Below the pieces are notes generated by a model, which saw only the letters and a program-made list of their open reading frames with translations, made no database searches and had not been told where the DNA came from. The position numbers were made by a program, and so were the translations under genes. Below are positions 1 through 64,000 of a DNA stretch of 64,000 nucleotides, in pieces (position 1 is the stretch's first letter; each line of letters opens with the position of its first letter). The stretch comes from Nautilia sp. PV-1 (GTDB lineage: Bacteria > Campylobacterota > Campylobacteria > Campylobacterales > Nautiliaceae), in contig NZ_CP026530.1 of NCBI RefSeq assembly GCF_004006315.1, positions 253,618-317,617 on the forward strand, given 5' to 3'.

Positions 1-891
1 GACGGAAGTGTAGAAGTCGAAATTTCTATGAGTGCCGGAATAGGAGAAAACCTTCCTCAGGCCGACATGGCTTTAAAATTTGTAAAAACCAATAAAAATT
101 CAAATGTAAATATTATGGTTTACAACGACCATCTTCCGATAGTCAAAGAATACCATAACAATATAAAATGGAAAAATATACTTAAAAAAGTAATTAAAGA
201 AGACGGTGTAATCCCTTACGTACAGCCTATAGTAAACGCGTCAGATTATAAAACGGAAAAATACGAATGTCTGATAAGAATAGAATATGAAGGAGAAATT
301 TATCCGCCTTATCATTTTCTGGAGATTTCAAAAAAAACAGGCCAGTATATTGATCTTCAGAAAATTATGATTGATAAATGTTTTAAAACTTTTAAAGACC
401 TTGATTACAAATTTTCAATAAATCTTTCGGCATTTGAACTTGCAAACGAACAGTTTAGGGAATATCTGATCACTAAAATTGACGAATACAATGTTGCAGA
501 CAAACTGATTATAGAGCTTTTGGAAGATGAAAAACTTCACAATGAAGAACTTATGGGGTTTTTGATATTCCTTCATAATCTAGATGTGGAATTTGCGATT
601 GACGATTTCGGAAGCGGGCACAGCAATCTTTCTTATCTTCTCTCAAAACTGCCGGTATCCATATTGAAAATAGACGGATATCTCATTAAAAATATTAATG
701 AGAATCTTAACAACTACAAACTGGTAAAAGCGCTTGTAAATATGGCAAAAATATTTAATTTATCCGTAGTTGCGGAGTTTGTGGAAAATGAGGAAATAGC
801 GCTTATTTTGAAAGATTTGGGAGTTGACTATCTTCAGGGATATTATTTCAGCAAACCTGTTCCTTTGGATAATTTAAAAAATAAACTTTAA
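1..891 (+). CDS. GGDEF-EAL protein (c-di-GMP phosphodiesterase), 3' part
   Basis: The reading frame is open to the left edge, so the gene starts outside the window. The first ~40 residues look like the tail of a GGDEF domain (SAGIGE, then ADMAL). An EAL domain fills the rest, counted from the ATG at 28: YVQPIV, the EAL motif as ECLIRIE, INLSA, IELLEDE, DDFGSGHSNL, LKIDG, VVAEFVE and DYLQGYYFSKP. The Glu, Asn, Asp-Asp, Lys and Gln positions that bind metal and c-di-GMP in the family are present, so hydrolysis of c-di-GMP is plausible. EAL to ECL and AEGVE to AEFVE are minor variants. Whether the GGDEF half is active cannot be judged here. The gene ends 59 bases before recA, which has its own promoter. 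Confidence 0.88.
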   Translation, partial: DGSVEVEISMSAGIGENLPQADMALKFVKTNKNSNVNIMVYNDHLPIVKEYHNNIKWKNILKKVIKEDGVIPYVQPIVNASDYKTEKYECLIRIEYEGEIYPPYHFLEISKKTGQYIDLQKIMIDKCFKTFKDLDYKFSINLSAFELANEQFREYLITKIDEYNVADKLIIELLEDEKLHNEELMGFLIFLHNLDVEFAIDDFGSGHSNLSYLLSKLPVSILKIDGYLIKNINENLNNYKLVKALVNMAKIFNLSVVAEFVENEEIALILKDLGVDYLQGYYFSKPVPLDNLKNKL

Positions 892-917
892 AATTAATTT
901 AGAATAAATACATTTGA

Positions 918-923
918 TATAAT
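918..923 (+). promoter_or_regulatory. -10 box of recA
   Basis: TATAAT in the context TTTGATATAATTGC, 28 bases before the recA ATG. The same TTTGATATAATTnC core recurs before fmt at 35407. No good -35 is seen, as is usual for Campylobacterota promoters. No LexA-type operator is evident. Confidence 0.6.
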
Positions 924-950
924 TGCATAATATTATCTAAAAGGATTTAA

Positions 951-2003
951 ATGGATGCAAATAAGCAAAAAGCTCTTGAACTTGCAATGAAACAGATTGA
1001 TAAGCAGTTTGGGAAAGGCTCTTTGGTTAAATTAAGCGAAAAAGACATAGAGCCTATAGCTGCCATTCCCACAGGAAGTTTCGGGCTTGATATGGCTCTT
1101 GGAATCGGAGGTATTCCTAAAGGGAGAATTACGGAAATTTACGGTCCTGAGAGCAGCGGTAAGACGACTTTGGCGCTGTCTATTATCGCTCAGGCTCAAA
1201 AAGAAGGCGGAGTGGCGGCGTTTATAGATGCGGAACACGCTCTTGACGTAATATATGCAAAACATATAGGCGTAGATGTGGATAACCTGCTTGTTTCCCA
1301 GCCTGATTTCGGAGAGCAGGCTCTTGAGATAGTGGAAACGCTTGCAAGAAGCGGGGCTGTGGATATTATCGTAATCGACTCCGTAGCCGCCCTTACGCCT
1401 AAAGCGGAAATAGAAGGAAATATGGGTGACGCTCAGGTTGGTGTTCAGGCCAGACTTATGAGCCAGGCTTTAAGAAAGCTTACTGCGGCTATTCATAAAA
1501 TGAATACAACCGTTGTATTTATCAACCAGATCAGAATGAAGATAGGTATGATGGGATACGGTTCTCCCGAAACAACAACAGGAGGTAACGCTCTTAAATT
1601 TTATTCTTCAGTAAGACTTGATGTAAGAAGAATAGCCACTCTTAAACAGGCAGATAAAGAAGTCGGAAACAGGGTTAAAGTTAAAGTAGTGAAAAATAAA
1701 GTGGCTCCTCCTTTCAGAATAGCCGAATTCGATATTATGTTCGGTAAAGGTATTTCCAGAGAAGGAGAGCTTTTAGACTACGGTGTTAAGCTTGACATAA
1801 TAGACAAAAGCGGAGCATGGTTCAGTTACGGTGCTACCAGACTGGGACAGGGTAAAGAGAATGCAAAAGAATATTTAAAAACGCATCCTGAACTGGCTCA
1901 GGAAATAGAACAGAAAATTAAAGACGCTTTGGGCGTTGAACTTTCTCATATGATAGAAGCTATTGAAAAAGACGAAGACGAATTAAATTTAAAAGGAGAG
2001 TAA
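951..2003 (+). CDS. recA: Recombinase RecA
   Basis: 350 residues, normal for RecA. The protein forms ATP-dependent filaments on single-stranded DNA for homologous recombination and repair. Walker A is GPESSGKT (residues 65-72) and Walker B ends at Asp143 in [10 protein letters not shown]. The loop region with [10 protein letters not shown] and the acidic C-terminal tail (EKDEDELN) are typical. The ATG follows AAAAGGATTTAA. The stop codon is directly followed by the eno ATG (zero spacing), so the two are co-transcribed, and the eno ribosome binding site AAGGAG lies in the recA 3' end. The recA-eno order is shared with Campylobacter. Confidence 0.98.
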
Positions 2004-3269
2004 ATGATATTCATAGAAGATATATTTGCCGATGAGGTATTAGACAGCAGAGGAAATCCTACTGTAAGAGCCACAGTTACTTTAAGCGACGGAACTCAGG
2101 CAAGCGCAATCGTACCTAGCGGTGCAAGTACAGGGGCTTTGGAAGCGCTTGAGCTTAGAGACGGAGGAGACAGATATTTAGGAAAAGGCGTTTTGAGAGC
2201 GTGTGAAAATGTAAACACTATAATAGCTAACGAATTAATAGGCGTTTCTCCTTACGATCAGGCGGAAATCGACGGTATTATGCTTGAACTTGACGGAACG
2301 GAAAATAAAAGCAAACTAGGTGCTAATGCCATTCTCGGAGTTAGTATGGCCGTAGCCAGAGCCGCTGCAAAATCTCTTAATATGCCGTTATTCAGATATC
2401 TCGGCGGATCTAATGCGGTTATTATGCCGACTCCTATGCTAAATATTATTAACGGCGGAGCGCATGCGGACAATGATGTTGATTTACAGGAATATATGAT
2501 TATGCCGACAGGTTTTGATGATTTCGCGGAAGCGCTCAGAGCCAGCAGCGAGGTATATCATACGCTTAAAAAACTTCTTGAAAAAGACGGGCACAGCACA
2601 GCGTTAGGTGATGAAGGCGGATTTGCTCCTAACTTTAAAAACAATGAAGAGCCTATTGAATATATTTTAAAAGCTATCGAAAAAGCCGGATATAAACCTG
2701 GAGAGCAGATTAATATAGCTCTTGACGCTGCAAGCAGCGAATTTTATAAAGACGGAAAATATGTTTTAGCTGGAGAAAACAAAACATTAAGCGCGGAAGA
2801 GCTTGTGGATTATTATGAATATTTATGCAATAAATATCCTATTGTTTCTTTAGAAGACGGTTTGGCGGAAGACGACTGGGACGGATGGAAAATCCTTACG
2901 GCAAAATTAGGAAACAAAATTCAGCTTGTGGGAGACGATTTATTCGTAACAAACAAAAAAATCCTTAAAAAAGGTATAGATTTAGGCGTGGCTAACTCTA
3001 TTTTGATTAAATTAAATCAGATCGGTACCGTAACGGAAACAATGCAGACTATGAGACTGTCATACAGAAACGGATATACTTGTGTGGTTTCACACAGAAG
3101 CGGTGAGAGTGAAGATGCATTTATAGCGGATTTTGCCGTTGCTATGAACAGCGGTCAAATCAAAACGGGCGCTCCTGCAAGAGGTGAAAGAAACGCTAAA
3201 TATAACAGACTTCTTGAAATCACAAGAAGCATTGCCGGTGCAGAATATATCGGAAAAGAACTATTTTAA
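2004..3269 (+). CDS. eno: Enolase
   Basis: 421 residues. Enolase interconverts 2-phosphoglycerate and phosphoenolpyruvate. Visible landmarks are [12 protein letters not shown] near the N-terminus, [46 protein letters not shown], the LIKLNQIGT catalytic lysine segment and SHRSGESED. It starts at the base after the recA stop. The gene ends in a run directly followed by a strong hairpin (3272-3296). In an autotroph the enzyme serves gluconeogenesis as much as glycolysis (inference). Confidence 0.98.
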
Positions 3270-3271
3270 AA

Positions 3272-3296
3272 GGTGAAAACTTTTTTTGTTTTCACC
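3272..3296 (+). terminator. Hairpin between eno and the FtsB-like gene
   Basis: Perfect 9-bp stem GGTGAAAAC / GTTTTCACC with a seven-T loop. No T-run follows; instead GGAG, the ribosome binding site of the next gene, comes next. It is either a weak terminator, a 3' stabiliser of recA-eno mRNA, or a control of downstream translation. Confidence 0.55.
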
Positions 3297-3307
3297 GGAG
3301 TTAATCA

Positions 3308-3553
3308 ATGATTGATTTTGACGATTTACAACAGAAAAAATTTGATTACAAAATAGCTCTTGTTGTAATAATCGCATTTTTATTTGCTTTTTATGTTTAT
3401 GATCTGCTGTTTGGAAGCAGGTCTTATATGAGGCTTTTGGATTTGCAAAACGAATATAAAACTCTTCAGACCCATGTGGGTGAATTAAAAAAGAAAAATG
3501 AAAAACTGCAAAAAGAGTATTTTGAATTAAAAGAATTAGAAGGCGGCGAGTGA
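3308..3553 (+). CDS. FtsB/DivIC-like septum protein
   Basis: 81 residues with one membrane segment (about residues 16-34, ALVVIIAFLFAFYVYDLLF) followed by a heptad-type coiled coil (about 42-78, LLDLQNEYKTLQTHVGELKK). This is the size and layout of FtsB/DivIC septum formation initiators, which bridge FtsL and FtsQ at the division site. ATG after GGAGTTAATC. The stop overlaps the next start in GTGA. The same small membrane/coiled-coil gene follows recA-eno in Campylobacter. Assignment rests on architecture and place rather than a sequence motif. Confidence 0.75.
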   Translation: MIDFDDLQQKKFDYKIALVVIIAFLFAFYVYDLLFGSRSYMRLLDLQNEYKTLQTHVGELKKKNEKLQKEYFELKELEGGE

Positions 3554-4125
3554 AAAAATTACTGTTTTTATTTATTTTTACGTTCTTGTTTGCTAGAATC
3601 AACCCGTTTGTTCCGGTTGTCAAGCCTCAAAACACGATTATTGTAAACCCGTCATATTTTAAAGAAGCCAAGGTGTATCTTCCGAGTGACGCAAGGGTTT
3701 TAAAAAAAGTAATTTTCGTATATCAGAGCGTAAGCGGAGATATTAAAGAAAAAACCGTAGAAATAAATAAACACATTGACTTTCACAAGCCTATCTACAT
3801 ATCACACACTCCTAAAAAATTTCCGATGGAAGAGCTTAATTTTTTAGATCTTTTCAAAATGTATATAAAAAACAAAAAAATATTTATTCAGACAAAAGAC
3901 AAACTTTTAAGAAACTTTTTTCTGGTTAAGCCTTTTAGAATAGTGCTTGATTTTAAAAGAGACGCCGATTTTCTCACTATTAAAAAATATCTTAAAAATT
4001 CGTTTGTCAAAAAAGTTGTCGTAGGAAATCATAACGGATATTACAGGGTTGTTATATACTTTGACGCAAAATATATGTATAAACTGACCAAGACACAAGA
4101 AGGTATCAAAATTGAACTCCAATAA
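3550..4125 (+). CDS. Secreted AMIN-domain-like protein
   Basis: 191 residues with a signal peptide (KKLLFLFIFTFLFA). The C-terminal half has the alternating hydrophobic pattern of AMIN domains (KPFRIVLDFKRDADF, then VVVGNHNGYYRVVIYFD), which bind peptidoglycan or localise cell-wall amidases in the periplasm. No amidase domain is present. It starts at GTG overlapping the upstream stop (GTGA), so it is translationally coupled to the FtsB-like gene; both would act at the envelope. aroK begins inside its 3' end. The AMIN assignment is moderate. Confidence 0.65.
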   Translation: MKKLLFLFIFTFLFARINPFVPVVKPQNTIIVNPSYFKEAKVYLPSDARVLKKVIFVYQSVSGDIKEKTVEINKHIDFHKPIYISHTPKKFPMEELNFLDLFKMYIKNKKIFIQTKDKLLRNFFLVKPFRIVLDFKRDADFLTIKKYLKNSFVKKVVVGNHNGYYRVVIYFDAKYMYKLTKTQEGIKIELQ

Positions 4126-4615
4126 CCTTATTTTAACCGGTTTTATGGGCAGCGGCAAATCCACAGTCGGAAGACTGCTTGCAAAAGAGCTTAACACATA
4201 TTTTCTTGATACAGACGTGCTGATTGAAAGTTTTGAAAACAGAAAAATCAGCGATATTTTTCAAAGCGACGGAGAGGAAGCTTTTAGAAATATGGAAAAA
4301 AAATGTTTTGAATGGATCAAAAACAGCGTCAAAAACACAATAATTTCGGTAGGCGGGGGTTTTCCTGTATTTATACCGGAAATAAAAGAAGCCGGCAAAG
4401 TGGTGTATCTGAAAGTTGATTTTGAAAACATATTGAAAAGAATGACCGAAGAGGAAAGAACTAAACGCCCTCTGTTTCAGGATTTGGATAAAGCAAAAGA
4501 GCTTTTTGACAAAAGAGATAAAATATATTCCCGTCTAGCCGATATTGTAATATACAATAACAGTTTGGAAAACACTTTACAAAAAATAAAGGATTATTAT
4601 GCAGGTATCAAATAA
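4112..4615 (+). CDS. aroK: Shikimate kinase
   Basis: 167 residues, the family size. Phosphorylates shikimate at the 3-OH in chorismate synthesis. Walker A is GFMGSGKST (residues 10-18); the shikimate-binding DTD (in LDTDVLIE) and GGG (in SVGGGFPVF) are present, as is the lid RTKRPLF. The start is TTG at 4112, preceded by AAGAAGGTA and overlapping the upstream gene by 14 bases. The next small gene starts at 4599, before the aroK stop, so the five genes from recA read as one tightly packed unit. Confidence 0.95.
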   Translation: MNSNNLILTGFMGSGKSTVGRLLAKELNTYFLDTDVLIESFENRKISDIFQSDGEEAFRNMEKKCFEWIKNSVKNTIISVGGGFPVFIPEIKEAGKVVYLKVDFENILKRMTEEERTKRPLFQDLDKAKELFDKRDKIYSRLADIVIYNNSLENTLQKIKDYYAGIK

Positions 4616-4784
4616 TACCGACATGAGGACGGCTATACAGGTAGACGTTCAGAAAAAAGCACAGGATGTGGTAAAAAACGTTGTAGGCGATATTTTGGAA
4701 AAAACATTCGAAAACACTATGAAAGTAGAGCAGATGTCCGCAGCGGCGACGGGCAGAGGAACCAACATAAATATAAAAGCTTAA
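4599..4784 (+). CDS. Small protein of unknown function (MQVSN type)
   Basis: 61 residues, no membrane segment or signal peptide. It overlaps the aroK stop by 17 bases, with AAAGGATT as ribosome binding site. The middle (about 11-48) is a predicted amphipathic helix, VDVQKKAQDVVKNVVGDILE, and the end is GRGTNINIKA. Both the short-helix layout and the terminal beta-like tail resemble the YjfB small motility-associated family, but that is a weak inference. The first five residues, MQVSN, are identical to the start of the otherwise different protein at 18556. Confidence 0.7.
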   Translation: MQVSNNTDMRTAIQVDVQKKAQDVVKNVVGDILEKTFENTMKVEQMSAAATGRGTNINIKA

Positions 4785-4957
4785 TTTGCTTTTTTAGTTA
4801 ATGCGTTTGTAGTAAGCAGACAGTGTAGGGATGTTTTTATTATCCGCTTTTTTCATATTATGATATTAAAAACTGTTAAAATTAAAATAAAAATATAAAA
4901 TTCGGTTGTAAAACACGATACAAACTGTCAGTGTTAAAGAAAAACAGTTTTATTTAC

Positions 4958-4970
4958 AGTGCCAGACACT
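4958..4970 (+). repeat. GTGCCAGACAC element, copy 1
   Basis: AGTGCCAGACACT, with AGTG/CACT inverted ends. Other copies are at 6683 (one mismatch), 35378 and, on the opposite strand, 49250. Copies 1 and 3 also share the following TA(t/a)T(g/a)TAAGAG up to a TATAAT box. All four are intergenic. Confidence 0.6.
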
Positions 4971-4985
4971 TATTGTAAGAGATGG

Positions 4986-4991
4986 TATAAT
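4986..4991 (+). promoter_or_regulatory. -10 box of the uracil-DNA glycosylase gene
   Basis: TATAAT in GGTATAATTGC, 22 bases before the ATG at 5014 and 15 bases after the GTGCCAGACAC element. Confidence 0.5.
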
Positions 4992-5013
4992 TGCAGATAA
5001 AAACGGAGAACTA

Positions 5014-5601
5014 ATGAACTGGAAAGAAAGTTTATTTGATTTTTATAAAACAAGAAATGATTTTATAAAAAAATACATTAATGAAAATATTGATTTTACG
5101 GATGTGTATGATCCGTATTTGCCTGAAAAAAGAAGCAGTCCAATAATGATTATCGGTGAGGCTCCCGGAGCTAACGAAGTAAGGCTGAAGCAGCCTTTTG
5201 TCGGGAAAGCAGGGGAAAACCTGAATTATTTAATAAATTTAAGCGGCTTAAGCAGGGCAGAAGATTTTTTAATTACGAACGCTTTTCCTTTCAGAACATT
5301 TGAGGGAAATAAAAACAGAACGCCAAAAGCTTCCGAATTAAAAATCGGGGCAAAACTTTTAGAAGATGAAATAGAAATAGTAAATCCTGCTCTTATACTT
5401 CTTTTGGGAAATTCAGCAATAAAAGCGTTTTCATATATACCCTGGGCAAAAGAGGTTAAAAATTTACAAAAATGCGGTGTTTATGATATAAACGGATACA
5501 AAGTGGGACTCTGTTTCCATCCTTCGCCCCTGGCATTTAACCGTAAAGATATAAGAGAATCTTTAGAAGCGTTCTTTAAAAACCTAAAAACACTTATATG
5601 A
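5014..5601 (+). CDS. Uracil-DNA glycosylase superfamily protein
   Basis: 195 residues. Motif A is GEAPGANE (48-55), followed by QPFVGKAGENL (60-70), ITNAFPFRTFEGN (87-99) and motif B HPSPLAFN (169-176). These place it with the family 4/5-like glycosylases that remove uracil from DNA. Family 4 enzymes carry four cysteines for an iron-sulfur cluster. This protein has only two cysteines, both in the C-terminal part (154 and 167), so a family-4 cluster is absent. It is either a cluster-less branch or has another lesion specificity. Stand-alone gene with its own promoter. Confidence 0.85.
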   Translation: MNWKESLFDFYKTRNDFIKKYINENIDFTDVYDPYLPEKRSSPIMIIGEAPGANEVRLKQPFVGKAGENLNYLINLSGLSRAEDFLITNAFPFRTFEGNKNRTPKASELKIGAKLLEDEIEIVNPALILLLGNSAIKAFSYIPWAKEVKNLQKCGVYDINGYKVGLCFHPSPLAFNRKDIRESLEAFFKNLKTLI

Positions 5602-5635
5602 CACTTTTTTACTTTACATTGATGTATGAGTTTAA

Positions 5636-5641
5636 TATAAT
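5636..5641 (+). promoter_or_regulatory. -10 box of the gene at 5662
   Basis: TATAAT in TTTAATATAATTAACC, 20 bases before the ATG. Confidence 0.5.
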
Positions 5642-5661
5642 TAACCAAAAAAAGGAATATA

Positions 5662-5952
5662 ATGGCAAGAGAAATTAACGATCAGATTTTAAGTTTCGGA
5701 GAAATTCAAGAACCTCATGAAAGTTTTACGATAGCATACGGCAGCGTAAGGGTAGAACAAAACAGACTTTATAAAGACGTTCTTCCGACTGATGCCGTTA
5801 AGCAGGTTATTATTATGCTTCAGGAACAGGCTCAGGAAATGGGAGCTGACGGAGTTAAAAACATTACGGTAACGGTAACGCCTGCCACTAACGAAAACGG
5901 TGAAGCTGTTATGGATTATTACGGAATGGGAACGCTTATAAAACTTAAATAA
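5662..5952 (+). CDS. YbjQ-like conserved protein
   Basis: 96 residues, soluble, no signal peptide. The segment MLQEQAQEMGADGVKNITV followed by YYGMGTLIKL resembles the YbjQ/DUF74 fold (helix, GA-(D/N)-x-V strand, then a terminal (Y/A)GTAV-like strand), a pentameric family of uncertain role. Similarity is partial, and the N-terminal half is not recognisable. ATG after AAAAAAAGGAATATA. Convergent with purN, zero gap. Function unknown. Confidence 0.75.
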   Translation: MAREINDQILSFGEIQEPHESFTIAYGSVRVEQNRLYKDVLPTDAVKQVIIMLQEQAQEMGADGVKNITVTVTPATNENGEAVMDYYGMGTLIKLK

Positions 5953-6468
5953 TTACCCGCAAAGCATCTCTACAACGGCCGGCAGAAATTTATGCTCGGC
6001 TTTTTTCAACTCTTTATGATATTCTTCAAAAGTTTTATATTTGTCTGCATTAATATGATACTGCAGTATAATGCTTCCGCTGTCAAGTTCGATATCTGCG
6101 TAATGTATCGTTATACCGGTTGATTTTTTGGCTTCAAATGAAAGCCTGTCTGCGTTAAGGCCTTTAAAATCAGGCAGAATACTCGGATGCAGATTTATGA
6201 TTTTGCCTTTGAATTCATTGATAATATATTCAGGCACTATTCTCATATATCCGGCTAAAACAATCAAATCGGGATTTAACTGTTTTAATTCTGATAAGAT
6301 TTCATTATGGTCTTTACTTATGAGAATTGGAGGAAGATTTTTGTTTTTTAGCACTTCGCTGTCTTCGCGGTTGGTTACGCCTAAAACTACTTTGTAATTA
6401 CTCTGCTGTTTTAATATATTTAAAAAATTGCTTCCGCCTTTTCCGAAAAATACGACTATTTTTTTCAA
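5953..6468 (-). CDS. purN: Phosphoribosylglycinamide formyltransferase
   Basis: 171 residues, shorter than the E. coli enzyme (212). Transfers a formyl group from 10-formyl-THF to GAR in purine synthesis. Present: substrate loop GKGGSNF (9-15) and the catalytic Asn92 and His94 in INLHPSILPDFKG, with the matching Asp129 in IELDSGSI. The start is TTG preceded by AAAGGCTTTAA on the minus strand. A minus-strand -10 (GATAAAAT) lies about 20 bases upstream. Truncation is mainly at the C-terminus and in loops. Confidence 0.93.
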   Translation of the reverse strand: MKKIVVFFGKGGSNFLNILKQQSNYKVVLGVTNREDSEVLKNKNLPPILISKDHNEILSELKQLNPDLIVLAGYMRIVPEYIINEFKGKIINLHPSILPDFKGLNADRLSFEAKKSTGITIHYADIELDSGSIILQYHINADKYKTFEEYHKELKKAEHKFLPAVVEMLCG

Positions 6469-6713
6469 TTAAAGCCTTTTTGTGGAATTTTATCATATTG
6501 GTTTTGATTTGCCGTTGGAATATTTTTGCAAAGAATAATATAAAAGAAAAAAGCGGCAGAGCGCATAATGATATAAAATTATATCTGTAACGGCACAGAT
6601 GTTTAACAAATAATTTAAACTGTCTGTAAAACAGATATTTACAGCGTATTTGCAGGAAAATAATTAAATTGTTGAAGTAAATAGTGACAGACACTTAAAG
6701 TTTAATTAATAAA
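6469..6713. other. purN-tRNA spacer, 245 bases
   Basis: No gene supported. It contains the purN promoter at the left and, at 6617-6697, words shared in order with 4922-4972 (AAACTGTC, AAAACAG, ATTTACAG, CAGACACTTA). Several short inverted pieces (CTGT..ACAG) suggest the remnant of a structured repeat. Both strands are stop-rich in most frames. Confidence 0.55.
6683..6695 (+). repeat. GTGCCAGACAC element, copy 2 (one mismatch)
   Basis: AGTGACAGACACT; C to A at the fifth base relative to copy 1, inverted AGTG/CACT ends kept. Confidence 0.5.
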
Positions 6714-6789
6714 TGGTGCCCAGGGACGGAATCGAACCGCCGACACAGGGATTTTCAGTCCCTTGCTCTACCGACTGAGCTACCTGGGC
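6714..6789 (-). tRNA. tRNA-Phe (GAA)
   Basis: On the minus strand the sequence begins GCCCAGGTAGCTCAGT and ends GTCCCTGGGCACCA. The anticodon stem AGGGA/TCCCT encloses loop CTGAAAA, giving anticodon GAA. The T-arm has GGTTCGATTCC. Acceptor stem GCCCAGG/CCTGGGC is fully paired, and CCA is encoded. 76 bases in total. Confidence 0.97.
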
Positions 6790-6799
6790 AAGGACTGAA

Positions 6800-6805
6800 A
6801 TTATA
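6800..6805 (-). promoter_or_regulatory. -10 box of tRNA-Phe
   Basis: TATAAT on the minus strand, 10 bases upstream of the tRNA 5' end, fitting a start very close to the mature end. Confidence 0.55.
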
Positions 6806-6833
6806 CTTAACTACTCTTAAAGTTCGCTTAAAA

Positions 6834-7310
6834 TTAATAATATAAATGCTGTTCGTTGTAAACATCCGTAAAAGACAGATCAGATTGTATATATTGTTTG
6901 CAGATTTTCTGTTCTGTCTCGTTTTCAAATACGTTGCAGTTTATTCTAAATGTGATTTCTTTATTTGTTTTGTCAAGTACTATATATGCGTATGAGGCTG
7001 TAACGGCGCTGTTGGGATAATAATAATCCCCGTCCCGGTAAGCGGCGTTGTATTTCCAGCCTTTTCCCTGCAGGTGGATAAGGTCTTTTAATTTGAAACT
7101 GTCGTTATTTTCCATATATGCAAGGTTTGCCGCAGTTTCTACGGCTTCTTTGGCCCCGCTGACCGTAGTGTTGATGATTGTGATTACGAAGCTTCTTTGT
7201 TTTAGGTGGACAAATTTAGGTACCGCAACGGCTGCCAGCAGTCCTAAGATAACAATTACGAATATCAGTTCTATTAATGTGAACGCTTTTGCAGGTTTTT
7301 TATATAAAAT
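6834..7310 (-). CDS. Type IV pilin / pseudopilin-like protein with a probable ATT start
   Basis: An ATG exists only at 7113-7115, but the frame continues upstream without a stop to 7332. It encodes a classical class III prepilin start: KKPAKA, then FTLIELIFVIVILGLLAAV, then a long helix to the ATG. No ATG, GTG or TTG precedes FTLIEL in this frame. AGGGGAG followed 8 bases later by ATT (7308-7310) gives a 158-residue precursor beginning (M)LYKKPAKA. The prepilin peptidase site would be Ala-Phe with Glu at position 5 of the mature protein. The gene overlaps the 3' end of murD by 37 bases and closes the mraY-sppA-murD transcript. The short globular part (about 90 residues) suggests a minor pilin or pseudopilin. 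Confidence 0.85.
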   Translation of the reverse strand: MLYKKPAKAFTLIELIFVIVILGLLAAVAVPKFVHLKQRSFVITIINTTVSGAKEAVETAANLAYMENNDSFKLKDLIHLQGKGWKYNAAYRDGDYYYPNSAVTASYAYIVLDKTNKEITFRINCNVFENETEQKICKQYIQSDLSFTDVYNEQHLYY

Positions 7311-8464
7311 TTGAATTTCTCCCCTCTTTCTTTATAGCCGCTGAACTGATCAAAACTTGCACAAGCAGGACTCAAAAGAGCGACCGATTTTTTATTGTGC
7401 AGTCTGTCTATCTGTCTGACGGCATTTTCTAAAGTATCGGATTTAAAACAGTTTATTTTATATTTTTTTGCAAGATTTGTGAAAATTTCCGTATTTTTGC
7501 CAATAATGAACAGTTCAATATTTAGGTTTTGCATATATTTAAAAAGAGGCGTAAAATCCTGACCTTTGTCGTCCCCTCCTAGTATCAGATAAATTTTTTT
7601 GTTTTTGTATCTTATAAGTGCATTAAGAGCCGCGTCAACGTTTGTGGCTTTTGAGTCGTCTATCCAGGTTCTGCCTTTTTTATCTGTAATTTTTTCAAGT
7701 TTATGGGGATCTATTTTGAAATTTTCAAGTTTTTTTTCTTTTAAAAACAGTATTTTATATACTGCTTTTGCCAGGATTTCGTCCAGTAAAAACGGAACTT
7801 CGAACTCAAGGTTTTCCAGTCCGAAATAGCTAACGAGGTCTTTTTCGTTTTCATATGTTATTTTAAATGCGGCTGTTTCCCTGTCCAGATTTTTAGGCAT
7901 TATGACGATGTCTCTTTCGGTCATTCTTTCAAGAGGTGAAAGCTTGGCGTTTATATATTCTTCAAAACTGCCGTGCCATGAGGTATGGTCTTCATTAAGT
8001 GGCAGTATGATAAAAATATTCGGTTTTGCGTATTTTGTATAATGAAGCTGAAAACTGCTGGCTTCCACAACCCAAAAATTGGCGTTTTTTTTCATTTCAG
8101 CCAGGGGTATGCCTATGTTTCCTCCAATGTCAGCGCCTTTTTCTTTTAAAAGATGGTAGGTCATCTGTGTAGTTGTGGTTTTGCCGTTTGTGCCGGTTAT
8201 CCATATCTGAAAGGGCGAATCTTCATAAAAATAATCAAATTCGCTTATTAAATTTTTAGCTTTTGTGATTAAAGGATGTGAAGGGGGAATGCCGGGAGAT
8301 GTTATTTCAAGTGTTGATTTTTCCGGATTAAATTCGGAAGAAGGTAAAAGTTTGTTTCCGTATTTGTCATAAGTGATTTCTTTAAACGAATCGTCGAATA
8401 TATGCCATCCGCCGCTTTTGGCAATGGCTTTTGCGGTTATTCCGTATCCGAAAAGAGATTTCAT
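7274..8464 (-). CDS. murD: UDP-N-acetylmuramoylalanine--D-glutamate ligase
   Basis: 396 residues, somewhat short for MurD (about 440). Adds D-glutamate to UDP-MurNAc-L-Ala in the cytoplasm. The ATP loop is ITGTNGKTTTT (89-99). Further Mur-ligase landmarks are EASSFQLHY, NEDHTSWHG, DDSKATNVDAAL and LLSPACASFDQF. The N-terminal UDP-binding domain is reduced (GYGITAKA), which accounts for the length. ATG overlaps the sppA stop by 4 bases. Co-transcribed with mraY, which makes lipid I later in the same pathway. Confidence 0.95.
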   Translation of the reverse strand: MKSLFGYGITAKAIAKSGGWHIFDDSFKEITYDKYGNKLLPSSEFNPEKSTLEITSPGIPPSHPLITKAKNLISEFDYFYEDSPFQIWITGTNGKTTTTQMTYHLLKEKGADIGGNIGIPLAEMKKNANFWVVEASSFQLHYTKYAKPNIFIILPLNEDHTSWHGSFEEYINAKLSPLERMTERDIVIMPKNLDRETAAFKITYENEKDLVSYFGLENLEFEVPFLLDEILAKAVYKILFLKEKKLENFKIDPHKLEKITDKKGRTWIDDSKATNVDAALNALIRYKNKKIYLILGGDDKGQDFTPLFKYMQNLNIELFIIGKNTEIFTNLAKKYKINCFKSDTLENAVRQIDRLHNKKSVALLSPACASFDQFSGYKERGEKFKFYIKNLQKRSH

Positions 8465-9366
8465 TGCTGAAGGTATCCTTTTAGCAACTGGCCTAAATCG
8501 GAATCGAGTTTAATGTTGAGATACGGAAATTTCTTTTTATCCAGGGAAATATTTACAAATACAATCTCTTTGCCCAATCTTTTTTTTATTTCGTTTTTAA
8601 GTTGTGTAAGAGTTGAAATTTTGTCAACCAGTATACCTTTTACTTTTGTAGCTATGAATATTTTTCCGTCGGCGTATTTTTTAAGTTTGTCAACAGGTAT
8701 GTTTCTGTCTTCGGCGACCGTTTTTAGGAAGTTTTCATATGTCGGAAGGAGCAGGTTGTCCATAAGGTATTTTCTTTCTTCAGGCGTAGCTTTTTTAAAA
8801 AGCGAAATAGGTTTTTTGTATTTTCCGACTGTAATGTCGTCTTCTTCAACGCCTATTTTTTTAGCGAGTTTTCCTATTACGTAATGAGGCATTATAACCC
8901 CGATACTTCCCACTACCGCATTTTTATTCGCCACGATTGGTCTGATGGCGCTTATTATGTAATAACCGCCGCTTGCGGCCATGCTTTCTACGTATACGTT
9001 TACTTTTTTTGTTTTGTTCAGGAATTTAAGATATGCGTTAAATTCGTCGCTTGCGCTCGGGCTTCCTCCCGGAGTGTTAAACACAAGCAGGTATTCTTTG
9101 CAGTTTTTGTCTTTTTTCAGTCTGTTCATTTTATCCATCAGTTTGTTTATGTAATCAACGGTAATTGTTTTATTGATGTTAATTACCGCCACATAGGGTT
9201 TACCTATAGGAGTGGAAGGCGAGAGGGTTTTTTTCAAAAATACACCCAGGGCTATAAGTTCCGCCAGTATTAATATAAGAACTCCGAAAAGTACCGCTTT
9301 TTCTTTTAGCGCTCTTATTTTGAATATTTTAAGTTCCGCTTTTAATTTTTGGTTTTCGTCATACAT
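8461..9366 (-). CDS. sppA: Signal peptide peptidase SppA (S49 family)
   Basis: 301 residues, the half-length tetrameric/octameric SppA type. One N-terminal membrane anchor (about 25-44, AVLFGVLILILAELIALGVF) places the protease in the periplasm. The nucleophile is Ser132 in ESMAASGGYY and the general base is Lys184 in GKYKKP. The VFNTPGGSPSASDE segment is the usual oxyanion region. Degrades cleaved signal peptides and membrane fragments. It sits between mraY and murD; the link is probably shared envelope growth. Confidence 0.93.
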   Translation of the reverse strand: MYDENQKLKAELKIFKIRALKEKAVLFGVLILILAELIALGVFLKKTLSPSTPIGKPYVAVININKTITVDYINKLMDKMNRLKKDKNCKEYLLVFNTPGGSPSASDEFNAYLKFLNKTKKVNVYVESMAASGGYYIISAIRPIVANKNAVVGSIGVIMPHYVIGKLAKKIGVEEDDITVGKYKKPISLFKKATPEERKYLMDNLLLPTYENFLKTVAEDRNIPVDKLKKYADGKIFIATKVKGILVDKISTLTQLKNEIKKRLGKEIVFVNISLDKKKFPYLNIKLDSDLGQLLKGYLQQ

Positions 9367-9375
9367 TTATAACCT

Positions 9376-10431
9376 TTATCTGATTTTGATCGAAAGTATT
9401 GCTATTAAGTTCGTAATTAACGCTATTATCCAGAATCTTATCGTAATTTTGTTTTCTTTCCATCCCACTTTTTCAAAATGGTGGTGAATAGGGGCCATTT
9501 TAAAGACTCTTTTTCCTCTTGTTTTGTAACTTCCAACCTGTAATATTACCGAAAGTGTTTCCATAATAAATACAAAAGCTATAAATATAAGCAGTATTTC
9601 GCTTTTTGCCAAAATTGCCAGAAACCCTATTACGGCTCCTAACGGCAGACTTCCGCTGTCTCCCATGAACACTTCCGCCGGATTTGCGTTGTACCAAAGA
9701 AATCCTAAAAGAGATCCGATAAGGGCAAATACGATAATAGTAAGCTCTCCGACTCCAAGTTCGAACGGATAAAAAAGATATGTGCTGAATTTATAGTTTC
9801 CGACTATATATAAAAGAATTCCGAGTGTAAACAGGGAAAAAATGGAAGGAACGGTAGCCAGACCGTCAAGGCCGTCCGTCAGATTTACGGCGTTGCTCAT
9901 GGCCACTATTACAAACGCCCAGAAAAGGATTGCAAAATATCCCATGTCAAAAAGCGGATGTTTGTAAAAAGGAACGTAAAGTTTGGTATCAAAACCTATT
10001 TTGATTAAAATATATGAAATTACTAATGCTCCTAGCCACTGTAGGGCGAATTTGGTTTTGGCGCTCAGTCCCGCCTGGTTTGACGAGCCTTTTATTTTGC
10101 CGTAATCGTCTATAAATCCCAAAAACGTAAAATAGACCAAAAGCAAAACGGTTAAAATTACGTATCTGTTAAGCTCCGTGGTAATTAAAATTGAAATTAC
10201 GGCGCTTGACATATATATCAGTCCGCCCATTGTCGGAGTTGAGCTTTTTGCTTTGTGATTATCGGGTGCCAGGTCGAAAATAGGCTGAGTCGCTTTGGCT
10301 TTTGCCCATTTTATAAATTTAGGCATTAAAAAAATTGTCATAAGAAATGCCAGGAAAAATGCGAGAATTGCTCTAACTGTAATATAATGGAATAAATTAA
10401 TATGATAATGTTCATACAGGTAATATAACAT
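9376..10431 (-). CDS. mraY: Phospho-N-acetylmuramoyl-pentapeptide transferase
   Basis: 351 residues, multi-pass membrane protein that makes lipid I from UDP-MurNAc-pentapeptide and undecaprenyl phosphate. Landmarks: [20 protein letters not shown] with the metal-binding Asp pair, [23 protein letters not shown] and MAPIHHHFE. First gene of the minus-strand mraY-sppA-murD-pilin unit. Divergent from fabG across a 67-base gap that must hold both promoters. Confidence 0.97.
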
Positions 10432-10498
10432 TATTTGCCTTTTTTAGATAAAATTTTAACATAATAACTGTAAATGAAATGTTAATAAAGGAGAGTAT

Positions 10499-11242
10499 AT
10501 GAATTTTAAAGGTAAAAACGTTTTAATAACGGGTGCAAGCAGGGGAATAGGCGCCGAAATCGCAAAAGTGCTTGCAGGATACGGGCTTAAGGTATGGATA
10601 AACTACAGAAGCGGAGCAGAAGCCGCCGACAAAGTAAAAGAGGAAATAGAAGCAAACGGAGGAGAAGCTGCGGTAATAGGATTTGACGTAAGCGACGAAA
10701 AAGCGTTTGTAGAAGCGGTAAAAACAATTGTAGACAGTGACGGAGAACTTAGCTATCTTGTAAACAATGCGGGTATCACAAACGATAAACTTGCAATGAG
10801 AATGAGTGTGGAAGATTTCAAAAAAGTAATTGACGCAAACCTGACTTCTACATTTGTAGGCTGCAGGGAAGCCGTAAAAGTTATGAGTAAAAAAAGATTC
10901 GGCGCAGTTGTAAACGTGGCAAGCGTAGTTGCGGAAGCCGGAAACATCGGCCAGGCAAACTATGTTGCAAGCAAAGGCGGGGTAATAGCTATGACTAAAA
11001 CATTCGCACTTGAAGGCGCCGCCAGAAATATCAGATTTAACAGTGTTACTCCGGGATTTATAGATACGGATATGACAAAAGACCTTCCTGAAAAAGTGAA
11101 AGAAGAGATGCTTGGAAGAATTCCTCTTAAAAGATTTGCCTCTCCTAGGGAAGTGGCGAACGTGGTTGCGTTTTTATTAAGCGACGAGGCAAGTTACATT
11201 ACGGGAGAAACGCTTAAAGTTAACGGCGGAATGTATATGTAA
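10499..11242 (+). CDS. fabG: 3-oxoacyl-[ACP] reductase
   Basis: 247 residues, short-chain dehydrogenase. NADPH-binding TGASRGIG (11-18), NNAG (89-92), catalytic Ser142, Tyr155 and Lys159 (in NYVASKGG), and the C-terminal ITGETLKVNGGMYM typical of FabG. It reduces 3-oxoacyl-ACP in fatty acid elongation. ATG after AAAGGAGAGTAT. First of four fatty-acid genes in the order fabG, acpP, fabF, accA. Confidence 0.96.
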   Translation: MNFKGKNVLITGASRGIGAEIAKVLAGYGLKVWINYRSGAEAADKVKEEIEANGGEAAVIGFDVSDEKAFVEAVKTIVDSDGELSYLVNNAGITNDKLAMRMSVEDFKKVIDANLTSTFVGCREAVKVMSKKRFGAVVNVASVVAEAGNIGQANYVASKGGVIAMTKTFALEGAARNIRFNSVTPGFIDTDMTKDLPEKVKEEMLGRIPLKRFASPREVANVVAFLLSDEASYITGETLKVNGGMYM

Positions 11243-11270
11243 AGATTTTAAAAAGATGTTAAAAATCTTT
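11241..11270 (+). terminator. Hairpin at the fabG stop
   Basis: AAAGATTTT (11241-11249) pairs with AAAATCTTT (11262-11270). The stem overlaps the fabG stop codon. No U-run follows, so it may be an mRNA-stabilising or weak terminating structure ahead of the separate acpP promoter. Confidence 0.45.
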
Positions 11271-11302
11271 GCATGCACAGCGGAATGAAAAATTATATTA
11301 AT

Positions 11303-11332
11303 TTGCAAGTGCAACCAAAATTTTGATAAAAT
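11303..11332 (+). promoter_or_regulatory. acpP promoter
   Basis: TTGCAA (11303-11308), 18-base spacer, TAAAAT (11327-11332), ending 28 bases before the acpP ATG. A separate promoter would explain high ACP expression relative to fabG. Confidence 0.5.
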
Positions 11333-11360
11333 GCTGAAATAAAAAATTAAAGGAGACAGA

Positions 11361-11594
11361 ATGGCACTATTTGATGAAGTAAAAGAAGTTATAGTTGAGC
11401 AGCTAAACGTTGCACCTGAAGAAGTAAAACCGGAAGCTAAATTCGTAGAAGATCTTGGAGCTGACAGTCTTGACGTAGTTGAAATGATTATGGCGCTTGA
11501 AGAAAAATTCGAAATCGAAATTCCTGACAGCGAAGCGGAAAAAATCCAGACTGTTCAAGACGTTATCGATTTTATCGAAAAAGCTAAGTCTTAA
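11361..11594 (+). CDS. acpP: Acyl carrier protein
   Basis: 77 residues, acidic. The phosphopantetheine attachment site is Ser36 in [18 protein letters not shown]. Carries growing acyl chains for FabD, FabF and FabG, all encoded in this window. ATG after AAAGGAGACAGA. About 80 bases separate it from fabF. Confidence 0.98.
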
Positions 11595-11673
11595 TAATTT
11601 TTCCCTTCCGGGGATAATATTAACGGATATTTTATAAATATCTATTAATATTAACCTCAAATAAAGGAAATAT

Positions 11674-12900
11674 ATGAGAGTTGTTGTAACCGGAATAGGT
11701 ATGATAAACGCTGTAGGTCTTAATAAAGACGAAGCTTTTGAAAATATAATTGCTGGAAAAACGGGAATTGATCGAATTTCTCATTTCGATCCTGAAGGAT
11801 TCGGATCTCAAATAGCCGGAGAAGTTAAGGGGTTTGATCCTAAGACGGTTATGGATCCTAAAGAAGTAAAAAAAGCGGACAGATTTATTCATTTAGGAAT
11901 TGCGGCTGCTAAAGAAGCAATGGCTGACAGCGGTCTTAAAGAAAACGACTATGACGGAAACAGATTCGGTATTTCTGCTGCTAGCGGAATAGGCGGACTT
12001 CCGAATATCCAAAAAAACTCAGTAATCTGTGAAACAAGAGGACCCAGAAGAATATCTCCGTTTTTTATCCCGAGCGCTCTTGTTAATATGCTTGGAGGAT
12101 TTGTGTCTATTACTTACGGACTTAAAGGCCCTAACCTTTCAAGCGTAACTGCATGTGCGGCGGGAACCCACGCTATTACCGAAGCGTTCAAAACCATTAA
12201 AATGGGCATGGCGGATAAAATGATGGTAGTTGCCGGAGAAGCTGCGATTTGTGAAATCGGTGTAGGAGGGTTTGCGGCAATGAAAGCTCTTTCAACAAGA
12301 AATGACGACCCTGCTCACGCTTCAAGACCGTTTGACGCTAAAAGAGACGGGTTCGTAATGGGTGAAGGCGGAGCGTGCCTGATTTTAGAAAAATATGAAG
12401 ACGCGGTAGCCAGAGGAGTAAAAATTTACGGAGAAATTATCGGAATAGGCGAAAGCGGAGACGCTAACCATATTACTACTCCGGCTCCGGGCGGAGAAGG
12501 TGCGTATAGAGCTATGAAAATGGCTTATGAGATGGCCGGAGAGCCAAAAATAGACTATGTAAACGCCCACGGAACATCAACAAAATATAACGATATGTAT
12601 GAAACGATGGCGCTTAAAACTCTTTTCGGAAGCAAAGAAAACACTCCTCCTGTAAGCTCTACCAAAGGTGCTACAGGACACTGTTTAGGTGCTGCGGGAA
12701 CCATCGAAGCGGTTATTACGTTAATGGCAATGGATAAAAACATTATGCCTCCTACTATTAACTATGAAGAGCCGGATCCTGATTGTGATTTGGATTATAT
12801 TCCAAATAAAGCAAGAGAAGCGGAAATTAATATAGCTATGAGCAATTCATTTGGATTTGGCGGAACAAACGGAGTGGTTATATTTAAAAAAGTAAAATAA
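11674..12900 (+). CDS. fabF: 3-oxoacyl-[ACP] synthase II
   Basis: 408 residues. Condensing enzyme of fatty acid elongation with the Cys-His-His triad: Cys161 ([10 protein letters not shown]), His299 (NAHGTST) and His336 ([12 protein letters not shown]). The C-terminal [10 protein letters not shown] is typical. ATG after AAATAAAGGAAATAT. Followed after 10 bases by accA. Confidence 0.97.
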
Positions 12901-12910
12901 AAGGCTAACT

Positions 12911-13846
12911 TTGGCAGTACTTGATTTTGAAAAAAGAATAGAAGAATTAAAAGAGCAGATAGACGTCGCTAAGATAAAAGGCGACTCTCATGCCGCTTCT
13001 ACCTTACAAAAAGAACTTGAAAAAGAGATTGAAAAAACATTTAAAAATTTAACTCCTTATCAAAAACTTCTTTTGGCGCGTCATCCAGACAGGCCTCACG
13101 CAATTGATATCATTAATTTAATTATGGATGAAAAAGTAGAAATCCACGGAGACAGAGAATTTCGCGACGACGCTTCTATAGTATGTTACATCGGTATGAT
13201 AGGCGATACTAAATGTGTGGTAATCGGTGAGGAAAAAGGCAGAAACACTAAAGAAAAACTTGCGAGAAATTTCGGTATGCCGCATCCCGAAGGCTACAGA
13301 AAAGCGCTTAGAGTGGCAAAGCTAGCCGAAAAATTTGATTTGCCTATTCTTTTCCTTGTGGATACTCCGGGCGCGTTTCCGGGTATAGGAGCGGAAGAGA
13401 GAGGACAGAGCGAGGCTATTGCTAGAAATCTGTTTGAATTATCGAGAATTAAAACACCTACGGTTTCAATCGTAATAGGTGAAGGCGGAAGCGGTGGAGC
13501 ACTTGCCATAGGTGTCGCCGATAAATTCGCAATGCTTAAATATTCGGTTTTCAGTGTTATTTCTCCGGAAGGCTGCGCGGCTATTTTATGGGGTGACAAC
13601 ACAAAAGCCGAAACGGCGACAAAAGCGCTTAAAATTTCAGCCGAAGAGCTTAAAGAATTAGGTCTTATCGATGATATTATTGACGAACCTTTAGAAGGTG
13701 CACACAGAGATTATGAAACTACGGCGAAAAATATTAAAGACTATTTTCTAAAACAGGTAAAAGAACTAAAAGAACTTTCAAAAGACGATCTGCTTCAAAA
13801 AAGATTCGAAAAATATTTAAACTACGGCAGTTTTAACGAAAAATAA
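12911..13846 (+). CDS. accA: Acetyl-CoA carboxylase carboxyltransferase subunit alpha
   Basis: 311 residues, normal for AccA. With AccD (not in the window) transfers the carboxyl group from biotin to acetyl-CoA, giving malonyl-CoA. Landmarks: [31 protein letters not shown] and [13 protein letters not shown]. The start is TTG at 12911 after AAAAGGCTAAC; the family N-terminus ([10 protein letters not shown]) begins four residues in. The biotin ligase that modifies the AccB partner is birA at 36.4 kb. Convergent with the autotransporter gene. Confidence 0.96.
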
Positions 13847-13883
13847 ATTATATTAGTAAACATAGGGAGTTTAATCCCCACTT

Positions 13884-16800
13884 TTAGAATTTATAATTAT
13901 ATTTAAATGCCGCTGCGTTTTCTTTTAACCCGTCGAAATTTGTTTTAAAGTAATAACCTAATGATAAAGAAGACTGTTCATTTAACATACTTTTGAAACC
14001 TGCATTTAATTTATACATTACCCTTTTTCTTTCAAGTCCGTCTGTTTGGAAATTAATATCGTCCGCACCAGCAAGAGCCGAAGTAATTGCAGGGGTTTTG
14101 TTTATGAAATTGTAACTTGCGAATATACCCACAAAAATCGAATTTTTTGTATTTAAGGTAACTTTTGAATTTGCTCCAGCACTTAATACCATATCATTTT
14201 CATTATAAGAGTTTACTTTTAAATCAAGCGCACCGGCACCGGTTTCGGTATAAGACGGTTGATAATAATATCTGTAAGTAAGTGCAATTGAAGGTATAAT
14301 GTCCATATTGTCACTGAATTTCAAAGCGTTGCTTAAAGCGACGTTTGCGTTAAGCGCCCTGGAAGTATAGCTGCCGTTTGCCGTAATGTTTGTTGCGTAA
14401 ATATTTCTTGAAGTAGTGTTTTTTTGAAGTGCGAATGTCAAATAATAACTTAAAGAGCTTTTATAATCTATAACCCGTCTTCCACCGTAAAACGTTAACG
14501 AATAGCTTTTAATGTCACTGCTGTCGTTTGTATTGTTTATATTTGTTGTTCCGTCAGCATAGAAAAAGGCCATTCCGCAGTAAGCGTCGTCCGCATCGTA
14601 TTTTTTGTCCATTCCTATTCCGATTCCCCTGATATTTGCCGAATATCCGTTTACCCCGTTTTTGTCCGATTGTGAAATATGTTTGTAAAACGGTTTAAAC
14701 CATATGTTTTTATCGAGCATAATATCACCGGAATTGAGTCCGTTTTGTCTGGAACTTATTACATTTCCTAGTGAAGACATTAAGATTGAATTTACGTTTG
14801 CGCCTTCGGCTGTACTTTGGGGTGTTAATGACTGAATTGTGAGTGTTTTGCCTTCATTGTTTTGTACTGCTAAAGTATTGAAAAGCGTAGCTTCTTCATT
14901 GCTTATTTTGTTTGAACTGAAAATATTGTCTAATATATGCAATAAAGAGGAACTTACTGATGAAACGGCCGGAATGGTTCTGCTTACCTCATTTGCCGGT
15001 TTGTAAACGGTTAAATAAAAGCTGTCTGTCACAGTGTCATGTTTAAGTGTAAAATTGAAGTATGAATTGCTTGTAAGGTTTTGTTCGGAAAGTCCTGTTA
15101 CGTTTTGATAATAAATTACGGTGCCTAAAATTTTTTCATTGTCGGTGTTAGTTGTTAAACTGTTATACCATTGAACAATGTTTTTCTGGTTGGAAAACCC
15201 GATTTTGATTTTATTGTTGTATATCGCCAGATTGTTCGCTTTCAAAAATCCGTTAAACTGTTTTTGCGTGTCTATACTGAAATTAAGCGAACCTGTTACC
15301 TGCTCAAAAGAGTTTACTTTATCGTTTGTGTCGTTTTTAATGTATACGGTTCCATTGTTTAAAAATGTTAAATTTCCGGATTCGTCTTTAACGGAACCTG
15401 TTATGGTTCCAGTATTGTATAACTGAGCAGTATTCGTATTGTAATATTCCACTGCCGTTGATGCGTTGATTGTCCCCGTGTTGTTGATGTTAACCATTGA
15501 ATTCGTATCAGAATCGGAAACGTAAATACCGGTTTTTGCATAAATGTTTCCGGAATTGTCTATATTTCCGCCGGCGGTGTATATACCGGTGTTTTCAGAA
15601 ATGATGGTTCCTTTATTGATTACGGAATATGAAGTGTTTTGTATGTTTATACCTTTGTCGATTGCACTTAAGATTCCGTCGTTTTCTACGGTGCCGTTGT
15701 TGTCCGTAATGAAAATTGCGTTTTTAAATCCGGAAATAACGCCTTTGTTTTGTATTTTCATAGAGTTGGTGTTTAAATAGATTCCGTATGAATCTACCTG
15801 TGAGGTGTTCAAATCCGAATTAAAATAAATTTTACCGTTATTTAATATAAGTCCTTTGTTCGTATTTACGTAAATTCCGGTGCTTGAAGCGTTCATCGAT
15901 TTATCTGTTGTTTCGTTTTCACTGATAAGAATGTTTCTGTCGTTTTGCAACATGTAACTGCTGCCGTTTACATCTATAGCGGTTATACGGTTGATGTAGT
16001 TTGAGTTTATCGCGATTGTGCCTTTATTTAATAAATAGTTGTTGTTTTTTAAATTTAATCCCGTTATGTTTATTATGTCAGAAGAGTATTTATCGGGGTT
16101 GTAATCGTATGTGTTTATTGAAATGTCACCTTTATTGACTATATTTCCGTTATTGTCCGCACCGACATTGATACCCGTTACGTTTTCTTCAAAATTATAT
16201 GTTTGTTTGTAAGAAATGTTGATTTTTCCGTTATTGCTTAAATTTCCGTCATTGTCTCCGTTGATTAAAATGCCGTTAATATTTCCTTTATACGTAGTTT
16301 TCACAGGTGATATGGTTTTATTCGGGGACATGTTTAGGTTTATAAAACCGCTGTTGTTTACATCTCCGAAATTGTTGGCAAGGGAAATACCGTTTAATGT
16401 TTTTATTATTCCGGTCGTTGAAGCGGAAATCGAACCTTTATTGATAATTGTACCGTTGTTGTCAAAGTAATTATCGACATATCTTATTGCGATGCCTTCC
16501 ATCGTTACGTCTTTAAAAAATATTCCTGCATCGTAGTTACTTGTGTAACTGAATGCTATGTTACCGTCGTTTATTATGTAATTATTCGGATTTGTGCGGC
16601 CGGTGGCAATACCTGCGAGTAACAGATTGTCCGATAAAAGTTCATAATTATTGAAATAAGATATGTTTATGTTTCCTTTGTTTTCAATCGTACCGTTCAT
16701 ATCCCATGTGAATATTCCGAAGAAATTAGTATAATGCTCATTTTTATTAATGTTGTATTTGTGTGTGATGTTTATGTTTATATCCCCGTAATTTCCGATA

Positions 16801-18368
16801 TATCCGTCATTTTCGGTAGCGATTATCAAACAGGATGTACTATCTGATATTATATAAGAAAGATCCGCGTTTACTTCAATCAGTTTATTGTTTATTATTT
16901 TTCCGTTTTTGGTGTTGGTATCTACACCCATAGCCGCTATACCGTTTTTTGGCGTGATATTAAACGTCAACTTTCCGTTATTGATTAAAGAAGCGTTGTT
17001 GTCTCCGTTTACTATCATCGATATTCCCGAAACCGGGTTTTCGTAAGAGGTTGTAAGGTCTATTAGTCCGTTATTGACGATGTTTGTGTTTGAAGCGTTA
17101 TTTGCGAGCATACCTACAAATATCCCTGAATCGGAAGTTCCCTCGATTGTGCCATAGTTGGTAAAGATGCCGTTGTTTGTGCCTACCGAAATGCCCGTGT
17201 TGTTCGTATAAATTTTTCCGTAATTTATAACCGTTCCGTTATTTTCTCCTATATAAATGTTTTCAAAATCTTGAAAATCCAAATCCGAAGGCTGCACATG
17301 ATTTATCAGAGTGCCGTTATTGATAACGGTGCCGGTGTTTGTTTGTACCGAAATGTTTTTTATATATTCTCCTCCGACGGCGTTATTGGAAATAGTACCG
17401 GTATTTGATATCGTACCGTTGTTTGTGTTTACCAAAATGCCGTTTTGTATTTTGGAAACGTTCAAGTCGTTTATCGTTATTGTCCCGGTATTAGATATCG
17501 TTCCGTTGTTTTCTACAGCTCCTATACCGGCCGTCATATATAAGTTTTCATCCGATATTAAAATAGTTCCGCTGTTTGTAACGGAGGCGTTTTTCGCATT
17601 GCCGCCTGTATATATTCCTACTAACGGTCCGGTTGAATTTTCGTCATATTTCGTAAGTTTTATACTTCCGCTGTTTATCACATTGGAAAAGTTAGTTTTT
17701 CTTATGCTTATACCTTTGCCGTTTGTGTCGATGGTTCCGCTGTTTTGCACGCTTGCATTACTGTCGAAAAACACGCTTATACCGTTTAGTTCAAATTCCC
17801 CCGCATTATAAATATTATCTTCGTTTTCGTCAGAAGGGGGTGTGATGTCTGCATTGATATTTATGGTTCCGGTGTTGGATAATAAGCCGTCATTGTGAAG
17901 AACTACGATACCGTCGGATCTTTGCGTTTCTGAGGTGTTCACGGTTATCGTTCCGTTATTGACGATACTGCCTTTATTTAGGAACCCGTATATACCAAGT
18001 TCCAAAAAATATACTGGTGAATTAAATTCGATAATACCGTTATTTATTATATCTCCGTATACCGATACGTTATGCTCAGGATTGCCGAGTACTATTCCGA
18101 CCGCTGTGTCAGGTTTGTAATTTATACTTTTAAATATGATAGATCCGTCGTTTTTAATGTAGTTTTGTTTCGGAAGATCTGTTTTATAAAGTAACATTAC
18201 CGGTTGTGAAATTTTACTTTCGTTCATATCCGTTACGAATATACTTCCCTCCGGAGTGACATATACGTTTTGGGTTGTATTTATTTCCACAGGTGTATTT
18301 ACTAAAGAGTTTATTTCCATTGAGCTTAATACTGATATGAGGGCTGCCGAGAGTATAAATCTTTTCAT
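13884..18368 (-). CDS. Large autotransporter (type Va secretion) with Asn/Gly-rich beta-helix passenger
   Basis: About 1494 residues from the ATG at 18368, chosen because it follows AAAGGAGTATTT and begins a signal peptide (MKRFILSAALISVLSS); an upstream in-frame ATG at 18410 lacks these. The passenger, up to about residue 1200, is dozens of degenerate repeats around (I)xNNGTIxNxGTI, the pattern of a right-handed parallel beta-helix. The last ~280 residues form a 12-strand-type autotransporter barrel (WFKPFYKH, YSANIRGIGIGMD, alternating aromatic strands) ending in Phe. Expected to be surface exposed, in adhesion or biofilm. No protease triad or RGD motif noticed. Its own promoter faces the divergent 18556 gene. 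Confidence 0.92.
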   Translation of the reverse strand: MKRFILSAALISVLSSMEINSLVNTPVEINTTQNVYVTPEGSIFVTDMNESKISQPVMLLYKTDLPKQNYIKNDGSIIFKSINYKPDTAVGIVLGNPEHNVSVYGDIINNGIIEFNSPVYFLELGIYGFLNKGSIVNNGTITVNTSETQRSDGIVVLHNDGLLSNTGTININADITPPSDENEDNIYNAGEFELNGISVFFDSNASVQNSGTIDTNGKGISIRKTNFSNVINSGSIKLTKYDENSTGPLVGIYTGGNAKNASVTNSGTILISDENLYMTAGIGAVENNGTISNTGTITINDLNVSKIQNGILVNTNNGTISNTGTISNNAVGGEYIKNISVQTNTGTVINNGTLINHVQPSDLDFQDFENIYIGENNGTVINYGKIYTNNTGISVGTNNGIFTNYGTIEGTSDSGIFVGMLANNASNTNIVNNGLIDLTTSYENPVSGISMIVNGDNNASLINNGKLTFNITPKNGIAAMGVDTNTKNGKIINNKLIEVNADLSYIISDSTSCLIIATENDGYIGNYGDININITHKYNINKNEHYTNFFGIFTWDMNGTIENKGNINISYFNNYELLSDNLLLAGIATGRTNPNNYIINDGNIAFSYTSNYDAGIFFKDVTMEGIAIRYVDNYFDNNGTIINKGSISASTTGIIKTLNGISLANNFGDVNNSGFINLNMSPNKTISPVKTTYKGNINGILINGDNDGNLSNNGKINISYKQTYNFEENVTGINVGADNNGNIVNKGDISINTYDYNPDKYSSDIINITGLNLKNNNYLLNKGTIAINSNYINRITAIDVNGSSYMLQNDRNILISENETTDKSMNASSTGIYVNTNKGLILNNGKIYFNSDLNTSQVDSYGIYLNTNSMKIQNKGVISGFKNAIFITDNNGTVENDGILSAIDKGINIQNTSYSVINKGTIISENTGIYTAGGNIDNSGNIYAKTGIYVSDSDTNSMVNINNTGTINASTAVEYYNTNTAQLYNTGTITGSVKDESGNLTFLNNGTVYIKNDTNDKVNSFEQVTGSLNFSIDTQKQFNGFLKANNLAIYNNKIKIGFSNQKNIVQWYNSLTTNTDNEKILGTVIYYQNVTGLSEQNLTSNSYFNFTLKHDTVTDSFYLTVYKPANEVSRTIPAVSSVSSSLLHILDNIFSSNKISNEEATLFNTLAVQNNEGKTLTIQSLTPQSTAEGANVNSILMSSLGNVISSRQNGLNSGDIMLDKNIWFKPFYKHISQSDKNGVNGYSANIRGIGIGMDKKYDADDAYCGMAFFYADGTTNINNTNDSSDIKSYSLTFYGGRRVIDYKSSLSYYLTFALQKNTTSRNIYATNITANGSYTSRALNANVALSNALKFSDNMDIIPSIALTYRYYYQPSYTETGAGALDLKVNSYNENDMVLSAGANSKVTLNTKNSIFVGIFASYNFINKTPAITSALAGADDINFQTDGLERKRVMYKLNAGFKSMLNEQSSLSLGYYFKTNFDGLKENAAAFKYNYKF

Positions 18369-18510
18369 AAATACTCCTTTTATTAATTTATTATTAATTA
18401 TAAATTTCAAAAAGCGGATTAGTCAATGACATTTCGGCTCATTTTTTAATGATAATTAAATAAAAATATTTCTATTAACCTTTCATTTACTTTTGTTGTT
18501 TATCTTTATA

Positions 18511-18539
18511 AAGCGTTGTTTACGCAAAATTTAAGCGTT
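18511..18539. promoter_or_regulatory. AAGCGTT direct repeats
   Basis: AAGCGTT at 18511-18517 and 18533-18539, 22 bases apart (two helical turns), with an inverted ACGC between. They lie between two divergent genes and just before the ribosome binding site of the gene at 18556, so an operator is possible. Confidence 0.3.
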
Positions 18540-18555
18540 AAAAGGAGGGAGGTAT

Positions 18556-18867
18556 ATGCAAGTTTCAAACAGTATGCAAATGCAACAGATGCATCAGATG
18601 AGAATGCAGGGCCAAGCCCAAGGCGGAGGCCATGGTAAAGGCATGGGCAGAATAATGCAAAGCCTTACACCTGATCAAAGACAGGATATTTCTTCACAAT
18701 TGCAAAGTCTTTCTCAGGATGACAGAAAAAACATAGTTGATCAGATTAAATCACTTGATACTTCAAGTATGTCTCAGGATCAGCTATATCAATCAATTCT
18801 TGATATTCTAAATCCAGAAACTCAAACTAATACGATAACTGCAACCAGTATAGACACTTACGCCTGA
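18556..18867 (+). CDS. Small Met/Gln-rich protein of unknown function (MQVSN type)
   Basis: 103 residues, not recognised. It begins MQVSNSMQMQQMHQMRMQGQ, followed by a Gly/His patch (GGGHGKGMG), then a helical region with a duplicated theme: LTPDQRQDISSQLQSL and LSQDDRKNIVDQIKSL (spacing about 16). The tail is TSIDTYA. No signal peptide or membrane segment. Strong ribosome binding site AAAAGGAGGGAGG. The His/Met-rich head could bind metal (speculation). The start MQVSN and a terminal I(N/D)xxA motif are shared with the 61-residue protein at 4599. Ends 10 bases into the uvrA 3' end on the opposite strand. Confidence 0.75.
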   Translation: MQVSNSMQMQQMHQMRMQGQAQGGGHGKGMGRIMQSLTPDQRQDISSQLQSLSQDDRKNIVDQIKSLDTSSMSQDQLYQSILDILNPETQTNTITATSIDTYA

Positions 18868-21668
18868 TGTTGCAGCTCTTGGGCTAAATATTTTGCGGTA
18901 TATGAAATATCCGCATAGTTTTTAGCTATTTCTTTTACATTTCCGGTAGCAATGACTTTTCCACCGCCGCTACCGCCTTCAGGACCCATATCGATTATGT
19001 AATCGGCATTTTTTATGAAATCTAAATTATGTTCGATAACGATTACGCTGTTTCCAAGATCCACAAGATGCTGAAGTACCTGAACGAGCCTGTCTATATC
19101 AGCAAAATGAAGCCCCGTTGTAGGTTCGTCGAGAATATAAAGCGTGTTACCGGTGTCGCGGCGGCTAAGTTCTTTAGAAAGTTTGATTCTCTGTGCTTCC
19201 CCTCCGCTTAGGGTCGTGGCGTTTTGTCCGAGCGTGATGTATCCGAGTCCCACGTCTTTTAGGGTTTTTAGTTTCTGTTTTATTTTCGGTATTTTTTCAA
19301 AAAACTCATACGCTTCATCCACGCTCATTTCAAGCACGTCGGCGATTGATTTGCCTTTGTATTTAATTTCCAAGGTCTGTTCGTTGTATCTTTTTCCTCC
19401 GCACGCTTCGCATGTTACCATTACATCCGGCAGGAAGTGCATTTCGATTTTTATCTGTCCTTCACCCTTACACACCTCACATCTTCCGCCTTTTACATTG
19501 AAGCTGAATCTCCCTGGCGTATAGCCTCTAAGCTGTGCTTCGGGAGTCTGGGCGAATAGGTTTCTTATATCGTCGAACACTCCCGTGTAAGTTGCCGGGT
19601 TGGAGCGTGGTGTTCTTCCGATAGGGCTCTGGTCGAGATAAATTACTTTATCGAGCTGTTTTAGCCCCGTAATTTCCACGCCTTTTACTTTTTGTATTTT
19701 GTGTGCGTGGTTAAGGATTTCCCTTGCGGTAGGCAGCAGGGTTTGAAGAATCAGTGAGCTTTTACCGCTTCCGCTGACTCCCGTTACACATACGAGGTTT
19801 CTTAGCGGGATTTTTACGTTTAAATCTTTTATGTTGTGGATATTTACGTTTTTGATTTCTATCCATTCGTTTTGAGGTCTGACTTTTGCATAGTTTATGT
19901 CTTTTTCGCGTTTTATGTATTTTGCGGTTTCGGTGTCGCTTTTTAGAAGTGCGTCAACGTCTCCGCTAAATATCACCTCTCCTCCGAATTTCCCGGCACC
20001 AGGACCGATATCCACAATATGATCTGCATTAAGGATCGTTTCCCTGTCGTGTTCCACGACTATTACTGTGTTTCCTTTGTCTCTCAGGTTTTTGAGTGTG
20101 TTGATAAGTTTTAGCGTATCCCTTTCATGCAGTCCGATACTCGGCTCGTCAAGTACGTACATAACGCCCGTAAGCCCGCTTCCTATCTGGCTTGCGATTC
20201 TGATTCTCTGGCTCTCACCACCGCTTATAGTTCTTGCGTCCCTGTGAAGGGTGAGGTATCCGAGCCCCACGTCCACAAGGAAAAAGAGTCTTTCACGTAT
20301 TTCTTTCAAAATAGGCTCGGCAATTCTTTTTTCCTGTTCGTTTAGGTGTGAGAAGTTTTCTTCGTTTTTGAAAAACTCATACGCATCGCTTATAGGCATC
20401 GATATTATTTCGCTGATTGTTTTACCCGCCACTTTTACGGCAAGGCTTTCGGGGCGCAGTCTGAAGCCTTTACACGAAGGACACACGCTCTCGCTCATTA
20501 TTTCGCTCATATCTTCGTCTTTATACAAATCCAGTGCGATTTGTCTGAGTCCCGGCCATCTTTTTGAGATTTTGTGTTTTGCGTATTCGAATTCAATGTC
20601 ATATGCCGTGCCGTTTAGGATGATTCTTTTTTGCAGGTCGTCAAGCTCGAAAAAGCTCTTGTTCATATCTATATCAAGCTCGCGGCAAAGAGCCTTGAAA
20701 AACTCCTGGTAATATTTTTTATTAAATCCCCAGATAAGCGGTATTGCGCCTTTATTCAGGGGTTTGTCTTTTATAACCTTTTCGATATCAAGTGTATAAG
20801 TTACGCCAAGCCCGTCACATTTCGGACAAGCGCCTTTTGGGGAGTTGAATGAAAAACTCACGGGTTCAAGCTCTTCAAAACTTATCTTACAGTCAAAACA
20901 CGCAAGATGTTCGCTGTAATGGATAAAGTCCCTCTCAAGCCCCAAATCTTTTGCGTTTAATATTTCTATTTCAACCTCGCCGAAACTTTTATTAAGAGCT
21001 TTTTCAACAGCTTCTGCTATACGGGATTTGTTTTCTTCTTTTACGATAACCCTGTCGATTACGGCTTTAATGGTGTGTTTTTTAGTTTTTTTAAGTTCAA
21101 TCTCCTCATCAAGCCTTACTATTACGCCGTCTATGTAGGCTCTTATGATTCCTTCTTTTCTTAGTTTTTCGATTAAATCGTGAAATTCACCCTTTTTCTC
21201 TTTTACAATCGGAGCATAAATGATAATTTTCGCGCCTTCAGGCAGTTTAAGAACCTCATTGATAATATCCTGAGGAGTCATCTGGGTAATCTGTTTGCCG
21301 CACAGGTGGCAGTGCTGGATACCGATTCTTGCGTACAGGAGTCTTAGATAATCGTATATTTCGGTAACCGTCCCCACGGTTGAACGAGGGTTTTTGGATG
21401 TTGTTTTCTGGTCAATCGCAATAGCCGGGGTAAGCCCGTCTATTTTATCCACTTCGGGCTTTCCGGTTTTTTGTAAAAACTGTCTTGCGTATGAACTGAG
21501 GCTTTCAATATATCTTCTCTGCCCCTCCGCATACAGCGTATCGAACGCAAGCGTGCTTTTGCCGCTTCCGGAAAGTCCCGTAAACACTATCAGTTTGTTT
21601 TTCGGTATTTCAAGGTTTATGTTTTTAAGATTGTTTTCCCTGGCTCCTATGATTTTTATTTTATCCAT
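18858..21668 (-). CDS. uvrA: Excinuclease ABC subunit A
   Basis: 936 residues. Damage-recognition ATPase of nucleotide excision repair. Two ABC cassettes: Walker A FTGLSGSGKST near the N-terminus and VTGVSGSGKSS in the second half; signatures ISGGESQRIR and LSGGEAQRIK; zinc-binding cysteine pairs including CEVCKGEG and CEACGGKRY. Full length, ATG start, no neighbouring uvr genes. Confidence 0.98.
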   Translation of the reverse strand: MDKIKIIGARENNLKNINLEIPKNKLIVFTGLSGSGKSTLAFDTLYAEGQRRYIESLSSYARQFLQKTGKPEVDKIDGLTPAIAIDQKTTSKNPRSTVGTVTEIYDYLRLLYARIGIQHCHLCGKQITQMTPQDIINEVLKLPEGAKIIIYAPIVKEKKGEFHDLIEKLRKEGIIRAYIDGVIVRLDEEIELKKTKKHTIKAVIDRVIVKEENKSRIAEAVEKALNKSFGEVEIEILNAKDLGLERDFIHYSEHLACFDCKISFEELEPVSFSFNSPKGACPKCDGLGVTYTLDIEKVIKDKPLNKGAIPLIWGFNKKYYQEFFKALCRELDIDMNKSFFELDDLQKRIILNGTAYDIEFEYAKHKISKRWPGLRQIALDLYKDEDMSEIMSESVCPSCKGFRLRPESLAVKVAGKTISEIISMPISDAYEFFKNEENFSHLNEQEKRIAEPILKEIRERLFFLVDVGLGYLTLHRDARTISGGESQRIRIASQIGSGLTGVMYVLDEPSIGLHERDTLKLINTLKNLRDKGNTVIVVEHDRETILNADHIVDIGPGAGKFGGEVIFSGDVDALLKSDTETAKYIKREKDINYAKVRPQNEWIEIKNVNIHNIKDLNVKIPLRNLVCVTGVSGSGKSSLILQTLLPTAREILNHAHKIQKVKGVEITGLKQLDKVIYLDQSPIGRTPRSNPATYTGVFDDIRNLFAQTPEAQLRGYTPGRFSFNVKGGRCEVCKGEGQIKIEMHFLPDVMVTCEACGGKRYNEQTLEIKYKGKSIADVLEMSVDEAYEFFEKIPKIKQKLKTLKDVGLGYITLGQNATTLSGGEAQRIKLSKELSRRDTGNTLYILDEPTTGLHFADIDRLVQVLQHLVDLGNSVIVIEHNLDFIKNADYIIDMGPEGGSGGGKVIATGNVKEIAKNYADISYTAKYLAQELQHQA

Positions 21669-21915
21669 TTATGCTCCTGTTGTTTTTATAAAACACCTAA
21701 ATGTGTTCAACAATAGTGCAAATTTCTTAACACTGCAAAAAACTAAAAAGTGCAAGCCGCTTTGCTTAAGAGCACTTTTTTTAACGCTTTTTTACATTAA
21801 AATTTGCAGTTGTTTCTATTTATTTAGGTTTATTTATTTAATAATATGCCGCTTTTTTATAAAAATTAATCGCGAATTATACCATAAATTTAAGGAAAGT
21901 TTAAGGAAAGAGTTT
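21669..21915. other. uvrA-HNH spacer, 247 bases
   Basis: No gene. It holds the bidirectional terminator at 21745-21782 and, on the minus strand, presumably the uvrA promoter downstream of it. A near-duplicated TTTAAGGAAAG occurs at 21890-21910. Confidence 0.5.
21745..21782 (-). terminator. Rho-independent terminator of the HNH operon
   Basis: AAAAAGTGC (21745-21753) pairs with GCACTTTTT (21772-21780), with an inner AAGC/GCTT. A-runs and T-runs flank both sides, so it can act in both directions. On the minus strand it ends the tauE-membrane protein-HNH transcript before uvrA. Confidence 0.75.
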
Positions 21916-22560
21916 TTAGTGATAGTTATTTTTTATTTTAATCAGTTGTTTTAATTCTTGAGGAGTATATGCGGGTTTTTTTCTATGTAACATAGCATGA
22001 CAATTTGGACATACCGGTATCATGTCTTTTATTGGATCAATTTTGTAATTTTTACCAATAGTAGCTAAATCTACAATATGATGAACATGAATAAAATTTT
22101 TACCAATTTCACCATATGTTTTTTTAAAATTAAAACCGCAAATTTGACACTCATATCCATAATGATCTATACAAATTTGTCTAGCTTTTGGATTTCTTTC
22201 ATAAGAATTAACAATTATTTGTTTTTTTGTCCCTTCATATAAATTATTGCTTTCTTCAATTTCATCTGGAAAAATATTATTGTTTAAATGAGTTGAATTA
22301 CGGTAATCAAGTAAAAATTCTATATATCTATCAAATGCACTACTATACATATAGTTACCACGTTTGTTTTTATCAAAATATTGATTGAATTTGAAGTAAT
22401 TGTTTTTTATTTTTTTTGCTATTGTTGGATCAGTAATAGAATATAAGTCATAATCTTTATAATTTACTTTTTGTAAGTCATTAGAAATTGTTGTAATTGT
22501 ATTGGCATATCTGTTTGGTTTATTGTTTTTAATAAGCCAATTTTTAAATAATTCTTTCAA
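21916..22560 (-). CDS. HNH endonuclease (restriction-like)
   Basis: 214 residues. The N-terminal ~120 residues resemble the DNA-recognition part of small restriction-like HNH proteins (LYSITDPT, then YMYSSAFDRYIEFLLDYR). The C-terminal nuclease has YERNPKARQICIDHYGYEC, CQICGF, the HVHH core (FIHVHHIVDLA) and a zinc knuckle PVCPNCHAMLHR. All catalytic and Zn residues are present. No methyltransferase gene adjoins it, so if it cuts DNA it is a solitary or modification-dependent nuclease (inference). TTG start with a weak ribosome binding site. Markedly richer in A/T codons than uvrA, hinting at acquisition. Confidence 0.85.
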   Translation of the reverse strand: MKELFKNWLIKNNKPNRYANTITTISNDLQKVNYKDYDLYSITDPTIAKKIKNNYFKFNQYFDKNKRGNYMYSSAFDRYIEFLLDYRNSTHLNNNIFPDEIEESNNLYEGTKKQIIVNSYERNPKARQICIDHYGYECQICGFNFKKTYGEIGKNFIHVHHIVDLATIGKNYKIDPIKDMIPVCPNCHAMLHRKKPAYTPQELKQLIKIKNNYH

Positions 22561-22569
22561 ATTTTTACT

Positions 22570-23025
22570 TTACTGAAATTCAATAGCCCATATAGCGAAG
22601 AAAAACACAAGCATTTCAGTGATGTACAGTTTCCATTTAGGCTGGATTTTATACAGTTCTCCCTTTATCTGCTGGTATTCGCTGTATGTAAGAGTACTAA
22701 ACATTCTTTTGATAACTGTATCGATGTAGTCGTCTCTGTCGTCGGTTTTGAGAGCGATAAAAAGGTGTCTGTAAATCATAAAAAGCTCTATCATTGCTAT
22801 AATAATCAGTGTTATATCTACAATTTTAAGAGCAATCATTTCGATAATTATTATTTCAAATATGTAAAAAATAATAGTGTAGCCTATAAGGGGATAGTGG
22901 TTTTTCAGGTAATAAAGTGCAAAAAGTTTATCAGCCGCGGAGCGGATACCGAACTTTTCAAGAGTGTATATTCTGAAACCTATCAGCATTATTATAATAA
23001 GTTCGGTTATTAGTTTTATATCCAT
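22570..23025 (-). CDS. Integral membrane protein of unknown function
   Basis: 151 residues from the ATG at 23025, which overlaps the tauE stop as TAATG and is preceded by CAAGGAAAT; an in-frame start 57 bases upstream is unlikely. About four membrane segments: residues 5-20, 47-65 (IIFYIFEIIIIEMIAL), 68-85 and the C-terminal 135-150. A charged cytoplasmic loop (KTDDRDDYIDTVIKRMF) lies between. No family recognised. Very rich in Ile. Coupled to TauE and followed 9 bases later by the HNH gene. Confidence 0.7.
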   Translation of the reverse strand: MDIKLITELIIIMLIGFRIYTLEKFGIRSAADKLFALYYLKNHYPLIGYTIIFYIFEIIIIEMIALKIVDITLIIIAMIELFMIYRHLFIALKTDDRDDYIDTVIKRMFSTLTYSEYQQIKGELYKIQPKWKLYITEMLVFFFAIWAIEFQ

Positions 23026-23765
23026 TAATTTCCTTGAAAGTACAGTTTGTATGTTGTTGCGCAAAATACGAAAATATACCATACAAGCAGAAATTTTTTA
23101 TGATGTTTTGGATGCATTGCGTGATAAAGTTTTATACCGAAATACGTTCCTATAAGAGAAGCCAGCCCGATTGTAAAGCCTTTGGAATAATCGATATGTC
23201 CGGCCAGGCTTTGTGAAATAAATCCGGAAATTGAAGAAAAAACGACAAAAAACAGGCTGAGGCTTACCGTTGTTTTAAGCCTGTAATGCAGGAATCCTAC
23301 AAGGATCGGCGTTATTAAAATGGCTCCTCCCACACCGACGCTTATAGCAATCATTCCGACAAAAAGACCAATAAAAAAAAGTTTTTTATTATCGATAGGA
23401 GGTTCTTCTTTAGGTTCGGGCACTGTTATAAAAAATCTTACAATAGCTACAAAAACAAGTGTCAGGAATACGGCACCGAGTATTTCTTTTGAAGTGTGTT
23501 TTACGATATATCCGCTAAGAGCGGCACCGATGGCGCCACCTATGGCAAGGGAGAGACCGTTTTGGATTTTTAGCAGACCTTTTTTAAAATTAAGATAAGA
23601 CCCGTACATTGAGCTTAACATCATCTGGGTGACGCTTATGCCTACCGCATCTTTGAATTCGAATCCGAGAAACAGAAGTATAGGCACTAATACGGTTCCT
23701 CCTCCTATTCCGAAAAAGCCGGAAGCGAAACCTACAAATATCCCAATAATTATGGCACTTATCAA
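23025..23765 (-). CDS. TauE/SafE (TSUP) family anion exporter
   Basis: 246 residues, about eight membrane segments in two repeated halves: GFASGFFGIGGGTVLVPILL near the start and GVGGAILITPILV in the middle, the paired glycine-rich signatures of the sulfite exporter TauE/SafE family. Substrates in the family are sulfite, sulfoacetate and other sulfur or carbon anions; here unknown. Its minus-strand TATAAT lies in the 60-base divergent gap to cheX. Confidence 0.9.
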   Translation of the reverse strand: MISAIIIGIFVGFASGFFGIGGGTVLVPILLFLGFEFKDAVGISVTQMMLSSMYGSYLNFKKGLLKIQNGLSLAIGGAIGAALSGYIVKHTSKEILGAVFLTLVFVAIVRFFITVPEPKEEPPIDNKKLFFIGLFVGMIAISVGVGGAILITPILVGFLHYRLKTTVSLSLFFVVFSSISGFISQSLAGHIDYSKGFTIGLASLIGTYFGIKLYHAMHPKHHKKFLLVWYIFVFCATTYKLYFQGN

Positions 23766-23825
23766 ATTAAGCCTTTTTTGATAAAATTATATCATAGTAA
23801 AATTTAGTAAATCTAAAGGATATGG

Positions 23826-24227
23826 ATGTTTAATATTATAAAAGAGGCGGTAAAGAATTTTATGGACTCTATTGAAGCTAAAGCCGATGAATGTAACGAA
23901 GAGGTAAAAGAGGGGTTTGTAAGTAAAATATCAATAAGCGGTGATGAAAATTATGATATTTATATCGTAGTGCCTCATGAAAAACTTTCATATATAGCGA
24001 ATTATTATTTTGGCGACGACAGCTACGATACTGAAGATTTAACTAAAGAAATAGCCAATCAGATAATCGGAAATGCTAAAATAGTGGCGCAAAAAAGAAA
24101 CGTTTCTTTTGATATTGGTGTGCCTGAGTATCTCGGAGAATTTGATAAAAACATTGAATATGACGATATACTGTCGTTTAAATTTAACGGAGATAAATGC
24201 TTTTATATCCTGTTTAAGGGGAAATAA
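23826..24227 (+). CDS. cheX: CheX-like chemotaxis phosphatase
   Basis: 133 residues. The CheX/CheC/FliY signature E-x-x-N is Glu75-Asn78 (TKEIANQIIGNAK), followed about 20 residues later by the conserved proline in DIGVPEYLGEF. CheX dephosphorylates CheY-P. The gene overlaps fliN by one base (TAATGG), so its partner may act at the flagellar switch. Good ribosome binding site (AAAGGATATGG). Confidence 0.8.
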   Translation: MFNIIKEAVKNFMDSIEAKADECNEEVKEGFVSKISISGDENYDIYIVVPHEKLSYIANYYFGDDSYDTEDLTKEIANQIIGNAKIVAQKRNVSFDIGVPEYLGEFDKNIEYDDILSFKFNGDKCFYILFKGK

Positions 24228-24538
24228 TGGAAGAAAAAAATGTAATTGACGAAGAAATCGAAGAGTATATTCCCGATTATTCGAATCTGTTAGATACGGA
24301 AGTGCTGTTTGAAAGTGATCTTGGAAGGATTGATATTACTTTAAGGGAGATTCTCGCTCTTCAAAAAGGCAGCGTAATCGACCTTCAAAAGCCGGAAGGC
24401 GAGAGTGCCGAAGTTTATATAAACGGAAGGATTATAGGAAAAGGTGAGGTAATGGTGTATGAAAAAAACCTTGCAATCAGACTTAATGAAGTTCTTGATG
24501 CAAATCAGCTTATATATTATCTGACAAAAGAACATTAG
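24227..24538 (+). CDS. fliN: Flagellar motor switch protein FliN
   Basis: 103 residues. An acidic N-terminus is followed by the SpoA domain: DTEVLFESDLGRIDITLREI, ILALQKGSVIDLQKPEGE, VYINGRIIGKGEVMV and LAIRLNEV. FliN forms the lower C-ring and docks CheY-P and the export apparatus. Linked to cheX by a TAATG overlap. Confidence 0.92.
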   Translation: MEEKNVIDEEIEEYIPDYSNLLDTEVLFESDLGRIDITLREILALQKGSVIDLQKPEGESAEVYINGRIIGKGEVMVYEKNLAIRLNEVLDANQLIYYLTKEH

Positions 24539-24540
24539 GC

Positions 24541-24580
24541 AAGTTGTAAAGTAGATAAGTTATGAAGTTGTGAAGGGAAT
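24541..24580 (+). repeat. Octamer array, left arm
   Basis: Five degenerate 8-mers, AAGTTGTA, AAGTAGAT, AAGTTATG, AAGTTGTG, AAGGGAAT, starting two bases after the fliN stop. The facing array is at 24616-24655; 13 bases AAGTAGATAAGTT (24549-24561) are perfectly complementary to 24640-24652. Confidence 0.65.
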
Positions 24581-24615
24581 TTTAAAAGATAAAATACGAT
24601 AACATTGCATATATG

Positions 24616-24655
24616 CCTTTCACAACTTACCTACTTAACAACTTATCTACTTAAA
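24616..24655 (-). repeat. Octamer array, right arm (inverted)
   Basis: CCTTTCAC, AACTTACC, TACTTAAC, AACTTATC, TACTTAAA: the same family in reverse orientation. With the left arm it can form a long imperfect hairpin of about 115 bases between fliN and the fliO-like gene. Confidence 0.65.
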
Positions 24656-24670
24656 AAAGAAGGAGTATTT

Positions 24671-25432
24671 GTGAAAAAAATAATTTTAATTTGTCTCGGG
24701 GTATTACTGTTTGGAGCCAATCTTATAAACGTTAATTTTTTTGAGAGTAAAAACAAACTTGACATACTCTTTTCATTGGACGGCGTATTTAAAGGAAAAG
24801 TAAAACAGGTGTCAAAAAACTCTTATATTCTAACGGATATAAGCACGGATAAGGTAATTCAAAAAGAATTTACTAAAAATTTTATAAATTCTATTATAAT
24901 TTCGCCTGATAAAAACGGAGTAAGAATTGATATTACGGCTAATAAGCCTATAAAAACGTCTGTTGCCCTAACGCCTGACGGATACGGTGTCAGATTTAGG
25001 ATAATAAACGAAAAGCCTATAAAAGTCCAGAATGTGCAAAACAGTCTGCAAAATTTAAATGCAAATAAAGAAGGGCTCGATGCCGTTTCTTATATAGTCG
25101 GTATATCTATTCTTATTATACTTGCGTTGATTTTATGGTTTTTGAAAAGAAAAACGGCTTCGCTTCCGAGTCTTAGAGAAAACATGAAAGTTCTTGCGCA
25201 AAAACCGATAGACGCTAAGAATAAAATAGTTCTTTTTGAATATCAGGACAGAAAGTATCTAATGCTGATAGGAAATACAAACGTACTGCTTGATGTGTTT
25301 GCGGATGATGTAGCCGTTCCTAAAAATGAAGTGGAATTTGACGAGATGCTGAAACTGTCTAAGAAATATAACAATATAGACAAATATATACAAAATGCCG
25401 AAAAACTAAAGGAGTTTGATGAAAGAATTTGA
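24671..25432 (+). CDS. FliO-like flagellar biosynthesis protein
   Basis: 253 residues from GTG at 24671, chosen for AAGAAGGAGTATTT just upstream and the signal-peptide-like start [17 protein letters not shown]; an upstream in-frame start would encode part of the repeat array. A periplasmic region of about 115 residues ([15 protein letters not shown]-like strands) is followed by one membrane segment ([18 protein letters not shown]) and a cytoplasmic FliO-type domain ([25 protein letters not shown]). Its place after fliN supports FliO. Overlaps mnmG by 14 bases. Confidence 0.75.
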
Positions 25433-27290
25433 CGTAATTGTTGTCGGCGGAGGGCATGCGGGAATAGAAGCCGCTCTTGCGCCGGCGAGAATGGGTAAAA
25501 AAGTACTTCTGCTTACCATGCTTGTAGAACAGATAGGAGCAGCCAGCTGTAACCCTGCAATCGGGGGTCTTGCAAAAGGACATCTGGTTAAGGAAATAGA
25601 CGCGCTCGGCGGTGAAATGGCGCTGGCGACCGACCATGCCGGTATTCAGTTCAGGGTTCTTAACGAAAACAGAGGTCCTGCTGTTAGAGGAAGCAGGGCT
25701 CAGATAGATATGGACAGATACAGAATATATATGAGAACGGTTTGTCTTAATACTCCGAACCTTACTGTAGCTCAGGAAATTGTTGATGAAATAATCGTAA
25801 AAAACGGCAGAATTGCAGGAGTTAAAACAAACCTTTTAAACGAATACAAAACAAAAGCCCTGATTCTGACAACCGGAACGTTTATGAGAGGAATTATGCA
25901 TTTTGGGCCGGTTAAACTTGAAGGCGGAAGATTTCACGAGCTTCCGGCTAAAAAAATCAGCAAATCGCTTGAAGATTTAGGATTTAAACTTGAAAGACTC
26001 AAAACCGGAACGACTGCGAGGATTGACGCTAGAACGATTGATTTTTCAAAAATGGAAATTCAGCCGGGTGATGAAAACCCTAAACCTTTTTCTTTCAGAA
26101 CAGATAAAAAAACATTTAACCCTACACAGCTTCCTTGTTACATAACATATACAAACGAAAATACGCATGATATTATTAAAAGCAACTTCCACAGAGCGCC
26201 GCTCTTTACGGGTCAGATTGAGGGTGTTGGGCCGAGATATTGTCCGAGTATCGAGGATAAACTTAATAAATTCCCTGATAAAGAACGCCATCACGTATTT
26301 GTTGAACCTCAGACGCTTGAAGCTACGGAATATTATCTAAACGGACTTTCGACTTCTCTTCCTATGGACGTTCAGGAAGACTTTATCCATTCTATTCCGG
26401 GGCTTGAAAATGCTAAAATAGTCAGATTCGGATATGCGATTGAGTATGATTTCATACAGCCTACGAATCTTAAGCATTCGCTTGAAACCAAAGAAATCGA
26501 AGGACTTTTCTTTGCCGGGCAGATTAACGGAACAACCGGATACGAAGAAGCGGCGGCGCAGGGTATAATGGCCGGAATTAATGCAGCTCTTAAGATTGAC
26601 GGTAAAGAGCCAATTATTTTCAGAAGGGATGAAGCGTATATAGGGGTTCTTATTGACGATCTGGTTACAAAAGGAACGAATGAGCCGTACAGAATGTTTA
26701 CAAGCAGAAGCGAATACAGACTGTTGCTTAGAGAAGATAACGCAATTTTAAGACTTGCTGATTACGGGCATGAACTTGGAATTTTGGATGATAAAACGTA
26801 TGAGAAGGTGCAGAAGTTAAGGGAAGAGATAAATAAGGGAATGAAAATCCTCAATGAAACGTTTGTAACGCCAAACAAACAGATAAACGCAATGCTTGAA
26901 GAGATGGGCGAAGAAAAAATTCAAAGCAAAATGGAAATAAGAAAAATAGCCGGGAGACATACGTTCAACAGGGAAAAACTTTTAAAGCTCGCTCCCGAAT
27001 TTAAAGATTTCAGCGAAGACGCGCTTGAGCAGATACTTATTGACGCAAGATATCACCACTATATTGAAAGACAAAAAGCACAGATTGACAAAATGAAAGA
27101 GATGCTGAATGTCAAAATTCCTGAAGATTTCGAATACAAAGGAATTCCGGGACTTAGCCGAGAAATCGTTGAAAAACTTGAAAAATTTAGACCGCCTACA
27201 CTATTTGCGGCAAGTGAAATAAGCGGTGTAACGCCTGCGGCGATTGACATTATACATATGTATATCAATATGAGAAAAAAGAAAAGTTGA
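25419..27290 (+). CDS. mnmG: tRNA uridine-5-carboxymethylaminomethyl modification enzyme MnmG
   Basis: 623 residues. FAD-dependent partner of MnmE; installs cmnm5 on U34 of tRNAs. N-terminal dinucleotide fold [19 protein letters not shown], then [37 protein letters not shown], the [18 protein letters not shown] segment and the C-terminal helical MnmE-binding domain. The ATG at 25419 is preferred to the TTG three bases earlier because of spacing from AAAGGAG. Starts inside the fliO-like gene. Confidence 0.97.
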
Positions 27291-27315
27291 CAAATTTTCT
27301 CTTTTTTTATATAAA
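27287..27315 (+). promoter_or_regulatory. Consensus sigma70 promoter of the gene at 27334
   Basis: TTGACA (27287-27292), 17-base T-rich spacer, TATAAA (27310-27315). The -35 overlaps the mnmG stop codon. One of the few perfect -35 boxes in the window. Confidence 0.65.
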
Positions 27316-27333
27316 TGCCAAAAAAGGAATTTA

Positions 27334-27609
27334 ATGACATATATTTATGTATACACCGCCGATAAAGAGAAATTTGAGAGAATTAAAAAAGCCGTTGAGG
27401 TAGCAAAGACTCTGGATGAAACTCCGGTCTTTTGCGTAAACGATCTTGAAGCGATAGATGAAGTCAGAAAAAACGGGTTTAAAGCCATGAACGTGGATGC
27501 CCTGCAGGATCTTTTTAACTTAAGCGACGGAAGCGATACGTTTTATATATCTACACCGGAAGATACGACGTATCTAAAAGCCGCATTTGCAAACGTAAAA
27601 GAAATTTAA
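27334..27609 (+). CDS. Small conserved-looking protein of unknown function
   Basis: 91 residues, alternating beta-alpha pattern: TYIYVYTAD, helix KFERIKKAVEVAKTL, strand TPVFCVND, helix LEAIDEVRKNG, then DALQDLF and a final TYLKAAFANVKE helix. No signal peptide or membrane segment. It resembles a compact Rossmann-like or ferredoxin-like fold, but no family is recognised. AAAAAGGAATTTA precedes the ATG, under a strong own promoter. Confidence 0.7.
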   Translation: MTYIYVYTADKEKFERIKKAVEVAKTLDETPVFCVNDLEAIDEVRKNGFKAMNVDALQDLFNLSDGSDTFYISTPEDTTYLKAAFANVKEI

Positions 27610-27626
27610 AAAACGGAGAATTGAAA

Positions 27627-27770
27627 ATGGAAAATAAAGAGTTAAATACTGAAAACAACAATCAGGAAGAAAAACCATTTAATTTCGGTAAATTTATATT
27701 AGGTATATTTTTAGGTCTTTTGATTTTAACGAGTATTATTATTCTTGTGCCTTACTTTTTAATGAAGTGA
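27627..27770 (+). CDS. 47-residue single-pass membrane protein
   Basis: ATG at 27627 after ACGGAGAATTGAAA, stop TGA at 27768-27770. A polar N-terminus (ENKELNTENNNQEEKP) is followed by one long membrane segment (FILGIFLGLLILTSIIILVP) and a short tail. It follows the 27334 gene by 17 bases and overlaps the 3' end of the convergent histidine kinase gene by 32 bases. Supported by ribosome binding site, composition and operon position only. Confidence 0.6.
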   Translation: MENKELNTENNNQEEKPFNFGKFILGIFLGLLILTSIIILVPYFLMK

Positions 27771-28521
27771 TATCAAAATAAAATCTGCTTCCTTTTCCTT
27801 TTTGGCTCTCAATCTGAAGTTTGGTTTTGTGAATTTTGAGTATTTTTTCAACAATTGCCAGTCCTAATCCCAAAGAGTTGTCCCAGTCGTTTTTTGCTAT
27901 ACGGTAGAATTTTTGTTTAATGAGTTCTATTTCTTTTTCGTCTATACCTTTGCCTTTGTCTATAACTTCCAAATAAGTATCTGTAATATTCAGTGTTATT
28001 TTATCGTCAGAATATTTTATTGCATTTGAAAGCAGATTGTATATTACCGTTTCTATCAGGGTTTTATCACCGTAAACAGGTGTTTTTTGACAGTTTAGTT
28101 CAATTCTGTCGGTATTAAAACTTTCAATTATGTTTTTTGTGGCTGCACACAGATCGAATTTGGTAAATTTAATTTTTACTTTTTCGTTTTCTAGTCTTGT
28201 AATAAGATAAAGTCTGTCGATAAGTTCGCTGAGTCTAAGGGAGTTTCTCTGTATTTTGTTTAAAAACTTTCTGTTCATTTCATCCGGCAGTTCGTTGGTA
28301 AGTATCGTTTCAATATAGCCGTTTATAATGGATATAGGATTTTTGAATTCATGTGAAACGGCGGAAATTAGTTCGTCTTTTGAAGAGTTTAAAATATGAA
28401 GCTTTTTATTTTCTTTTTTGAGCTTTCTGTTTTCTTCTTTTAGTTTTTCAATCTCTTTTAACTCTTGTGAAAAAAAGATTTTTTTTAAAATATTCTTAAC
28501 TCTCAATTCCCAGTTCTCCAT
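27739..28521 (-). CDS. Soluble sensor histidine kinase of the phosphate module (PhoR/PhosS-like)
   Basis: 260 residues with no membrane segment. Residues 18-45 form a coiled coil, then the H-box with phosphoacceptor His57 (LISAVSHEFKNPISI), N-box LLSNAIKYSDD, G1 DKGKGID and G2 GLGLAIVEKIL. The place next to a PhoB-type regulator, phoU and pstSCAB argues for phosphate control. With no sensor domain, input is probably by contact with PhoU or the Pst transporter, as in the E. coli PhoR-PhoU-Pst model (inference). Last gene of the phoU-regulator-kinase unit. Confidence 0.85.
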   Translation of the reverse strand: MENWELRVKNILKKIFFSQELKEIEKLKEENRKLKKENKKLHILNSSKDELISAVSHEFKNPISIINGYIETILTNELPDEMNRKFLNKIQRNSLRLSELIDRLYLITRLENEKVKIKFTKFDLCAATKNIIESFNTDRIELNCQKTPVYGDKTLIETVIYNLLSNAIKYSDDKITLNITDTYLEVIDKGKGIDEKEIELIKQKFYRIAKNDWDNSLGLGLAIVEKILKIHKTKLQIESQKGKGSRFYFDITSLKSKAQE

Positions 28522-28550
28522 TTCTATTTTAACTTTTCATTTTACACTTT

Positions 28551-29189
28551 TCACTTTAATTTGTATCCCACGCCTCTGACGCTTTGTATAATACCGTTAA
28601 TTTTGTGGTTAAGCCTGTTTATGGCGACATTAACGCTTTTTTCATTGCTTATATCCAAAACTTCCATAATTTCTTCCCGGCTGAGTGTTCTTTTTTGATT
28701 TTTGAAAAATAGTTCTAATAGTCTGAATTCGGAAGGGGTCAGTGTTATATTTACGCTGTCGTGTGAGAGTGTTCTGTTTTGCAAATCGAGATGATAGTCT
28801 TTATACGAAATAACTTTAGCCGTAATATTGTGTCTTTTAAGCACCGCTTTGATTCTGGCAAGAAGTTCTTTCATATTAAACGGTTTGGTTATATAATCGT
28901 CGGCGCCTCTTTCAAAACCTTCAATAATGTCGTCTTCATCCGCTTTGGCGGTTAGAAATATTACAGGTATGTCGTAGCCTTCCTGTTTCAGCTCTTTTAC
29001 AAACATGCTGCCTTCAACACCCGGAAGGTTTCTGTCTACTATAAGCAGGTCGGGATTTTCTTCTATTATGAAGTCTTTTACTTTTTTGGTATTGGTAAAG
29101 CCCACGGCGTCGTAGCCGTTTTGCTGAAGAGTAAATTCAAGGAGTTCTAAAAGATCCTCCTCGTCTTCAATAATCGCGATTGTTATCAT
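28551..29189 (-). CDS. OmpR/PhoB-family response regulator
   Basis: 212 residues. Receiver with acidic pocket Glu8-Asp9, phosphoacceptor Asp52 (LLIVDRNLPG), LTAKADE and KPF, then a winged helix (LTPSEFRLLELFFKN, LSREEIMEVLD, VNVAINRLNHKI, VRGVGYKLK). Likely binds the TGTTAY direct repeats at 29817-29864. Twenty bases after phoU and followed by the kinase after about 30 bases. Confidence 0.88.
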   Translation of the reverse strand: MITIAIIEDEEDLLELLEFTLQQNGYDAVGFTNTKKVKDFIIEENPDLLIVDRNLPGVEGSMFVKELKQEGYDIPVIFLTAKADEDDIIEGFERGADDYITKPFNMKELLARIKAVLKRHNITAKVISYKDYHLDLQNRTLSHDSVNITLTPSEFRLLELFFKNQKRTLSREEIMEVLDISNEKSVNVAINRLNHKINGIIQSVRGVGYKLK

Positions 29190-29209
29190 TCTAAATTCTC
29201 CGTTCTCAG

Positions 29210-29770
29210 TTACAGTTCAAGTCCCTCTTTTGCAAAGAGCAGGTATGATGCGATTGTTTTTGCGCTGTCGCTGATTCTTTCAAGTTTTTTTGCTATGTTT
29301 AAAATTTTCAGGATTTCATCTACGTTTTCTTTCTGTTTTACTTCAAGCACAAGGTCTTTGTATATCTCATCAGCGATTTTTTCGTAACTTATAATAGTTG
29401 AATATGCGTCTTCTATGGTGTCGCCTTTTACGGCAAGTTTAAGCGTATCGATGGTTGAAAGGGCGTTTTGGTATAAAGCGTCGATTTTTTCGTCTTCGAA
29501 ATCGTATTTTTTAATAAACGATTTTGTTGATTTTTTTATTTTTGCTAAAAAAGAGCTTATTTTAAGATACGCCACCACTTCTCTTAAATATTCTCCCTGC
29601 GGATGAAAAAGTGCAAGAAATTTAATTACTTCGTTGTCAAATTCTTTTAAATCAATAAGAAAAAACTCTTCAGTAAATTCTTTTTTTTGAAGTGATTCTT
29701 CAATAGCCGTAATATAATTTACAAATTTATTGTTAATCTGCTGGAGTGACTGCTCAAAAGTACTAAGCAT
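29210..29770 (-). CDS. phoU: PhoU-family phosphate regulator
   Basis: 186 residues, all helical, single-copy PhoU repeat plus partner helices. The C-terminal signature NIAKKLERISDSAKTIASYL corresponds to the family's ARxLERIADHxxNI, which binds metal and contacts PstB and the kinase. Divergent from pstS; here phoU precedes its regulator and kinase instead of ending pstSCAB as in E. coli. Minus-strand TATAAT at 29791-29796. Confidence 0.87.
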   Translation of the reverse strand: MLSTFEQSLQQINNKFVNYITAIEESLQKKEFTEEFFLIDLKEFDNEVIKFLALFHPQGEYLREVVAYLKISSFLAKIKKSTKSFIKKYDFEDEKIDALYQNALSTIDTLKLAVKGDTIEDAYSTIISYEKIADEIYKDLVLEVKQKENVDEILKILNIAKKLERISDSAKTIASYLLFAKEGLEL

Positions 29771-29790
29771 TTGAATCCTTTTTTTGTGTT

Positions 29791-29796
29791 ATTATA
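29791..29796 (-). promoter_or_regulatory. -10 box of the phoU-regulator-kinase operon
   Basis: TATAAT on the minus strand, 20 bases before the phoU ATG. A fifth TGTTAT (29787-29792) overlaps it. Confidence 0.5.
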
Positions 29797-29816
29797 CATT
29801 AAATATATATTTAGTT

Positions 29817-29864
29817 TGTTATCGTTGTGTTATTCAAAACTCTATTTTGTTACCAAAATGTTAT
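29817..29864 (+). promoter_or_regulatory. Two Pho-box-like direct-repeat pairs before pstS
   Basis: TGTTAT at 29817 and 29828, then TGTTAC at 29848 and TGTTAT at 29859. Each pair has an 11-base period, as in the E. coli Pho box; the pairs are 31 bases apart. The last repeat ends exactly 10 bases before the TACAAT box at 29875, the arrangement in which PhoB replaces -35 recognition. Confidence 0.65.
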
Positions 29865-29874
29865 TTTGTTTTTT

Positions 29875-29880
29875 TACAAT
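29875..29880 (+). promoter_or_regulatory. -10 box of pstS
   Basis: TACAAT, 25 bases before the pstS ATG, no -35 consensus but Pho-box-like repeats in its place. Confidence 0.55.
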
Positions 29881-29905
29881 TTTGAAAATCAAAAAAGGAG
29901 AACGA

Positions 29906-30907
29906 ATGAAAAAATTAGTATTAGGTGCGTTAATCGCAGCAAGTTCATTTGCATATACTATAAACGGAACAGGTGCAAGTTTTCCATATCCTGTATATAA
30001 ACAGTGGATTAAAAGTTATTATGATAAAACCGGCAACAGAGTAAACTATACCGCAACGGGAAGCGGAACGGGAATTAAAGAAGTTGCTTACAGACACGTA
30101 AATTTCGGAGGAAGCGACAAACCTTTGACTCCCAACATTTTAAGAAAAGCGAGACTTTATCAATTTCCTACAGTAGTCGGAGGTATTGTTTTCGGTTATA
30201 ACGTACCCGGTATAAACAAACTTAAATTAAGTGAAGCGGCAATTAAAGGCATAGTTCTTGGCACTATTAAATACTGGGACAATCCTTTAATAGTAAAATA
30301 TAATCCTGGAGAAAAATTTCCTCACAAAAAAATTATTTTCGTTCACAGAAGCGACAAATCGGGAACTACTTTTAACTTTACATATTATTTAAGCAAAATG
30401 TGCAATACATGGAGAACGCATTTCGGTGCAAGAAAACTTATCAACTGGCCTACAGACGCACAGGGCAGAGGTATCGCTGGTAAAGGAAACTTCGGTGTCA
30501 GCGCTGCTATTAAAACAAACAAATACTCTATCGGATATGTTGATTATGCGGATGCTAAGAAAAACGGTCTTAAAATGGCTATCGTTCAGGCGGCTGACGG
30601 AAAATTCGTAGCGCCTACCCCTGCAAACTTTGCCGAGGGTGCAAAATATGCGGGATTTGATCCTAAAAAAGATTTTTATAAAATAATCGCTTATCCGAGA
30701 AAAGGTTATCCGATTATCGCGTCTACATTTATTTTGATACCTCAGGAAAAAGTAAATACAGATAAAGAAGTGACAGCGTTTTTCAATTACGCATATAAAC
30801 ACGGAGACGCCGCTGCAAGCAGACTGGGATATATCCCTCTGCCTCAGAGCGTTAAAGACCAGATTATGAAATACTGGGCCGAAAAAGGTATTTCTCCTGC
30901 AAAATAA
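29906..30907 (+). CDS. pstS: Periplasmic phosphate-binding protein
   Basis: 333 residues from ATG 29906 (after AAAAAAGGAGAACG); the frame is open further upstream but that part covers the promoter. Signal peptide MKKLVLGALIAASSFA. Phosphate-binding segments GTGASFPYPVYKQW, TGSGTGIKE, NFGGSDKPL and HRSDKSGTTFNFTYYL are present. Delivers phosphate to PstCA. Followed by a terminator-like hairpin before pstC. Confidence 0.96.
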   Translation: MKKLVLGALIAASSFAYTINGTGASFPYPVYKQWIKSYYDKTGNRVNYTATGSGTGIKEVAYRHVNFGGSDKPLTPNILRKARLYQFPTVVGGIVFGYNVPGINKLKLSEAAIKGIVLGTIKYWDNPLIVKYNPGEKFPHKKIIFVHRSDKSGTTFNFTYYLSKMCNTWRTHFGARKLINWPTDAQGRGIAGKGNFGVSAAIKTNKYSIGYVDYADAKKNGLKMAIVQAADGKFVAPTPANFAEGAKYAGFDPKKDFYKIIAYPRKGYPIIASTFILIPQEKVNTDKEVTAFFNYAYKHGDAAASRLGYIPLPQSVKDQIMKYWAEKGISPAK

Positions 30908-30937
30908 AAAAGGGCTTTAAATCCTTTTTTATTTTTT
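30906..30937 (+). terminator. Hairpin between pstS and pstC
   Basis: AAAAAAGG (30906-30913) pairs with CCTTTTTT (30923-30930), followed by ATTTTTT. A leaky terminator would give more PstS than membrane subunits. A TACAAT at 30939 could restart transcription for pstC. Confidence 0.6.
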
Positions 30938-30965
30938 ATACAATTACAAAAATTAAAGGCGGTGT

Positions 30966-32027
30966 ATGGAAGCTCTTTTTAGAAAGTTATCCTCTCTCAG
31001 TGCTACGATTATCTTAATATTGCTTTCTGCTATATTTGTTGTGTTATTTATGTATGCAAAACCTGCTATTAAAGAATACGGACTGCATTTTATTATTGAT
31101 CCGAGATGGGACGTAACCGTTCAGCTTCCGGCTAAAAACAAACCGGCAGACAATGCCTCGGCTCAGAGCGTTCAAAATAATACAACAAATAGTACAGCCT
31201 CAAACGCTGCAATTCCTCAGGACAGCGACGATATAGGAAATATTCCGACAGACAGCGATGATATAGGAAACATTCCTCAGGATAATGACAATATTGCAAT
31301 TCCGGAAGATAATGATCTGGGAGGAATGGGCTCTTCAAATACGAAAACAATTTACGGCGGGCTTATTCCGATAGTCGGAACTATTCTTTCCACTGTGCTT
31401 GCGATGGTTTTTGCTGTTCCTATCGCAATGGGGATTTCAATATTTTTAGCCGAAATTGCACCGCCTTTTATATCAAAACCGGTCGGTATCGCAATAGAGC
31501 TGCTTGCCGCGATTCCGAGTATTATTTACGGTATGTGGGGACTTTTTTATTTCGGTCCGTTAATAGCGGACATATTCGGAGGACAGAGTGTTTCGTTGCT
31601 GGTAGCCGGAATGGTGCTGGCCGTTATGATTATTCCTTTTATGGCGTCTCTAACCAGAGACAGTATGAATACTACTCCAAATGTTCTTAAAGAATCCGCA
31701 TATGCAATGGGGGCGACTAAATTTGAAGTAATTAAAGACGTTATTTTCCCTTATGCGAAAAAGGGAATAATCGGAAGTATCATTTTGGCGCTGGGAAGAG
31801 CTTTGGGTGAGACAATGGCTGTTGCTTTCGTAATCGGAGGGGTTTTCAGTTTCCCTCACAAACTGACTGATCCTACCGTTTCGATTCCGGTAGTTCTAGC
31901 CAACAACTTTGCGGAAAGCAGCGGAATGAGTTTAAGCGCTCTGTTTTATCTGGCGCTGATACTGTTTATTATTTCATTCGCTGTTATTTCATTTGCGAAG
32001 TTCTATTTTTTAAGGGATAAAAAATGA
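30966..32027 (+). CDS. pstC: Phosphate ABC transporter permease PstC with repeat insert
   Basis: 353 residues. First membrane segment about 15-32. The permease core starts near 130 (IYGGLIPIVGTILSTVLA) and includes EAYAMGATKFEVIKDV-type coupling and ALGRALGETMAV. Between them is a ~75-residue periplasmic loop with a tandem 10-residue repeat, IPQDSDDIGN, IPTDSDDIGN, IPQDNDNIA, IPEDNDLGG (residues 83-119; DNA 31212-31322). The repeat is not part of the family core. ATG start; overlaps pstA by 4 bases. Confidence 0.95.
   Translation: MEALFRKLSSLSATIILILLSAIFVVLFMYAKPAIKEYGLHFIIDPRWDVTVQLPAKNKPADNASAQSVQNNTTNSTASNAAIPQDSDDIGNIPTDSDDIGNIPQDNDNIAIPEDNDLGGMGSSNTKTIYGGLIPIVGTILSTVLAMVFAVPIAMGISIFLAEIAPPFISKPVGIAIELLAAIPSIIYGMWGLFYFGPLIADIFGGQSVSLLVAGMVLAVMIIPFMASLTRDSMNTTPNVLKESAYAMGATKFEVIKDVIFPYAKKGIIGSIILALGRALGETMAVAFVIGGVFSFPHKLTDPTVSIPVVLANNFAESSGMSLSALFYLALILFIISFAVISFAKFYFLRDKK
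31212..31322 (+). repeat. Tandem 30-base coding repeat in pstC
   Basis: Units at 31212-31241, 31242-31271, 31272-31298 and 31299-31322, all in frame, each starting ATTCC. Units 1 and 2 are nearly identical; units 3 and 4 are shorter and more diverged. Acidic, Pro-spaced loop. Confidence 0.8.
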
Positions 32028-32830
32028 GACTTATAATAAATAAAATTGTTTTGCTTCTTTCTACGTTAAGTGCGTTAATAGGGCTCGGATTTCTGTTTTG
32101 GATACTGATAACTCTGACTATAAAAGGCATTGGTGCTATAGATCTTCACATATTTACGCACGATTTGGTAAACAACGGTCTTAGAAACCTGCTTGTAGGG
32201 CAGTTTATACTTGCTCTGATAGCTGTGATTATCGGTGTTCCTATAGGAATGGTGGCCGGTATATATCTTCAGGAATATTCGTTCGGAAACAAATACGCGC
32301 AGTTTATAAGAAACCTGAGCGACGTTATGATGTCGGCTCCGTCAATCGTAATAGGTACTTTCGTTTATGCTGTTGTAGTCAACCCTGTAGGACATCAAAG
32401 CGGATGGGCGGGAGCCATTGCGCTTGCCATTATGATGATTCCGATAGTCGTAAGAACTACGGACGATATGCTGGGACTCGTTCCGAAAGAGCTAAGAGAA
32501 GCCGGAGTCGCGATTGGCGCTCCTAAATATAAAGTGATTTTAAATATAATTATAAAAGCTGCAAAAGTGGGTATAATGACGGGAATTCTGCTGGCTTTCG
32601 CTAGAATAGTGGGAGAAACTGCTCCGCTGTTATTTACAAGCGGAAACAGCGAATATTTTACCGTTAACCTAAACCAGGTATTTCCTAGCTTAACTGTCGC
32701 CATTTATAACCTTGCTACAATGCCGGATGCGAATCTGGTAAGAATAGCATGGGCCGGAGCGTTTATATTAACGCTTTTCGTTTTGATTATAAACCTTCTC
32801 GGAAGATATTTAATAAAAGATAAAAAATAA
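32024..32830 (+). CDS. pstA: Phosphate ABC transporter permease PstA
   Basis: 268 residues, six membrane segments. Landmarks: GLRNLLVGQFILALIAVI, GIYLQEYS, MMSAPSIVIG and the cytoplasmic coupling loop EAGVAIGAPKYKVIL, then ARIVGETAPLLFT. Forms the phosphate channel with PstC. ATG overlaps the pstC stop (ATGA). Confidence 0.96.
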   Translation: MRLIINKIVLLLSTLSALIGLGFLFWILITLTIKGIGAIDLHIFTHDLVNNGLRNLLVGQFILALIAVIIGVPIGMVAGIYLQEYSFGNKYAQFIRNLSDVMMSAPSIVIGTFVYAVVVNPVGHQSGWAGAIALAIMMIPIVVRTTDDMLGLVPKELREAGVAIGAPKYKVILNIIIKAAKVGIMTGILLAFARIVGETAPLLFTSGNSEYFTVNLNQVFPSLTVAIYNLATMPDANLVRIAWAGAFILTLFVLIINLLGRYLIKDKK

Positions 32831-32839
32831 AGGTTTGAT

Positions 32840-33622
32840 ATGAAAGTAATGGATATTAAAAATTTCAGTTTTACATATGCGGGTGCTCCAAAACCTTCTT
32901 TAAACAATATAAACTTGCCTATTTACGAAGGTAAAGTTACGGCATTAATAGGGCCTAGCGGATGCGGAAAATCAACGCTTTTAAGAAGTTTAAACAGAAT
33001 ACACGACCTGTATCCGGGAAATAAGTATGAAGGGGAAATCCTTCTCAAAAATTTTGATACGGGAGAGATGGAAAATATTCTTGAATTTAAAAAAGAAAAC
33101 GAACTTATTAATCTCCGTCAGAGAGTAGGAATGATATTTCAAAAACCGACACCGTTTCCAATGAGTATATACGACAATATCGCATACGGACTTAGACTAA
33201 AAGGTATAAAAAGCAAAAGCGAACTTGACGGCAGGGTCGAAGATGCACTTAAAGGCGGAGCGCTGTGGAACGAAGTTAAAGACAGGCTTAAAGACGATGC
33301 AAGGGGTCTCAGCGGCGGTCAGCAGCAAAGACTGTGCATAGCAAGGGCCATTGCGGTAGAGCCGGAAGTGCTTTTAATGGACGAACCTACAAGTGCGCTT
33401 GACCCTATTTCAACTTTAGCGATTGAAGAGCTTGTAACCCAGCTGAAAGATAAAGTCACTATAGCAATAGTTACGCACAATATGCAGCAGGCAAGCCGTG
33501 TGAGCGACTATACGGCTTATATGTATTTAGGAGAGCTTATAGAATTCGGTGAAACAACTCAGATATTCCTTAATCCAAAAGAAAAACACACTGCAGATTA
33601 TATTGCGGGTAAATTCGGCTAA
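32840..33622 (+). CDS. pstB: Phosphate ABC transporter ATP-binding protein PstB
   Basis: 260 residues. Walker [11 protein letters not shown]-loop [18 protein letters not shown], signature [14 protein letters not shown], Walker [14 protein letters not shown], switch His in VTHNMQQA. The [10 protein letters not shown] segment is characteristic of PstB. Energises PstCA and, in other bacteria, signals phosphate status to PhoU. Last pst gene. Confidence 0.97.
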
Positions 33623-33707
33623 TTTTTAAAAATTTTTTAAGATAATATTAATCTTCATTTACAACTTCTTTTTCTTTTTGTAAAATTCCTATAAAAAAGA
33701 GGATGTA

Positions 33708-35327
33708 ATGGAGCTGCAAACTGTCTCTAAAATTGAAAAAAAAGCAAGAAAATCCGCCGGTATAGATTTAATGCGCCTTGGTATTGCGCTTATTTTTATT
33801 GCCGTTGTGGTTATTTATACATATGCAAAAACAGGAAGCGTGCCAAACAGTCTGTTTTTGGTGATAGCTACGGTTTTCGGTGCTTATATGGCTATGAACA
33901 TAGGTGCGAACGACGTTGCTAACAATGTAGGTCCGGCAGTCGGAAGCAGGGCTTTGAGTCTTGCGGGCGCTATCGTTATTGCCGCTATTTTCGAAGCTGC
34001 CGGGGCTTTGATTGCCGGTGCCGATGTTACGAACACCATCAGAAAAGGTATTATTGATTTAGGTGCTTTTCACGGAGATGTTAATGTGTTTATATGGGCG
34101 ATGATGTCGGCTTTGCTGGCGGCTGCTCTCTGGCTTAATCTTGCTACTGCGTTTAAAGCGCCCGTTTCTACGACACACTCTATCGTAGGCGGTGTAATGG
34201 GAGCCGGAATAGCAGCTGCGGGATTTGGCATCGTTCACTGGGCTACAATGGGGAAAATTGCAGCTTCATGGGTTATATCTCCCGTTCTTGGAGGTATTAT
34301 AGCCGCAGGATTTTTATATGCCATTAAAAAAACGGTCGTTTTTAAAGAAGATATGGCTTCAGCCGCGAAAAAATGGGTTCCGATATATGTATCAATTATG
34401 ACGTGGGCTTTTGTAACATATCTGACAATGAAAGGTTTAAAGCACGTATGGGTTAATATTACGGATGTTTTAAGCTTTTTGCCTCATACTAAAAAACCTA
34501 CATTCGGTGTTGCTGCCGTTTTCGGTCTGATTGCCGGTATTATCGTATATTTTGTAATGGCGGTTAAATTAAAAAAAGAAGCTATTTTAAATACCAGGGA
34601 AGGAATAAACAGATATTTTACCGTTCCTCTTATTTTTTCAGCAGCACTTCTTAGTTTTGCTCACGGTGCAAATGACGTTGCGAATGCGGTAGGTCCTCTG
34701 GCGGCTATCAGCGATGCCGTTTTAAACGGAGGAATCGCAAGCAAATCGGCGATACCTTTCTGGGTTATGGCTATCGGTGCACTGGGTATTTCTATAGGTC
34801 TTGCACTTTACGGTCCTAGACTGATTAAAACGGTTGGCGACGAAATCACAAAAATAGACCCGATAAGAGGTTTCTGTGTGGCTTTAGCAGCGGCTATTAC
34901 CGTTATTGTGGCATCTCAGCTGGGACTTCCGGTAAGTTCTACACATATTGCGGTAGGAGCTATATTCGGAGTAGGGTTTTTAAGAGAATGGCTTCACCTG
35001 ATTGAACAGAAAGAAGAAGAAATAGTAAAAGAAATAGATGACGCGGAAAAAAAATTAAAAGCATACGAGCTTGAACTTGAAGACCTGCAGCAAAGAACCG
35101 ACAAAACTAAAGAAGATTATAAGAAAATAGTCGAACTTATAGAAATGATTGAAGATTTGGAAAAAACAGTTAAAAGATTCAAAAAAATTCTTAAAAAAGA
35201 AGAAAAAGTAAAATATGTCAAAAGGGATCTGTTTAATAAAATTATTTTGGCCTGGGTTATTACAGTTCCTGTAGCAGCGGTGCTTGCGGCAATGATTTTC
35301 TTTATGATTAAAGGAATGATGCTGTAA
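33708..35327 (+). CDS. Pit-family inorganic phosphate transporter
   Basis: 539 residues. Two inverted halves carry the family signatures GANDVANNVGPAVGS (after about residue 65) and SFAHGANDVANAVGPLAAI, each followed by SxTH-type motifs (APVSTTHSIVGG, LPVSSTHIAVGA). A charged coiled coil of about 80 residues (roughly 425-505) lies between the last two membrane segments, on one face of the membrane. Low-affinity, ion-coupled phosphate uptake next to the high-affinity Pst system. Own -10 (TAAAAT) upstream. Confidence 0.93.
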   Translation: MELQTVSKIEKKARKSAGIDLMRLGIALIFIAVVVIYTYAKTGSVPNSLFLVIATVFGAYMAMNIGANDVANNVGPAVGSRALSLAGAIVIAAIFEAAGALIAGADVTNTIRKGIIDLGAFHGDVNVFIWAMMSALLAAALWLNLATAFKAPVSTTHSIVGGVMGAGIAAAGFGIVHWATMGKIAASWVISPVLGGIIAAGFLYAIKKTVVFKEDMASAAKKWVPIYVSIMTWAFVTYLTMKGLKHVWVNITDVLSFLPHTKKPTFGVAAVFGLIAGIIVYFVMAVKLKKEAILNTREGINRYFTVPLIFSAALLSFAHGANDVANAVGPLAAISDAVLNGGIASKSAIPFWVMAIGALGISIGLALYGPRLIKTVGDEITKIDPIRGFCVALAAAITVIVASQLGLPVSSTHIAVGAIFGVGFLREWLHLIEQKEEEIVKEIDDAEKKLKAYELELEDLQQRTDKTKEDYKKIVELIEMIEDLEKTVKRFKKILKKEEKVKYVKRDLFNKIILAWVITVPVAAVLAAMIFFMIKGMML

Positions 35328-35332
35328 TTAAA

Positions 35333-35370
35333 ATGGAAAGTAGGCCGTTGGCCATTTTCCATATGTTTTT
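35333..35370 (+). terminator. Terminator after the Pit gene
   Basis: ATGGAAA (35333-35339) pairs with TTTCCAT (35356-35362), with an inner GGCC/GGCC stem (35343-35353), followed by ATGTTTTT. Confidence 0.7.
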
Positions 35371-35377
35371 AATAAAA

Positions 35378-35390
35378 CGTGCCAGACACC
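35378..35390 (+). repeat. GTGCCAGACAC element, copy 3
   Basis: CGTGCCAGACACC followed by TAATATAAGAG and the fmt -10, almost the same 34-base run as at copy 1. Confidence 0.6.
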
Positions 35391-35406
35391 TAATATAAGA
35401 GTTTGA

Positions 35407-35412
35407 TATAAT
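35407..35412 (+). promoter_or_regulatory. -10 box of fmt
   Basis: TATAAT in TTTGATATAATTCC, 28 bases before the ATG; same core as the recA promoter. Confidence 0.6.
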
Positions 35413-35440
35413 TCCATAAATAAATATTTAAAGGATTCTA

Positions 35441-36331
35441 ATGAGAATAGTTTTTATGGGAAGTCCCGATTATGCAGTGAAAATATTGGACGAACTAAAT
35501 AAAAGATATGAAATCGCCGCTGTTTATACACAGCCAGACAAGCCGGTAGGCAGAAAAAAGGTTTTGACTCCGACGCCTGTAAAAAAATATGCTCTTGAAA
35601 AAAACCTGGAGGTGTATACGCCTGTAACATTAAAAGACGATAACACTATAGAAAATTTAAAACCTGATTTTATTGTAGTGGCGGCATACGGGCTTTTGCT
35701 TCCGGAGAAAATATTAAATATCGCTCCGTGTATAAATCTTCATGCGTCACTGCTGCCGAAATACAGAGGAGCAAGCCCTATTCAGAGTGCGATATTAAAC
35801 GGGGACGAGTATACTGGTGTTACAGCCATGCTAATGGACAAAGGGCTTGATACGGGGGATATACTCTCATGGGATTACACAGAAGTGGGAAGAAAAACAA
35901 GTATCGATCTTTTTAATGAACTGGCTGTTATAGCAGCAAAGCAGACTCCTTTTGTTATAGATAATTTCAGTAAGATAAAACCGCTTAAACAGATTGACGC
36001 ATTGGCTTCTTATTCTCCTAAAATAAAAAAAAGCGACGGATATGTGACTTTTGAAAGCGCTTTAATTATAGACAGAAAATACAGAGCGTTTCAGCCTTGG
36101 CCGGGAATATACTGCGAGCGGTTTAAAATTAACGAAATGGAGCTGATAGATACGGACTCTTCCAATAATGAAGGTGAAATTCTGGAAATAGGCGACGGTG
36201 TTGTTATTGGCTGCAAAAAAGGAAAAATCAGACTTATCAAAATCCAGGTGCCGGGTAAAAAGGAAATAAATGCCGTTGATTACGCAAACGGCAAACGTTT
36301 GAAAGTGGGAGATAATATTATAAGTAGTTAA
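35441..36331 (+). CDS. fmt: Methionyl-tRNA formyltransferase
   Basis: 296 residues. Formylates initiator Met-tRNA. N-terminal MRIVFMGSPDYAV, TQPDKPVGRKK, the catalytic INLHASLLPKYRGASP and DTGDIL segment, and a C-terminal OB-like domain (FQPWPGIYC). ATG after AAAGGATTCTA. First gene of the long block that continues through birA, parAB and the ATP synthase. Confidence 0.96.
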   Translation: MRIVFMGSPDYAVKILDELNKRYEIAAVYTQPDKPVGRKKVLTPTPVKKYALEKNLEVYTPVTLKDDNTIENLKPDFIVVAAYGLLLPEKILNIAPCINLHASLLPKYRGASPIQSAILNGDEYTGVTAMLMDKGLDTGDILSWDYTEVGRKTSIDLFNELAVIAAKQTPFVIDNFSKIKPLKQIDALASYSPKIKKSDGYVTFESALIIDRKYRAFQPWPGIYCERFKINEMELIDTDSSNNEGEILEIGDGVVIGCKKGKIRLIKIQVPGKKEINAVDYANGKRLKVGDNIISS

Positions 36332-36388
36332 GTTGTTAAGTAGGTAAGTAGTGAAGTAGGTATGTTGTGAAGGGTGGAAGAATAAAAA
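36332..36388 (+). repeat. Octamer array after fmt
   Basis: AAGTAGTT, AAGTTGTT, AAGTAGGT, AAGTAGTG, AAGTAGGT, ATGTTGTG, AAGGGTGG: exact 8-base period, starting at the fmt stop. Shares the terminal TGTTGTGAAGGG with the array at 24541. A facing inverted array is at 36485-36515. Confidence 0.7.
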
Positions 36389-36415
36389 GTTAAAAGTGAA
36401 AAAGAAAGATAGGAA

Positions 36416-37129
36416 ATGAAAAAAAAACAATTTAAAATCAATATAAACCAAAGAACTGTAAATTGTAAACTGAATATCGAAAACTACACACTACATACTA
36501 CTTACTCTCCACTTAAATATATATATTTGGAAAAAATAGATTCAACTCAAAAATATCTGATTGAAAAAATAAAAAAACAAGAGCTTTTCCCTCCCGTATG
36601 CGTATGGACGGAACTGCAGACTGACGGCATAGGCAGCAGAGGAAATGTCTGGAAAGGTAAAAAAGGAAATCTCTTTTTTTCATTTGCGTTTGAAAAGGAA
36701 AAGTTTAAAGATGTGCCTTTACAGAGTCTGTCAATATATTTCGGCTGGATATTTAAAAAAACTTTAAATGAACTCGGAAGCAAAGCGGTAATGAAATGGC
36801 CAAACGATATTTATTTAATACGGAACGAACCGAAAAAAATAGGCGGAGTGATTACAAATATAATAAATAATTATATTATCTGCGGAATAGGGTTAAATAC
36901 GCGCTTTGCTCCTGAAGATGAATTCGGAAGTTTGGATATTGAATTAAAAAATGATAAAATTCTTAAAAGATTTTTTTCTAACTTTGAAAAAATAAGAGGT
37001 TGGGATACTGTATTTATAGAATTCAAAAATGAGTTTGAAGAATATAAAAATATTTTTTCAATAGAAGGCGTTTTAGCCGAGGACGGAAGCATACAAAATA
37101 ATAAAAAAAGGATATATTCAAAGCGATGA
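36416..37129 (+). CDS. birA: Biotin--[acetyl-CoA carboxylase] ligase
   Basis: 237 residues as read from ATG 36416. Catalytic domain: EKIDSTQKYL, WTELQTDGIGSRGNVWKG (the biotin loop, normally GRGRxGR), NLFFSF, KWPNDIYL with the catalytic Lys, KKIGGV and GIGLN. No DNA-binding domain, so a pure ligase. The family core starts about residue 38; the preceding part is encoded partly by the inverted heptamer array at 36485-36515 and has no homologous look. A run of nine A directly after the ATG could slip. The true start is uncertain because no other good start precedes the core. Confidence 0.9.
   Translation: MKKKQFKININQRTVNCKLNIENYTLHTTYSPLKYIYLEKIDSTQKYLIEKIKKQELFPPVCVWTELQTDGIGSRGNVWKGKKGNLFFSFAFEKEKFKDVPLQSLSIYFGWIFKKTLNELGSKAVMKWPNDIYLIRNEPKKIGGVITNIINNYIICGIGLNTRFAPEDEFGSLDIELKNDKILKRFFSNFEKIRGWDTVFIEFKNEFEEYKNIFSIEGVLAEDGSIQNNKKRIYSKR
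36485..36515 (-). repeat. Heptamer array inside the 5' end of birA
   Basis: CTACACA, CTACATA, CTACTTA, CTCTCCA, CTT: reverse orientation of the AAGTAGT family, facing the array at 36332-36388 about 100 bases away. Confidence 0.55.
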
Positions 37130-37914
37130 TAGAAATAATATCTGTAGCTAATCAAAAGGGAGGGGTAGGTAAGACTACTACGGCTGTAAACTTAGCCGCT
37201 TCAATTGCGATTACCGAAAAAAAAGTTTTATTAATTGATGCAGATCCGCAGGCGAATGCGACTTCTTCACTAGGTTTTTTAAGAAGTGATTATGAATACA
37301 GTCTTTATCATGTCTTAATCGGAAGCAAAGATATAAACGACACTATATTAAACACGCTTATTCCGACTCTTGATCTGGTGCCTTCTAATATAGGTTTGGC
37401 CGGTATTGAGAAAGAGAGCGAATATCTTGATAAAAAAGAACTTACTCTTAAAGAAAGAATAAAAGAGCTTAAAGAAGATTACGATTACATAATAATAGAC
37501 ACTCCGCCGATGCTGGGGACTATAACGATTAACGCTTTAAGTGCCAGTGACAGCGTTATTATTCCTATACAGACGGAATTTTTTGCACTCGAAGGGCTTG
37601 CACAGCTGTTAAATACCATTAAACTCGTGCAAAGAACCAAAAATCCAAGACTAAAAATAAAAGGTCTGCTTCCTACAATGTTTAGCAAAAGCAACAACCT
37701 CTCAAAACAGGTTTTTCAGGATCTTATCAATCATTACTCAAGCAAACTTTTCAAAAATAAAAAAAGCGGAAAATATATTTATATACCAAGAAACGTCAGA
37801 CTTGCCGAGGCGCCTAGTTTCGGAAAACCGGTTATTTTATACGATATTAAAAGCTCAGGCGCATTAGCTTACGAACTGCTTGCAAAAACCATAATAGAGG
37901 AATCCGAACAATGA
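37126..37914 (+). CDS. parA: Chromosome partitioning ATPase ParA (Soj)
   Basis: 262 residues. Deviant Walker A KGGVGKTTTAVNLA near residue 11, LLIDADPQANATSS and IIIDTPPMLG. ParA-family ATPase that moves ParB-bound origin regions. Overlaps birA by 4 bases (ATGA) and parB by 4 bases. No parS site (TGTTTCACGTGAAACA type) was found in the window. Confidence 0.96.
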   Translation: MIEIISVANQKGGVGKTTTAVNLAASIAITEKKVLLIDADPQANATSSLGFLRSDYEYSLYHVLIGSKDINDTILNTLIPTLDLVPSNIGLAGIEKESEYLDKKELTLKERIKELKEDYDYIIIDTPPMLGTITINALSASDSVIIPIQTEFFALEGLAQLLNTIKLVQRTKNPRLKIKGLLPTMFSKSNNLSKQVFQDLINHYSSKLFKNKKSGKYIYIPRNVRLAEAPSFGKPVILYDIKSSGALAYELLAKTIIEESEQ

Positions 37915-38744
37915 AAAGATTAGGAAGAGGCTTAAGCTCGATTTTAGAAGATGCCGAAGCTGGTTATTTAAAAGAGCTGCCCGGCGGAGGCGTTCAAGAA
38001 ATAGAAATTTCAAAAATCAAAACAAACCCTTATCAGCCGAGACGCGAATTTAATCAAGAGGCGATTGAGGAACTAGCCGATTCAATCAAAAAATACGGTC
38101 TTTTACAGCCGATAGTTCTCATAAAAGACGGAGACGGCTATATTCTGGTTGCCGGTGAAAGAAGACTCAGAGCCACTAAACTTCTAGGCGGAGAGCTTAT
38201 TAAAGCAATAGTTGTAGATTATTCAAAAGATGATTTAAGGGAATATGCTCTTATAGAAAATATTCAAAGAGAAGATTTAAATCCTATTGAAGTGGCATAT
38301 TCGCTGCAAAGCCTTATAGAAGAGCACGGCTATACTCATGAAGAGCTTGCTAACGCAATTTCTAAAAGCAGAAGTTATGTTACAAATTTACTCAGAATTT
38401 TAAATTTACCTGAATTTGTGCATGACAAGATTAAAAGAGGCGTTTTAAGCGTAGGGCACGCTAAAGTTTTATTAGGGCTTGATGACGAATTATTAAAAAA
38501 AGTTATAGATGAAATTGAAAAAAAATCATTAAACGTGCGCGATACCGAGAAACTTATTCAGAGACTTAAAAATCCTGCAAAAGAAAAAGAAGATTTCGAG
38601 CTGGATAAAAGAGTTGTCGTACTTGCGGAGAAATTTAAAAAAATCGGATTAAAAGTTGAAATTAACAAAGATTCGCTGAAAATTAGATTTAAAAATAACA
38701 AAGATTTGAAAAAATTAGAAAAACTTTTAAATCTAATCGGTTAA
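37911..38744 (+). CDS. parB: Chromosome partitioning protein ParB
   Basis: 277 residues. N-terminal arginine patch KRLGRGLSSILED, NPYQPRREF, the CTPase motif GERRLRA and ENIQREDLNPIEVA, then HTH (LANAISKSRSYVTNLLRIL) and a C-terminal dimerisation region rich in lysine. Start ATG overlapping parA. Confidence 0.96.
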   Translation: MKRLGRGLSSILEDAEAGYLKELPGGGVQEIEISKIKTNPYQPRREFNQEAIEELADSIKKYGLLQPIVLIKDGDGYILVAGERRLRATKLLGGELIKAIVVDYSKDDLREYALIENIQREDLNPIEVAYSLQSLIEEHGYTHEELANAISKSRSYVTNLLRILNLPEFVHDKIKRGVLSVGHAKVLLGLDDELLKKVIDEIEKKSLNVRDTEKLIQRLKNPAKEKEDFELDKRVVVLAEKFKKIGLKVEINKDSLKIRFKNNKDLKKLEKLLNLIG

Positions 38745-38777
38745 ATTTATGTTAAAATTCCAAAAAAAGGAGAATTA

Positions 38778-39203
38778 ATGCTTGACCTTAATATAGGTGT
38801 GATGCTTATTGAAGCCGGTATTTTCCTGGTAACGCTGATTTTACTGAAAATTTGGCTGTTTGAACCGTTGGTTAAATTTATGGATGAAAGAGAAGAAAAA
38901 TTAAGAAAATCTCTTGAAATGATAAACGCCAATACTGAAGACACTAAAGAACTTGAAGAAGAGATTCAAAAAGTTCTTGCCAAAGCAAAAAAAGAGGCTA
39001 AAGAGATCAGAGATGAAGCAAGAGCCAAAGCTCAGGCTGAAGCGGCAGAAATGAAAGCAAAAAGATTAGCTGAAATTGAAGCTGCCAAAGAAGAGCTTGC
39101 AAAAGAAATTCAGGCTGAAAAAGAAAGAATTCTTTCAGAACTTGCTGGTTCTAAAGAAGAAATCAAAACATTGGTTGAAAACAAAATAAGGAATGCAGCA
39201 TGA
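38778..39203 (+). CDS. atpF': F-type ATP synthase subunit b'
   Basis: 141 residues. One N-terminal membrane segment (VMLIEAGIFLVTLILLKIW), followed by a long charged helix rich in Ala/Glu/Lys. Together with the second b subunit next to it, forms the heterodimeric peripheral stalk found in Campylobacterota and photosynthetic bacteria. ATG after AAAAAAAGGAGAATTA. Confidence 0.93.
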   Translation: MLDLNIGVMLIEAGIFLVTLILLKIWLFEPLVKFMDEREEKLRKSLEMINANTEDTKELEEEIQKVLAKAKKEAKEIRDEARAKAQAEAAEMKAKRLAEIEAAKEELAKEIQAEKERILSELAGSKEEIKTLVENKIRNAA

Positions 39204-39703
39204 AAAAAGCGTTGTTTTTAGTTGCACTGTTAAGCAGTATGCTTTTTGCAAATGAAGCTGCTGCAGGAGGTACTGATATAGTTGCCAGAACGATTAACTT
39301 TTTAATCTTCGTTGCAATATTATGGTACTTGGTTGGAAACAAAGTTATTGCGTTTTTTAGAAACAGAAAAGAAGAAATCGCAAATAAATTCCAAGAAGTT
39401 GAAAACAAATTAAAAGAAGCTAAACAGAGAAAAGAAGAGCTTAAAGCAAAACTTGAAGAAGCAAAAATTAAAGCTACAGAAATAGTTGAAGATGCTAAAA
39501 AAGAAGCAGAATTAATTTACAGCAAAATTATTGAAGACACTAAAACTGAACTTGAAATAATGGAAAAACATTTTGAAGAAGCTAAGCTTGCCGAAATCAG
39601 AAAAGCTAAAAGAGAAGCAATTAAAGCTTTCCTTGAAGATGTTCTTAAAGACGTACATCTTTCAAGCGAAGACGCAGCTAAACTTGTATTAAAGGTAGCA
39701 TAA
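39200..39703 (+). CDS. atpF: F-type ATP synthase subunit b
   Basis: 167 residues with a cleavable-looking N-terminus (KKALFLVALLSSMLFA) before the membrane segment (TINFLIFVAILWYLVG) and a long Lys/Glu helix. The apparent signal peptide on subunit b is a feature of this phylum. Overlaps atpF' by 4 bases. Confidence 0.93.
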   Translation: MKKALFLVALLSSMLFANEAAAGGTDIVARTINFLIFVAILWYLVGNKVIAFFRNRKEEIANKFQEVENKLKEAKQRKEELKAKLEEAKIKATEIVEDAKKEAELIYSKIIEDTKTELEIMEKHFEEAKLAEIRKAKREAIKAFLEDVLKDVHLSSEDAAKLVLKVA

Positions 39704-40218
39704 TGGTAGTTGAAAAATATACAAAGGCGTTTTTGGCATCTTTAAATGAAGACGAAATAGCACCCGCTTATGAAGCTGTTGCTAGAATCGCATCAGTTGC
39801 TAAAGATCCAAAATTTATTTTAATCGTTAAATCTCCTCTTTTAAGCATATATGAAAAAATTAATACTTTGGCAAAAATCGCCGAGTATGACAATCCGAAA
39901 TTTTTAAATTTTTTAAGAATTATTCTTGAAAACAAAAGAGAAGACCTTTTTAAAGAGATACATACTTCTTTATATGAAAAAGTTTCCAGACATTTTAATA
40001 CTTATGCAGGTGTAGTTGAGGGTAAAGTGAGCGAAAACACGTTAAAAGAAATTGAAGCTAAATTGTCTCAAAAATTCAATGCGACAATTAAACTTCAATT
40101 GGACGAAAAAGATATAAACGGAATAAAAGTTTTCGTAGATATCTTAAACGTTGAAGTTGCACTCAGTGAAGATAAAATCAAATCTGATTTAATAAACAAT
40201 ATTTTAAAAGCAATCTAA
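39703..40218 (+). CDS. atpH: F-type ATP synthase subunit delta
   Basis: 171 residues. N-terminal helical bundle (KYTKAFLASL) and the C-terminal GVVEGKVSENTLKEIEAKLS region that binds the b stalk. Connects F1 to the peripheral stalk. ATG overlaps the atpF stop by one base. Confidence 0.95.
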   Translation: MVVEKYTKAFLASLNEDEIAPAYEAVARIASVAKDPKFILIVKSPLLSIYEKINTLAKIAEYDNPKFLNFLRIILENKREDLFKEIHTSLYEKVSRHFNTYAGVVEGKVSENTLKEIEAKLSQKFNATIKLQLDEKDINGIKVFVDILNVEVALSEDKIKSDLINNILKAI

Positions 40219-40233
40219 AAGAAAGGAGTATAA

Positions 40234-41733
40234 GTGGTACAAGAAATCACTTCGATAATCAAGGAAAGAATTGAAAACTACGACTTAAAAGTAGACGTAG
40301 AAGAAGTTGGTAAAGTAATTTACTCAGCTGACGGTATCGCTAAGGTATACGGTCTTACAAACGTAATGGCCGGTGAAATGGTTGAATTTGAAACTGGTGA
40401 AAAAGGTTTGGTATTTAACCTTGAAGCTGACAACGTTGGTGTGGTTGTACTTGGAAAAGGTACAGACATTACAGAAGGAAGTTCAGTTAAAAGACTTGGT
40501 AAACTAATCTCAGTACCTGTTGGTGAAGCGTTAATAGGAAGAGTTGTAAACGCGCTTGGTGAACCGATTGACGGTAAAGGACCTATTGAAGCTACTGAAT
40601 ACAGATATGTAGAAGAAAAAGCGCCTGGAATTATGGCAAGAAAATCTGTTCATGAACCTCTTCAAACTGGTCTTAAAGCAATCGATGCGCTTGTTCCTAT
40701 CGGTAGAGGGCAAAGAGAGCTTATTATTGGGGACAGACAAACTGGTAAAACTACAGTTGCGCTTGATACTATTCTTAATCAGAAAAATGAAGATGTTATT
40801 TGTATTTATGTTGCAGTAGGTCAAAAACAGTCAACTGTTGCTAATATCGTTAGAATTCTTGAAGAGCACGGTGCAATGGATTACACAATCGTTGTAAACG
40901 CTTCTGCATCTGAAGCTGCTTCACTTAAATTCTTAGCGCCGTATGCCGGTGTTACAATGGGTGAATATTTCAGAGATAACGGAAGACATGCTCTTATCGT
41001 TTACGATGATTTATCTAAACACGCAGATGCGTACAGAGAAATGTCATTACTTCTAAGAAGACCTCCGGGAAGGGAAGCATATCCAGGTGACGTATTCTAC
41101 CTACACAGTAGATTACTTGAAAGAGCAGCTAAACTTAACGATGAGCTTGGTGCGGGAAGTTTAACAGCTTTACCAATTATTGAAACTAAAGGTGGTGACG
41201 TTGCTGCTTATATTCCGACAAACGTAATTTCAATTACTGACGGTCAGATTTTCCTTGAAACTAACCTTTTCAACAAAGGTATCAGACCTGCGATTAACGT
41301 TGGTCTTTCAGTATCAAGGGTTGGTGGTGCCGCTCAGATTAAAGCAATGAAACAAGTTGCCGGAAACTTAAGACTTGACCTTGCGCAGTTCAGAGAACTT
41401 GAAGCGTTCTCACAATTCGCAAGTGACCTTGACGAAGCAAGTAGAAAACAGCTTGAAAGAGGTGAAAGACTTGTTGAAATTCTAAAACAGCCGGCATATT
41501 CGCCGCTGCCAGTTGAAAAACAAGTTGTAATTATTTATGCTGGTACAAGAGGATATTTAGATGATATCGAAACTAAATCAATCAGAAGATTTGAAGATGA
41601 GTTATATCCGTTCATTGAAACTAAATATCCACAGATTTTTGAAAGTATCAGAACTAAGAAAAAACTAGACGACGAAACTGAAGAACTACTTAAAAAAGCA
41701 TTAGAAGAGTTTAAGGCTGGGTTCGAAGGATAA
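40234..41733 (+). CDS. atpA: F-type ATP synthase subunit alpha
   Basis: 499 residues. Walker [39 protein letters not shown], the arginine-finger region [15 protein letters not shown]. Start GTG after GAAAGGAGTATAA. Codon use here is less GC-rich and more uniform than in neighbours, as expected of a highly expressed gene. Confidence 0.98.
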
Positions 41734-41736
41734 TAA

Positions 41737-42615
41737 ATGGCAACTTTAAAAGAGCTAAAACAAAAAATAAGCAGTGTTAAAAACACTCAAAAAACAACAA
41801 GGGCGATGAAACTTGTTTCTACCGCTAAACTTAAAAGAGCGGAAGAAGCAATTCTTCGCTCTAGAGAATATGCTAAAAAAATTGATGAAGTTATGCATGA
41901 GATCTCAGCAAAACTTGCAAGCGTTAAAGACTCTATTGAGTTAAGAGCGTTCGCTAAAATAGATAATGTTGAAAAAGTAGACGTACTTGTAATTACAGCT
42001 GACAAAGGTCTGTGCGGCGGATTTAATATACACACAATCAAAAAAACGATTGCGCTAATTGAAGAGCTTAAAGAAAAAAAAGTTAAAATAAGACTTAAAG
42101 TAATCGGTAAAAAAGCGATAGAATATTTCAAATTCGTCGGTATTGAAATGTATGAAGAAATTGTTGGACTAAGCGCTCAGCCTAATTACGAAAAAGCAGC
42201 TGAGCTGATTGAACAGAGTTATCAAGATTTCGTAAACGAAGAAATCGATAATATTATTACAATACACAACGGTTATGTAAATAAACTTACACAGCAGGTT
42301 TATGTAAAAGAACTTTTACCGATTGAAGTGGATGTTAATGATTCTCAAGACTTTTTAGAAGTTGAACCTGATAACGATTATGAAACAATTTTGGAAACTT
42401 TAGTTAAAAAATATATTGAGTATTCACTTTATTATGCGCTTTTAGATTCATTAGCAGCAGAGCACAGTGCGAGAATGCAGGCAATGGATGCTGCGACTAA
42501 CAACGCAAAAGAAATGGTACATCAGTTGACACTGGAATTTAACAAAGCAAGACAAGAAGCTGTAACAAGAGAACTTATCGAAATCGTTACTGCAATAGAA
42601 GCAATGAAAAAGTAA
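41737..42615 (+). CDS. atpG: F-type ATP synthase subunit gamma
   Basis: 292 residues. The central rotor shaft. N-terminal helix LKELKQKISSVKNTQKTTRA and C-terminal helix with EHSARMQAMDAATNNAKEM and NKARQEAVTRELIEIVTAIEA are diagnostic. Three bases after atpA. Confidence 0.97.
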   Translation: MATLKELKQKISSVKNTQKTTRAMKLVSTAKLKRAEEAILRSREYAKKIDEVMHEISAKLASVKDSIELRAFAKIDNVEKVDVLVITADKGLCGGFNIHTIKKTIALIEELKEKKVKIRLKVIGKKAIEYFKFVGIEMYEEIVGLSAQPNYEKAAELIEQSYQDFVNEEIDNIITIHNGYVNKLTQQVYVKELLPIEVDVNDSQDFLEVEPDNDYETILETLVKKYIEYSLYYALLDSLAAEHSARMQAMDAATNNAKEMVHQLTLEFNKARQEAVTRELIEIVTAIEAMKK

Positions 42616-44031
<1,416 letters not shown>

Positions 44032-44040
44032 AGGAAGCAA

Positions 44041-44421
44041 ATGAAACTTGATATTGTTACACCTCTTGGAAGAATATACGAGGGTGAAATAAAAGAAGCA
44101 TATTTTCCGGGAATTGAAGGTGAATTTGGTGTCCTTGAAGGACACGCACCTTTAATGACTACTTTACAGCCGGGAGTAATTACTGTTAAAAAAGAAGACG
44201 GCAGTGAAGAAATTATTGCTATTAATACAGGTTACGTAGAAGTTACGCCTGATCACGTAAACGTATTAGTAGACGGCGCCCAGCCTGTTTCAGGTGAAAA
44301 AGCCGGAGATATTGCAGAAGCGATAGAGAAAGCTAAAAAACTTATTCGTGATGCGGCAAACAGCGATGTTCTTGTTGCATCTGTTGAGGCAAAGATAGAA
44401 AGTGCTGCCAGAAATATCTAA
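44041..44421 (+). CDS. atpC: F-type ATP synthase subunit epsilon
   Basis: 126 residues. N-terminal beta-sandwich with LDIVTPLGRIYEGEI and FPGIEGEFGVLEGHAPLMT, and a short C-terminal helical hairpin. The last 20 bases overlap the tolQ gene, coupling the synthase to the Tol operon. Confidence 0.96.
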   Translation: MKLDIVTPLGRIYEGEIKEAYFPGIEGEFGVLEGHAPLMTTLQPGVITVKKEDGSEEIIAINTGYVEVTPDHVNVLVDGAQPVSGEKAGDIAEAIEKAKKLIRDAANSDVLVASVEAKIESAARNI

Positions 44422-44950
44422 AATCTTAAGCAACCCTATAAACGTTGTTGTTTTAGGGTGGCTTGGGATTTATCTATTTTTTGTATTCTTCATATTTTTC
44501 TACAAATTTATAGGATTGTCTTCTTGGATAAAAAAAGAAAAAGAATCATTAAATGCTTTACTAATGAGCGGAAACATTTCCGGTGTTTCATCACTTAAAA
44601 GATGTATAGATAAAACTGAAAACATAAACTCACTTACATTTGATGCATGTATACAAGCTGCAAAAAGCAGTGCTGAGAGCGGAATAACGTTTTTAGGTAT
44701 AGTTGCATCCACAGCACCGTTTATAGGTCTGTTCGGAACAGTTATAGGAATACTAACTGCGTTTTCTTCTATGCAGAGTGTGACCACTATTAATATGATT
44801 GCTCCTGCAATAGCGGATGCTTTAGTAGCAACTGCTGTAGGTATTATAGTAGCGGTGCCCGCATATTCGTTTCATCAGATACTAAGCAAAAAAGTTGAAG
44901 ATTTGATAAGTGTATTAACAATGCAAAAGGATTTTTATTTAAGCAAATGA
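44402..44950 (+). CDS. tolQ: TolQ/ExbB-family proton channel
   Basis: 182 residues, three membrane segments. The family core is FLGIVASTAPFIGLFGTVIG, then IAPAIADALVATAVGIIVAVP. Begins at GTG 44402 inside atpC. With TolR it uses the proton gradient to energise TolA. Called TolQ rather than ExbB because tolR, tolA, tolB, pal and cpoB follow at once. Overlaps tolR by 4 bases. Confidence 0.9.
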   Translation: MLPEISKILSNPINVVVLGWLGIYLFFVFFIFFYKFIGLSSWIKKEKESLNALLMSGNISGVSSLKRCIDKTENINSLTFDACIQAAKSSAESGITFLGIVASTAPFIGLFGTVIGILTAFSSMQSVTTINMIAPAIADALVATAVGIIVAVPAYSFHQILSKKVEDLISVLTMQKDFYLSK

Positions 44951-45324
44951 AAAAGCCAGAATTAAATATTACTCCTTTTGTAGATATTATGCTAGTACTG
45001 CTTGCTATACTTATGGTATCGGTGACGGTTAGCACTTATCAGGAAAAAACAGTTAATCTGCCAAAAGGCAGCGAAACAACACCTGCTGCAAAAAAACCGA
45101 CAATTACAATTACCATAAATGCAAAAGGTATAGTAAAGGTAAATAAAGAAGAAATTCCACTTAAAAATTTTTTAGAGGAATTCAATCTTAAATACGGCAA
45201 TTTCAATAAAAATTCTCTTGTTTATATAGCAGCGGACAAAAACATTAAATATAAAACTTTTATGAAAGTTTACGCTGCCGTTGTAAAAACAGGATTTACT
45301 CAAATAGGGCTGTTAACTAGATGA
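44947..45324 (+). CDS. tolR: TolR/ExbD-family protein
   Basis: 125 residues. One membrane segment with the proton-carrying Asp in ITPFVDIMLVLLAILMV, then a periplasmic domain (VYIAADKNIKYKTFMKVYAA). ATG overlap with tolQ. Confidence 0.92.
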   Translation: MKKPELNITPFVDIMLVLLAILMVSVTVSTYQEKTVNLPKGSETTPAAKKPTITITINAKGIVKVNKEEIPLKNFLEEFNLKYGNFNKNSLVYIAADKNIKYKTFMKVYAAVVKTGFTQIGLLTR

Positions 45325-46007
45325 AAATAGCTGTTTCATTTATTCTGACCGTAATAATTTACGGACTGATAGTCGTTTTTTTTCTCTTTTTTCTTTTTCC
45401 AAAACCTAAGCCGGAAAAAAAAGTTTATATACATACTGCAATAATTGCCAAAAAGGCAAAAATTAACTCCAACGCTAAAAAACAGTCAAAAAAAATAAAG
45501 AAAAAAATTGTTTCTAAAATAAAGAAAACATCTAAAAAAGTTAAAAAATCAGGCTCTAAAACTAACATGACCCACGGGGGGCAGGACATAGGATTTAATG
45601 ATATATTTAAAAATGTGGATTATAATGTTGAAACTAAAAAAATAGTTCAGAAAAAGCAGCTTGATATGAGCAGATTTAGAGGAATAGAAAGAAATCTTAA
45701 AAAAATTAAAAAAATTAGTGTTGAAGTTAATTTTGTGCAGAACAGTGGTAAAAAATTGACTAAAGACGAAATAAACGACATTATTTCACAAAAGCTTTAT
45801 TCAATATGGTATGATATTTCTACAATTCCCAGCGAATATGCTAAAATTAACATACAGTCTATGAACGGGAATGTAGAAGTTAATATATTAGACAGCAATC
45901 TGCCTGTTTCAAAACAGACAATGCTTATAAATGAAATAAAAAAAGTAAAATTTGATAAAAGTTTTAATATAACGGTATTATTCCAGTCAAAGGTAAGCAA
46001 TGATTAA
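45321..46007 (+). CDS. TolA-like periplasm-spanning protein
   Basis: 228 residues. N-terminal membrane segment (SFILTVIIYGLIVVFFLFFLF), a very lysine-rich linker (KKQSKKIKKKIVSKIKK), and a C-terminal domain like TolA/TonB (VEVNFVQNSGKKLTKDE through KVKFDKSFNITVLF). TolA/TonB C-terminal domains are poorly conserved, so the name rests on layout and place between tolR and tolB. Confidence 0.8.
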   Translation: MKIAVSFILTVIIYGLIVVFFLFFLFPKPKPEKKVYIHTAIIAKKAKINSNAKKQSKKIKKKIVSKIKKTSKKVKKSGSKTNMTHGGQDIGFNDIFKNVDYNVETKKIVQKKQLDMSRFRGIERNLKKIKKISVEVNFVQNSGKKLTKDEINDIISQKLYSIWYDISTIPSEYAKINIQSMNGNVEVNILDSNLPVSKQTMLINEIKKVKFDKSFNITVLFQSKVSND

Positions 46008-47160
46008 AAAAATTATACTAAGTATTTTGTTGACAATTAGTGTTTTTGCGAACGAATTAGTAATAACAAAGTATTTTAACGAAAAACCGAAAATAGAAAT
46101 TACATATACGGGCGATAAAAACGTTTTAAAAATTTTAAAAATGGATTTAACGGTTCTTGATCATTTTAATTATGTGATCAATCAAGACAATAACGCTACA
46201 TACAGATTTGATTTCACTTATCAAAACAAGACGTTAAAAGTAAAATATTATGAAAAAAATGTTCTTAAAGTAGAAAAAATATATAAATCAAACAGTTACG
46301 CCTATTTTCCGTTTTTAGTTCATAAAGCTGTTTATGATATTAATGAATATTTTGGACTGCCTCACGCTAAGTTTTTAATCAGAAAAGTTATTTATTCTAT
46401 GCTTGTGGCACCTAAACAGGCAAATATTTATCTTGCGGATTATACTCTTTCATATAAAAAGAGAATAATCAGCGGAGGGCTTAATATTTTCCCTAAATGG
46501 GCCGACGAAAAACAAAATATAATTTATTATACAAAACTCGGTAGACTTCCGACTTTATACAGACTTAATTTAAGAACGGGAAAAAGAGAAAAAATACTGA
46601 CTTCCCAGGGAATGCTCATTGTTTCTGATGTAAAGGGAGATAAGCTGCTGCTGACTCTTGCGCCTGAAGGGCAGCCTGATGTATATGAATATGATATCGC
46701 CACAAAAAAACTTACGAAGCTAACTAATTATAACGGAATAGACGTAAACGGAAAGTTTTGGGGCAAAGATAAAATAGTATTTGTTTCCGACAGATACGGA
46801 ATGCCTATGGTGTTTAGCAAAAACCTTGATAACGGAATAGTACAAAGGGTGCTTTATCACGGTAAAAACCAGGTAGGTGTAGATGCATATAAAAATTATC
46901 TTGTAATAAGTACAAGAGAAACCAGCAATGCGTTTTCAAAAAATACGTTTAACCTGTTTTTGATTAATAAACAGGATGATTCTTTAAAAAGACTTACTTT
47001 TAAAGGACAAAACAGTTTTCCTAATTTTTCTGTAGATGGAAATTCTATAATGTTTATAAAAAGAGAAAATTTTTATTCAAAAATTGGTATAATACGATTA
47101 AATGAAAACAAAGTTTTTTATTATCCACTGCCAAAAATATTACAATCGTTTGATTGGTAA
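46000..47160 (+). CDS. tolB: Tol-Pal system protein TolB
   Basis: 386 residues. Signal peptide (KKIILSILLTISVFA), an N-terminal alpha/beta domain and a beta-propeller of WD-like blades (YDIATKKLTKLTNYNGIDVN, KDKIVFVSDRYGMPMVF, SFPNFSVDGNSIMF). Periplasmic partner of Pal and TolA. ATG overlaps tolA by 8 bases. Confidence 0.92.
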   Translation: MIKKIILSILLTISVFANELVITKYFNEKPKIEITYTGDKNVLKILKMDLTVLDHFNYVINQDNNATYRFDFTYQNKTLKVKYYEKNVLKVEKIYKSNSYAYFPFLVHKAVYDINEYFGLPHAKFLIRKVIYSMLVAPKQANIYLADYTLSYKKRIISGGLNIFPKWADEKQNIIYYTKLGRLPTLYRLNLRTGKREKILTSQGMLIVSDVKGDKLLLTLAPEGQPDVYEYDIATKKLTKLTNYNGIDVNGKFWGKDKIVFVSDRYGMPMVFSKNLDNGIVQRVLYHGKNQVGVDAYKNYLVISTRETSNAFSKNTFNLFLINKQDDSLKRLTFKGQNSFPNFSVDGNSIMFIKRENFYSKIGIIRLNENKVFYYPLPKILQSFDW

Positions 47161-47175
47161 AATAAAGGAGAAGAA

Positions 47176-47769
47176 ATGAAGAAAAAATTACTAATCGCAA
47201 CAGGAGTAGCAGCGTTACTCATGATCACAGGATGTTCAAAGCAGCCGAATCTTGAAAATGCAACTCAAACTGAACAGACTGCGCAAACAGCTAACACTCA
47301 GAATGCAAACCAAAACAGTGCAACTGCAACCGGCAATGAAACTGTAAATACTCAAAATGCAAACGTTGAAGAACAGACTATAGGCGAAGGTACTAAAATA
47401 ACAGTAACAGCAAATCAAAAATTTGCTAAAAAACTTGCTAATATTGTTGTTTATTTTGACTTTGACAAATACAATATCAGACCTGACCAATGGCCGAAAG
47501 TTGAAGAACTTGCAAAACTTATTAAAAGCAATCCTGCAAATTACACTGTAAGAATTGAAGGTAACTGTGACGAGTGGGGTACAGAAGAATACAACTATGC
47601 TTTAGGTTTAAAAAGAGCCAACTCTGTTAAAAACGCTTTAATCAAATTAGGTGTAGACCCTAAAAAACTTACAATTATCAGTTATGGGGAATTAAATCCT
47701 GTATGTACCGCACATGCTAAATGGTGCTGGAGAAAAAACAGAAGAGATAATTTTACATATCTTCCATAA
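47176..47769 (+). CDS. pal: Peptidoglycan-associated lipoprotein Pal
   Basis: 197 residues. Lipoprotein signal with lipobox ending in MITGC, a Gln/Asn/Thr-rich linker, then an OmpA-like domain: VYFDFDKYNIRPD, VRIEGNCDEWGTEEYNYALG and LKRANSVKNALIKLGV. Extra cysteine pairs near the end (CTAHAKWCW). Outer-membrane anchor to peptidoglycan, bound by TolB. Same protein is Omp18 in Campylobacter. Confidence 0.96.
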   Translation: MKKKLLIATGVAALLMITGCSKQPNLENATQTEQTAQTANTQNANQNSATATGNETVNTQNANVEEQTIGEGTKITVTANQKFAKKLANIVVYFDFDKYNIRPDQWPKVEELAKLIKSNPANYTVRIEGNCDEWGTEEYNYALGLKRANSVKNALIKLGVDPKKLTIISYGELNPVCTAHAKWCWRKNRRDNFTYLP

Positions 47770-47776
47770 ATAGTGT

Positions 47777-47800
47777 ACAATTCCTTAAAAAAGGAATTGT
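47777..47800 (+). promoter_or_regulatory. Hairpin occluding the cpoB ribosome binding site
   Basis: ACAATTCCTT (47777-47786), loop AAAA, AAGGAATTGT (47791-47800): a perfect 10-bp stem. The right arm contains the AAGGA ribosome binding site and ends at the base before the cpoB ATG (47801). Confidence 0.65.
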
Positions 47801-48694
47801 ATGAAAAAACTTTTTTTTCTTATCCCGGTATTGTTATTAGCCGATGTCAATCCATTTGGCGCAGGTAATTTAAACTCTCCAAATCCTTACGGGCTTACAC
47901 CTCAGGAAAAAGCAATACTTCAAAATAAAAAGAACATTCAAAAAAACAGCAAATTAATCAGCAGTTTAAAAACTGAACTTGAAAATTTTAAATCTAAGCT
48001 TGCACAGAAATTTGTGGAATACGATCAGACTATTTCAGATTTGAGCAATAAACTTTCATCTTTTAATACCATACTAAGTGAAATAGATGCAGCTAAACTT
48101 TCTATAGAAAATATTAAAAAAGAATTGAACGATACCAATTTAACAGATATGAAAAATAAAATTTCAGATTTAGAACAGAGAGTTTCTAATCTGGAAGAGC
48201 AGAATAAAGCTATAAAAAAAACGATTGAAGAAATTACAAAAATACAAAATGAAAATTTTCAAAATTTAAGCAATTCCATACAGGTTATTCTAGACCAGCT
48301 GAAAAAATTAAATCAGCAGACTAAACAGCTGAATCCTAAAGAAGCTTTCGAAAAAGCAAAAAAACTTTACTTTAAAGGTGAACTGAATAAAGCAAAAGAT
48401 CTGTTTTTATATTCTCTTCAAAAAAGACATCTGCCTGCCACTTCGTCTTATTATTTAGGTGAAATAGCCTATAAACAGGGACATTATAAAGAAGCTTTGG
48501 CATATTATAAAAAAAGCATTTCACTTTATCCGAAGAAAACATCATTTACTGACAGACTGTTATATCATACGGGAATATCATTCTTAAAACTTAAACAGAC
48601 CAAAAACGCCAAACTTACATTTAAAAAGCTTGTTTTGGATTTTCCTAAATCAAAATATGCGGCTTTAGCCAAAAAAGAGTTGGAAAAATTATAA
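47801..48694 (+). CDS. cpoB: Cell division coordinator CpoB/YbgF-like TPR protein
   Basis: 297 residues. Signal peptide (KKLFFLIPVLLLA), a long coiled coil (about 40-175, e.g. LKTELENFKSKLAQKF), then TPR repeats (AFEKAKKLYFKGELNKAKD, YYLGEIAYKQGHYKEALAYY). This is the CpoB layout, which couples Tol function with septal peptidoglycan synthesis. Preceded by a hairpin that covers its ribosome binding site. Confidence 0.9.
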   Translation: MKKLFFLIPVLLLADVNPFGAGNLNSPNPYGLTPQEKAILQNKKNIQKNSKLISSLKTELENFKSKLAQKFVEYDQTISDLSNKLSSFNTILSEIDAAKLSIENIKKELNDTNLTDMKNKISDLEQRVSNLEEQNKAIKKTIEEITKIQNENFQNLSNSIQVILDQLKKLNQQTKQLNPKEAFEKAKKLYFKGELNKAKDLFLYSLQKRHLPATSSYYLGEIAYKQGHYKEALAYYKKSISLYPKKTSFTDRLLYHTGISFLKLKQTKNAKLTFKKLVLDFPKSKYAALAKKELEKL

Positions 48695-48731
48695 GATTAT
48701 GTTATACTGCGTAAAATTTTAAAGGATTACA

Positions 48732-49217
48732 ATGGCAAAAGTATACGGAATTGAATATACGGTTAAGAACTCAAAAGGTGAAGTAGTTGACTCTAATAAA
48801 GGACAGGCTCCTCTTGAATTTATAGCTGGACAAAATCAAATTATCCCGGGACTTGAAAAAGAAGTTGAAGGTATGGAAGTAGGAGAAGAAAAAACTGTAA
48901 CTGTAAAAGCAGACGAAGCTTACGGTCAGAGAAATGAAGAGTGGGTTGAGACTCTTCCTAAAGAACAGTTCGAAGGGATTGATTTACAAAAAGGAATGAC
49001 TCTTTACGGACAATCTCCTGACGGACAGACTATTGCAGTAACTGTTGTAGATTTTGACGATAAAAACGTAACTATCGATTATAATCATCCTCTAGCAGGT
49101 GAAGATTTAACATTTGATGTTAAAGTTGTCAGCAAAAGAGATGCAACATTAGAAGAGCTTGCAGGCGGAGAGCAAGGTCAGGGATGCGGATGCGGTACAG
49201 GATGCGGATGCCACTAA
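48732..49217 (+). CDS. slyD: FKBP-type peptidyl-prolyl isomerase SlyD
   Basis: 161 residues. FKBP domain (YTVKNSKGEVVDSN, PLEFIAGQNQIIPGLEKEVEG) interrupted by the IF chaperone domain, closed by the YNHPLAGEDLTFDVKVV segment. The tail GQGCGCGTGCGCH has five Cys and a His and should bind nickel, as in E. coli SlyD, where it helps hydrogenase maturation. Own -10 upstream (TTATACT). Confidence 0.95.
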   Translation: MAKVYGIEYTVKNSKGEVVDSNKGQAPLEFIAGQNQIIPGLEKEVEGMEVGEEKTVTVKADEAYGQRNEEWVETLPKEQFEGIDLQKGMTLYGQSPDGQTIAVTVVDFDDKNVTIDYNHPLAGEDLTFDVKVVSKRDATLEELAGGEQGQGCGCGTGCGCH

Positions 49218-49249
49218 TCCCTCTCTTTTTTCTTTTTTTGTTTTATATT

Positions 49250-49262
49250 GGTGTCTGGCGCT
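49250..49262 (-). repeat. GTGCCAGACAC element, copy 4 (reverse)
   Basis: On the minus strand AGCGCCAGACACC followed by AATATAA, matching copy 3 (CAGACACC, TAATATAA). Lies between slyD and fabD. Confidence 0.5.
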
Positions 49263-49383
49263 AAGTATCTTATTCTTCCATTATCTTAATTTTTATAATC
49301 TGTTTATTTAGTTTGATATCGGCACTTAATTATGATTTTATGTTTATATATTTTAAAATTAAAACCATTTCTATCCTATATGA

Positions 49384-49389
49384 TATAAT
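49384..49389 (+). promoter_or_regulatory. -10 box of fabD
   Basis: TATAAT in ATATGATATAATTTTAG, 20 bases before the ATG at 49410. Confidence 0.5.
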
Positions 49390-49409
49390 TTTAGTAAAAA
49401 AGGGTGATA

Positions 49410-50324
49410 ATGAAAATAGGTTTATTGTTTCCGGGACAGGGAAGCCAGTTTGTCGGAATGGGTAAAGATTTTTATGAAAATTCGGCAGTTGCAAAAGAGA
49501 TGTTTGAACTTGCAAGCGATTCGGTAAAAATTGATTTTAAAAAACTCATGTTTGAAGAAAACGAAGATTTAAATAAAACCGAATATACTCAGCCTGCAAT
49601 TTTATTGTATTCAGCAATAGCATACGAATTGTTTAAAAACAGCGCAGATTTTGAGTATGCGTTTTCTTTAGGGCACTCTTTAGGGGAATTTAGCGCGCTT
49701 TATTCTGCCGGTGCGATTGATTTAGCAGATGCTGTAAAGCTTGTACATGAAAGAGGCAAACTTATGAACGCGGCTTTCAGGGATAAAGTCGGTTCTATGA
49801 TGGTTGTATTGGGTCTGGATGACGAAACAATAGAAAATATATGTAAAGAATCCAATCTTCAAGTCTGGCCTGCAAATTACAACAGTGACGGTCAGCTAGT
49901 ATTAGCCGGAATCAGAGAAGATTTGGAAAAACTTGAACCTGTACTAAAAGAAAAAGGCGCAAAAAGAGCAATGCTTTTAAATATGAGCGTGGCGAGTCAC
50001 TGTCCTTTACTTGAGAGTGCGAGTGCTCCTTTAAAAGAGCTTTTGGCGGAAGCGCTGAAAGATGAATTTAAAGACGTAGTAAGCAATGTAACGGCTAAAG
50101 CGTATAATACAAAAGCTGAAGCTCTTGAAGTACTTCCTGTACAGCTTACAAAACCGGTATTGTATAAACAGTCAATTAAAAATTATGAAAATGACGCCGA
50201 CGTGTTTGTAGAATTCGGAGGTAAAGTGTTAATGGGTATAAACAGAAAAATCACAAAGAAAAAGACTCTTCCGATAACTGACATGGCGAGTTTGGAAAAA
50301 GTAATTGGTTCATTAAGTAATTAA
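49410..50324 (+). CDS. fabD: Malonyl-CoA:ACP transacylase
   Basis: 304 residues from ATG 49410 (after AAAAAGGGTGATA); a GTG 6 bases earlier falls inside the ribosome binding site. FPGQGSQFVGMG at the start, nucleophile Ser90 in GHSLGEFSAL, VASHCPLLE with the catalytic His. Loads malonate on ACP; separated from the fabG-acpP-fabF group by 37 kb. Confidence 0.95.
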   Translation: MKIGLLFPGQGSQFVGMGKDFYENSAVAKEMFELASDSVKIDFKKLMFEENEDLNKTEYTQPAILLYSAIAYELFKNSADFEYAFSLGHSLGEFSALYSAGAIDLADAVKLVHERGKLMNAAFRDKVGSMMVVLGLDDETIENICKESNLQVWPANYNSDGQLVLAGIREDLEKLEPVLKEKGAKRAMLLNMSVASHCPLLESASAPLKELLAEALKDEFKDVVSNVTAKAYNTKAEALEVLPVQLTKPVLYKQSIKNYENDADVFVEFGGKVLMGINRKITKKKTLPITDMASLEKVIGSLSN

Positions 50325-50345
50325 ATTAACACTCAGGGAAAAAAT

Positions 50346-51086
50346 ATGAAAATAGCTCTTGCACAGATAGCTCCAAAGCTGTCTCCGAAAAATCTGGAAA
50401 AACATCTGGAGTATATCTCCGGAACAGATGCCGATCTTGTCGTTTTTCCGGAACTTTCAATGAACGGATATAAAATAAAAGACGCTTTATTGGAAGATTC
50501 TTTCAGTTTGGAATATTTTAAAAATTTAAAGTTTGATAAAGATGTGGTTTTAGGCGCGGCTATAAAAAAAGACGGAAAAATATTCAACAGCGCTTTATAT
50601 TTAGGCAAAAATTTACATATTCACAATAAAGTGCATCTTCCTACTTACGGAGTTTTTGAAGAAGGGAGATTCTTTTTTTCCGGGGAAAGTTTTAGCGTAT
50701 TTGACTCTAAAGCCGGTAAAACTGCTATGTTTGTTTGTGAAGATGTATTTAGCGGAGACGCTATGGATTTCGTATCGGAACACAAGCCTGATTTGATTAT
50801 CGTAATAGCCGCTTCTCCCGCAAGAGAATTTAGTGAGGGTAAGCTGTTGATAGAAGAGCAGTGGGACGCTCTTTTAAAGTCAATGGCTATACTAAGCGGC
50901 GCTTATGTTGTTTTTTGCAACAGGGTAGGTTTTGAAGACGGTTTGGGATTCTGGGGAGGAAGCAGGATTGTCAATCCTAAAGGAGAGGTTGAAATAAAAG
51001 CTGATTATTTTGAAGAACAGATAATAGAATGTGAGCTTAACCATAGCCTGACAGTTACGCAAAAATATTTTTTAAGGAAAAGCTGA
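50346..51086 (+). CDS. Carbon-nitrogen hydrolase (nitrilase superfamily)
   Basis: 246 residues. The Glu-Lys-Cys triad is visible: FPELSMNGY (Glu), NKVHLPTYGVFEE (Lys) and MFVCEDVF (Cys). Likely an amidase; substrate unknown. Some relatives are the glutaminase part of NAD synthetase or act on omega-amides. It overlaps the mtn start by one base, so it is co-transcribed with fabD and mtn. In the Campylobacter block I recall fabD adjoining mtn, so this gene looks like an insertion there. Confidence 0.88.
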   Translation: MKIALAQIAPKLSPKNLEKHLEYISGTDADLVVFPELSMNGYKIKDALLEDSFSLEYFKNLKFDKDVVLGAAIKKDGKIFNSALYLGKNLHIHNKVHLPTYGVFEEGRFFFSGESFSVFDSKAGKTAMFVCEDVFSGDAMDFVSEHKPDLIIVIAASPAREFSEGKLLIEEQWDALLKSMAILSGAYVVFCNRVGFEDGLGFWGGSRIVNPKGEVEIKADYFEEQIIECELNHSLTVTQKYFLRKS

Positions 51087-51772
51087 TGATTGGAATAATG
51101 TGCGCAATGGTTGAGGAGCTTGAGCCTATTTTGGAGTATATGCATATTAAAGAAAAAAAAGAGCACGCAAACAATACTTATTATATTGCGGAATTTAACG
51201 GTAAAAATATTGTATTGGCATACAGTAAAATAGGTAAAGTGAACGCTTCGATTACGGCAACTGTGATGATAGAAAAATTCGGAGTAGACGTTTTGCTTTT
51301 CAGCGGCGTCGCCGGAGGTATAGACGAGGATTTGAAAATAGGAGATCTTATAACCGCAACGCATGTGTGTCAGCATGACGTTGATCTTACGGTATTCGGA
51401 TATAAGCACGGATTTATACCTGAGAGTGAAATATATTTTGACTGTAATGCAAACCTGATAAATCTTGCTAAAAAAGTTGCGGATGAGATGGGTATAAAAC
51501 TCAAAACGGGAATTATCGCAAGCGGCGATCAGTTTATCCATTCAAAAGAAAAAAAAGAGTGGATAAAAGAAGTATTCGGGGCAAGTGCAATTGAAATGGA
51601 AGGCGGTGCCGTAGGGTGTGTATGCTGGAACGAACAGGTGCCGTTTTTTATGCTAAGAGCCATCAGCGATACCGCTGAAGAAGGTGCGGGTGTGGATTTT
51701 GATGAATTTTTGGAAGAATCGAGCAAAGTCAGTGCAAAATTTTTAGTAAATATGTTAAAGGAAATTAAATGA
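51086..51772 (+). CDS. mtnN: MTA/SAH (aminodeoxyfutalosine) nucleosidase
   Basis: 228 residues. IGIMCAMVEELEPIL, SGVAGGIDEDLKIGDLI, GDQFIHS, IEMEGGAVGCVC and RAISDTA with the catalytic Asp. Cleaves methylthioadenosine and S-adenosylhomocysteine. In Campylobacter and Helicobacter the same enzyme also cleaves 6-amino-6-deoxyfutalosine in menaquinone synthesis, so that role is likely here. Confidence 0.94.
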   Translation: MIGIMCAMVEELEPILEYMHIKEKKEHANNTYYIAEFNGKNIVLAYSKIGKVNASITATVMIEKFGVDVLLFSGVAGGIDEDLKIGDLITATHVCQHDVDLTVFGYKHGFIPESEIYFDCNANLINLAKKVADEMGIKLKTGIIASGDQFIHSKEKKEWIKEVFGASAIEMEGGAVGCVCWNEQVPFFMLRAISDTAEEGAGVDFDEFLEESSKVSAKFLVNMLKEIK

Positions 51773-52965
51773 ATAAAAATAAATTAATAGTAATGTTCAT
51801 AACGTTTGCCGTATTGATAGCGGCGACTCCGTTTATATTCGGCAAACTTATGAATTCAAGATACAACCAGATGCTTAATGATTTAAGATCGAAGGGCATA
51901 AGCATTAATGTGGTAAAAGACAAAAGTACTTATCTTCAAACAGACAAAGTTCTAGAAGTAAGCATACCTTCAAAACTTTTAAACGACAACGGAGTAATAA
52001 AAGAGATAAAACTGCATATCGAAACAAAATTCAAAAACCTGCCGGTAACGAATGTACTGTTTTTTGGAAAACTGGATCAGGTCGTTTTAAGCGACCAGTA
52101 TAAAAATCTTGAAAGCAAAATAAACCCTTTCTTGCAAAAATATATTAAATTTGTCGTCACAACGCCTAATTTCAGGGATTATGCATATAAATTCGACGAT
52201 ATCGTCATAAAAGACAAAGCGGATATAGGTATCAAAAATATAAAAGGAACGTTTAAAAACGGAAAACTGATTAAAAACAGTCTGAATATAAAAGAAATAT
52301 ATATAAAAGACAAAAAAGGATATTTTGAAATTAAAAATTTCAAAAACCATTTCGAAGGCAATGAAAAAAGCACTTATTCAAAAACGAATTTTGATGTCGA
52401 TGTGAATATAAACAGATTTAAACTTCAGGTTCAGAACGTTTATTCAACAACCAAAACGCTGCTTTCAAAAGAAGTTACCTTACATTCTTCATTAGGATTT
52501 GACAGTCTGGATGTTCCGAATATGGCAAATGCCCAGAATTTTGATGTAAAAGCCCAGATTAACGGTATTGAAACAAAAATTCTTGAGCAGCTGGCAAAAG
52601 CTCCTAAAGACGAACAGGAACAATATCTGGATAAAATTTTTGAAAAAGGTTTCAATATAAATGTTAACAGCAGACTAAAAGACGCAAAAGTTATGCAAAG
52701 AGACTTGGGCGGATACAATTTAGGGCTTAATATTAAATTTTTACCAACTAAAAACTTTAGAGCGAAAGTTAACAGTAAAAATATTGATTTTGTAGATATA
52801 AAACTTGATTTGACTACAACTCCTCAAATAGCGAATCTGATTATGAATATGGTTCCAAGAAGCGCATTTTTATTTGCTTTGGCTAAGAAAAAGAACGGAA
52901 AGGTTGTGTTAAATCTTGAATATAAAAAAGGACAGCTTTACAGTGACGGACAGCTTATAAAATAA
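51769..52965 (+). CDS. DUF945/YdgA-like membrane-anchored protein
   Basis: 398 residues. One N-terminal membrane anchor (LIVMFITFAVLIAATPFIFG), then a long beta-rich periplasmic region with repeated amphipathic strands and late FLFALAKKKNGKVVLNLEYKKGQLYSDG, like the end of YdgA/DUF945 proteins. Function unknown. Overlaps mtnN by 4 bases. Confidence 0.7.
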   Translation: MNKNKLIVMFITFAVLIAATPFIFGKLMNSRYNQMLNDLRSKGISINVVKDKSTYLQTDKVLEVSIPSKLLNDNGVIKEIKLHIETKFKNLPVTNVLFFGKLDQVVLSDQYKNLESKINPFLQKYIKFVVTTPNFRDYAYKFDDIVIKDKADIGIKNIKGTFKNGKLIKNSLNIKEIYIKDKKGYFEIKNFKNHFEGNEKSTYSKTNFDVDVNINRFKLQVQNVYSTTKTLLSKEVTLHSSLGFDSLDVPNMANAQNFDVKAQINGIETKILEQLAKAPKDEQEQYLDKIFEKGFNINVNSRLKDAKVMQRDLGGYNLGLNIKFLPTKNFRAKVNSKNIDFVDIKLDLTTTPQIANLIMNMVPRSAFLFALAKKKNGKVVLNLEYKKGQLYSDGQLIK

Positions 52966-52986
52966 ATTAAAAAGATTAAAGAGTAA

Positions 52987-53796
52987 TTGTTGGAAAAGGA
53001 AAAAAATAAAGAGAAAATGAAAAACCCTATAAAAGATATATATTTTTCAAAAAAAGTCACTAAATTTGCCGGGCGTGCGAATGGAGAGTTTGATCTGATA
53101 AAAGAAGGCGACCGTGTAATGGTCGCTTTCAGTGGCGGTAAAGACAGTTTCGTTTTACTTCATGTTCTTAAAAGAATGCAGTTAATCGCTCCTTTTAAAT
53201 TTGATCTATTAGCCGTTACTATAGATTCGGGAACCGGAATAGATTATTCTCCTTTGGTTAAACACTGTAAAGAGTTCGGAATAGAATATATTATATATCA
53301 AACACCGATACTTGAAATTTTGGAAGAAAAGAAACGTCCCGGAAGCAGTGCGTGCGGATTTTGCGCCAGAATGAGAAGAGGCGCTCTTTATACCAAAGCG
53401 TTGGAACTCGGATACAATAAAATAGCGCTCGGGCATCATTTCGACGATGCGGTGGAAACTTTCTTTATGAGTATGTTTTATAACGGAATGATGCGCTCTA
53501 TGCCTCCTAAATACAAAGCCTACAACGAAATAGAAGTTATAAGGCCTTTAATAAAGGTTAGGGAAAAATGGATACAGTATATGAGTGATCGAAACGATTT
53601 TCCTATAATAGACGGAGAATCAAGCTGTCTTGCATTTAACGAAGCCGATCAGGCTAAAACGCCTTATGTAAGAAATGAAATCAAACAGTGGCTTAAAGAT
53701 ATGGAAGAAAAAGAGCCTAAACTGTTTCAAAGACTTGACAGCGCTTTTGGAAATATAGACTGTTCTACGTTTTTTATGAAGGAGTTTTTTAAATAA
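52987..53796 (+). CDS. ttcA: tRNA 2-thiocytidine biosynthesis protein TtcA-like
   Basis: 269 residues. PP-loop VAFSGGKDSFVLLHVL, then SSACGFCARMRRG with the CxxC that holds the iron-sulfur cluster, LGHHFDDAVETF and a third cysteine in ESSCLAFN. Thiolates C32 of tRNA. Start uncertain: TTG 52987 as given, or ATG 53017 (KNPIKDIYFSKK), which has a weak AAAGAG before it. Overlaps mnmA by one base. Confidence 0.9.
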   Translation: MLEKEKNKEKMKNPIKDIYFSKKVTKFAGRANGEFDLIKEGDRVMVAFSGGKDSFVLLHVLKRMQLIAPFKFDLLAVTIDSGTGIDYSPLVKHCKEFGIEYIIYQTPILEILEEKKRPGSSACGFCARMRRGALYTKALELGYNKIALGHHFDDAVETFFMSMFYNGMMRSMPPKYKAYNEIEVIRPLIKVREKWIQYMSDRNDFPIIDGESSCLAFNEADQAKTPYVRNEIKQWLKDMEEKEPKLFQRLDSAFGNIDCSTFFMKEFFK

Positions 53797-54839
53797 TGAA
53801 GAATGAGAAATTAAAAAATAAAAAAGTATTGGTGGGTGTCAGCGGGGGTGTTGACAGCGCAATGAGCGTATATCTTTTAAAACAGCAGGGATATGATGTT
53901 TTAGGTATATACATGAAAATGCACGAAGGTGTTAATCATTCCGAAAATCTTGCAAAAATAGAAAAACTTTCAAAAAAGCTGAATTTTGAATATGTCATTG
54001 AAGACGTGCAGGATGAATTTAAAAAAGAGGTATACGAATATTTTATTGAAAGTTACAAAAACGGTATTACGCCAAACCCGTGTGCAATGTGCAATATTAA
54101 AATAAAATTCGGTATTTTTATGAATTTTTTAGAAAAATACGGGTGTGATCTGGCGGCTACCGGCCATTATGTCAGAAACGACGGAGAGTTTTTATACCAG
54201 GCAAAAGACGAAAGCAAAGACCAGAGCTATTTTCTTTTCGGAATAAAAAAAGAGGTTCTTCCTAAAATCCTGTTTCCTTTAGGAGAATATACAAAAGATG
54301 AAATCAAAAAGCTGGCTTCGGAAATTGGGCTTGACGAATTTGCAAGCCAGAAAGAATCCCAGGATATATGTTTTATAGATACGAATTATACGGATGTACT
54401 CAAACTTCATTTTAATCCGGAGAGAAAAGGAAAAGTTGTAAACAAAAGAGGCCATAAAATAGGTCTCCACAAAGGGTATCCGTATTATACCGTGGGTCAG
54501 AGAAAAGGATTTACACTTTTTAAATCACATAAACCTCAGTATGTAATAGGCATAGACGCCAAAAGCAATACCCTTATTGTCGGAGATAAAAAGGATCTTG
54601 AAAAAAAACAGGTGTTTTTAAAAGGCGTAAATCTTTTTATTGATGAAAAAACATTTGAATGTGAAGCCAAAATAAGATACAGAGCACCGAAAATGCCGGC
54701 TGTTGTGAAAATGGAAAGCAAAAGTAAAGCTGTTGTGAACTTTTATGAACCGGTTTTAGGTGTTGCAAAAGGGCAAGCGTGTGTGTTTTACGATGGTGAA
54801 AGACTTCTCGGAGGCGGATGGATAAGAGGCGGAAGATAA
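53796..54839 (+). CDS. mnmA: tRNA-specific 2-thiouridylase MnmA
   Basis: 347 residues. PP-loop GVSGGVDSAMSVYLL, catalytic cysteines in NPCAMCNIKIKFG and QDICFID, GHYVRN, KDQSYFLF, TVGQRKGF. Thiolates U34 of tRNAs for Lys, Glu and Gln, on the same nucleotide that MnmG (25.4 kb) modifies. Adjacent ttcA and mnmA form a tRNA-thiolation pair. Confidence 0.95.
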   Translation: MKNEKLKNKKVLVGVSGGVDSAMSVYLLKQQGYDVLGIYMKMHEGVNHSENLAKIEKLSKKLNFEYVIEDVQDEFKKEVYEYFIESYKNGITPNPCAMCNIKIKFGIFMNFLEKYGCDLAATGHYVRNDGEFLYQAKDESKDQSYFLFGIKKEVLPKILFPLGEYTKDEIKKLASEIGLDEFASQKESQDICFIDTNYTDVLKLHFNPERKGKVVNKRGHKIGLHKGYPYYTVGQRKGFTLFKSHKPQYVIGIDAKSNTLIVGDKKDLEKKQVFLKGVNLFIDEKTFECEAKIRYRAPKMPAVVKMESKSKAVVNFYEPVLGVAKGQACVFYDGERLLGGGWIRGGR

Positions 54840-54948
54840 TATTTATAGTGAAAAATGAAAAAAATTAAAGAGAAAAACCAAAAGTTGGCAATGTAAAATT
54901 AAGGTAAATTTGTTACTATTTCATTAACAAAACAAAGGAGCGTGAAAA

Positions 54949-55875
54949 ATGAAATTTAAACTATTCAGCGGTACGGCGAACCCTAAAGTGGCGGCGGATA
55001 TTGCGGAGTATCTTGACAGACCTTTAAGTAAAATTACTGTTAACAGATTCAGCGACGGTGAGATTAACGTACAGATAGGCGAAAGTATCAGGGGAATTGA
55101 CTGTTTTATTATTCAGCCTACCTGTGCACCGGCAAATGATAATTTAATGGAGCTTTTAATTATTACGGACGCAATGAGAAGAGCGAGTGCGAAAAGCATT
55201 ACTGCAATCGTGCCTTATTTCGGATACGCAAGACAGGACAGAAAAGCGGCTCCGAGAGTTCCGATTACTGCAAAACTTGTAGCGAATATGATGGAAAAAG
55301 CCGGAATCGACAGGGTTGTGACAATCGACCTGCATGCGGGACAGATTCAGGGATTTTTTGATATTCCTGTTGACAATCTTTACGGAAGCATTCTATTTTT
55401 TGATTATTTTAAAGAATTAAATCTTAAAAATCCTATTATTGCAAGTCCTGATATCGGAGGGGTTGCAAGAGCCAGATATTTTGCCAGCAAACTCGGGCTT
55501 GATATGGTAATCGTTGATAAAAGAAGAGAAAAAGCAAATGTAAGCGAAGTTATGAATATAATAGGCGATGTTAAAGGCAAAGACGTTATTTTAATCGATG
55601 ATATGGTTGATACTGCAGGCACTATGGTTAAAGCTGCCGCGGCGCTTAAAGCTAAAGGAGCCAATTCTGTAATGGCATACGCTACGCACGGTGTTTTAAG
55701 CGGACCGGCAATTGACAGAATTAAAGATTCGGTACTTGACGAGCTTGTTATAAGCGATACTATTCCTTTTAAAGGCAACTGTAAAAAAATAAAAGTGCTT
55801 TCAACTGCAAAGCTTTTTGCAGAAGTTATCAGAAGAATTATGTATAACGAAAGTATTAATAAACTTTTTGATTAA
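54949..55875 (+). CDS. prs: Ribose-phosphate pyrophosphokinase
   Basis: 308 residues. [52 protein letters not shown] and the PRPP loop [10 protein letters not shown]. Makes PRPP for nucleotides, His and Trp. ATG after AAAGGAGCGTGAAA, preceded by a spacer of G(A)n repeats. One-base overlap with the next gene. Confidence 0.97.
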
Positions 55876-56429
55876 TGAAAACCGTTAAAGCTCTTTCAGC
55901 GGCTACACTGGAAGTTAAAAAATCAAAATTTCACTCTTTTCTTGTTCCTTTTTCCTCTTTTGAAGAAAAACTGGAAGAACTTAAAAAACTTCATCCTAAA
56001 GCAAACCACCACGTTACCGCATTCAGATATCTTAACGAATACAATCAGATAGTAGAAGGTTCTTCCGACGACGGCGAGCCGAGAGGCAGCAGCGGACGGC
56101 CGACTCTTAAAGTATTGCAGGGAAATGATCTGATAAATGTGGGTATTATAACCGTCAGATATTTCGGAGGTATTCTTTTAGGTGTGGGAGGGCTTGTAAA
56201 AGCATACAGTGATACAGCGAATTTAGCTGTAAAAAATGCACAATTACTTGAATATAAAGATATTTTTGAGTATTCTTTTAGTGTTGATTATGAAAAAACG
56301 AGAGAAATCGAGTATATTCTCAAACAAAACTCAATATTCGTCGAAAACAGGGAATTCGGTATTGACGGTATCGAATATACCGTAAGAGACGATATTGAAA
56401 AAATAAATCTAATAAAAGGTGTGTTATGA
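55875..56429 (+). CDS. YigZ/IMPACT family protein
   Basis: 184 residues. Family core: NHHVTAFRY, SDDGEPRGSSGRPTLKVL, VRYFGGILLGVGGLVKAYSD. Universal family of uncertain role, linked to translation stress in eukaryotes (IMPACT). Overlaps prs by one base and the RNase gene by 4 bases. Confidence 0.92.
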   Translation: MKTVKALSAATLEVKKSKFHSFLVPFSSFEEKLEELKKLHPKANHHVTAFRYLNEYNQIVEGSSDDGEPRGSSGRPTLKVLQGNDLINVGIITVRYFGGILLGVGGLVKAYSDTANLAVKNAQLLEYKDIFEYSFSVDYEKTREIEYILKQNSIFVENREFGIDGIEYTVRDDIEKINLIKGVL

Positions 56430-57058
56430 AAAAGATCTTGTTGGCGTTAATGTTTCCTTTAATGCTTCTTGCGGTATCAAATGAAAATATTCTTGCTGTA
56501 AGCTGGCTGAACGGATATTGTAAAGCTTATCCGAACAAACCGGTATGTATTAACAGAAAACCGGGTGATTATTCTCTTACTCATTTTACTCTGCACGGGT
56601 TATGGCCTAAAAATAAAGAATACTGTTCTTATAAACCGATGAAACTTTCTAAAAGGTTTATGAAAATTCTTGAAAAATATATGCCTGGAGCAAAATACGG
56701 CTTGGCAAAACATGAGTGGAAAAAACACGGTACATGTTTCGGTACGGATGCGGAAACTTATTTTATTACAGCAATAAAATTTACACAGCAGTTTAACGAA
56801 ACTCTTCTTTTACAGTTTTTTAGAATGCATATGGGTCAGACTGTAAGTCTTAAAAGAATGAGATGGACGTTCGGTCAGATATTCGGAAAAGGAAATGTAA
56901 GAAAATTCCAGATGGTTTGTAAAAAAGGTTATGTTACGGAAATCAGAATTAATTTAAAAGGTAATCCTGTAACGGGGGATTTTTATCAGCTTATAGACAA
57001 TGCTGACGAAATGAAAGGTGTTAAACAATGCCCGATGGGCATTATAGCCACTCCTTAA
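56426..57058 (+). CDS. Secreted ribonuclease T2 family protein
   Basis: 210 residues with a signal peptide (KKILLALMFPLMLLA). Both catalytic segments are intact: CAS I FTLHGLWPKN with its His and CAS II KHEWKKHGTCFG with His-Glu-His type residues. Cysteines (about six) suit disulfides. The enzyme would cut RNA in the periplasm or outside. Its use in an apparent autotroph is unclear; scavenging of nucleotides or phosphate from extracellular RNA is a possibility given the phosphate genes here. Overlaps the convergent permease by 4 bases. Confidence 0.92.
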   Translation: MKKILLALMFPLMLLAVSNENILAVSWLNGYCKAYPNKPVCINRKPGDYSLTHFTLHGLWPKNKEYCSYKPMKLSKRFMKILEKYMPGAKYGLAKHEWKKHGTCFGTDAETYFITAIKFTQQFNETLLLQFFRMHMGQTVSLKRMRWTFGQIFGKGNVRKFQMVCKKGYVTEIRINLKGNPVTGDFYQLIDNADEMKGVKQCPMGIIATP

Positions 57059-58365
57059 TTTCTTTTTTTCCCTAATTCTTCAGTAATACTTTTAATTTGT
57101 TTTTTAATAGTTCTTTTTGTGAACAATCTTAGCAGAAGTTCTAATATAAAGCTTATAATAAACGCCGCTATCATATAATATACGATTCTGATATCCTGTT
57201 TACAGTTGTAAATAATAGTTGTAACTGCAATTCCGAACATTGACAGGCACGCCAGTAAAACTAGTATTTTGTTTGCCTGAGTCTTTTTTATTATAAAAAG
57301 ATGCCCCAAATGAACAAGCCCCTGTATAATTAAAACGCTAAGTGCGGCTATGGTGGTTATTTGAGAAAGATTGAAAAACAGAATTAAAGGCATTACAATA
57401 GCGGTACTTATAATAAGACCTTCAGTGGAATTAAAAACATTGTATTCATATATTTTAGGCAAATCACCTTTTTTTGCAAGCGTATAGCTGATTTCAGTTA
57501 CCGAGTAAAGGGTGGCGTTAATAGCGCTTGCAGTGGCGATAAGGGCTGTAACAGCCATAATTTTAAATCCTACTGAACCAAAAATAGGCTCTGCAGCTTT
57601 TGCCAGAGCGTAATCTTTTGCCTTAATAACTTCACTTAAAGGAAGATTTCCAAGAACGGCTATGCTTGTGGCCACATATAAAACCATAACTACTGCGATA
57701 GCCAAAATCATGGCTTTTAACATTGTTTTTTTAGGGTTTTCCATATCTTCCACCGTATTTGTAATAACGCTGAAACCCTGATATGCAAAAAACGTAAGTC
57801 CTATTGCAAAGAACATATTTGAAATAGGCGGCATATCTTTTAAACTCAGATATTCTGGTTTAATAGTAAAAAGCGCGGCAATAGTAAAAAGTACTAAAAC
57901 GGTAAGTTTGATTGATACGATCAGATTTTCAGATTTTGCCACCAGACTGGCTCCTATCAGATTAATAAACATAAATATCAATACAATTGAAAGTGCAAAC
58001 GTATTTATGACAAACAGAGAAGAAAATCCGAACAGTCTTGCTCCGTATTCTCCGAAGCTTTTGGCAACCGCCGCAATGGCTATAAGCTGTGCGAGATAAA
58101 ACATAATGCTTAATCCGCCGGAAAAAAAGCTTTCTTTGTATTCCTGTATAAGATATTCTATTATACCTCCCCGGCTGGGATATCTTAAAGCAAGTTTGGC
58201 AAGAGAATACCCGCTAAGAAGGGCTGCAATTCCTCCGAGCACGAAAGAGAGCCAGACTATATTTCCGGCTATACTCCCAGCTTGTCCTATAACAATGAAT
58301 ATTCCGGCCCCCACCATTGAACCTATTCCGAGCATTGCTGCGCTTAGCGTATTGAAAGCTTTCAT
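57055..58365 (-). CDS. APC-superfamily amino acid permease
   Basis: 436 residues, about 12 membrane segments. Begins LSAAMLGIGSMVGAGIFIVIGQAGS, the substrate-binding unwound helix of APC transporters, followed by LALRYPSRGGIIEYL and GLTFFAYQGFSVITNTVEDM. Substrate not inferable. C-terminus short and Lys/Arg-rich. Confidence 0.88.
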   Translation of the reverse strand: MKAFNTLSAAMLGIGSMVGAGIFIVIGQAGSIAGNIVWLSFVLGGIAALLSGYSLAKLALRYPSRGGIIEYLIQEYKESFFSGGLSIMFYLAQLIAIAAVAKSFGEYGARLFGFSSLFVINTFALSIVLIFMFINLIGASLVAKSENLIVSIKLTVLVLFTIAALFTIKPEYLSLKDMPPISNMFFAIGLTFFAYQGFSVITNTVEDMENPKKTMLKAMILAIAVVMVLYVATSIAVLGNLPLSEVIKAKDYALAKAAEPIFGSVGFKIMAVTALIATASAINATLYSVTEISYTLAKKGDLPKIYEYNVFNSTEGLIISTAIVMPLILFFNLSQITTIAALSVLIIQGLVHLGHLFIIKKTQANKILVLLACLSMFGIAVTTIIYNCKQDIRIVYYMIAAFIISFILELLLRLFTKRTIKKQIKSITEELGKKRN

Positions 58366-58400
58366 TTTTCGGCCTTTTTATTTATTATACATCAAAAAGT

Positions 58401-58898
58401 TTAAATTAATTTCAAATATCCCATATAAACTATGCCTGCCAGTACGCCTCCGAATATTCCAGCCAGGATGTCGTCTCCCATAACGCCTATTCCTCCCGGA
58501 GCTTTTTTATCTATTTTTCCTATTATCGAAGGTTTCCAAATGTCTAAAAGTCTGAAAGCCAGAAAAGCCAGTAAAACTTTAATTAAAGTATCTTCTTTTA
58601 AATTGCCAAACAGACCTACCGCTATAAACATACCCGCAAATTCGTCTATTACTATTCTTTTGTCGTCGTGAATACCGCCTTTGCTTTCGTAATCGTTTAC
58701 AAGTTTTATTCCGACTACGGAAAAAAATACGGCCAAAAGCCATATCGTTAAAACGGGATTCGGAAAATAAACTATTATTACGTAAGCCAGAACAGCTGCA
58801 ACTATACTGCCCCATGTTCCAGGTGCTTTTGGTAATAGCCCGCTGAAAAATCCGGTTAATAAAAACCAGTTGAATTTACTGTAATTTTCCATTTTCAA
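58401..58898 (-). CDS. pgpA: Phosphatidylglycerophosphatase A
   Basis: 165 residues, three to four membrane segments. PgpA motifs: FFSGLLPKAPGTWGS, IDEFAGMFIAV with the acidic pair, FRLLDIWKPSII and GGIGVMGDDILAG. Dephosphorylates PGP to phosphatidylglycerol. Neighbour of the sulfurylase-like gene, as in Campylobacter. Confidence 0.95.
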   Translation of the reverse strand: MKMENYSKFNWFLLTGFFSGLLPKAPGTWGSIVAAVLAYVIIVYFPNPVLTIWLLAVFFSVVGIKLVNDYESKGGIHDDKRIVIDEFAGMFIAVGLFGNLKEDTLIKVLLAFLAFRLLDIWKPSIIGKIDKKAPGGIGVMGDDILAGIFGGVLAGIVYMGYLKLI

Positions 58899-58926
58899 TA
58901 CTCCGTTTTTTATTTTTTTCTCTAAA

Positions 58927-58975
58927 CCTTAACTATCAACCATCAACAATTAACTATTAATCATCAACTATCAAT
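58927..58975. repeat. Heptamer array upstream of pgpA
   Basis: CTATCAA, CCATCAA, CAATTAA, CTATTAA, TCATCAA, CTATCAA in exact 7-base register, then TCCAAC at the end of the sulfurylase-like gene. Related in style to the arrays at 24.5 and 36.3 kb. Confidence 0.65.
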
Positions 58976-58979
58976 CCAA

Positions 58980-60155
58980 CTACGTAAGCGAACTTGTCTG
59001 ATACAGTTTCATAAGAGAAATATAAAAGTCTTCTTCTTTGTTTTTTTCTATCAGGCCTTTATTAGGCGATATGTCGTAATAAAGTTTTTGAAGATTGGCA
59101 AATCTGTCAGGATACATTTTTGCCAGAAATTTAGCGCTTATCTCTTTTCTCATTAAAATGGTAGGAGGCATAAGGCCTGTTTTTAACAGTTCAAATATAG
59201 AATCACTGTGATAACTTATATGATGATGGCTCCCGTGAGGACATGAATTTACGCTTACAATGGTTTTGCACTGGTCACAGTATACATATTCGTTGATTGT
59301 TTCAATTTCGATATCTAAATCCATAGAGTCGAATATGCTTTTTAAATGATTGGCTTCATAATGAATTCCTAAGCCTTTATGCGTCTGTCCCATAATGAAT
59401 TTGTTGCAACCGAAGTTTTTAGCGATCATTGCATCCAATATCGCTTCGTTTACGCCTGAGAAAATATATGTGTTTAAAAGCGGTACAATTATTATTTTGT
59501 CTTTTGGAAAATAGTTGTCCACTACATGGGAAAGAGCTTCATATCTGAGTTCGTAAGGCACTTCTTCGTTTTGCATGTTTTTTATAAGAAAAACGATTAA
59601 AAGGTCGTTTTTTTCAATAGCGCTTCGCATGATTTTTTCATGCACCCTGTGAATCGGTTTGGCGTGCATGGTCATTCCGACTACGTTATCGAGATTTTTC
59701 ACTTTTTCTTTTATAAAATCTATTTTTTTCTTAATACCTGTGTCTTCAACCCAAAATTCACCGGCTATTGCATATTTTCCAAGTCTTTTTAATGTTTTTG
59801 CAACCTGAGGATAATTTTTTGCGTCTTTTGTTCCGTATATCGTTTCTACTCTTTTTAGGGGGTCTATTTTATATATTTCTTCTACTTCTACTTCGCCGAT
59901 TTTGTGTTTTTCACAGTAAAGTTCTATTTTTTTGGGATTTGTTTTTAGTATTTCTTCATTTTTTCTGCCCGAAGGAGCCAATATAAATGAAAACGGCACA
60001 GCCTGGTTTTTATATCTTTTTTGGGTGTCTGCTATTTTTGCCTCTTCCTGGTTCATTAGTTTGTCTATAGGGTTTAACAGCCCGGCCTGAACCATAGCCA
60101 GGGTTATATATGCTTCTTTGTCTATGAATATTCTATTTTTGTTTAAAGATGCCAT
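58980..60155 (-). CDS. ATP-sulfurylase-like protein with altered active site
   Basis: 391 residues from ATG 60155 (after AAAAGGAAAAAAT). It follows the ATP sulfurylase fold: PUA-like N-terminus (LNKNRIFIDKEAYITLAM), the mid domain, FGCNKFIMGQTHKGLG in place of GRDHAG, and the zinc-like site YCDQCKTI..SCPHGSHHHI. The family QTRNPxHxxHE is read as TMHAKPIHRVHE: the Gln-Thr-Arg-Asn that binds sulfate and ATP is lost, while both His of the second motif remain. It may not be a true sulfate adenylyltransferase. Overlaps the regulator gene by 23 bases. The Campylobacter homologue (Cj1609, from memory) has the same place. Confidence 0.82.
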   Translation of the reverse strand: MASLNKNRIFIDKEAYITLAMVQAGLLNPIDKLMNQEEAKIADTQKRYKNQAVPFSFILAPSGRKNEEILKTNPKKIELYCEKHKIGEVEVEEIYKIDPLKRVETIYGTKDAKNYPQVAKTLKRLGKYAIAGEFWVEDTGIKKKIDFIKEKVKNLDNVVGMTMHAKPIHRVHEKIMRSAIEKNDLLIVFLIKNMQNEEVPYELRYEALSHVVDNYFPKDKIIIVPLLNTYIFSGVNEAILDAMIAKNFGCNKFIMGQTHKGLGIHYEANHLKSIFDSMDLDIEIETINEYVYCDQCKTIVSVNSCPHGSHHHISYHSDSIFELLKTGLMPPTILMRKEISAKFLAKMYPDRFANLQKLYYDISPNKGLIEKNKEEDFYISLMKLYQTSSLT

Positions 60156-60996
60156 ATTTTTTCCTTTTTTCCCATAAACTTTTTCTGCTGATTCCAAGTC
60201 TTTTGCTAAGTTCAGTATCAGGCAGTTTGTGCTGATGGTTTAATATTATGAATTTTATGTAGTCTTCTATTGAGAGTATTTCGTCATTTAAGAAACTTTT
60301 TTTGGAAATTTCTATTTCAAGCATATTAAAATGAGGATAGCTGTTTTCAAAATCTTTAGGCACTACTATTACGGAGTTGTATTTTGAGAGAGTATTGATA
60401 ATTTCCGGATTGTCATAAAATTTTTTAGCATAGTAAATGGTGTCTTTATTTTTTAATTCTTTAACGTTTAAGTTTTGAATGTCAATAAGCTTTATGTCAC
60501 ACATGTTTTCTTTAGCGTAGTCAAATATTATTTTATCAACGGCTTTCGGATAATTTGTTTTTATAAAAAGAGGAAATTTTAAATCGTATGTATCGTCCAG
60601 TTCTATATCTTCAAGAATGTGCTCTATAAAATTTTCCATCTTCATAGTGCGTTTTTTTAAAGAATAATATTCTCTTAGATGAACGATTTTTCTTATCAGC
60701 TCTTCTATGGAAAAAGGCTTTTGTAGATAATCGTCAGCACCCATCTGGATAGGCTGTGTAACGCTTGTATAGGTCACGTAAGGAGCTAAAAGAATAATTA
60801 TATTTTCTTTTTTTGCATCAATTAGTTTTTCTATATTGCCTTTTAAATTTGTATTAACTATATATACGTCTCCGTCCGTTTCAATCGCTTCGTCGTAAGA
60901 AGCGAATATTTCACATTTAGCATTCAGTTTTTCACTTAAATTGTTTTGAATGCTCTGTGCGAGATACAGTTCGTTTTCAACTATTATAATCTTCAT
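60133..60996 (-). CDS. Atypical orphan response regulator (HP1021/Cj1608-like)
   Basis: 287 residues. N-terminal receiver with degenerate pocket: Glu7-Asn8 for the acidic pair, Asn48 where the phosphoacceptor Asp should be (VYIVNTNLKG), Ala71 for Ser/Thr, but Lys93 kept (YLQKPF). The middle is a reduced, non-ATPase-like domain; the C-terminus is a Fis/NtrC-type HTH (DTELSKRLGISRKSLWEK). Place next to ispDF matches HP1020-HP1021 of Helicobacter and Cj1607-Cj1608. The Helicobacter protein is known as a redox-responsive regulator of oriC and many genes. Only two Cys (28 and one near 165) occur here. Confidence 0.85.
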   Translation of the reverse strand: MKIIIVENELYLAQSIQNNLSEKLNAKCEIFASYDEAIETDGDVYIVNTNLKGNIEKLIDAKKENIIILLAPYVTYTSVTQPIQMGADDYLQKPFSIEELIRKIVHLREYYSLKKRTMKMENFIEHILEDIELDDTYDLKFPLFIKTNYPKAVDKIIFDYAKENMCDIKLIDIQNLNVKELKNKDTIYYAKKFYDNPEIINTLSKYNSVIVVPKDFENSYPHFNMLEIEISKKSFLNDEILSIEDYIKFIILNHQHKLPDTELSKRLGISRKSLWEKRKKYGIFKQK

Positions 60997-62086
60997 GCCA
61001 ATCCTTATATTTTAATGTTGCCGTAGAAATTACGGCTATTCCTTCGCCCCTCCCCACAAATCCCATTTTTTCGTTTGTTGTGGCTTTAACGTTTACCTGT
61101 GAGTTTAATATACGGCTTAAATTTCTCTGTATGGCCGTTTTATAAATTTTAAGTTTGGGTTTTTCGGCTATAATCGTAATGTCGGCATTTATAATTTCAT
61201 ATCCGGTGTATGTTAGAGTGTCGATAGTATGCTCTAGAAGTTTGATACTTGATATTCCTTTGTATTTTTCGTCCGTGTCAGGGAAAAACTCTCCTATGTC
61301 TCCGAATCCGGCAGCTCCTAGAAGAGCATCGATTAGGGAGTGTATTACAACGTCGCCGTCGCTGTGAGCTTTTAATCCGTAATCCGCTTCGATTTCAACA
61401 CCGCCTAAGATCATTTTTTTGTTTTTCGTAAATGAATGTGTGTCGTAACCGTTTCCGAGTAGTATGTTTTGTGAAGGAGATTTAAGGCAAGGCAGGTTTA
61501 AATCCTTAAAATACGTTATTTTCCGGCTTTCTTCGCTGCCTTCGATGTATTTTATTTTGCCGCCCAAAGCTTCAACGGCCGCTCTTTCATCCGTAAAAAG
61601 TCTGTCTGTGTCAAGGGCTTTTTTTAAAATTTCTGTTCGGCTTAGCTGAGGAGTCTGTATCAGTTTAACTTCATCTCTGTTTATTGTTGAGTCTGCGTAA
61701 ACAACTGTATCTACGGGTTTCAGATAAGGAACGGTGCAGTCAGCCGGATTTTGTATCAATTTTTCAATTATTTTTTTAGGAATGCAGGCTCTGGCGACAT
61801 CCGTAACCATTACATATTCCGTAGAGACTTTGGCAAGAGCGTTTTTGAGGGAATACTGTCTTTCTTCTGCTCCTTCGACAATAGTGTAATCACAAAGTTT
61901 TTCGTAAAGTCTTACATCGTTTTTGTTTGCGGTTATTATCGTGTTTTTAAAACTGTAGAAGCCGTTTAGCCTGTTTGCGACATACAGCCATAAAGGTTTG
62001 TCTTTTATTCTCAGCCACTGTTTTTTTACCGGATAATTAAATCTTGTTGAATTTCCGGCGCTTAAAACTATCAATGTAACATCCAA
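60977..62086 (-). CDS. ispDF: Bifunctional IspD-IspF isoprenoid enzyme
   Basis: 369 residues, fusion typical for this phylum. IspD part: SAGNSTRFNYPVKKQWL (variant of the GxGxR..PKQ loop), VTDVARACIPKKII, QTPQLSR. IspF part from about residue 205: GNGYDTHSF metal site, HSDGDVVIHSLIDALLGA, GDIGEFFPD, KATTNEKMGFVGRGEGIAV. Catalyses steps 3 and 5 of the MEP pathway. Overlaps the regulator gene by 20 bases. Confidence 0.96.
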   Translation of the reverse strand: MDVTLIVLSAGNSTRFNYPVKKQWLRIKDKPLWLYVANRLNGFYSFKNTIITANKNDVRLYEKLCDYTIVEGAEERQYSLKNALAKVSTEYVMVTDVARACIPKKIIEKLIQNPADCTVPYLKPVDTVVYADSTINRDEVKLIQTPQLSRTEILKKALDTDRLFTDERAAVEALGGKIKYIEGSEESRKITYFKDLNLPCLKSPSQNILLGNGYDTHSFTKNKKMILGGVEIEADYGLKAHSDGDVVIHSLIDALLGAAGFGDIGEFFPDTDEKYKGISSIKLLEHTIDTLTYTGYEIINADITIIAEKPKLKIYKTAIQRNLSRILNSQVNVKATTNEKMGFVGRGEGIAVISTATLKYKDWHEDYNS

Positions 62087-62106
62087 ACTGTTTCCTTTGG
62101 TAAAAG

Positions 62107-62137
62107 TGTTACAAAATTATACATAAAAATGTTACAA
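62107..62137. promoter_or_regulatory. TGTTACAA direct repeats before the CAP lipoprotein
   Basis: TGTTACAA at 62107-62114 and 62130-62137, 23 bases apart, in the divergent ispDF / lipoprotein gap. The second overlaps a TACAAT (62133-62138). Period differs from the Pho-box-like pairs. Confidence 0.3.
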
Positions 62138-62163
62138 TTTGTAAAATCTTTGTAAGGTGAATA

Positions 62164-63411
62164 ATGAAGAAGTTTTTATTATCGGTTATTTTAATATTTT
62201 TTATTGGTTGCGGCGGCGGCAGTATTACAGAAGAATATACCCCTTCCGAAAATAACGTAACGGCAGTAGAGTCTTGCAGTGAAGTGTTAAGTTATCTTAA
62301 TTATTTAAGAGAAGGTGCGGGTATGATTGATTTGTCTTGTAACGATGCATTAAAGATTGCCGCATATAATCATGCATATTATTTATATGTAAATAATGCA
62401 ACCGGTCATGAAGAAGATGCGGATAAAGAAGGATATACCGGCGAATGGCCTTCTGACAGGGCTGTTTATGCAGGTTATCTCAGCAGATATATTTTGGAAA
62501 ATGTTTCTGTTGGTCAGAAAGACTACAATGCTTCTATTGACGGGCTTTTTTCAGCAATATACCATAGGTTTGGATTTTTAAATACTACAATTGACAATAT
62601 AGGTATAGGTATTAAAAATGTCGACTATGTATATGATATGGGAAATTCCGATTTAAATTCTTTATGCGGAGGAGAAAGTTATGACGGCAGCGGTTCATAT
62701 TATATAGATGTATGTGCAGATGAAGATTTAAAAATCTATGAAGACGATTATAATAATGCTATAAATGATATAAAAAAGAAAAATCCTGATTTAATAATTT
62801 GGCCGTATAAAAATGCAATAGATATTCCTCCTGTTTTTTATAATGAAACTCCGGATCCTTTGCCGGATTATAATGTAAGCGGATATCCTGTAAGCATACA
62901 ATTTAATGATTATTATTTTACAAGTGAGATTAATGTAACTTCTTTTAAGCTTTATGATGAAAACGGCAATGAAATAACAAATGTAAGACTTATGGATCAA
63001 GACAGTGATCCTAATGATGAATTTAATGCATATGAATTTGCTTTGTTTCCTTTAGACAGACTTGAATGGAATGAAACTTATAAAGCTGAAGTAAAATATA
63101 CATATGAAGGTAATGATTATAATATTTCATGGCAGTTTACAACGAGAGCTTTACCATATCCGTATTACAGAATTGATACATCTGATGAAACAATATATAT
63201 TGATAATAATAAAACATATGCTTATTATTTTGTACCTACTGATGGGAATGACTTGATTCATTCATATAAATATACTTATCCATCCGGAGACAGTGTAGAA
63301 ACTGGAATGATAGATTATAATACCATTTGGGTTAAAGTTGAAGGGAACAGCGGAGACGAATTTGATTTTGAAATGGATAACGGTGATAAACTTACGTTAA
63401 TTATTAAATAA
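62164..63411 (+). CDS. CAP/SCP-domain lipoprotein with an Ig-like module
   Basis: 415 residues. Lipoprotein signal with FFIGC (lipobox) and a Gly/Ser linker. A CAP (SCP/YkwD) domain spans about 35-190: SEVLSYLNYLREGAGM, AAYNHAYYLYVNNATGHEE with the His, YILENVSVG with the Glu, and IGIGIKNVDYVYDMG. A bacterial Ig-like (Big_5-type) module follows, ending WQFTTRA, then a C-terminal beta domain of about 80 residues. Very rich in Asn, Asp and Tyr. Likely outer-membrane or surface; function unknown. Confidence 0.85.
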   Translation: MKKFLLSVILIFFIGCGGGSITEEYTPSENNVTAVESCSEVLSYLNYLREGAGMIDLSCNDALKIAAYNHAYYLYVNNATGHEEDADKEGYTGEWPSDRAVYAGYLSRYILENVSVGQKDYNASIDGLFSAIYHRFGFLNTTIDNIGIGIKNVDYVYDMGNSDLNSLCGGESYDGSGSYYIDVCADEDLKIYEDDYNNAINDIKKKNPDLIIWPYKNAIDIPPVFYNETPDPLPDYNVSGYPVSIQFNDYYFTSEINVTSFKLYDENGNEITNVRLMDQDSDPNDEFNAYEFALFPLDRLEWNETYKAEVKYTYEGNDYNISWQFTTRALPYPYYRIDTSDETIYIDNNKTYAYYFVPTDGNDLIHSYKYTYPSGDSVETGMIDYNTIWVKVEGNSGDEFDFEMDNGDKLTLIIK

Positions 63412-63471
63412 TTAAGCTAATTTTAAGCTTTTTTAGGTAAATTCCGAGCAAATATATCTTAAAGGACATAG

Positions 63472-64000
63472 ATGAGGACTGAATGGATTAAAAAAAGAAT
63501 GAAAGATACGACCAGAACTCAGATGTACTATGCCAAAAAAGGCATTATTACTGAAGAGATGGAATATGTCGCAAAAGAAGAAAACCTGGATCCAGAGCTT
63601 GTCAGAAGCGAGGTTGCCAGAGGAAGGCTGATAATCCCCGCAAATATAAATCATAAACATTTAAAGCCGATGGCAATCGGAAGGGTCAGCAGAACAAAAG
63701 TAAACTCAAACATAGGAGCAAGCGCTCTTGCGAGTGATATCGAAGAAGAAGTCAGAAAACTTGAAACTTCCGTAAAATACGGAGCCGATACGGTAATGGA
63801 TCTGAGTGCCGGAGCCAAAAACATGGATGAAATAAGAGAGGCTATTATTGCTGCAAGTCCGGTTCCTATCGGAACTGTTCCCATGTATCAGATAATTGAT
63901 GAAATAGGAGATGTTCTTGAACTTACATACGATGATATTTTAAGAGTTCTTGAAAAACAGGCTAAACAGGGCGTCAGCTATTTTACAATCCATGCTGGGC
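63472..64000 (+). CDS. thiC: Phosphomethylpyrimidine synthase ThiC, 5' part
   Basis: The gene runs off the right edge; 176 residues are visible. Radical SAM enzyme making HMP-P for thiamine from AIR. Landmarks: [61 protein letters not shown] and [14 protein letters not shown] after AAAGGACATAG. The 60-base gap upstream is too short for a TPP riboswitch; transcription comes from nearby. The CX2CX4C cluster site lies beyond the window. Confidence 0.95.

Follow-up and report, generated by a model that had tools for sequence, protein, structure and literature searches.

The window, by which we mean the whole stretch of 64,000 nucleotides that was analysed, contains two divergent operons for phosphate uptake and its control. 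On the plus strand lie the genes for the phosphate-binding protein PstS (29906..30907), the permeases PstC (30966..32027) and PstA (32024..32830) and the ATPase PstB (32840..33622), which score above the cut-offs of TIGR00975, TIGR02138, TIGR00974 and TIGR00972, respectively. A PHO4/Pit-type phosphate transporter gene (33708..35327, plus strand, PF01384) starts 85 bp after pstB and is probably part of the same transcript. The same gene order is found in four of the eight relatives with pstB, and high- and low-affinity uptake may therefore share one promoter.

On the minus strand, a phoU-like gene (29210..29770; PF01895, below the TIGR02135 cut-off) is accompanied by the genes for a response regulator (28551..29189) and a histidine kinase (27739..28521). 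The regulator combines a receiver and a winged-helix Trans_reg_C domain, with PF00072 and PF00486 both above cut-off, and is thus a member of the OmpR/PhoB family; the PhoB equivalog TIGR02154 is its best-scoring NCBIfam model, at 172.3 bits compared to a cut-off of 296.2. The kinase has a PhoR-like catalytic part (PF00512 and PF02518; best NCBIfam model TIGR02966, below cut-off) and starts with a likely coiled coil. It shows neither a membrane segment (highest 19-residue hydropathy 0.77) nor a PAS match, and so differs from PhoR, in which membrane segments and a PAS domain precede the kinase core.

The gap between phoU and pstS contains four TGTTAY repeats, all on the plus strand, which begin at 29817 (TGTTAT), 29828 (TGTTAT), 29848 (TGTTAC) and 29859 (TGTTAT). 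They form two pairs of direct repeats with an 11-nt period, a distal pair (TGTTATCGTTGTGTTAT, 29817..29833), which we describe as an upstream auxiliary Pho box, and a proximal Pho box (TGTTACCAAAATGTTAT, 29848..29864). Exactly 10 bases separate the end of the last repeat at 29864 from the pstS -10 box TACAAT (29875..29880, plus strand), followed at a distance of 7 bp by an A at 29887, the likely transcription start as judged from the alignment described below, and by the ribosome-binding site AAGGAG (29895..29900). The pstS promoter has no -35 hexamer, its -35 slot reading ACCAAA, and the proximal box occupies the -35 place. On the opposite strand, the phoU operon has the -10 box TATAAT (29791..29796; ATTATA on the plus strand). 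The repeats here read TGTTAY and not CTGTCAT as in E. coli; since the spelling of Pho boxes differs from species to species (PMC4415409), this only bars assignment to the E. coli type.

To gauge conservation, we used a sample of 21 Nautiliaceae genomes, 17 of which have a readable pstS upstream region. The arrangement TGTTAY-N5-TGTTAY-N10-TANNNT precedes pstS in 16 of these 17, with one of the 16 spelling the first repeat TGTTAG, while dinucleotide-preserving shuffles yielded none; the N10 spacing is the same in all 16. A first alignment (A1) of sites selected by regular expression, whose invariance was partly due to its construction, was superseded by aligning all 16 upstream regions with MAFFT, without the motif as an anchor. 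Beyond the start region, this unanchored alignment contains three invariant blocks, the phoU -10 box, the proximal box and the pstS -10 box, with invariant TGTTA at 29848-29852, TGTTAT at 29859-29864, TA.AAT at 29875-29880 and A at 29887. The regulator is likewise present in all 16 box-bearing genomes (E <= 1e-40), and at this threshold it was not found in G020, a genome with pstS and phoU and no box, whose assembly is 83% complete.

In our view, the site is very probably a Pho box-promoter of pstSCAB(-pit) that is bound by the adjacent PhoB-like regulator under phosphate scarcity, where binding, activation and the phosphate signal are what we infer. The first-pass annotation had proposed a Pho-box-like operator between pst and phoU with its regulator gene close by. 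The regulator gene does lie about 0.7-1.3 kb from the box, and the operator itself is supported by its geometry, by its conservation upstream of pstS in relatives, by its co-occurrence with the regulator and by the further candidate targets described below.

The distal pair is confined to the genome analysed here (G000) and G018, the two Nautilia genomes that have a pst locus. Repeat offsets are 0, 11, 31 and 42 in the former and 0, 11, 21 and 32 in the latter, placing the distal pair 31 bp and 21 bp, respectively, from the proximal pair, a difference of one helical turn. In Nautilia, the distal pair, on roughly the same helix face as the proximal one, would take up another dimer and probably strengthen binding. 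It is also conceivable, albeit on the unlikely side, that the distal pair, rather than helping pstS, chiefly serves to repress the divergent operon of phoU, regulator and kinase, providing negative autoregulation. The pair covers the likely -35 slot of this operon and begins at a near-constant 20 bp (G000) or 21 bp (G018) from the phoU -10 box, whereas the spacing between the two pairs shifts by 10 bp. However, this pattern comes from two genomes, a shift of one helical turn also suits cooperation at pstS, and both roles could coexist. Repression at phoU would concern the distal pair alone and is compatible with our reading of the proximal pair as the pstS Pho box.

The first-pass annotation had also hinted at autoregulation or repression. 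Autoregulation in the positive sense is unsupported, because a box oriented toward phoU was found in none of the genomes examined. The annotation had further singled out a fifth TGTTAT (29787..29792, plus strand). It does overlap the phoU -10 box by two bases, but it has no special status, as positions 29787-29790 are not conserved; we consider it coincidental and rejected it as an operator, given that it is unconserved outside the two bases shared with the -10 box.

To place the TGTTAY spelling in a wider context, we turned to the class, in which pstS was detected in 88 of 298 genomes, and read 40 pstS upstream regions from outside the family. A TGT[ACT][AT]Y pair located 10-11 bp before a -10-like hexamer is found in 31 of these 40 genomes, compared to a shuffle mean of 0.04. 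The commonest spelling is TGTAAY, with TGTTTC in one locus of family f3 (L153) and mixed forms elsewhere. As these 31 genomes share the geometry, mostly with TGTAAY, we regard TGTTAY as the way in which this lineage spells a Pho box that extends over the class, and the initial proposal of an E. coli PhoB geometry in lineage-specific spelling is thereby confirmed over the class.

The regulator was compared by alignment with E. coli PhoB. It retains Arg201, Val197 and Arg219 of PhoB and has Ser in place of Thr194. These PhoB residues are reported to touch guanine, thymines and bases between the half-sites (PMC3973317). Asp196 is replaced by Asn and His198 by Ala in nearly all Campylobacterota compared, and the Nautiliaceae regulators in addition have Asn in place of Arg203 and lack about six residues between recognition helix and wing. 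Such a pattern agrees with a TGT core that stays fixed and a fourth base that drifts, and the two may be causally linked.

Further candidate targets were sought with R1, a sequence-only model built from the family sites. In the genome analysed here, R1 ranks the proximal box first, with an E-value of 1.2e-6, and apart from this site returned no match below E 0.1. The first-pass annotation had suggested looking for hits upstream of phosphatase or phoX-like genes. Among the 21 family genomes, phoX is absent from the genome analysed here and occurs in G001 only (L200, G001:C1:136223 on), and there the second-ranked R1 site (E 0.0136), TAGTTATTAAATTGTTAC-N10-TATAAT, precedes this PhoX-family phosphatase gene (PF05787), so that the box stands before phosphate-acquisition genes both at pstS, in 16 genomes, and at phoX.

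Sites in G011, G013 and G014 led us to a gene for a hydrophobic protein of 22-26 residues, divergent from an ABC-F gene. The exact geometry precedes this gene in six genomes (G011, G013, G014, G015, G016 and G017), although the copy in G013 is cut by a contig end, the peptide in G015 is masked by N and the -10 match in G017 (TATCCT) is poor. In the genome analysed here, the corresponding promoter lies outside the window (L242, G000:C1 about 970300-970445) and is weaker, with TGATACCAAATTGTAAT-N10-TATACT before MKIDVMTAAAATLLIASLSLFQAV and one mismatch. In the G001 promoter, four units, of which two are degenerate, follow one another at a period of exactly 11 bp and stop 10 bp short of TATAAT; G002 has the small protein without a box, and G018 has neither. 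Taken together, the loci of this kind carrying Pho-box geometry (L240, L242, L244, L248, L249, L251, L253) are distributed over several genera, and two of the small-protein boxes are hybrids, TGTCAT/TGTAAT. Judged by these promoters, this conserved small membrane protein of 24-31 residues is a candidate new member of the Pho regulon. By analogy only with other small proteins, described as acting on phosphate signalling (PMC12501420), a plausible guess would be that it modulates Pst or the kinase from the membrane side.

The same genomes contain a second family of paired repeats, TGTCAY-N5-TGTCAY, with 19 matches in the 21 genomes compared to 2 for a reversed control, about ten times above that control (L258-L275, L213-L238 and L266, the last being the copy in the genome analysed here, G000:C1:1076910-1076926). 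Downstream of these pairs, genes of the same kinds turn up repeatedly (OmpA-like, pilin-like, MscS-like, PAS-domain and BioA-like, as named by reading their sequences), and the pairs probably belong to another OmpR-type regulator, one whose sites have the E. coli Pho spelling. Given the similar spacing of the two families, the different kinds of genes that TGTCAY pairs precede, and the hybrid small-protein boxes, one may ask whether the pstS box is also bound by such a regulator and is not a phosphate switch at all. We consider this highly improbable: the TGTTAY spelling before pstS does not vary among 16 genomes and goes together with the neighbouring regulator, the other sites that show the complete geometry lie in front of phoX and the small-protein gene, and TGTCAY pairs were not observed upstream of pstS.

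With somewhat less than even confidence, we suggest that Nautiliaceae possess two parallel regulons based on 11-bp direct repeats and differing mainly at base 4 of the repeat, one with TGT(T/A)AY for phosphate, including the 24-31-residue membrane protein, and one with TGTCAY for envelope and other genes under another regulator. If this were true, sites spelled as in the E. coli Pho box would in Nautiliaceae point to a regulon other than that for phosphate, and the small membrane protein would be a new output of the Pho regulon. Searching these genomes for Pho sites by their E. coli spelling would retrieve a different set of genes, which calls for caution.

As to how often the motif arises without function, TGTTAY-N5-TGTTAY has two matches in the window, compared to a shuffle mean of 0.04. 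The whole genome of 1.79 Mb has exactly two as well, both at the pst locus, with three for a reversed control pattern; the paired motif is thus not scattered over unrelated loci. When one mismatch was allowed, the paired motif showed no excess, and for this reason we put weight on exact copies and on conservation. Away from pst, TGTTAY pairs in relatives are mostly intragenic or extended -10 elements. TGTTAY repeats were also noted before genes that by eye resemble those for hydrogenase/complex I subunits, at L175 (G001:C1:1286740) and L019 (G019:C22:6957), the latter with three units at an 11-bp period; these could be due to chance. That the repeats at pstS themselves arose by chance in a sequence rich in A and T, or are extended -10 elements (TGTTATAAT) mimicking the motif, is scarcely credible: several of the non-pst matches in relatives do have the form TGTTATAAT and one-mismatch matches are common, but the exact geometry recurs in 16 of 17 genomes and never in shuffles, none of 100 shuffles of the window contains two pairs, and at this locus AAT does not follow TGTTAT.

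For the pstS Pho box we envisage the following mechanism. At low phosphate, the PhoU/Pst-linked kinase would phosphorylate the regulator, which would then bind in head-to-tail orientation to the direct repeats of 11 bp. Because the proximal pair stands 10 bp upstream of the -10 box, in place of a -35 element, the dimer bound there would contact sigma-70 and start pstS transcription near position 29887, as a class II activator of the PhoB type. For the deep-branching Campylobacterota of vents, this provides a regulatory site of phosphate uptake that is open to direct testing, with the motif pointing to a tiny membrane protein as a new candidate target. As TGTCAT, TGTAAC, TGTTAT and TGTTTC form a graded series of spellings on one fixed geometry, the co-evolution of regulator and site also becomes testable.

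In the open-licence literature, we found no Pho box described for Nautilia or the Epsilonproteobacteria. Among known systems, one to compare is that of E. coli, where the Pho box sits 10 bp before the -10 box. The Nautilia site resembles the PhoB box in its 11-bp direct repeats in the -35 place, its invariant TGT core and its vicinity to a PhoB-like regulator and pst. It differs at position 4 of TGTCAT, which is T here and C in E. coli, in its regulator, which stays below the equivalog cut-off and has the altered residues and shortened helix-wing stretch described above, and in a regulator operon that is not driven by any box. Within the same class, the PhosS/PhosR box of C. jejuni also consists of 11-bp repeats upstream of pstS, with a consensus that is reportedly GTTTC-N6-GTTTC. 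Compared to this consensus, the repeats here read GTTAY; the TGTTTC form of family f3 is one base further away. Further counterparts are the pstS Pho boxes of other Campylobacterota described here, which equal the Nautilia site in position, period and spacing to the -10 box, but mostly read TGTAAYC-N4-TGTAAYC.
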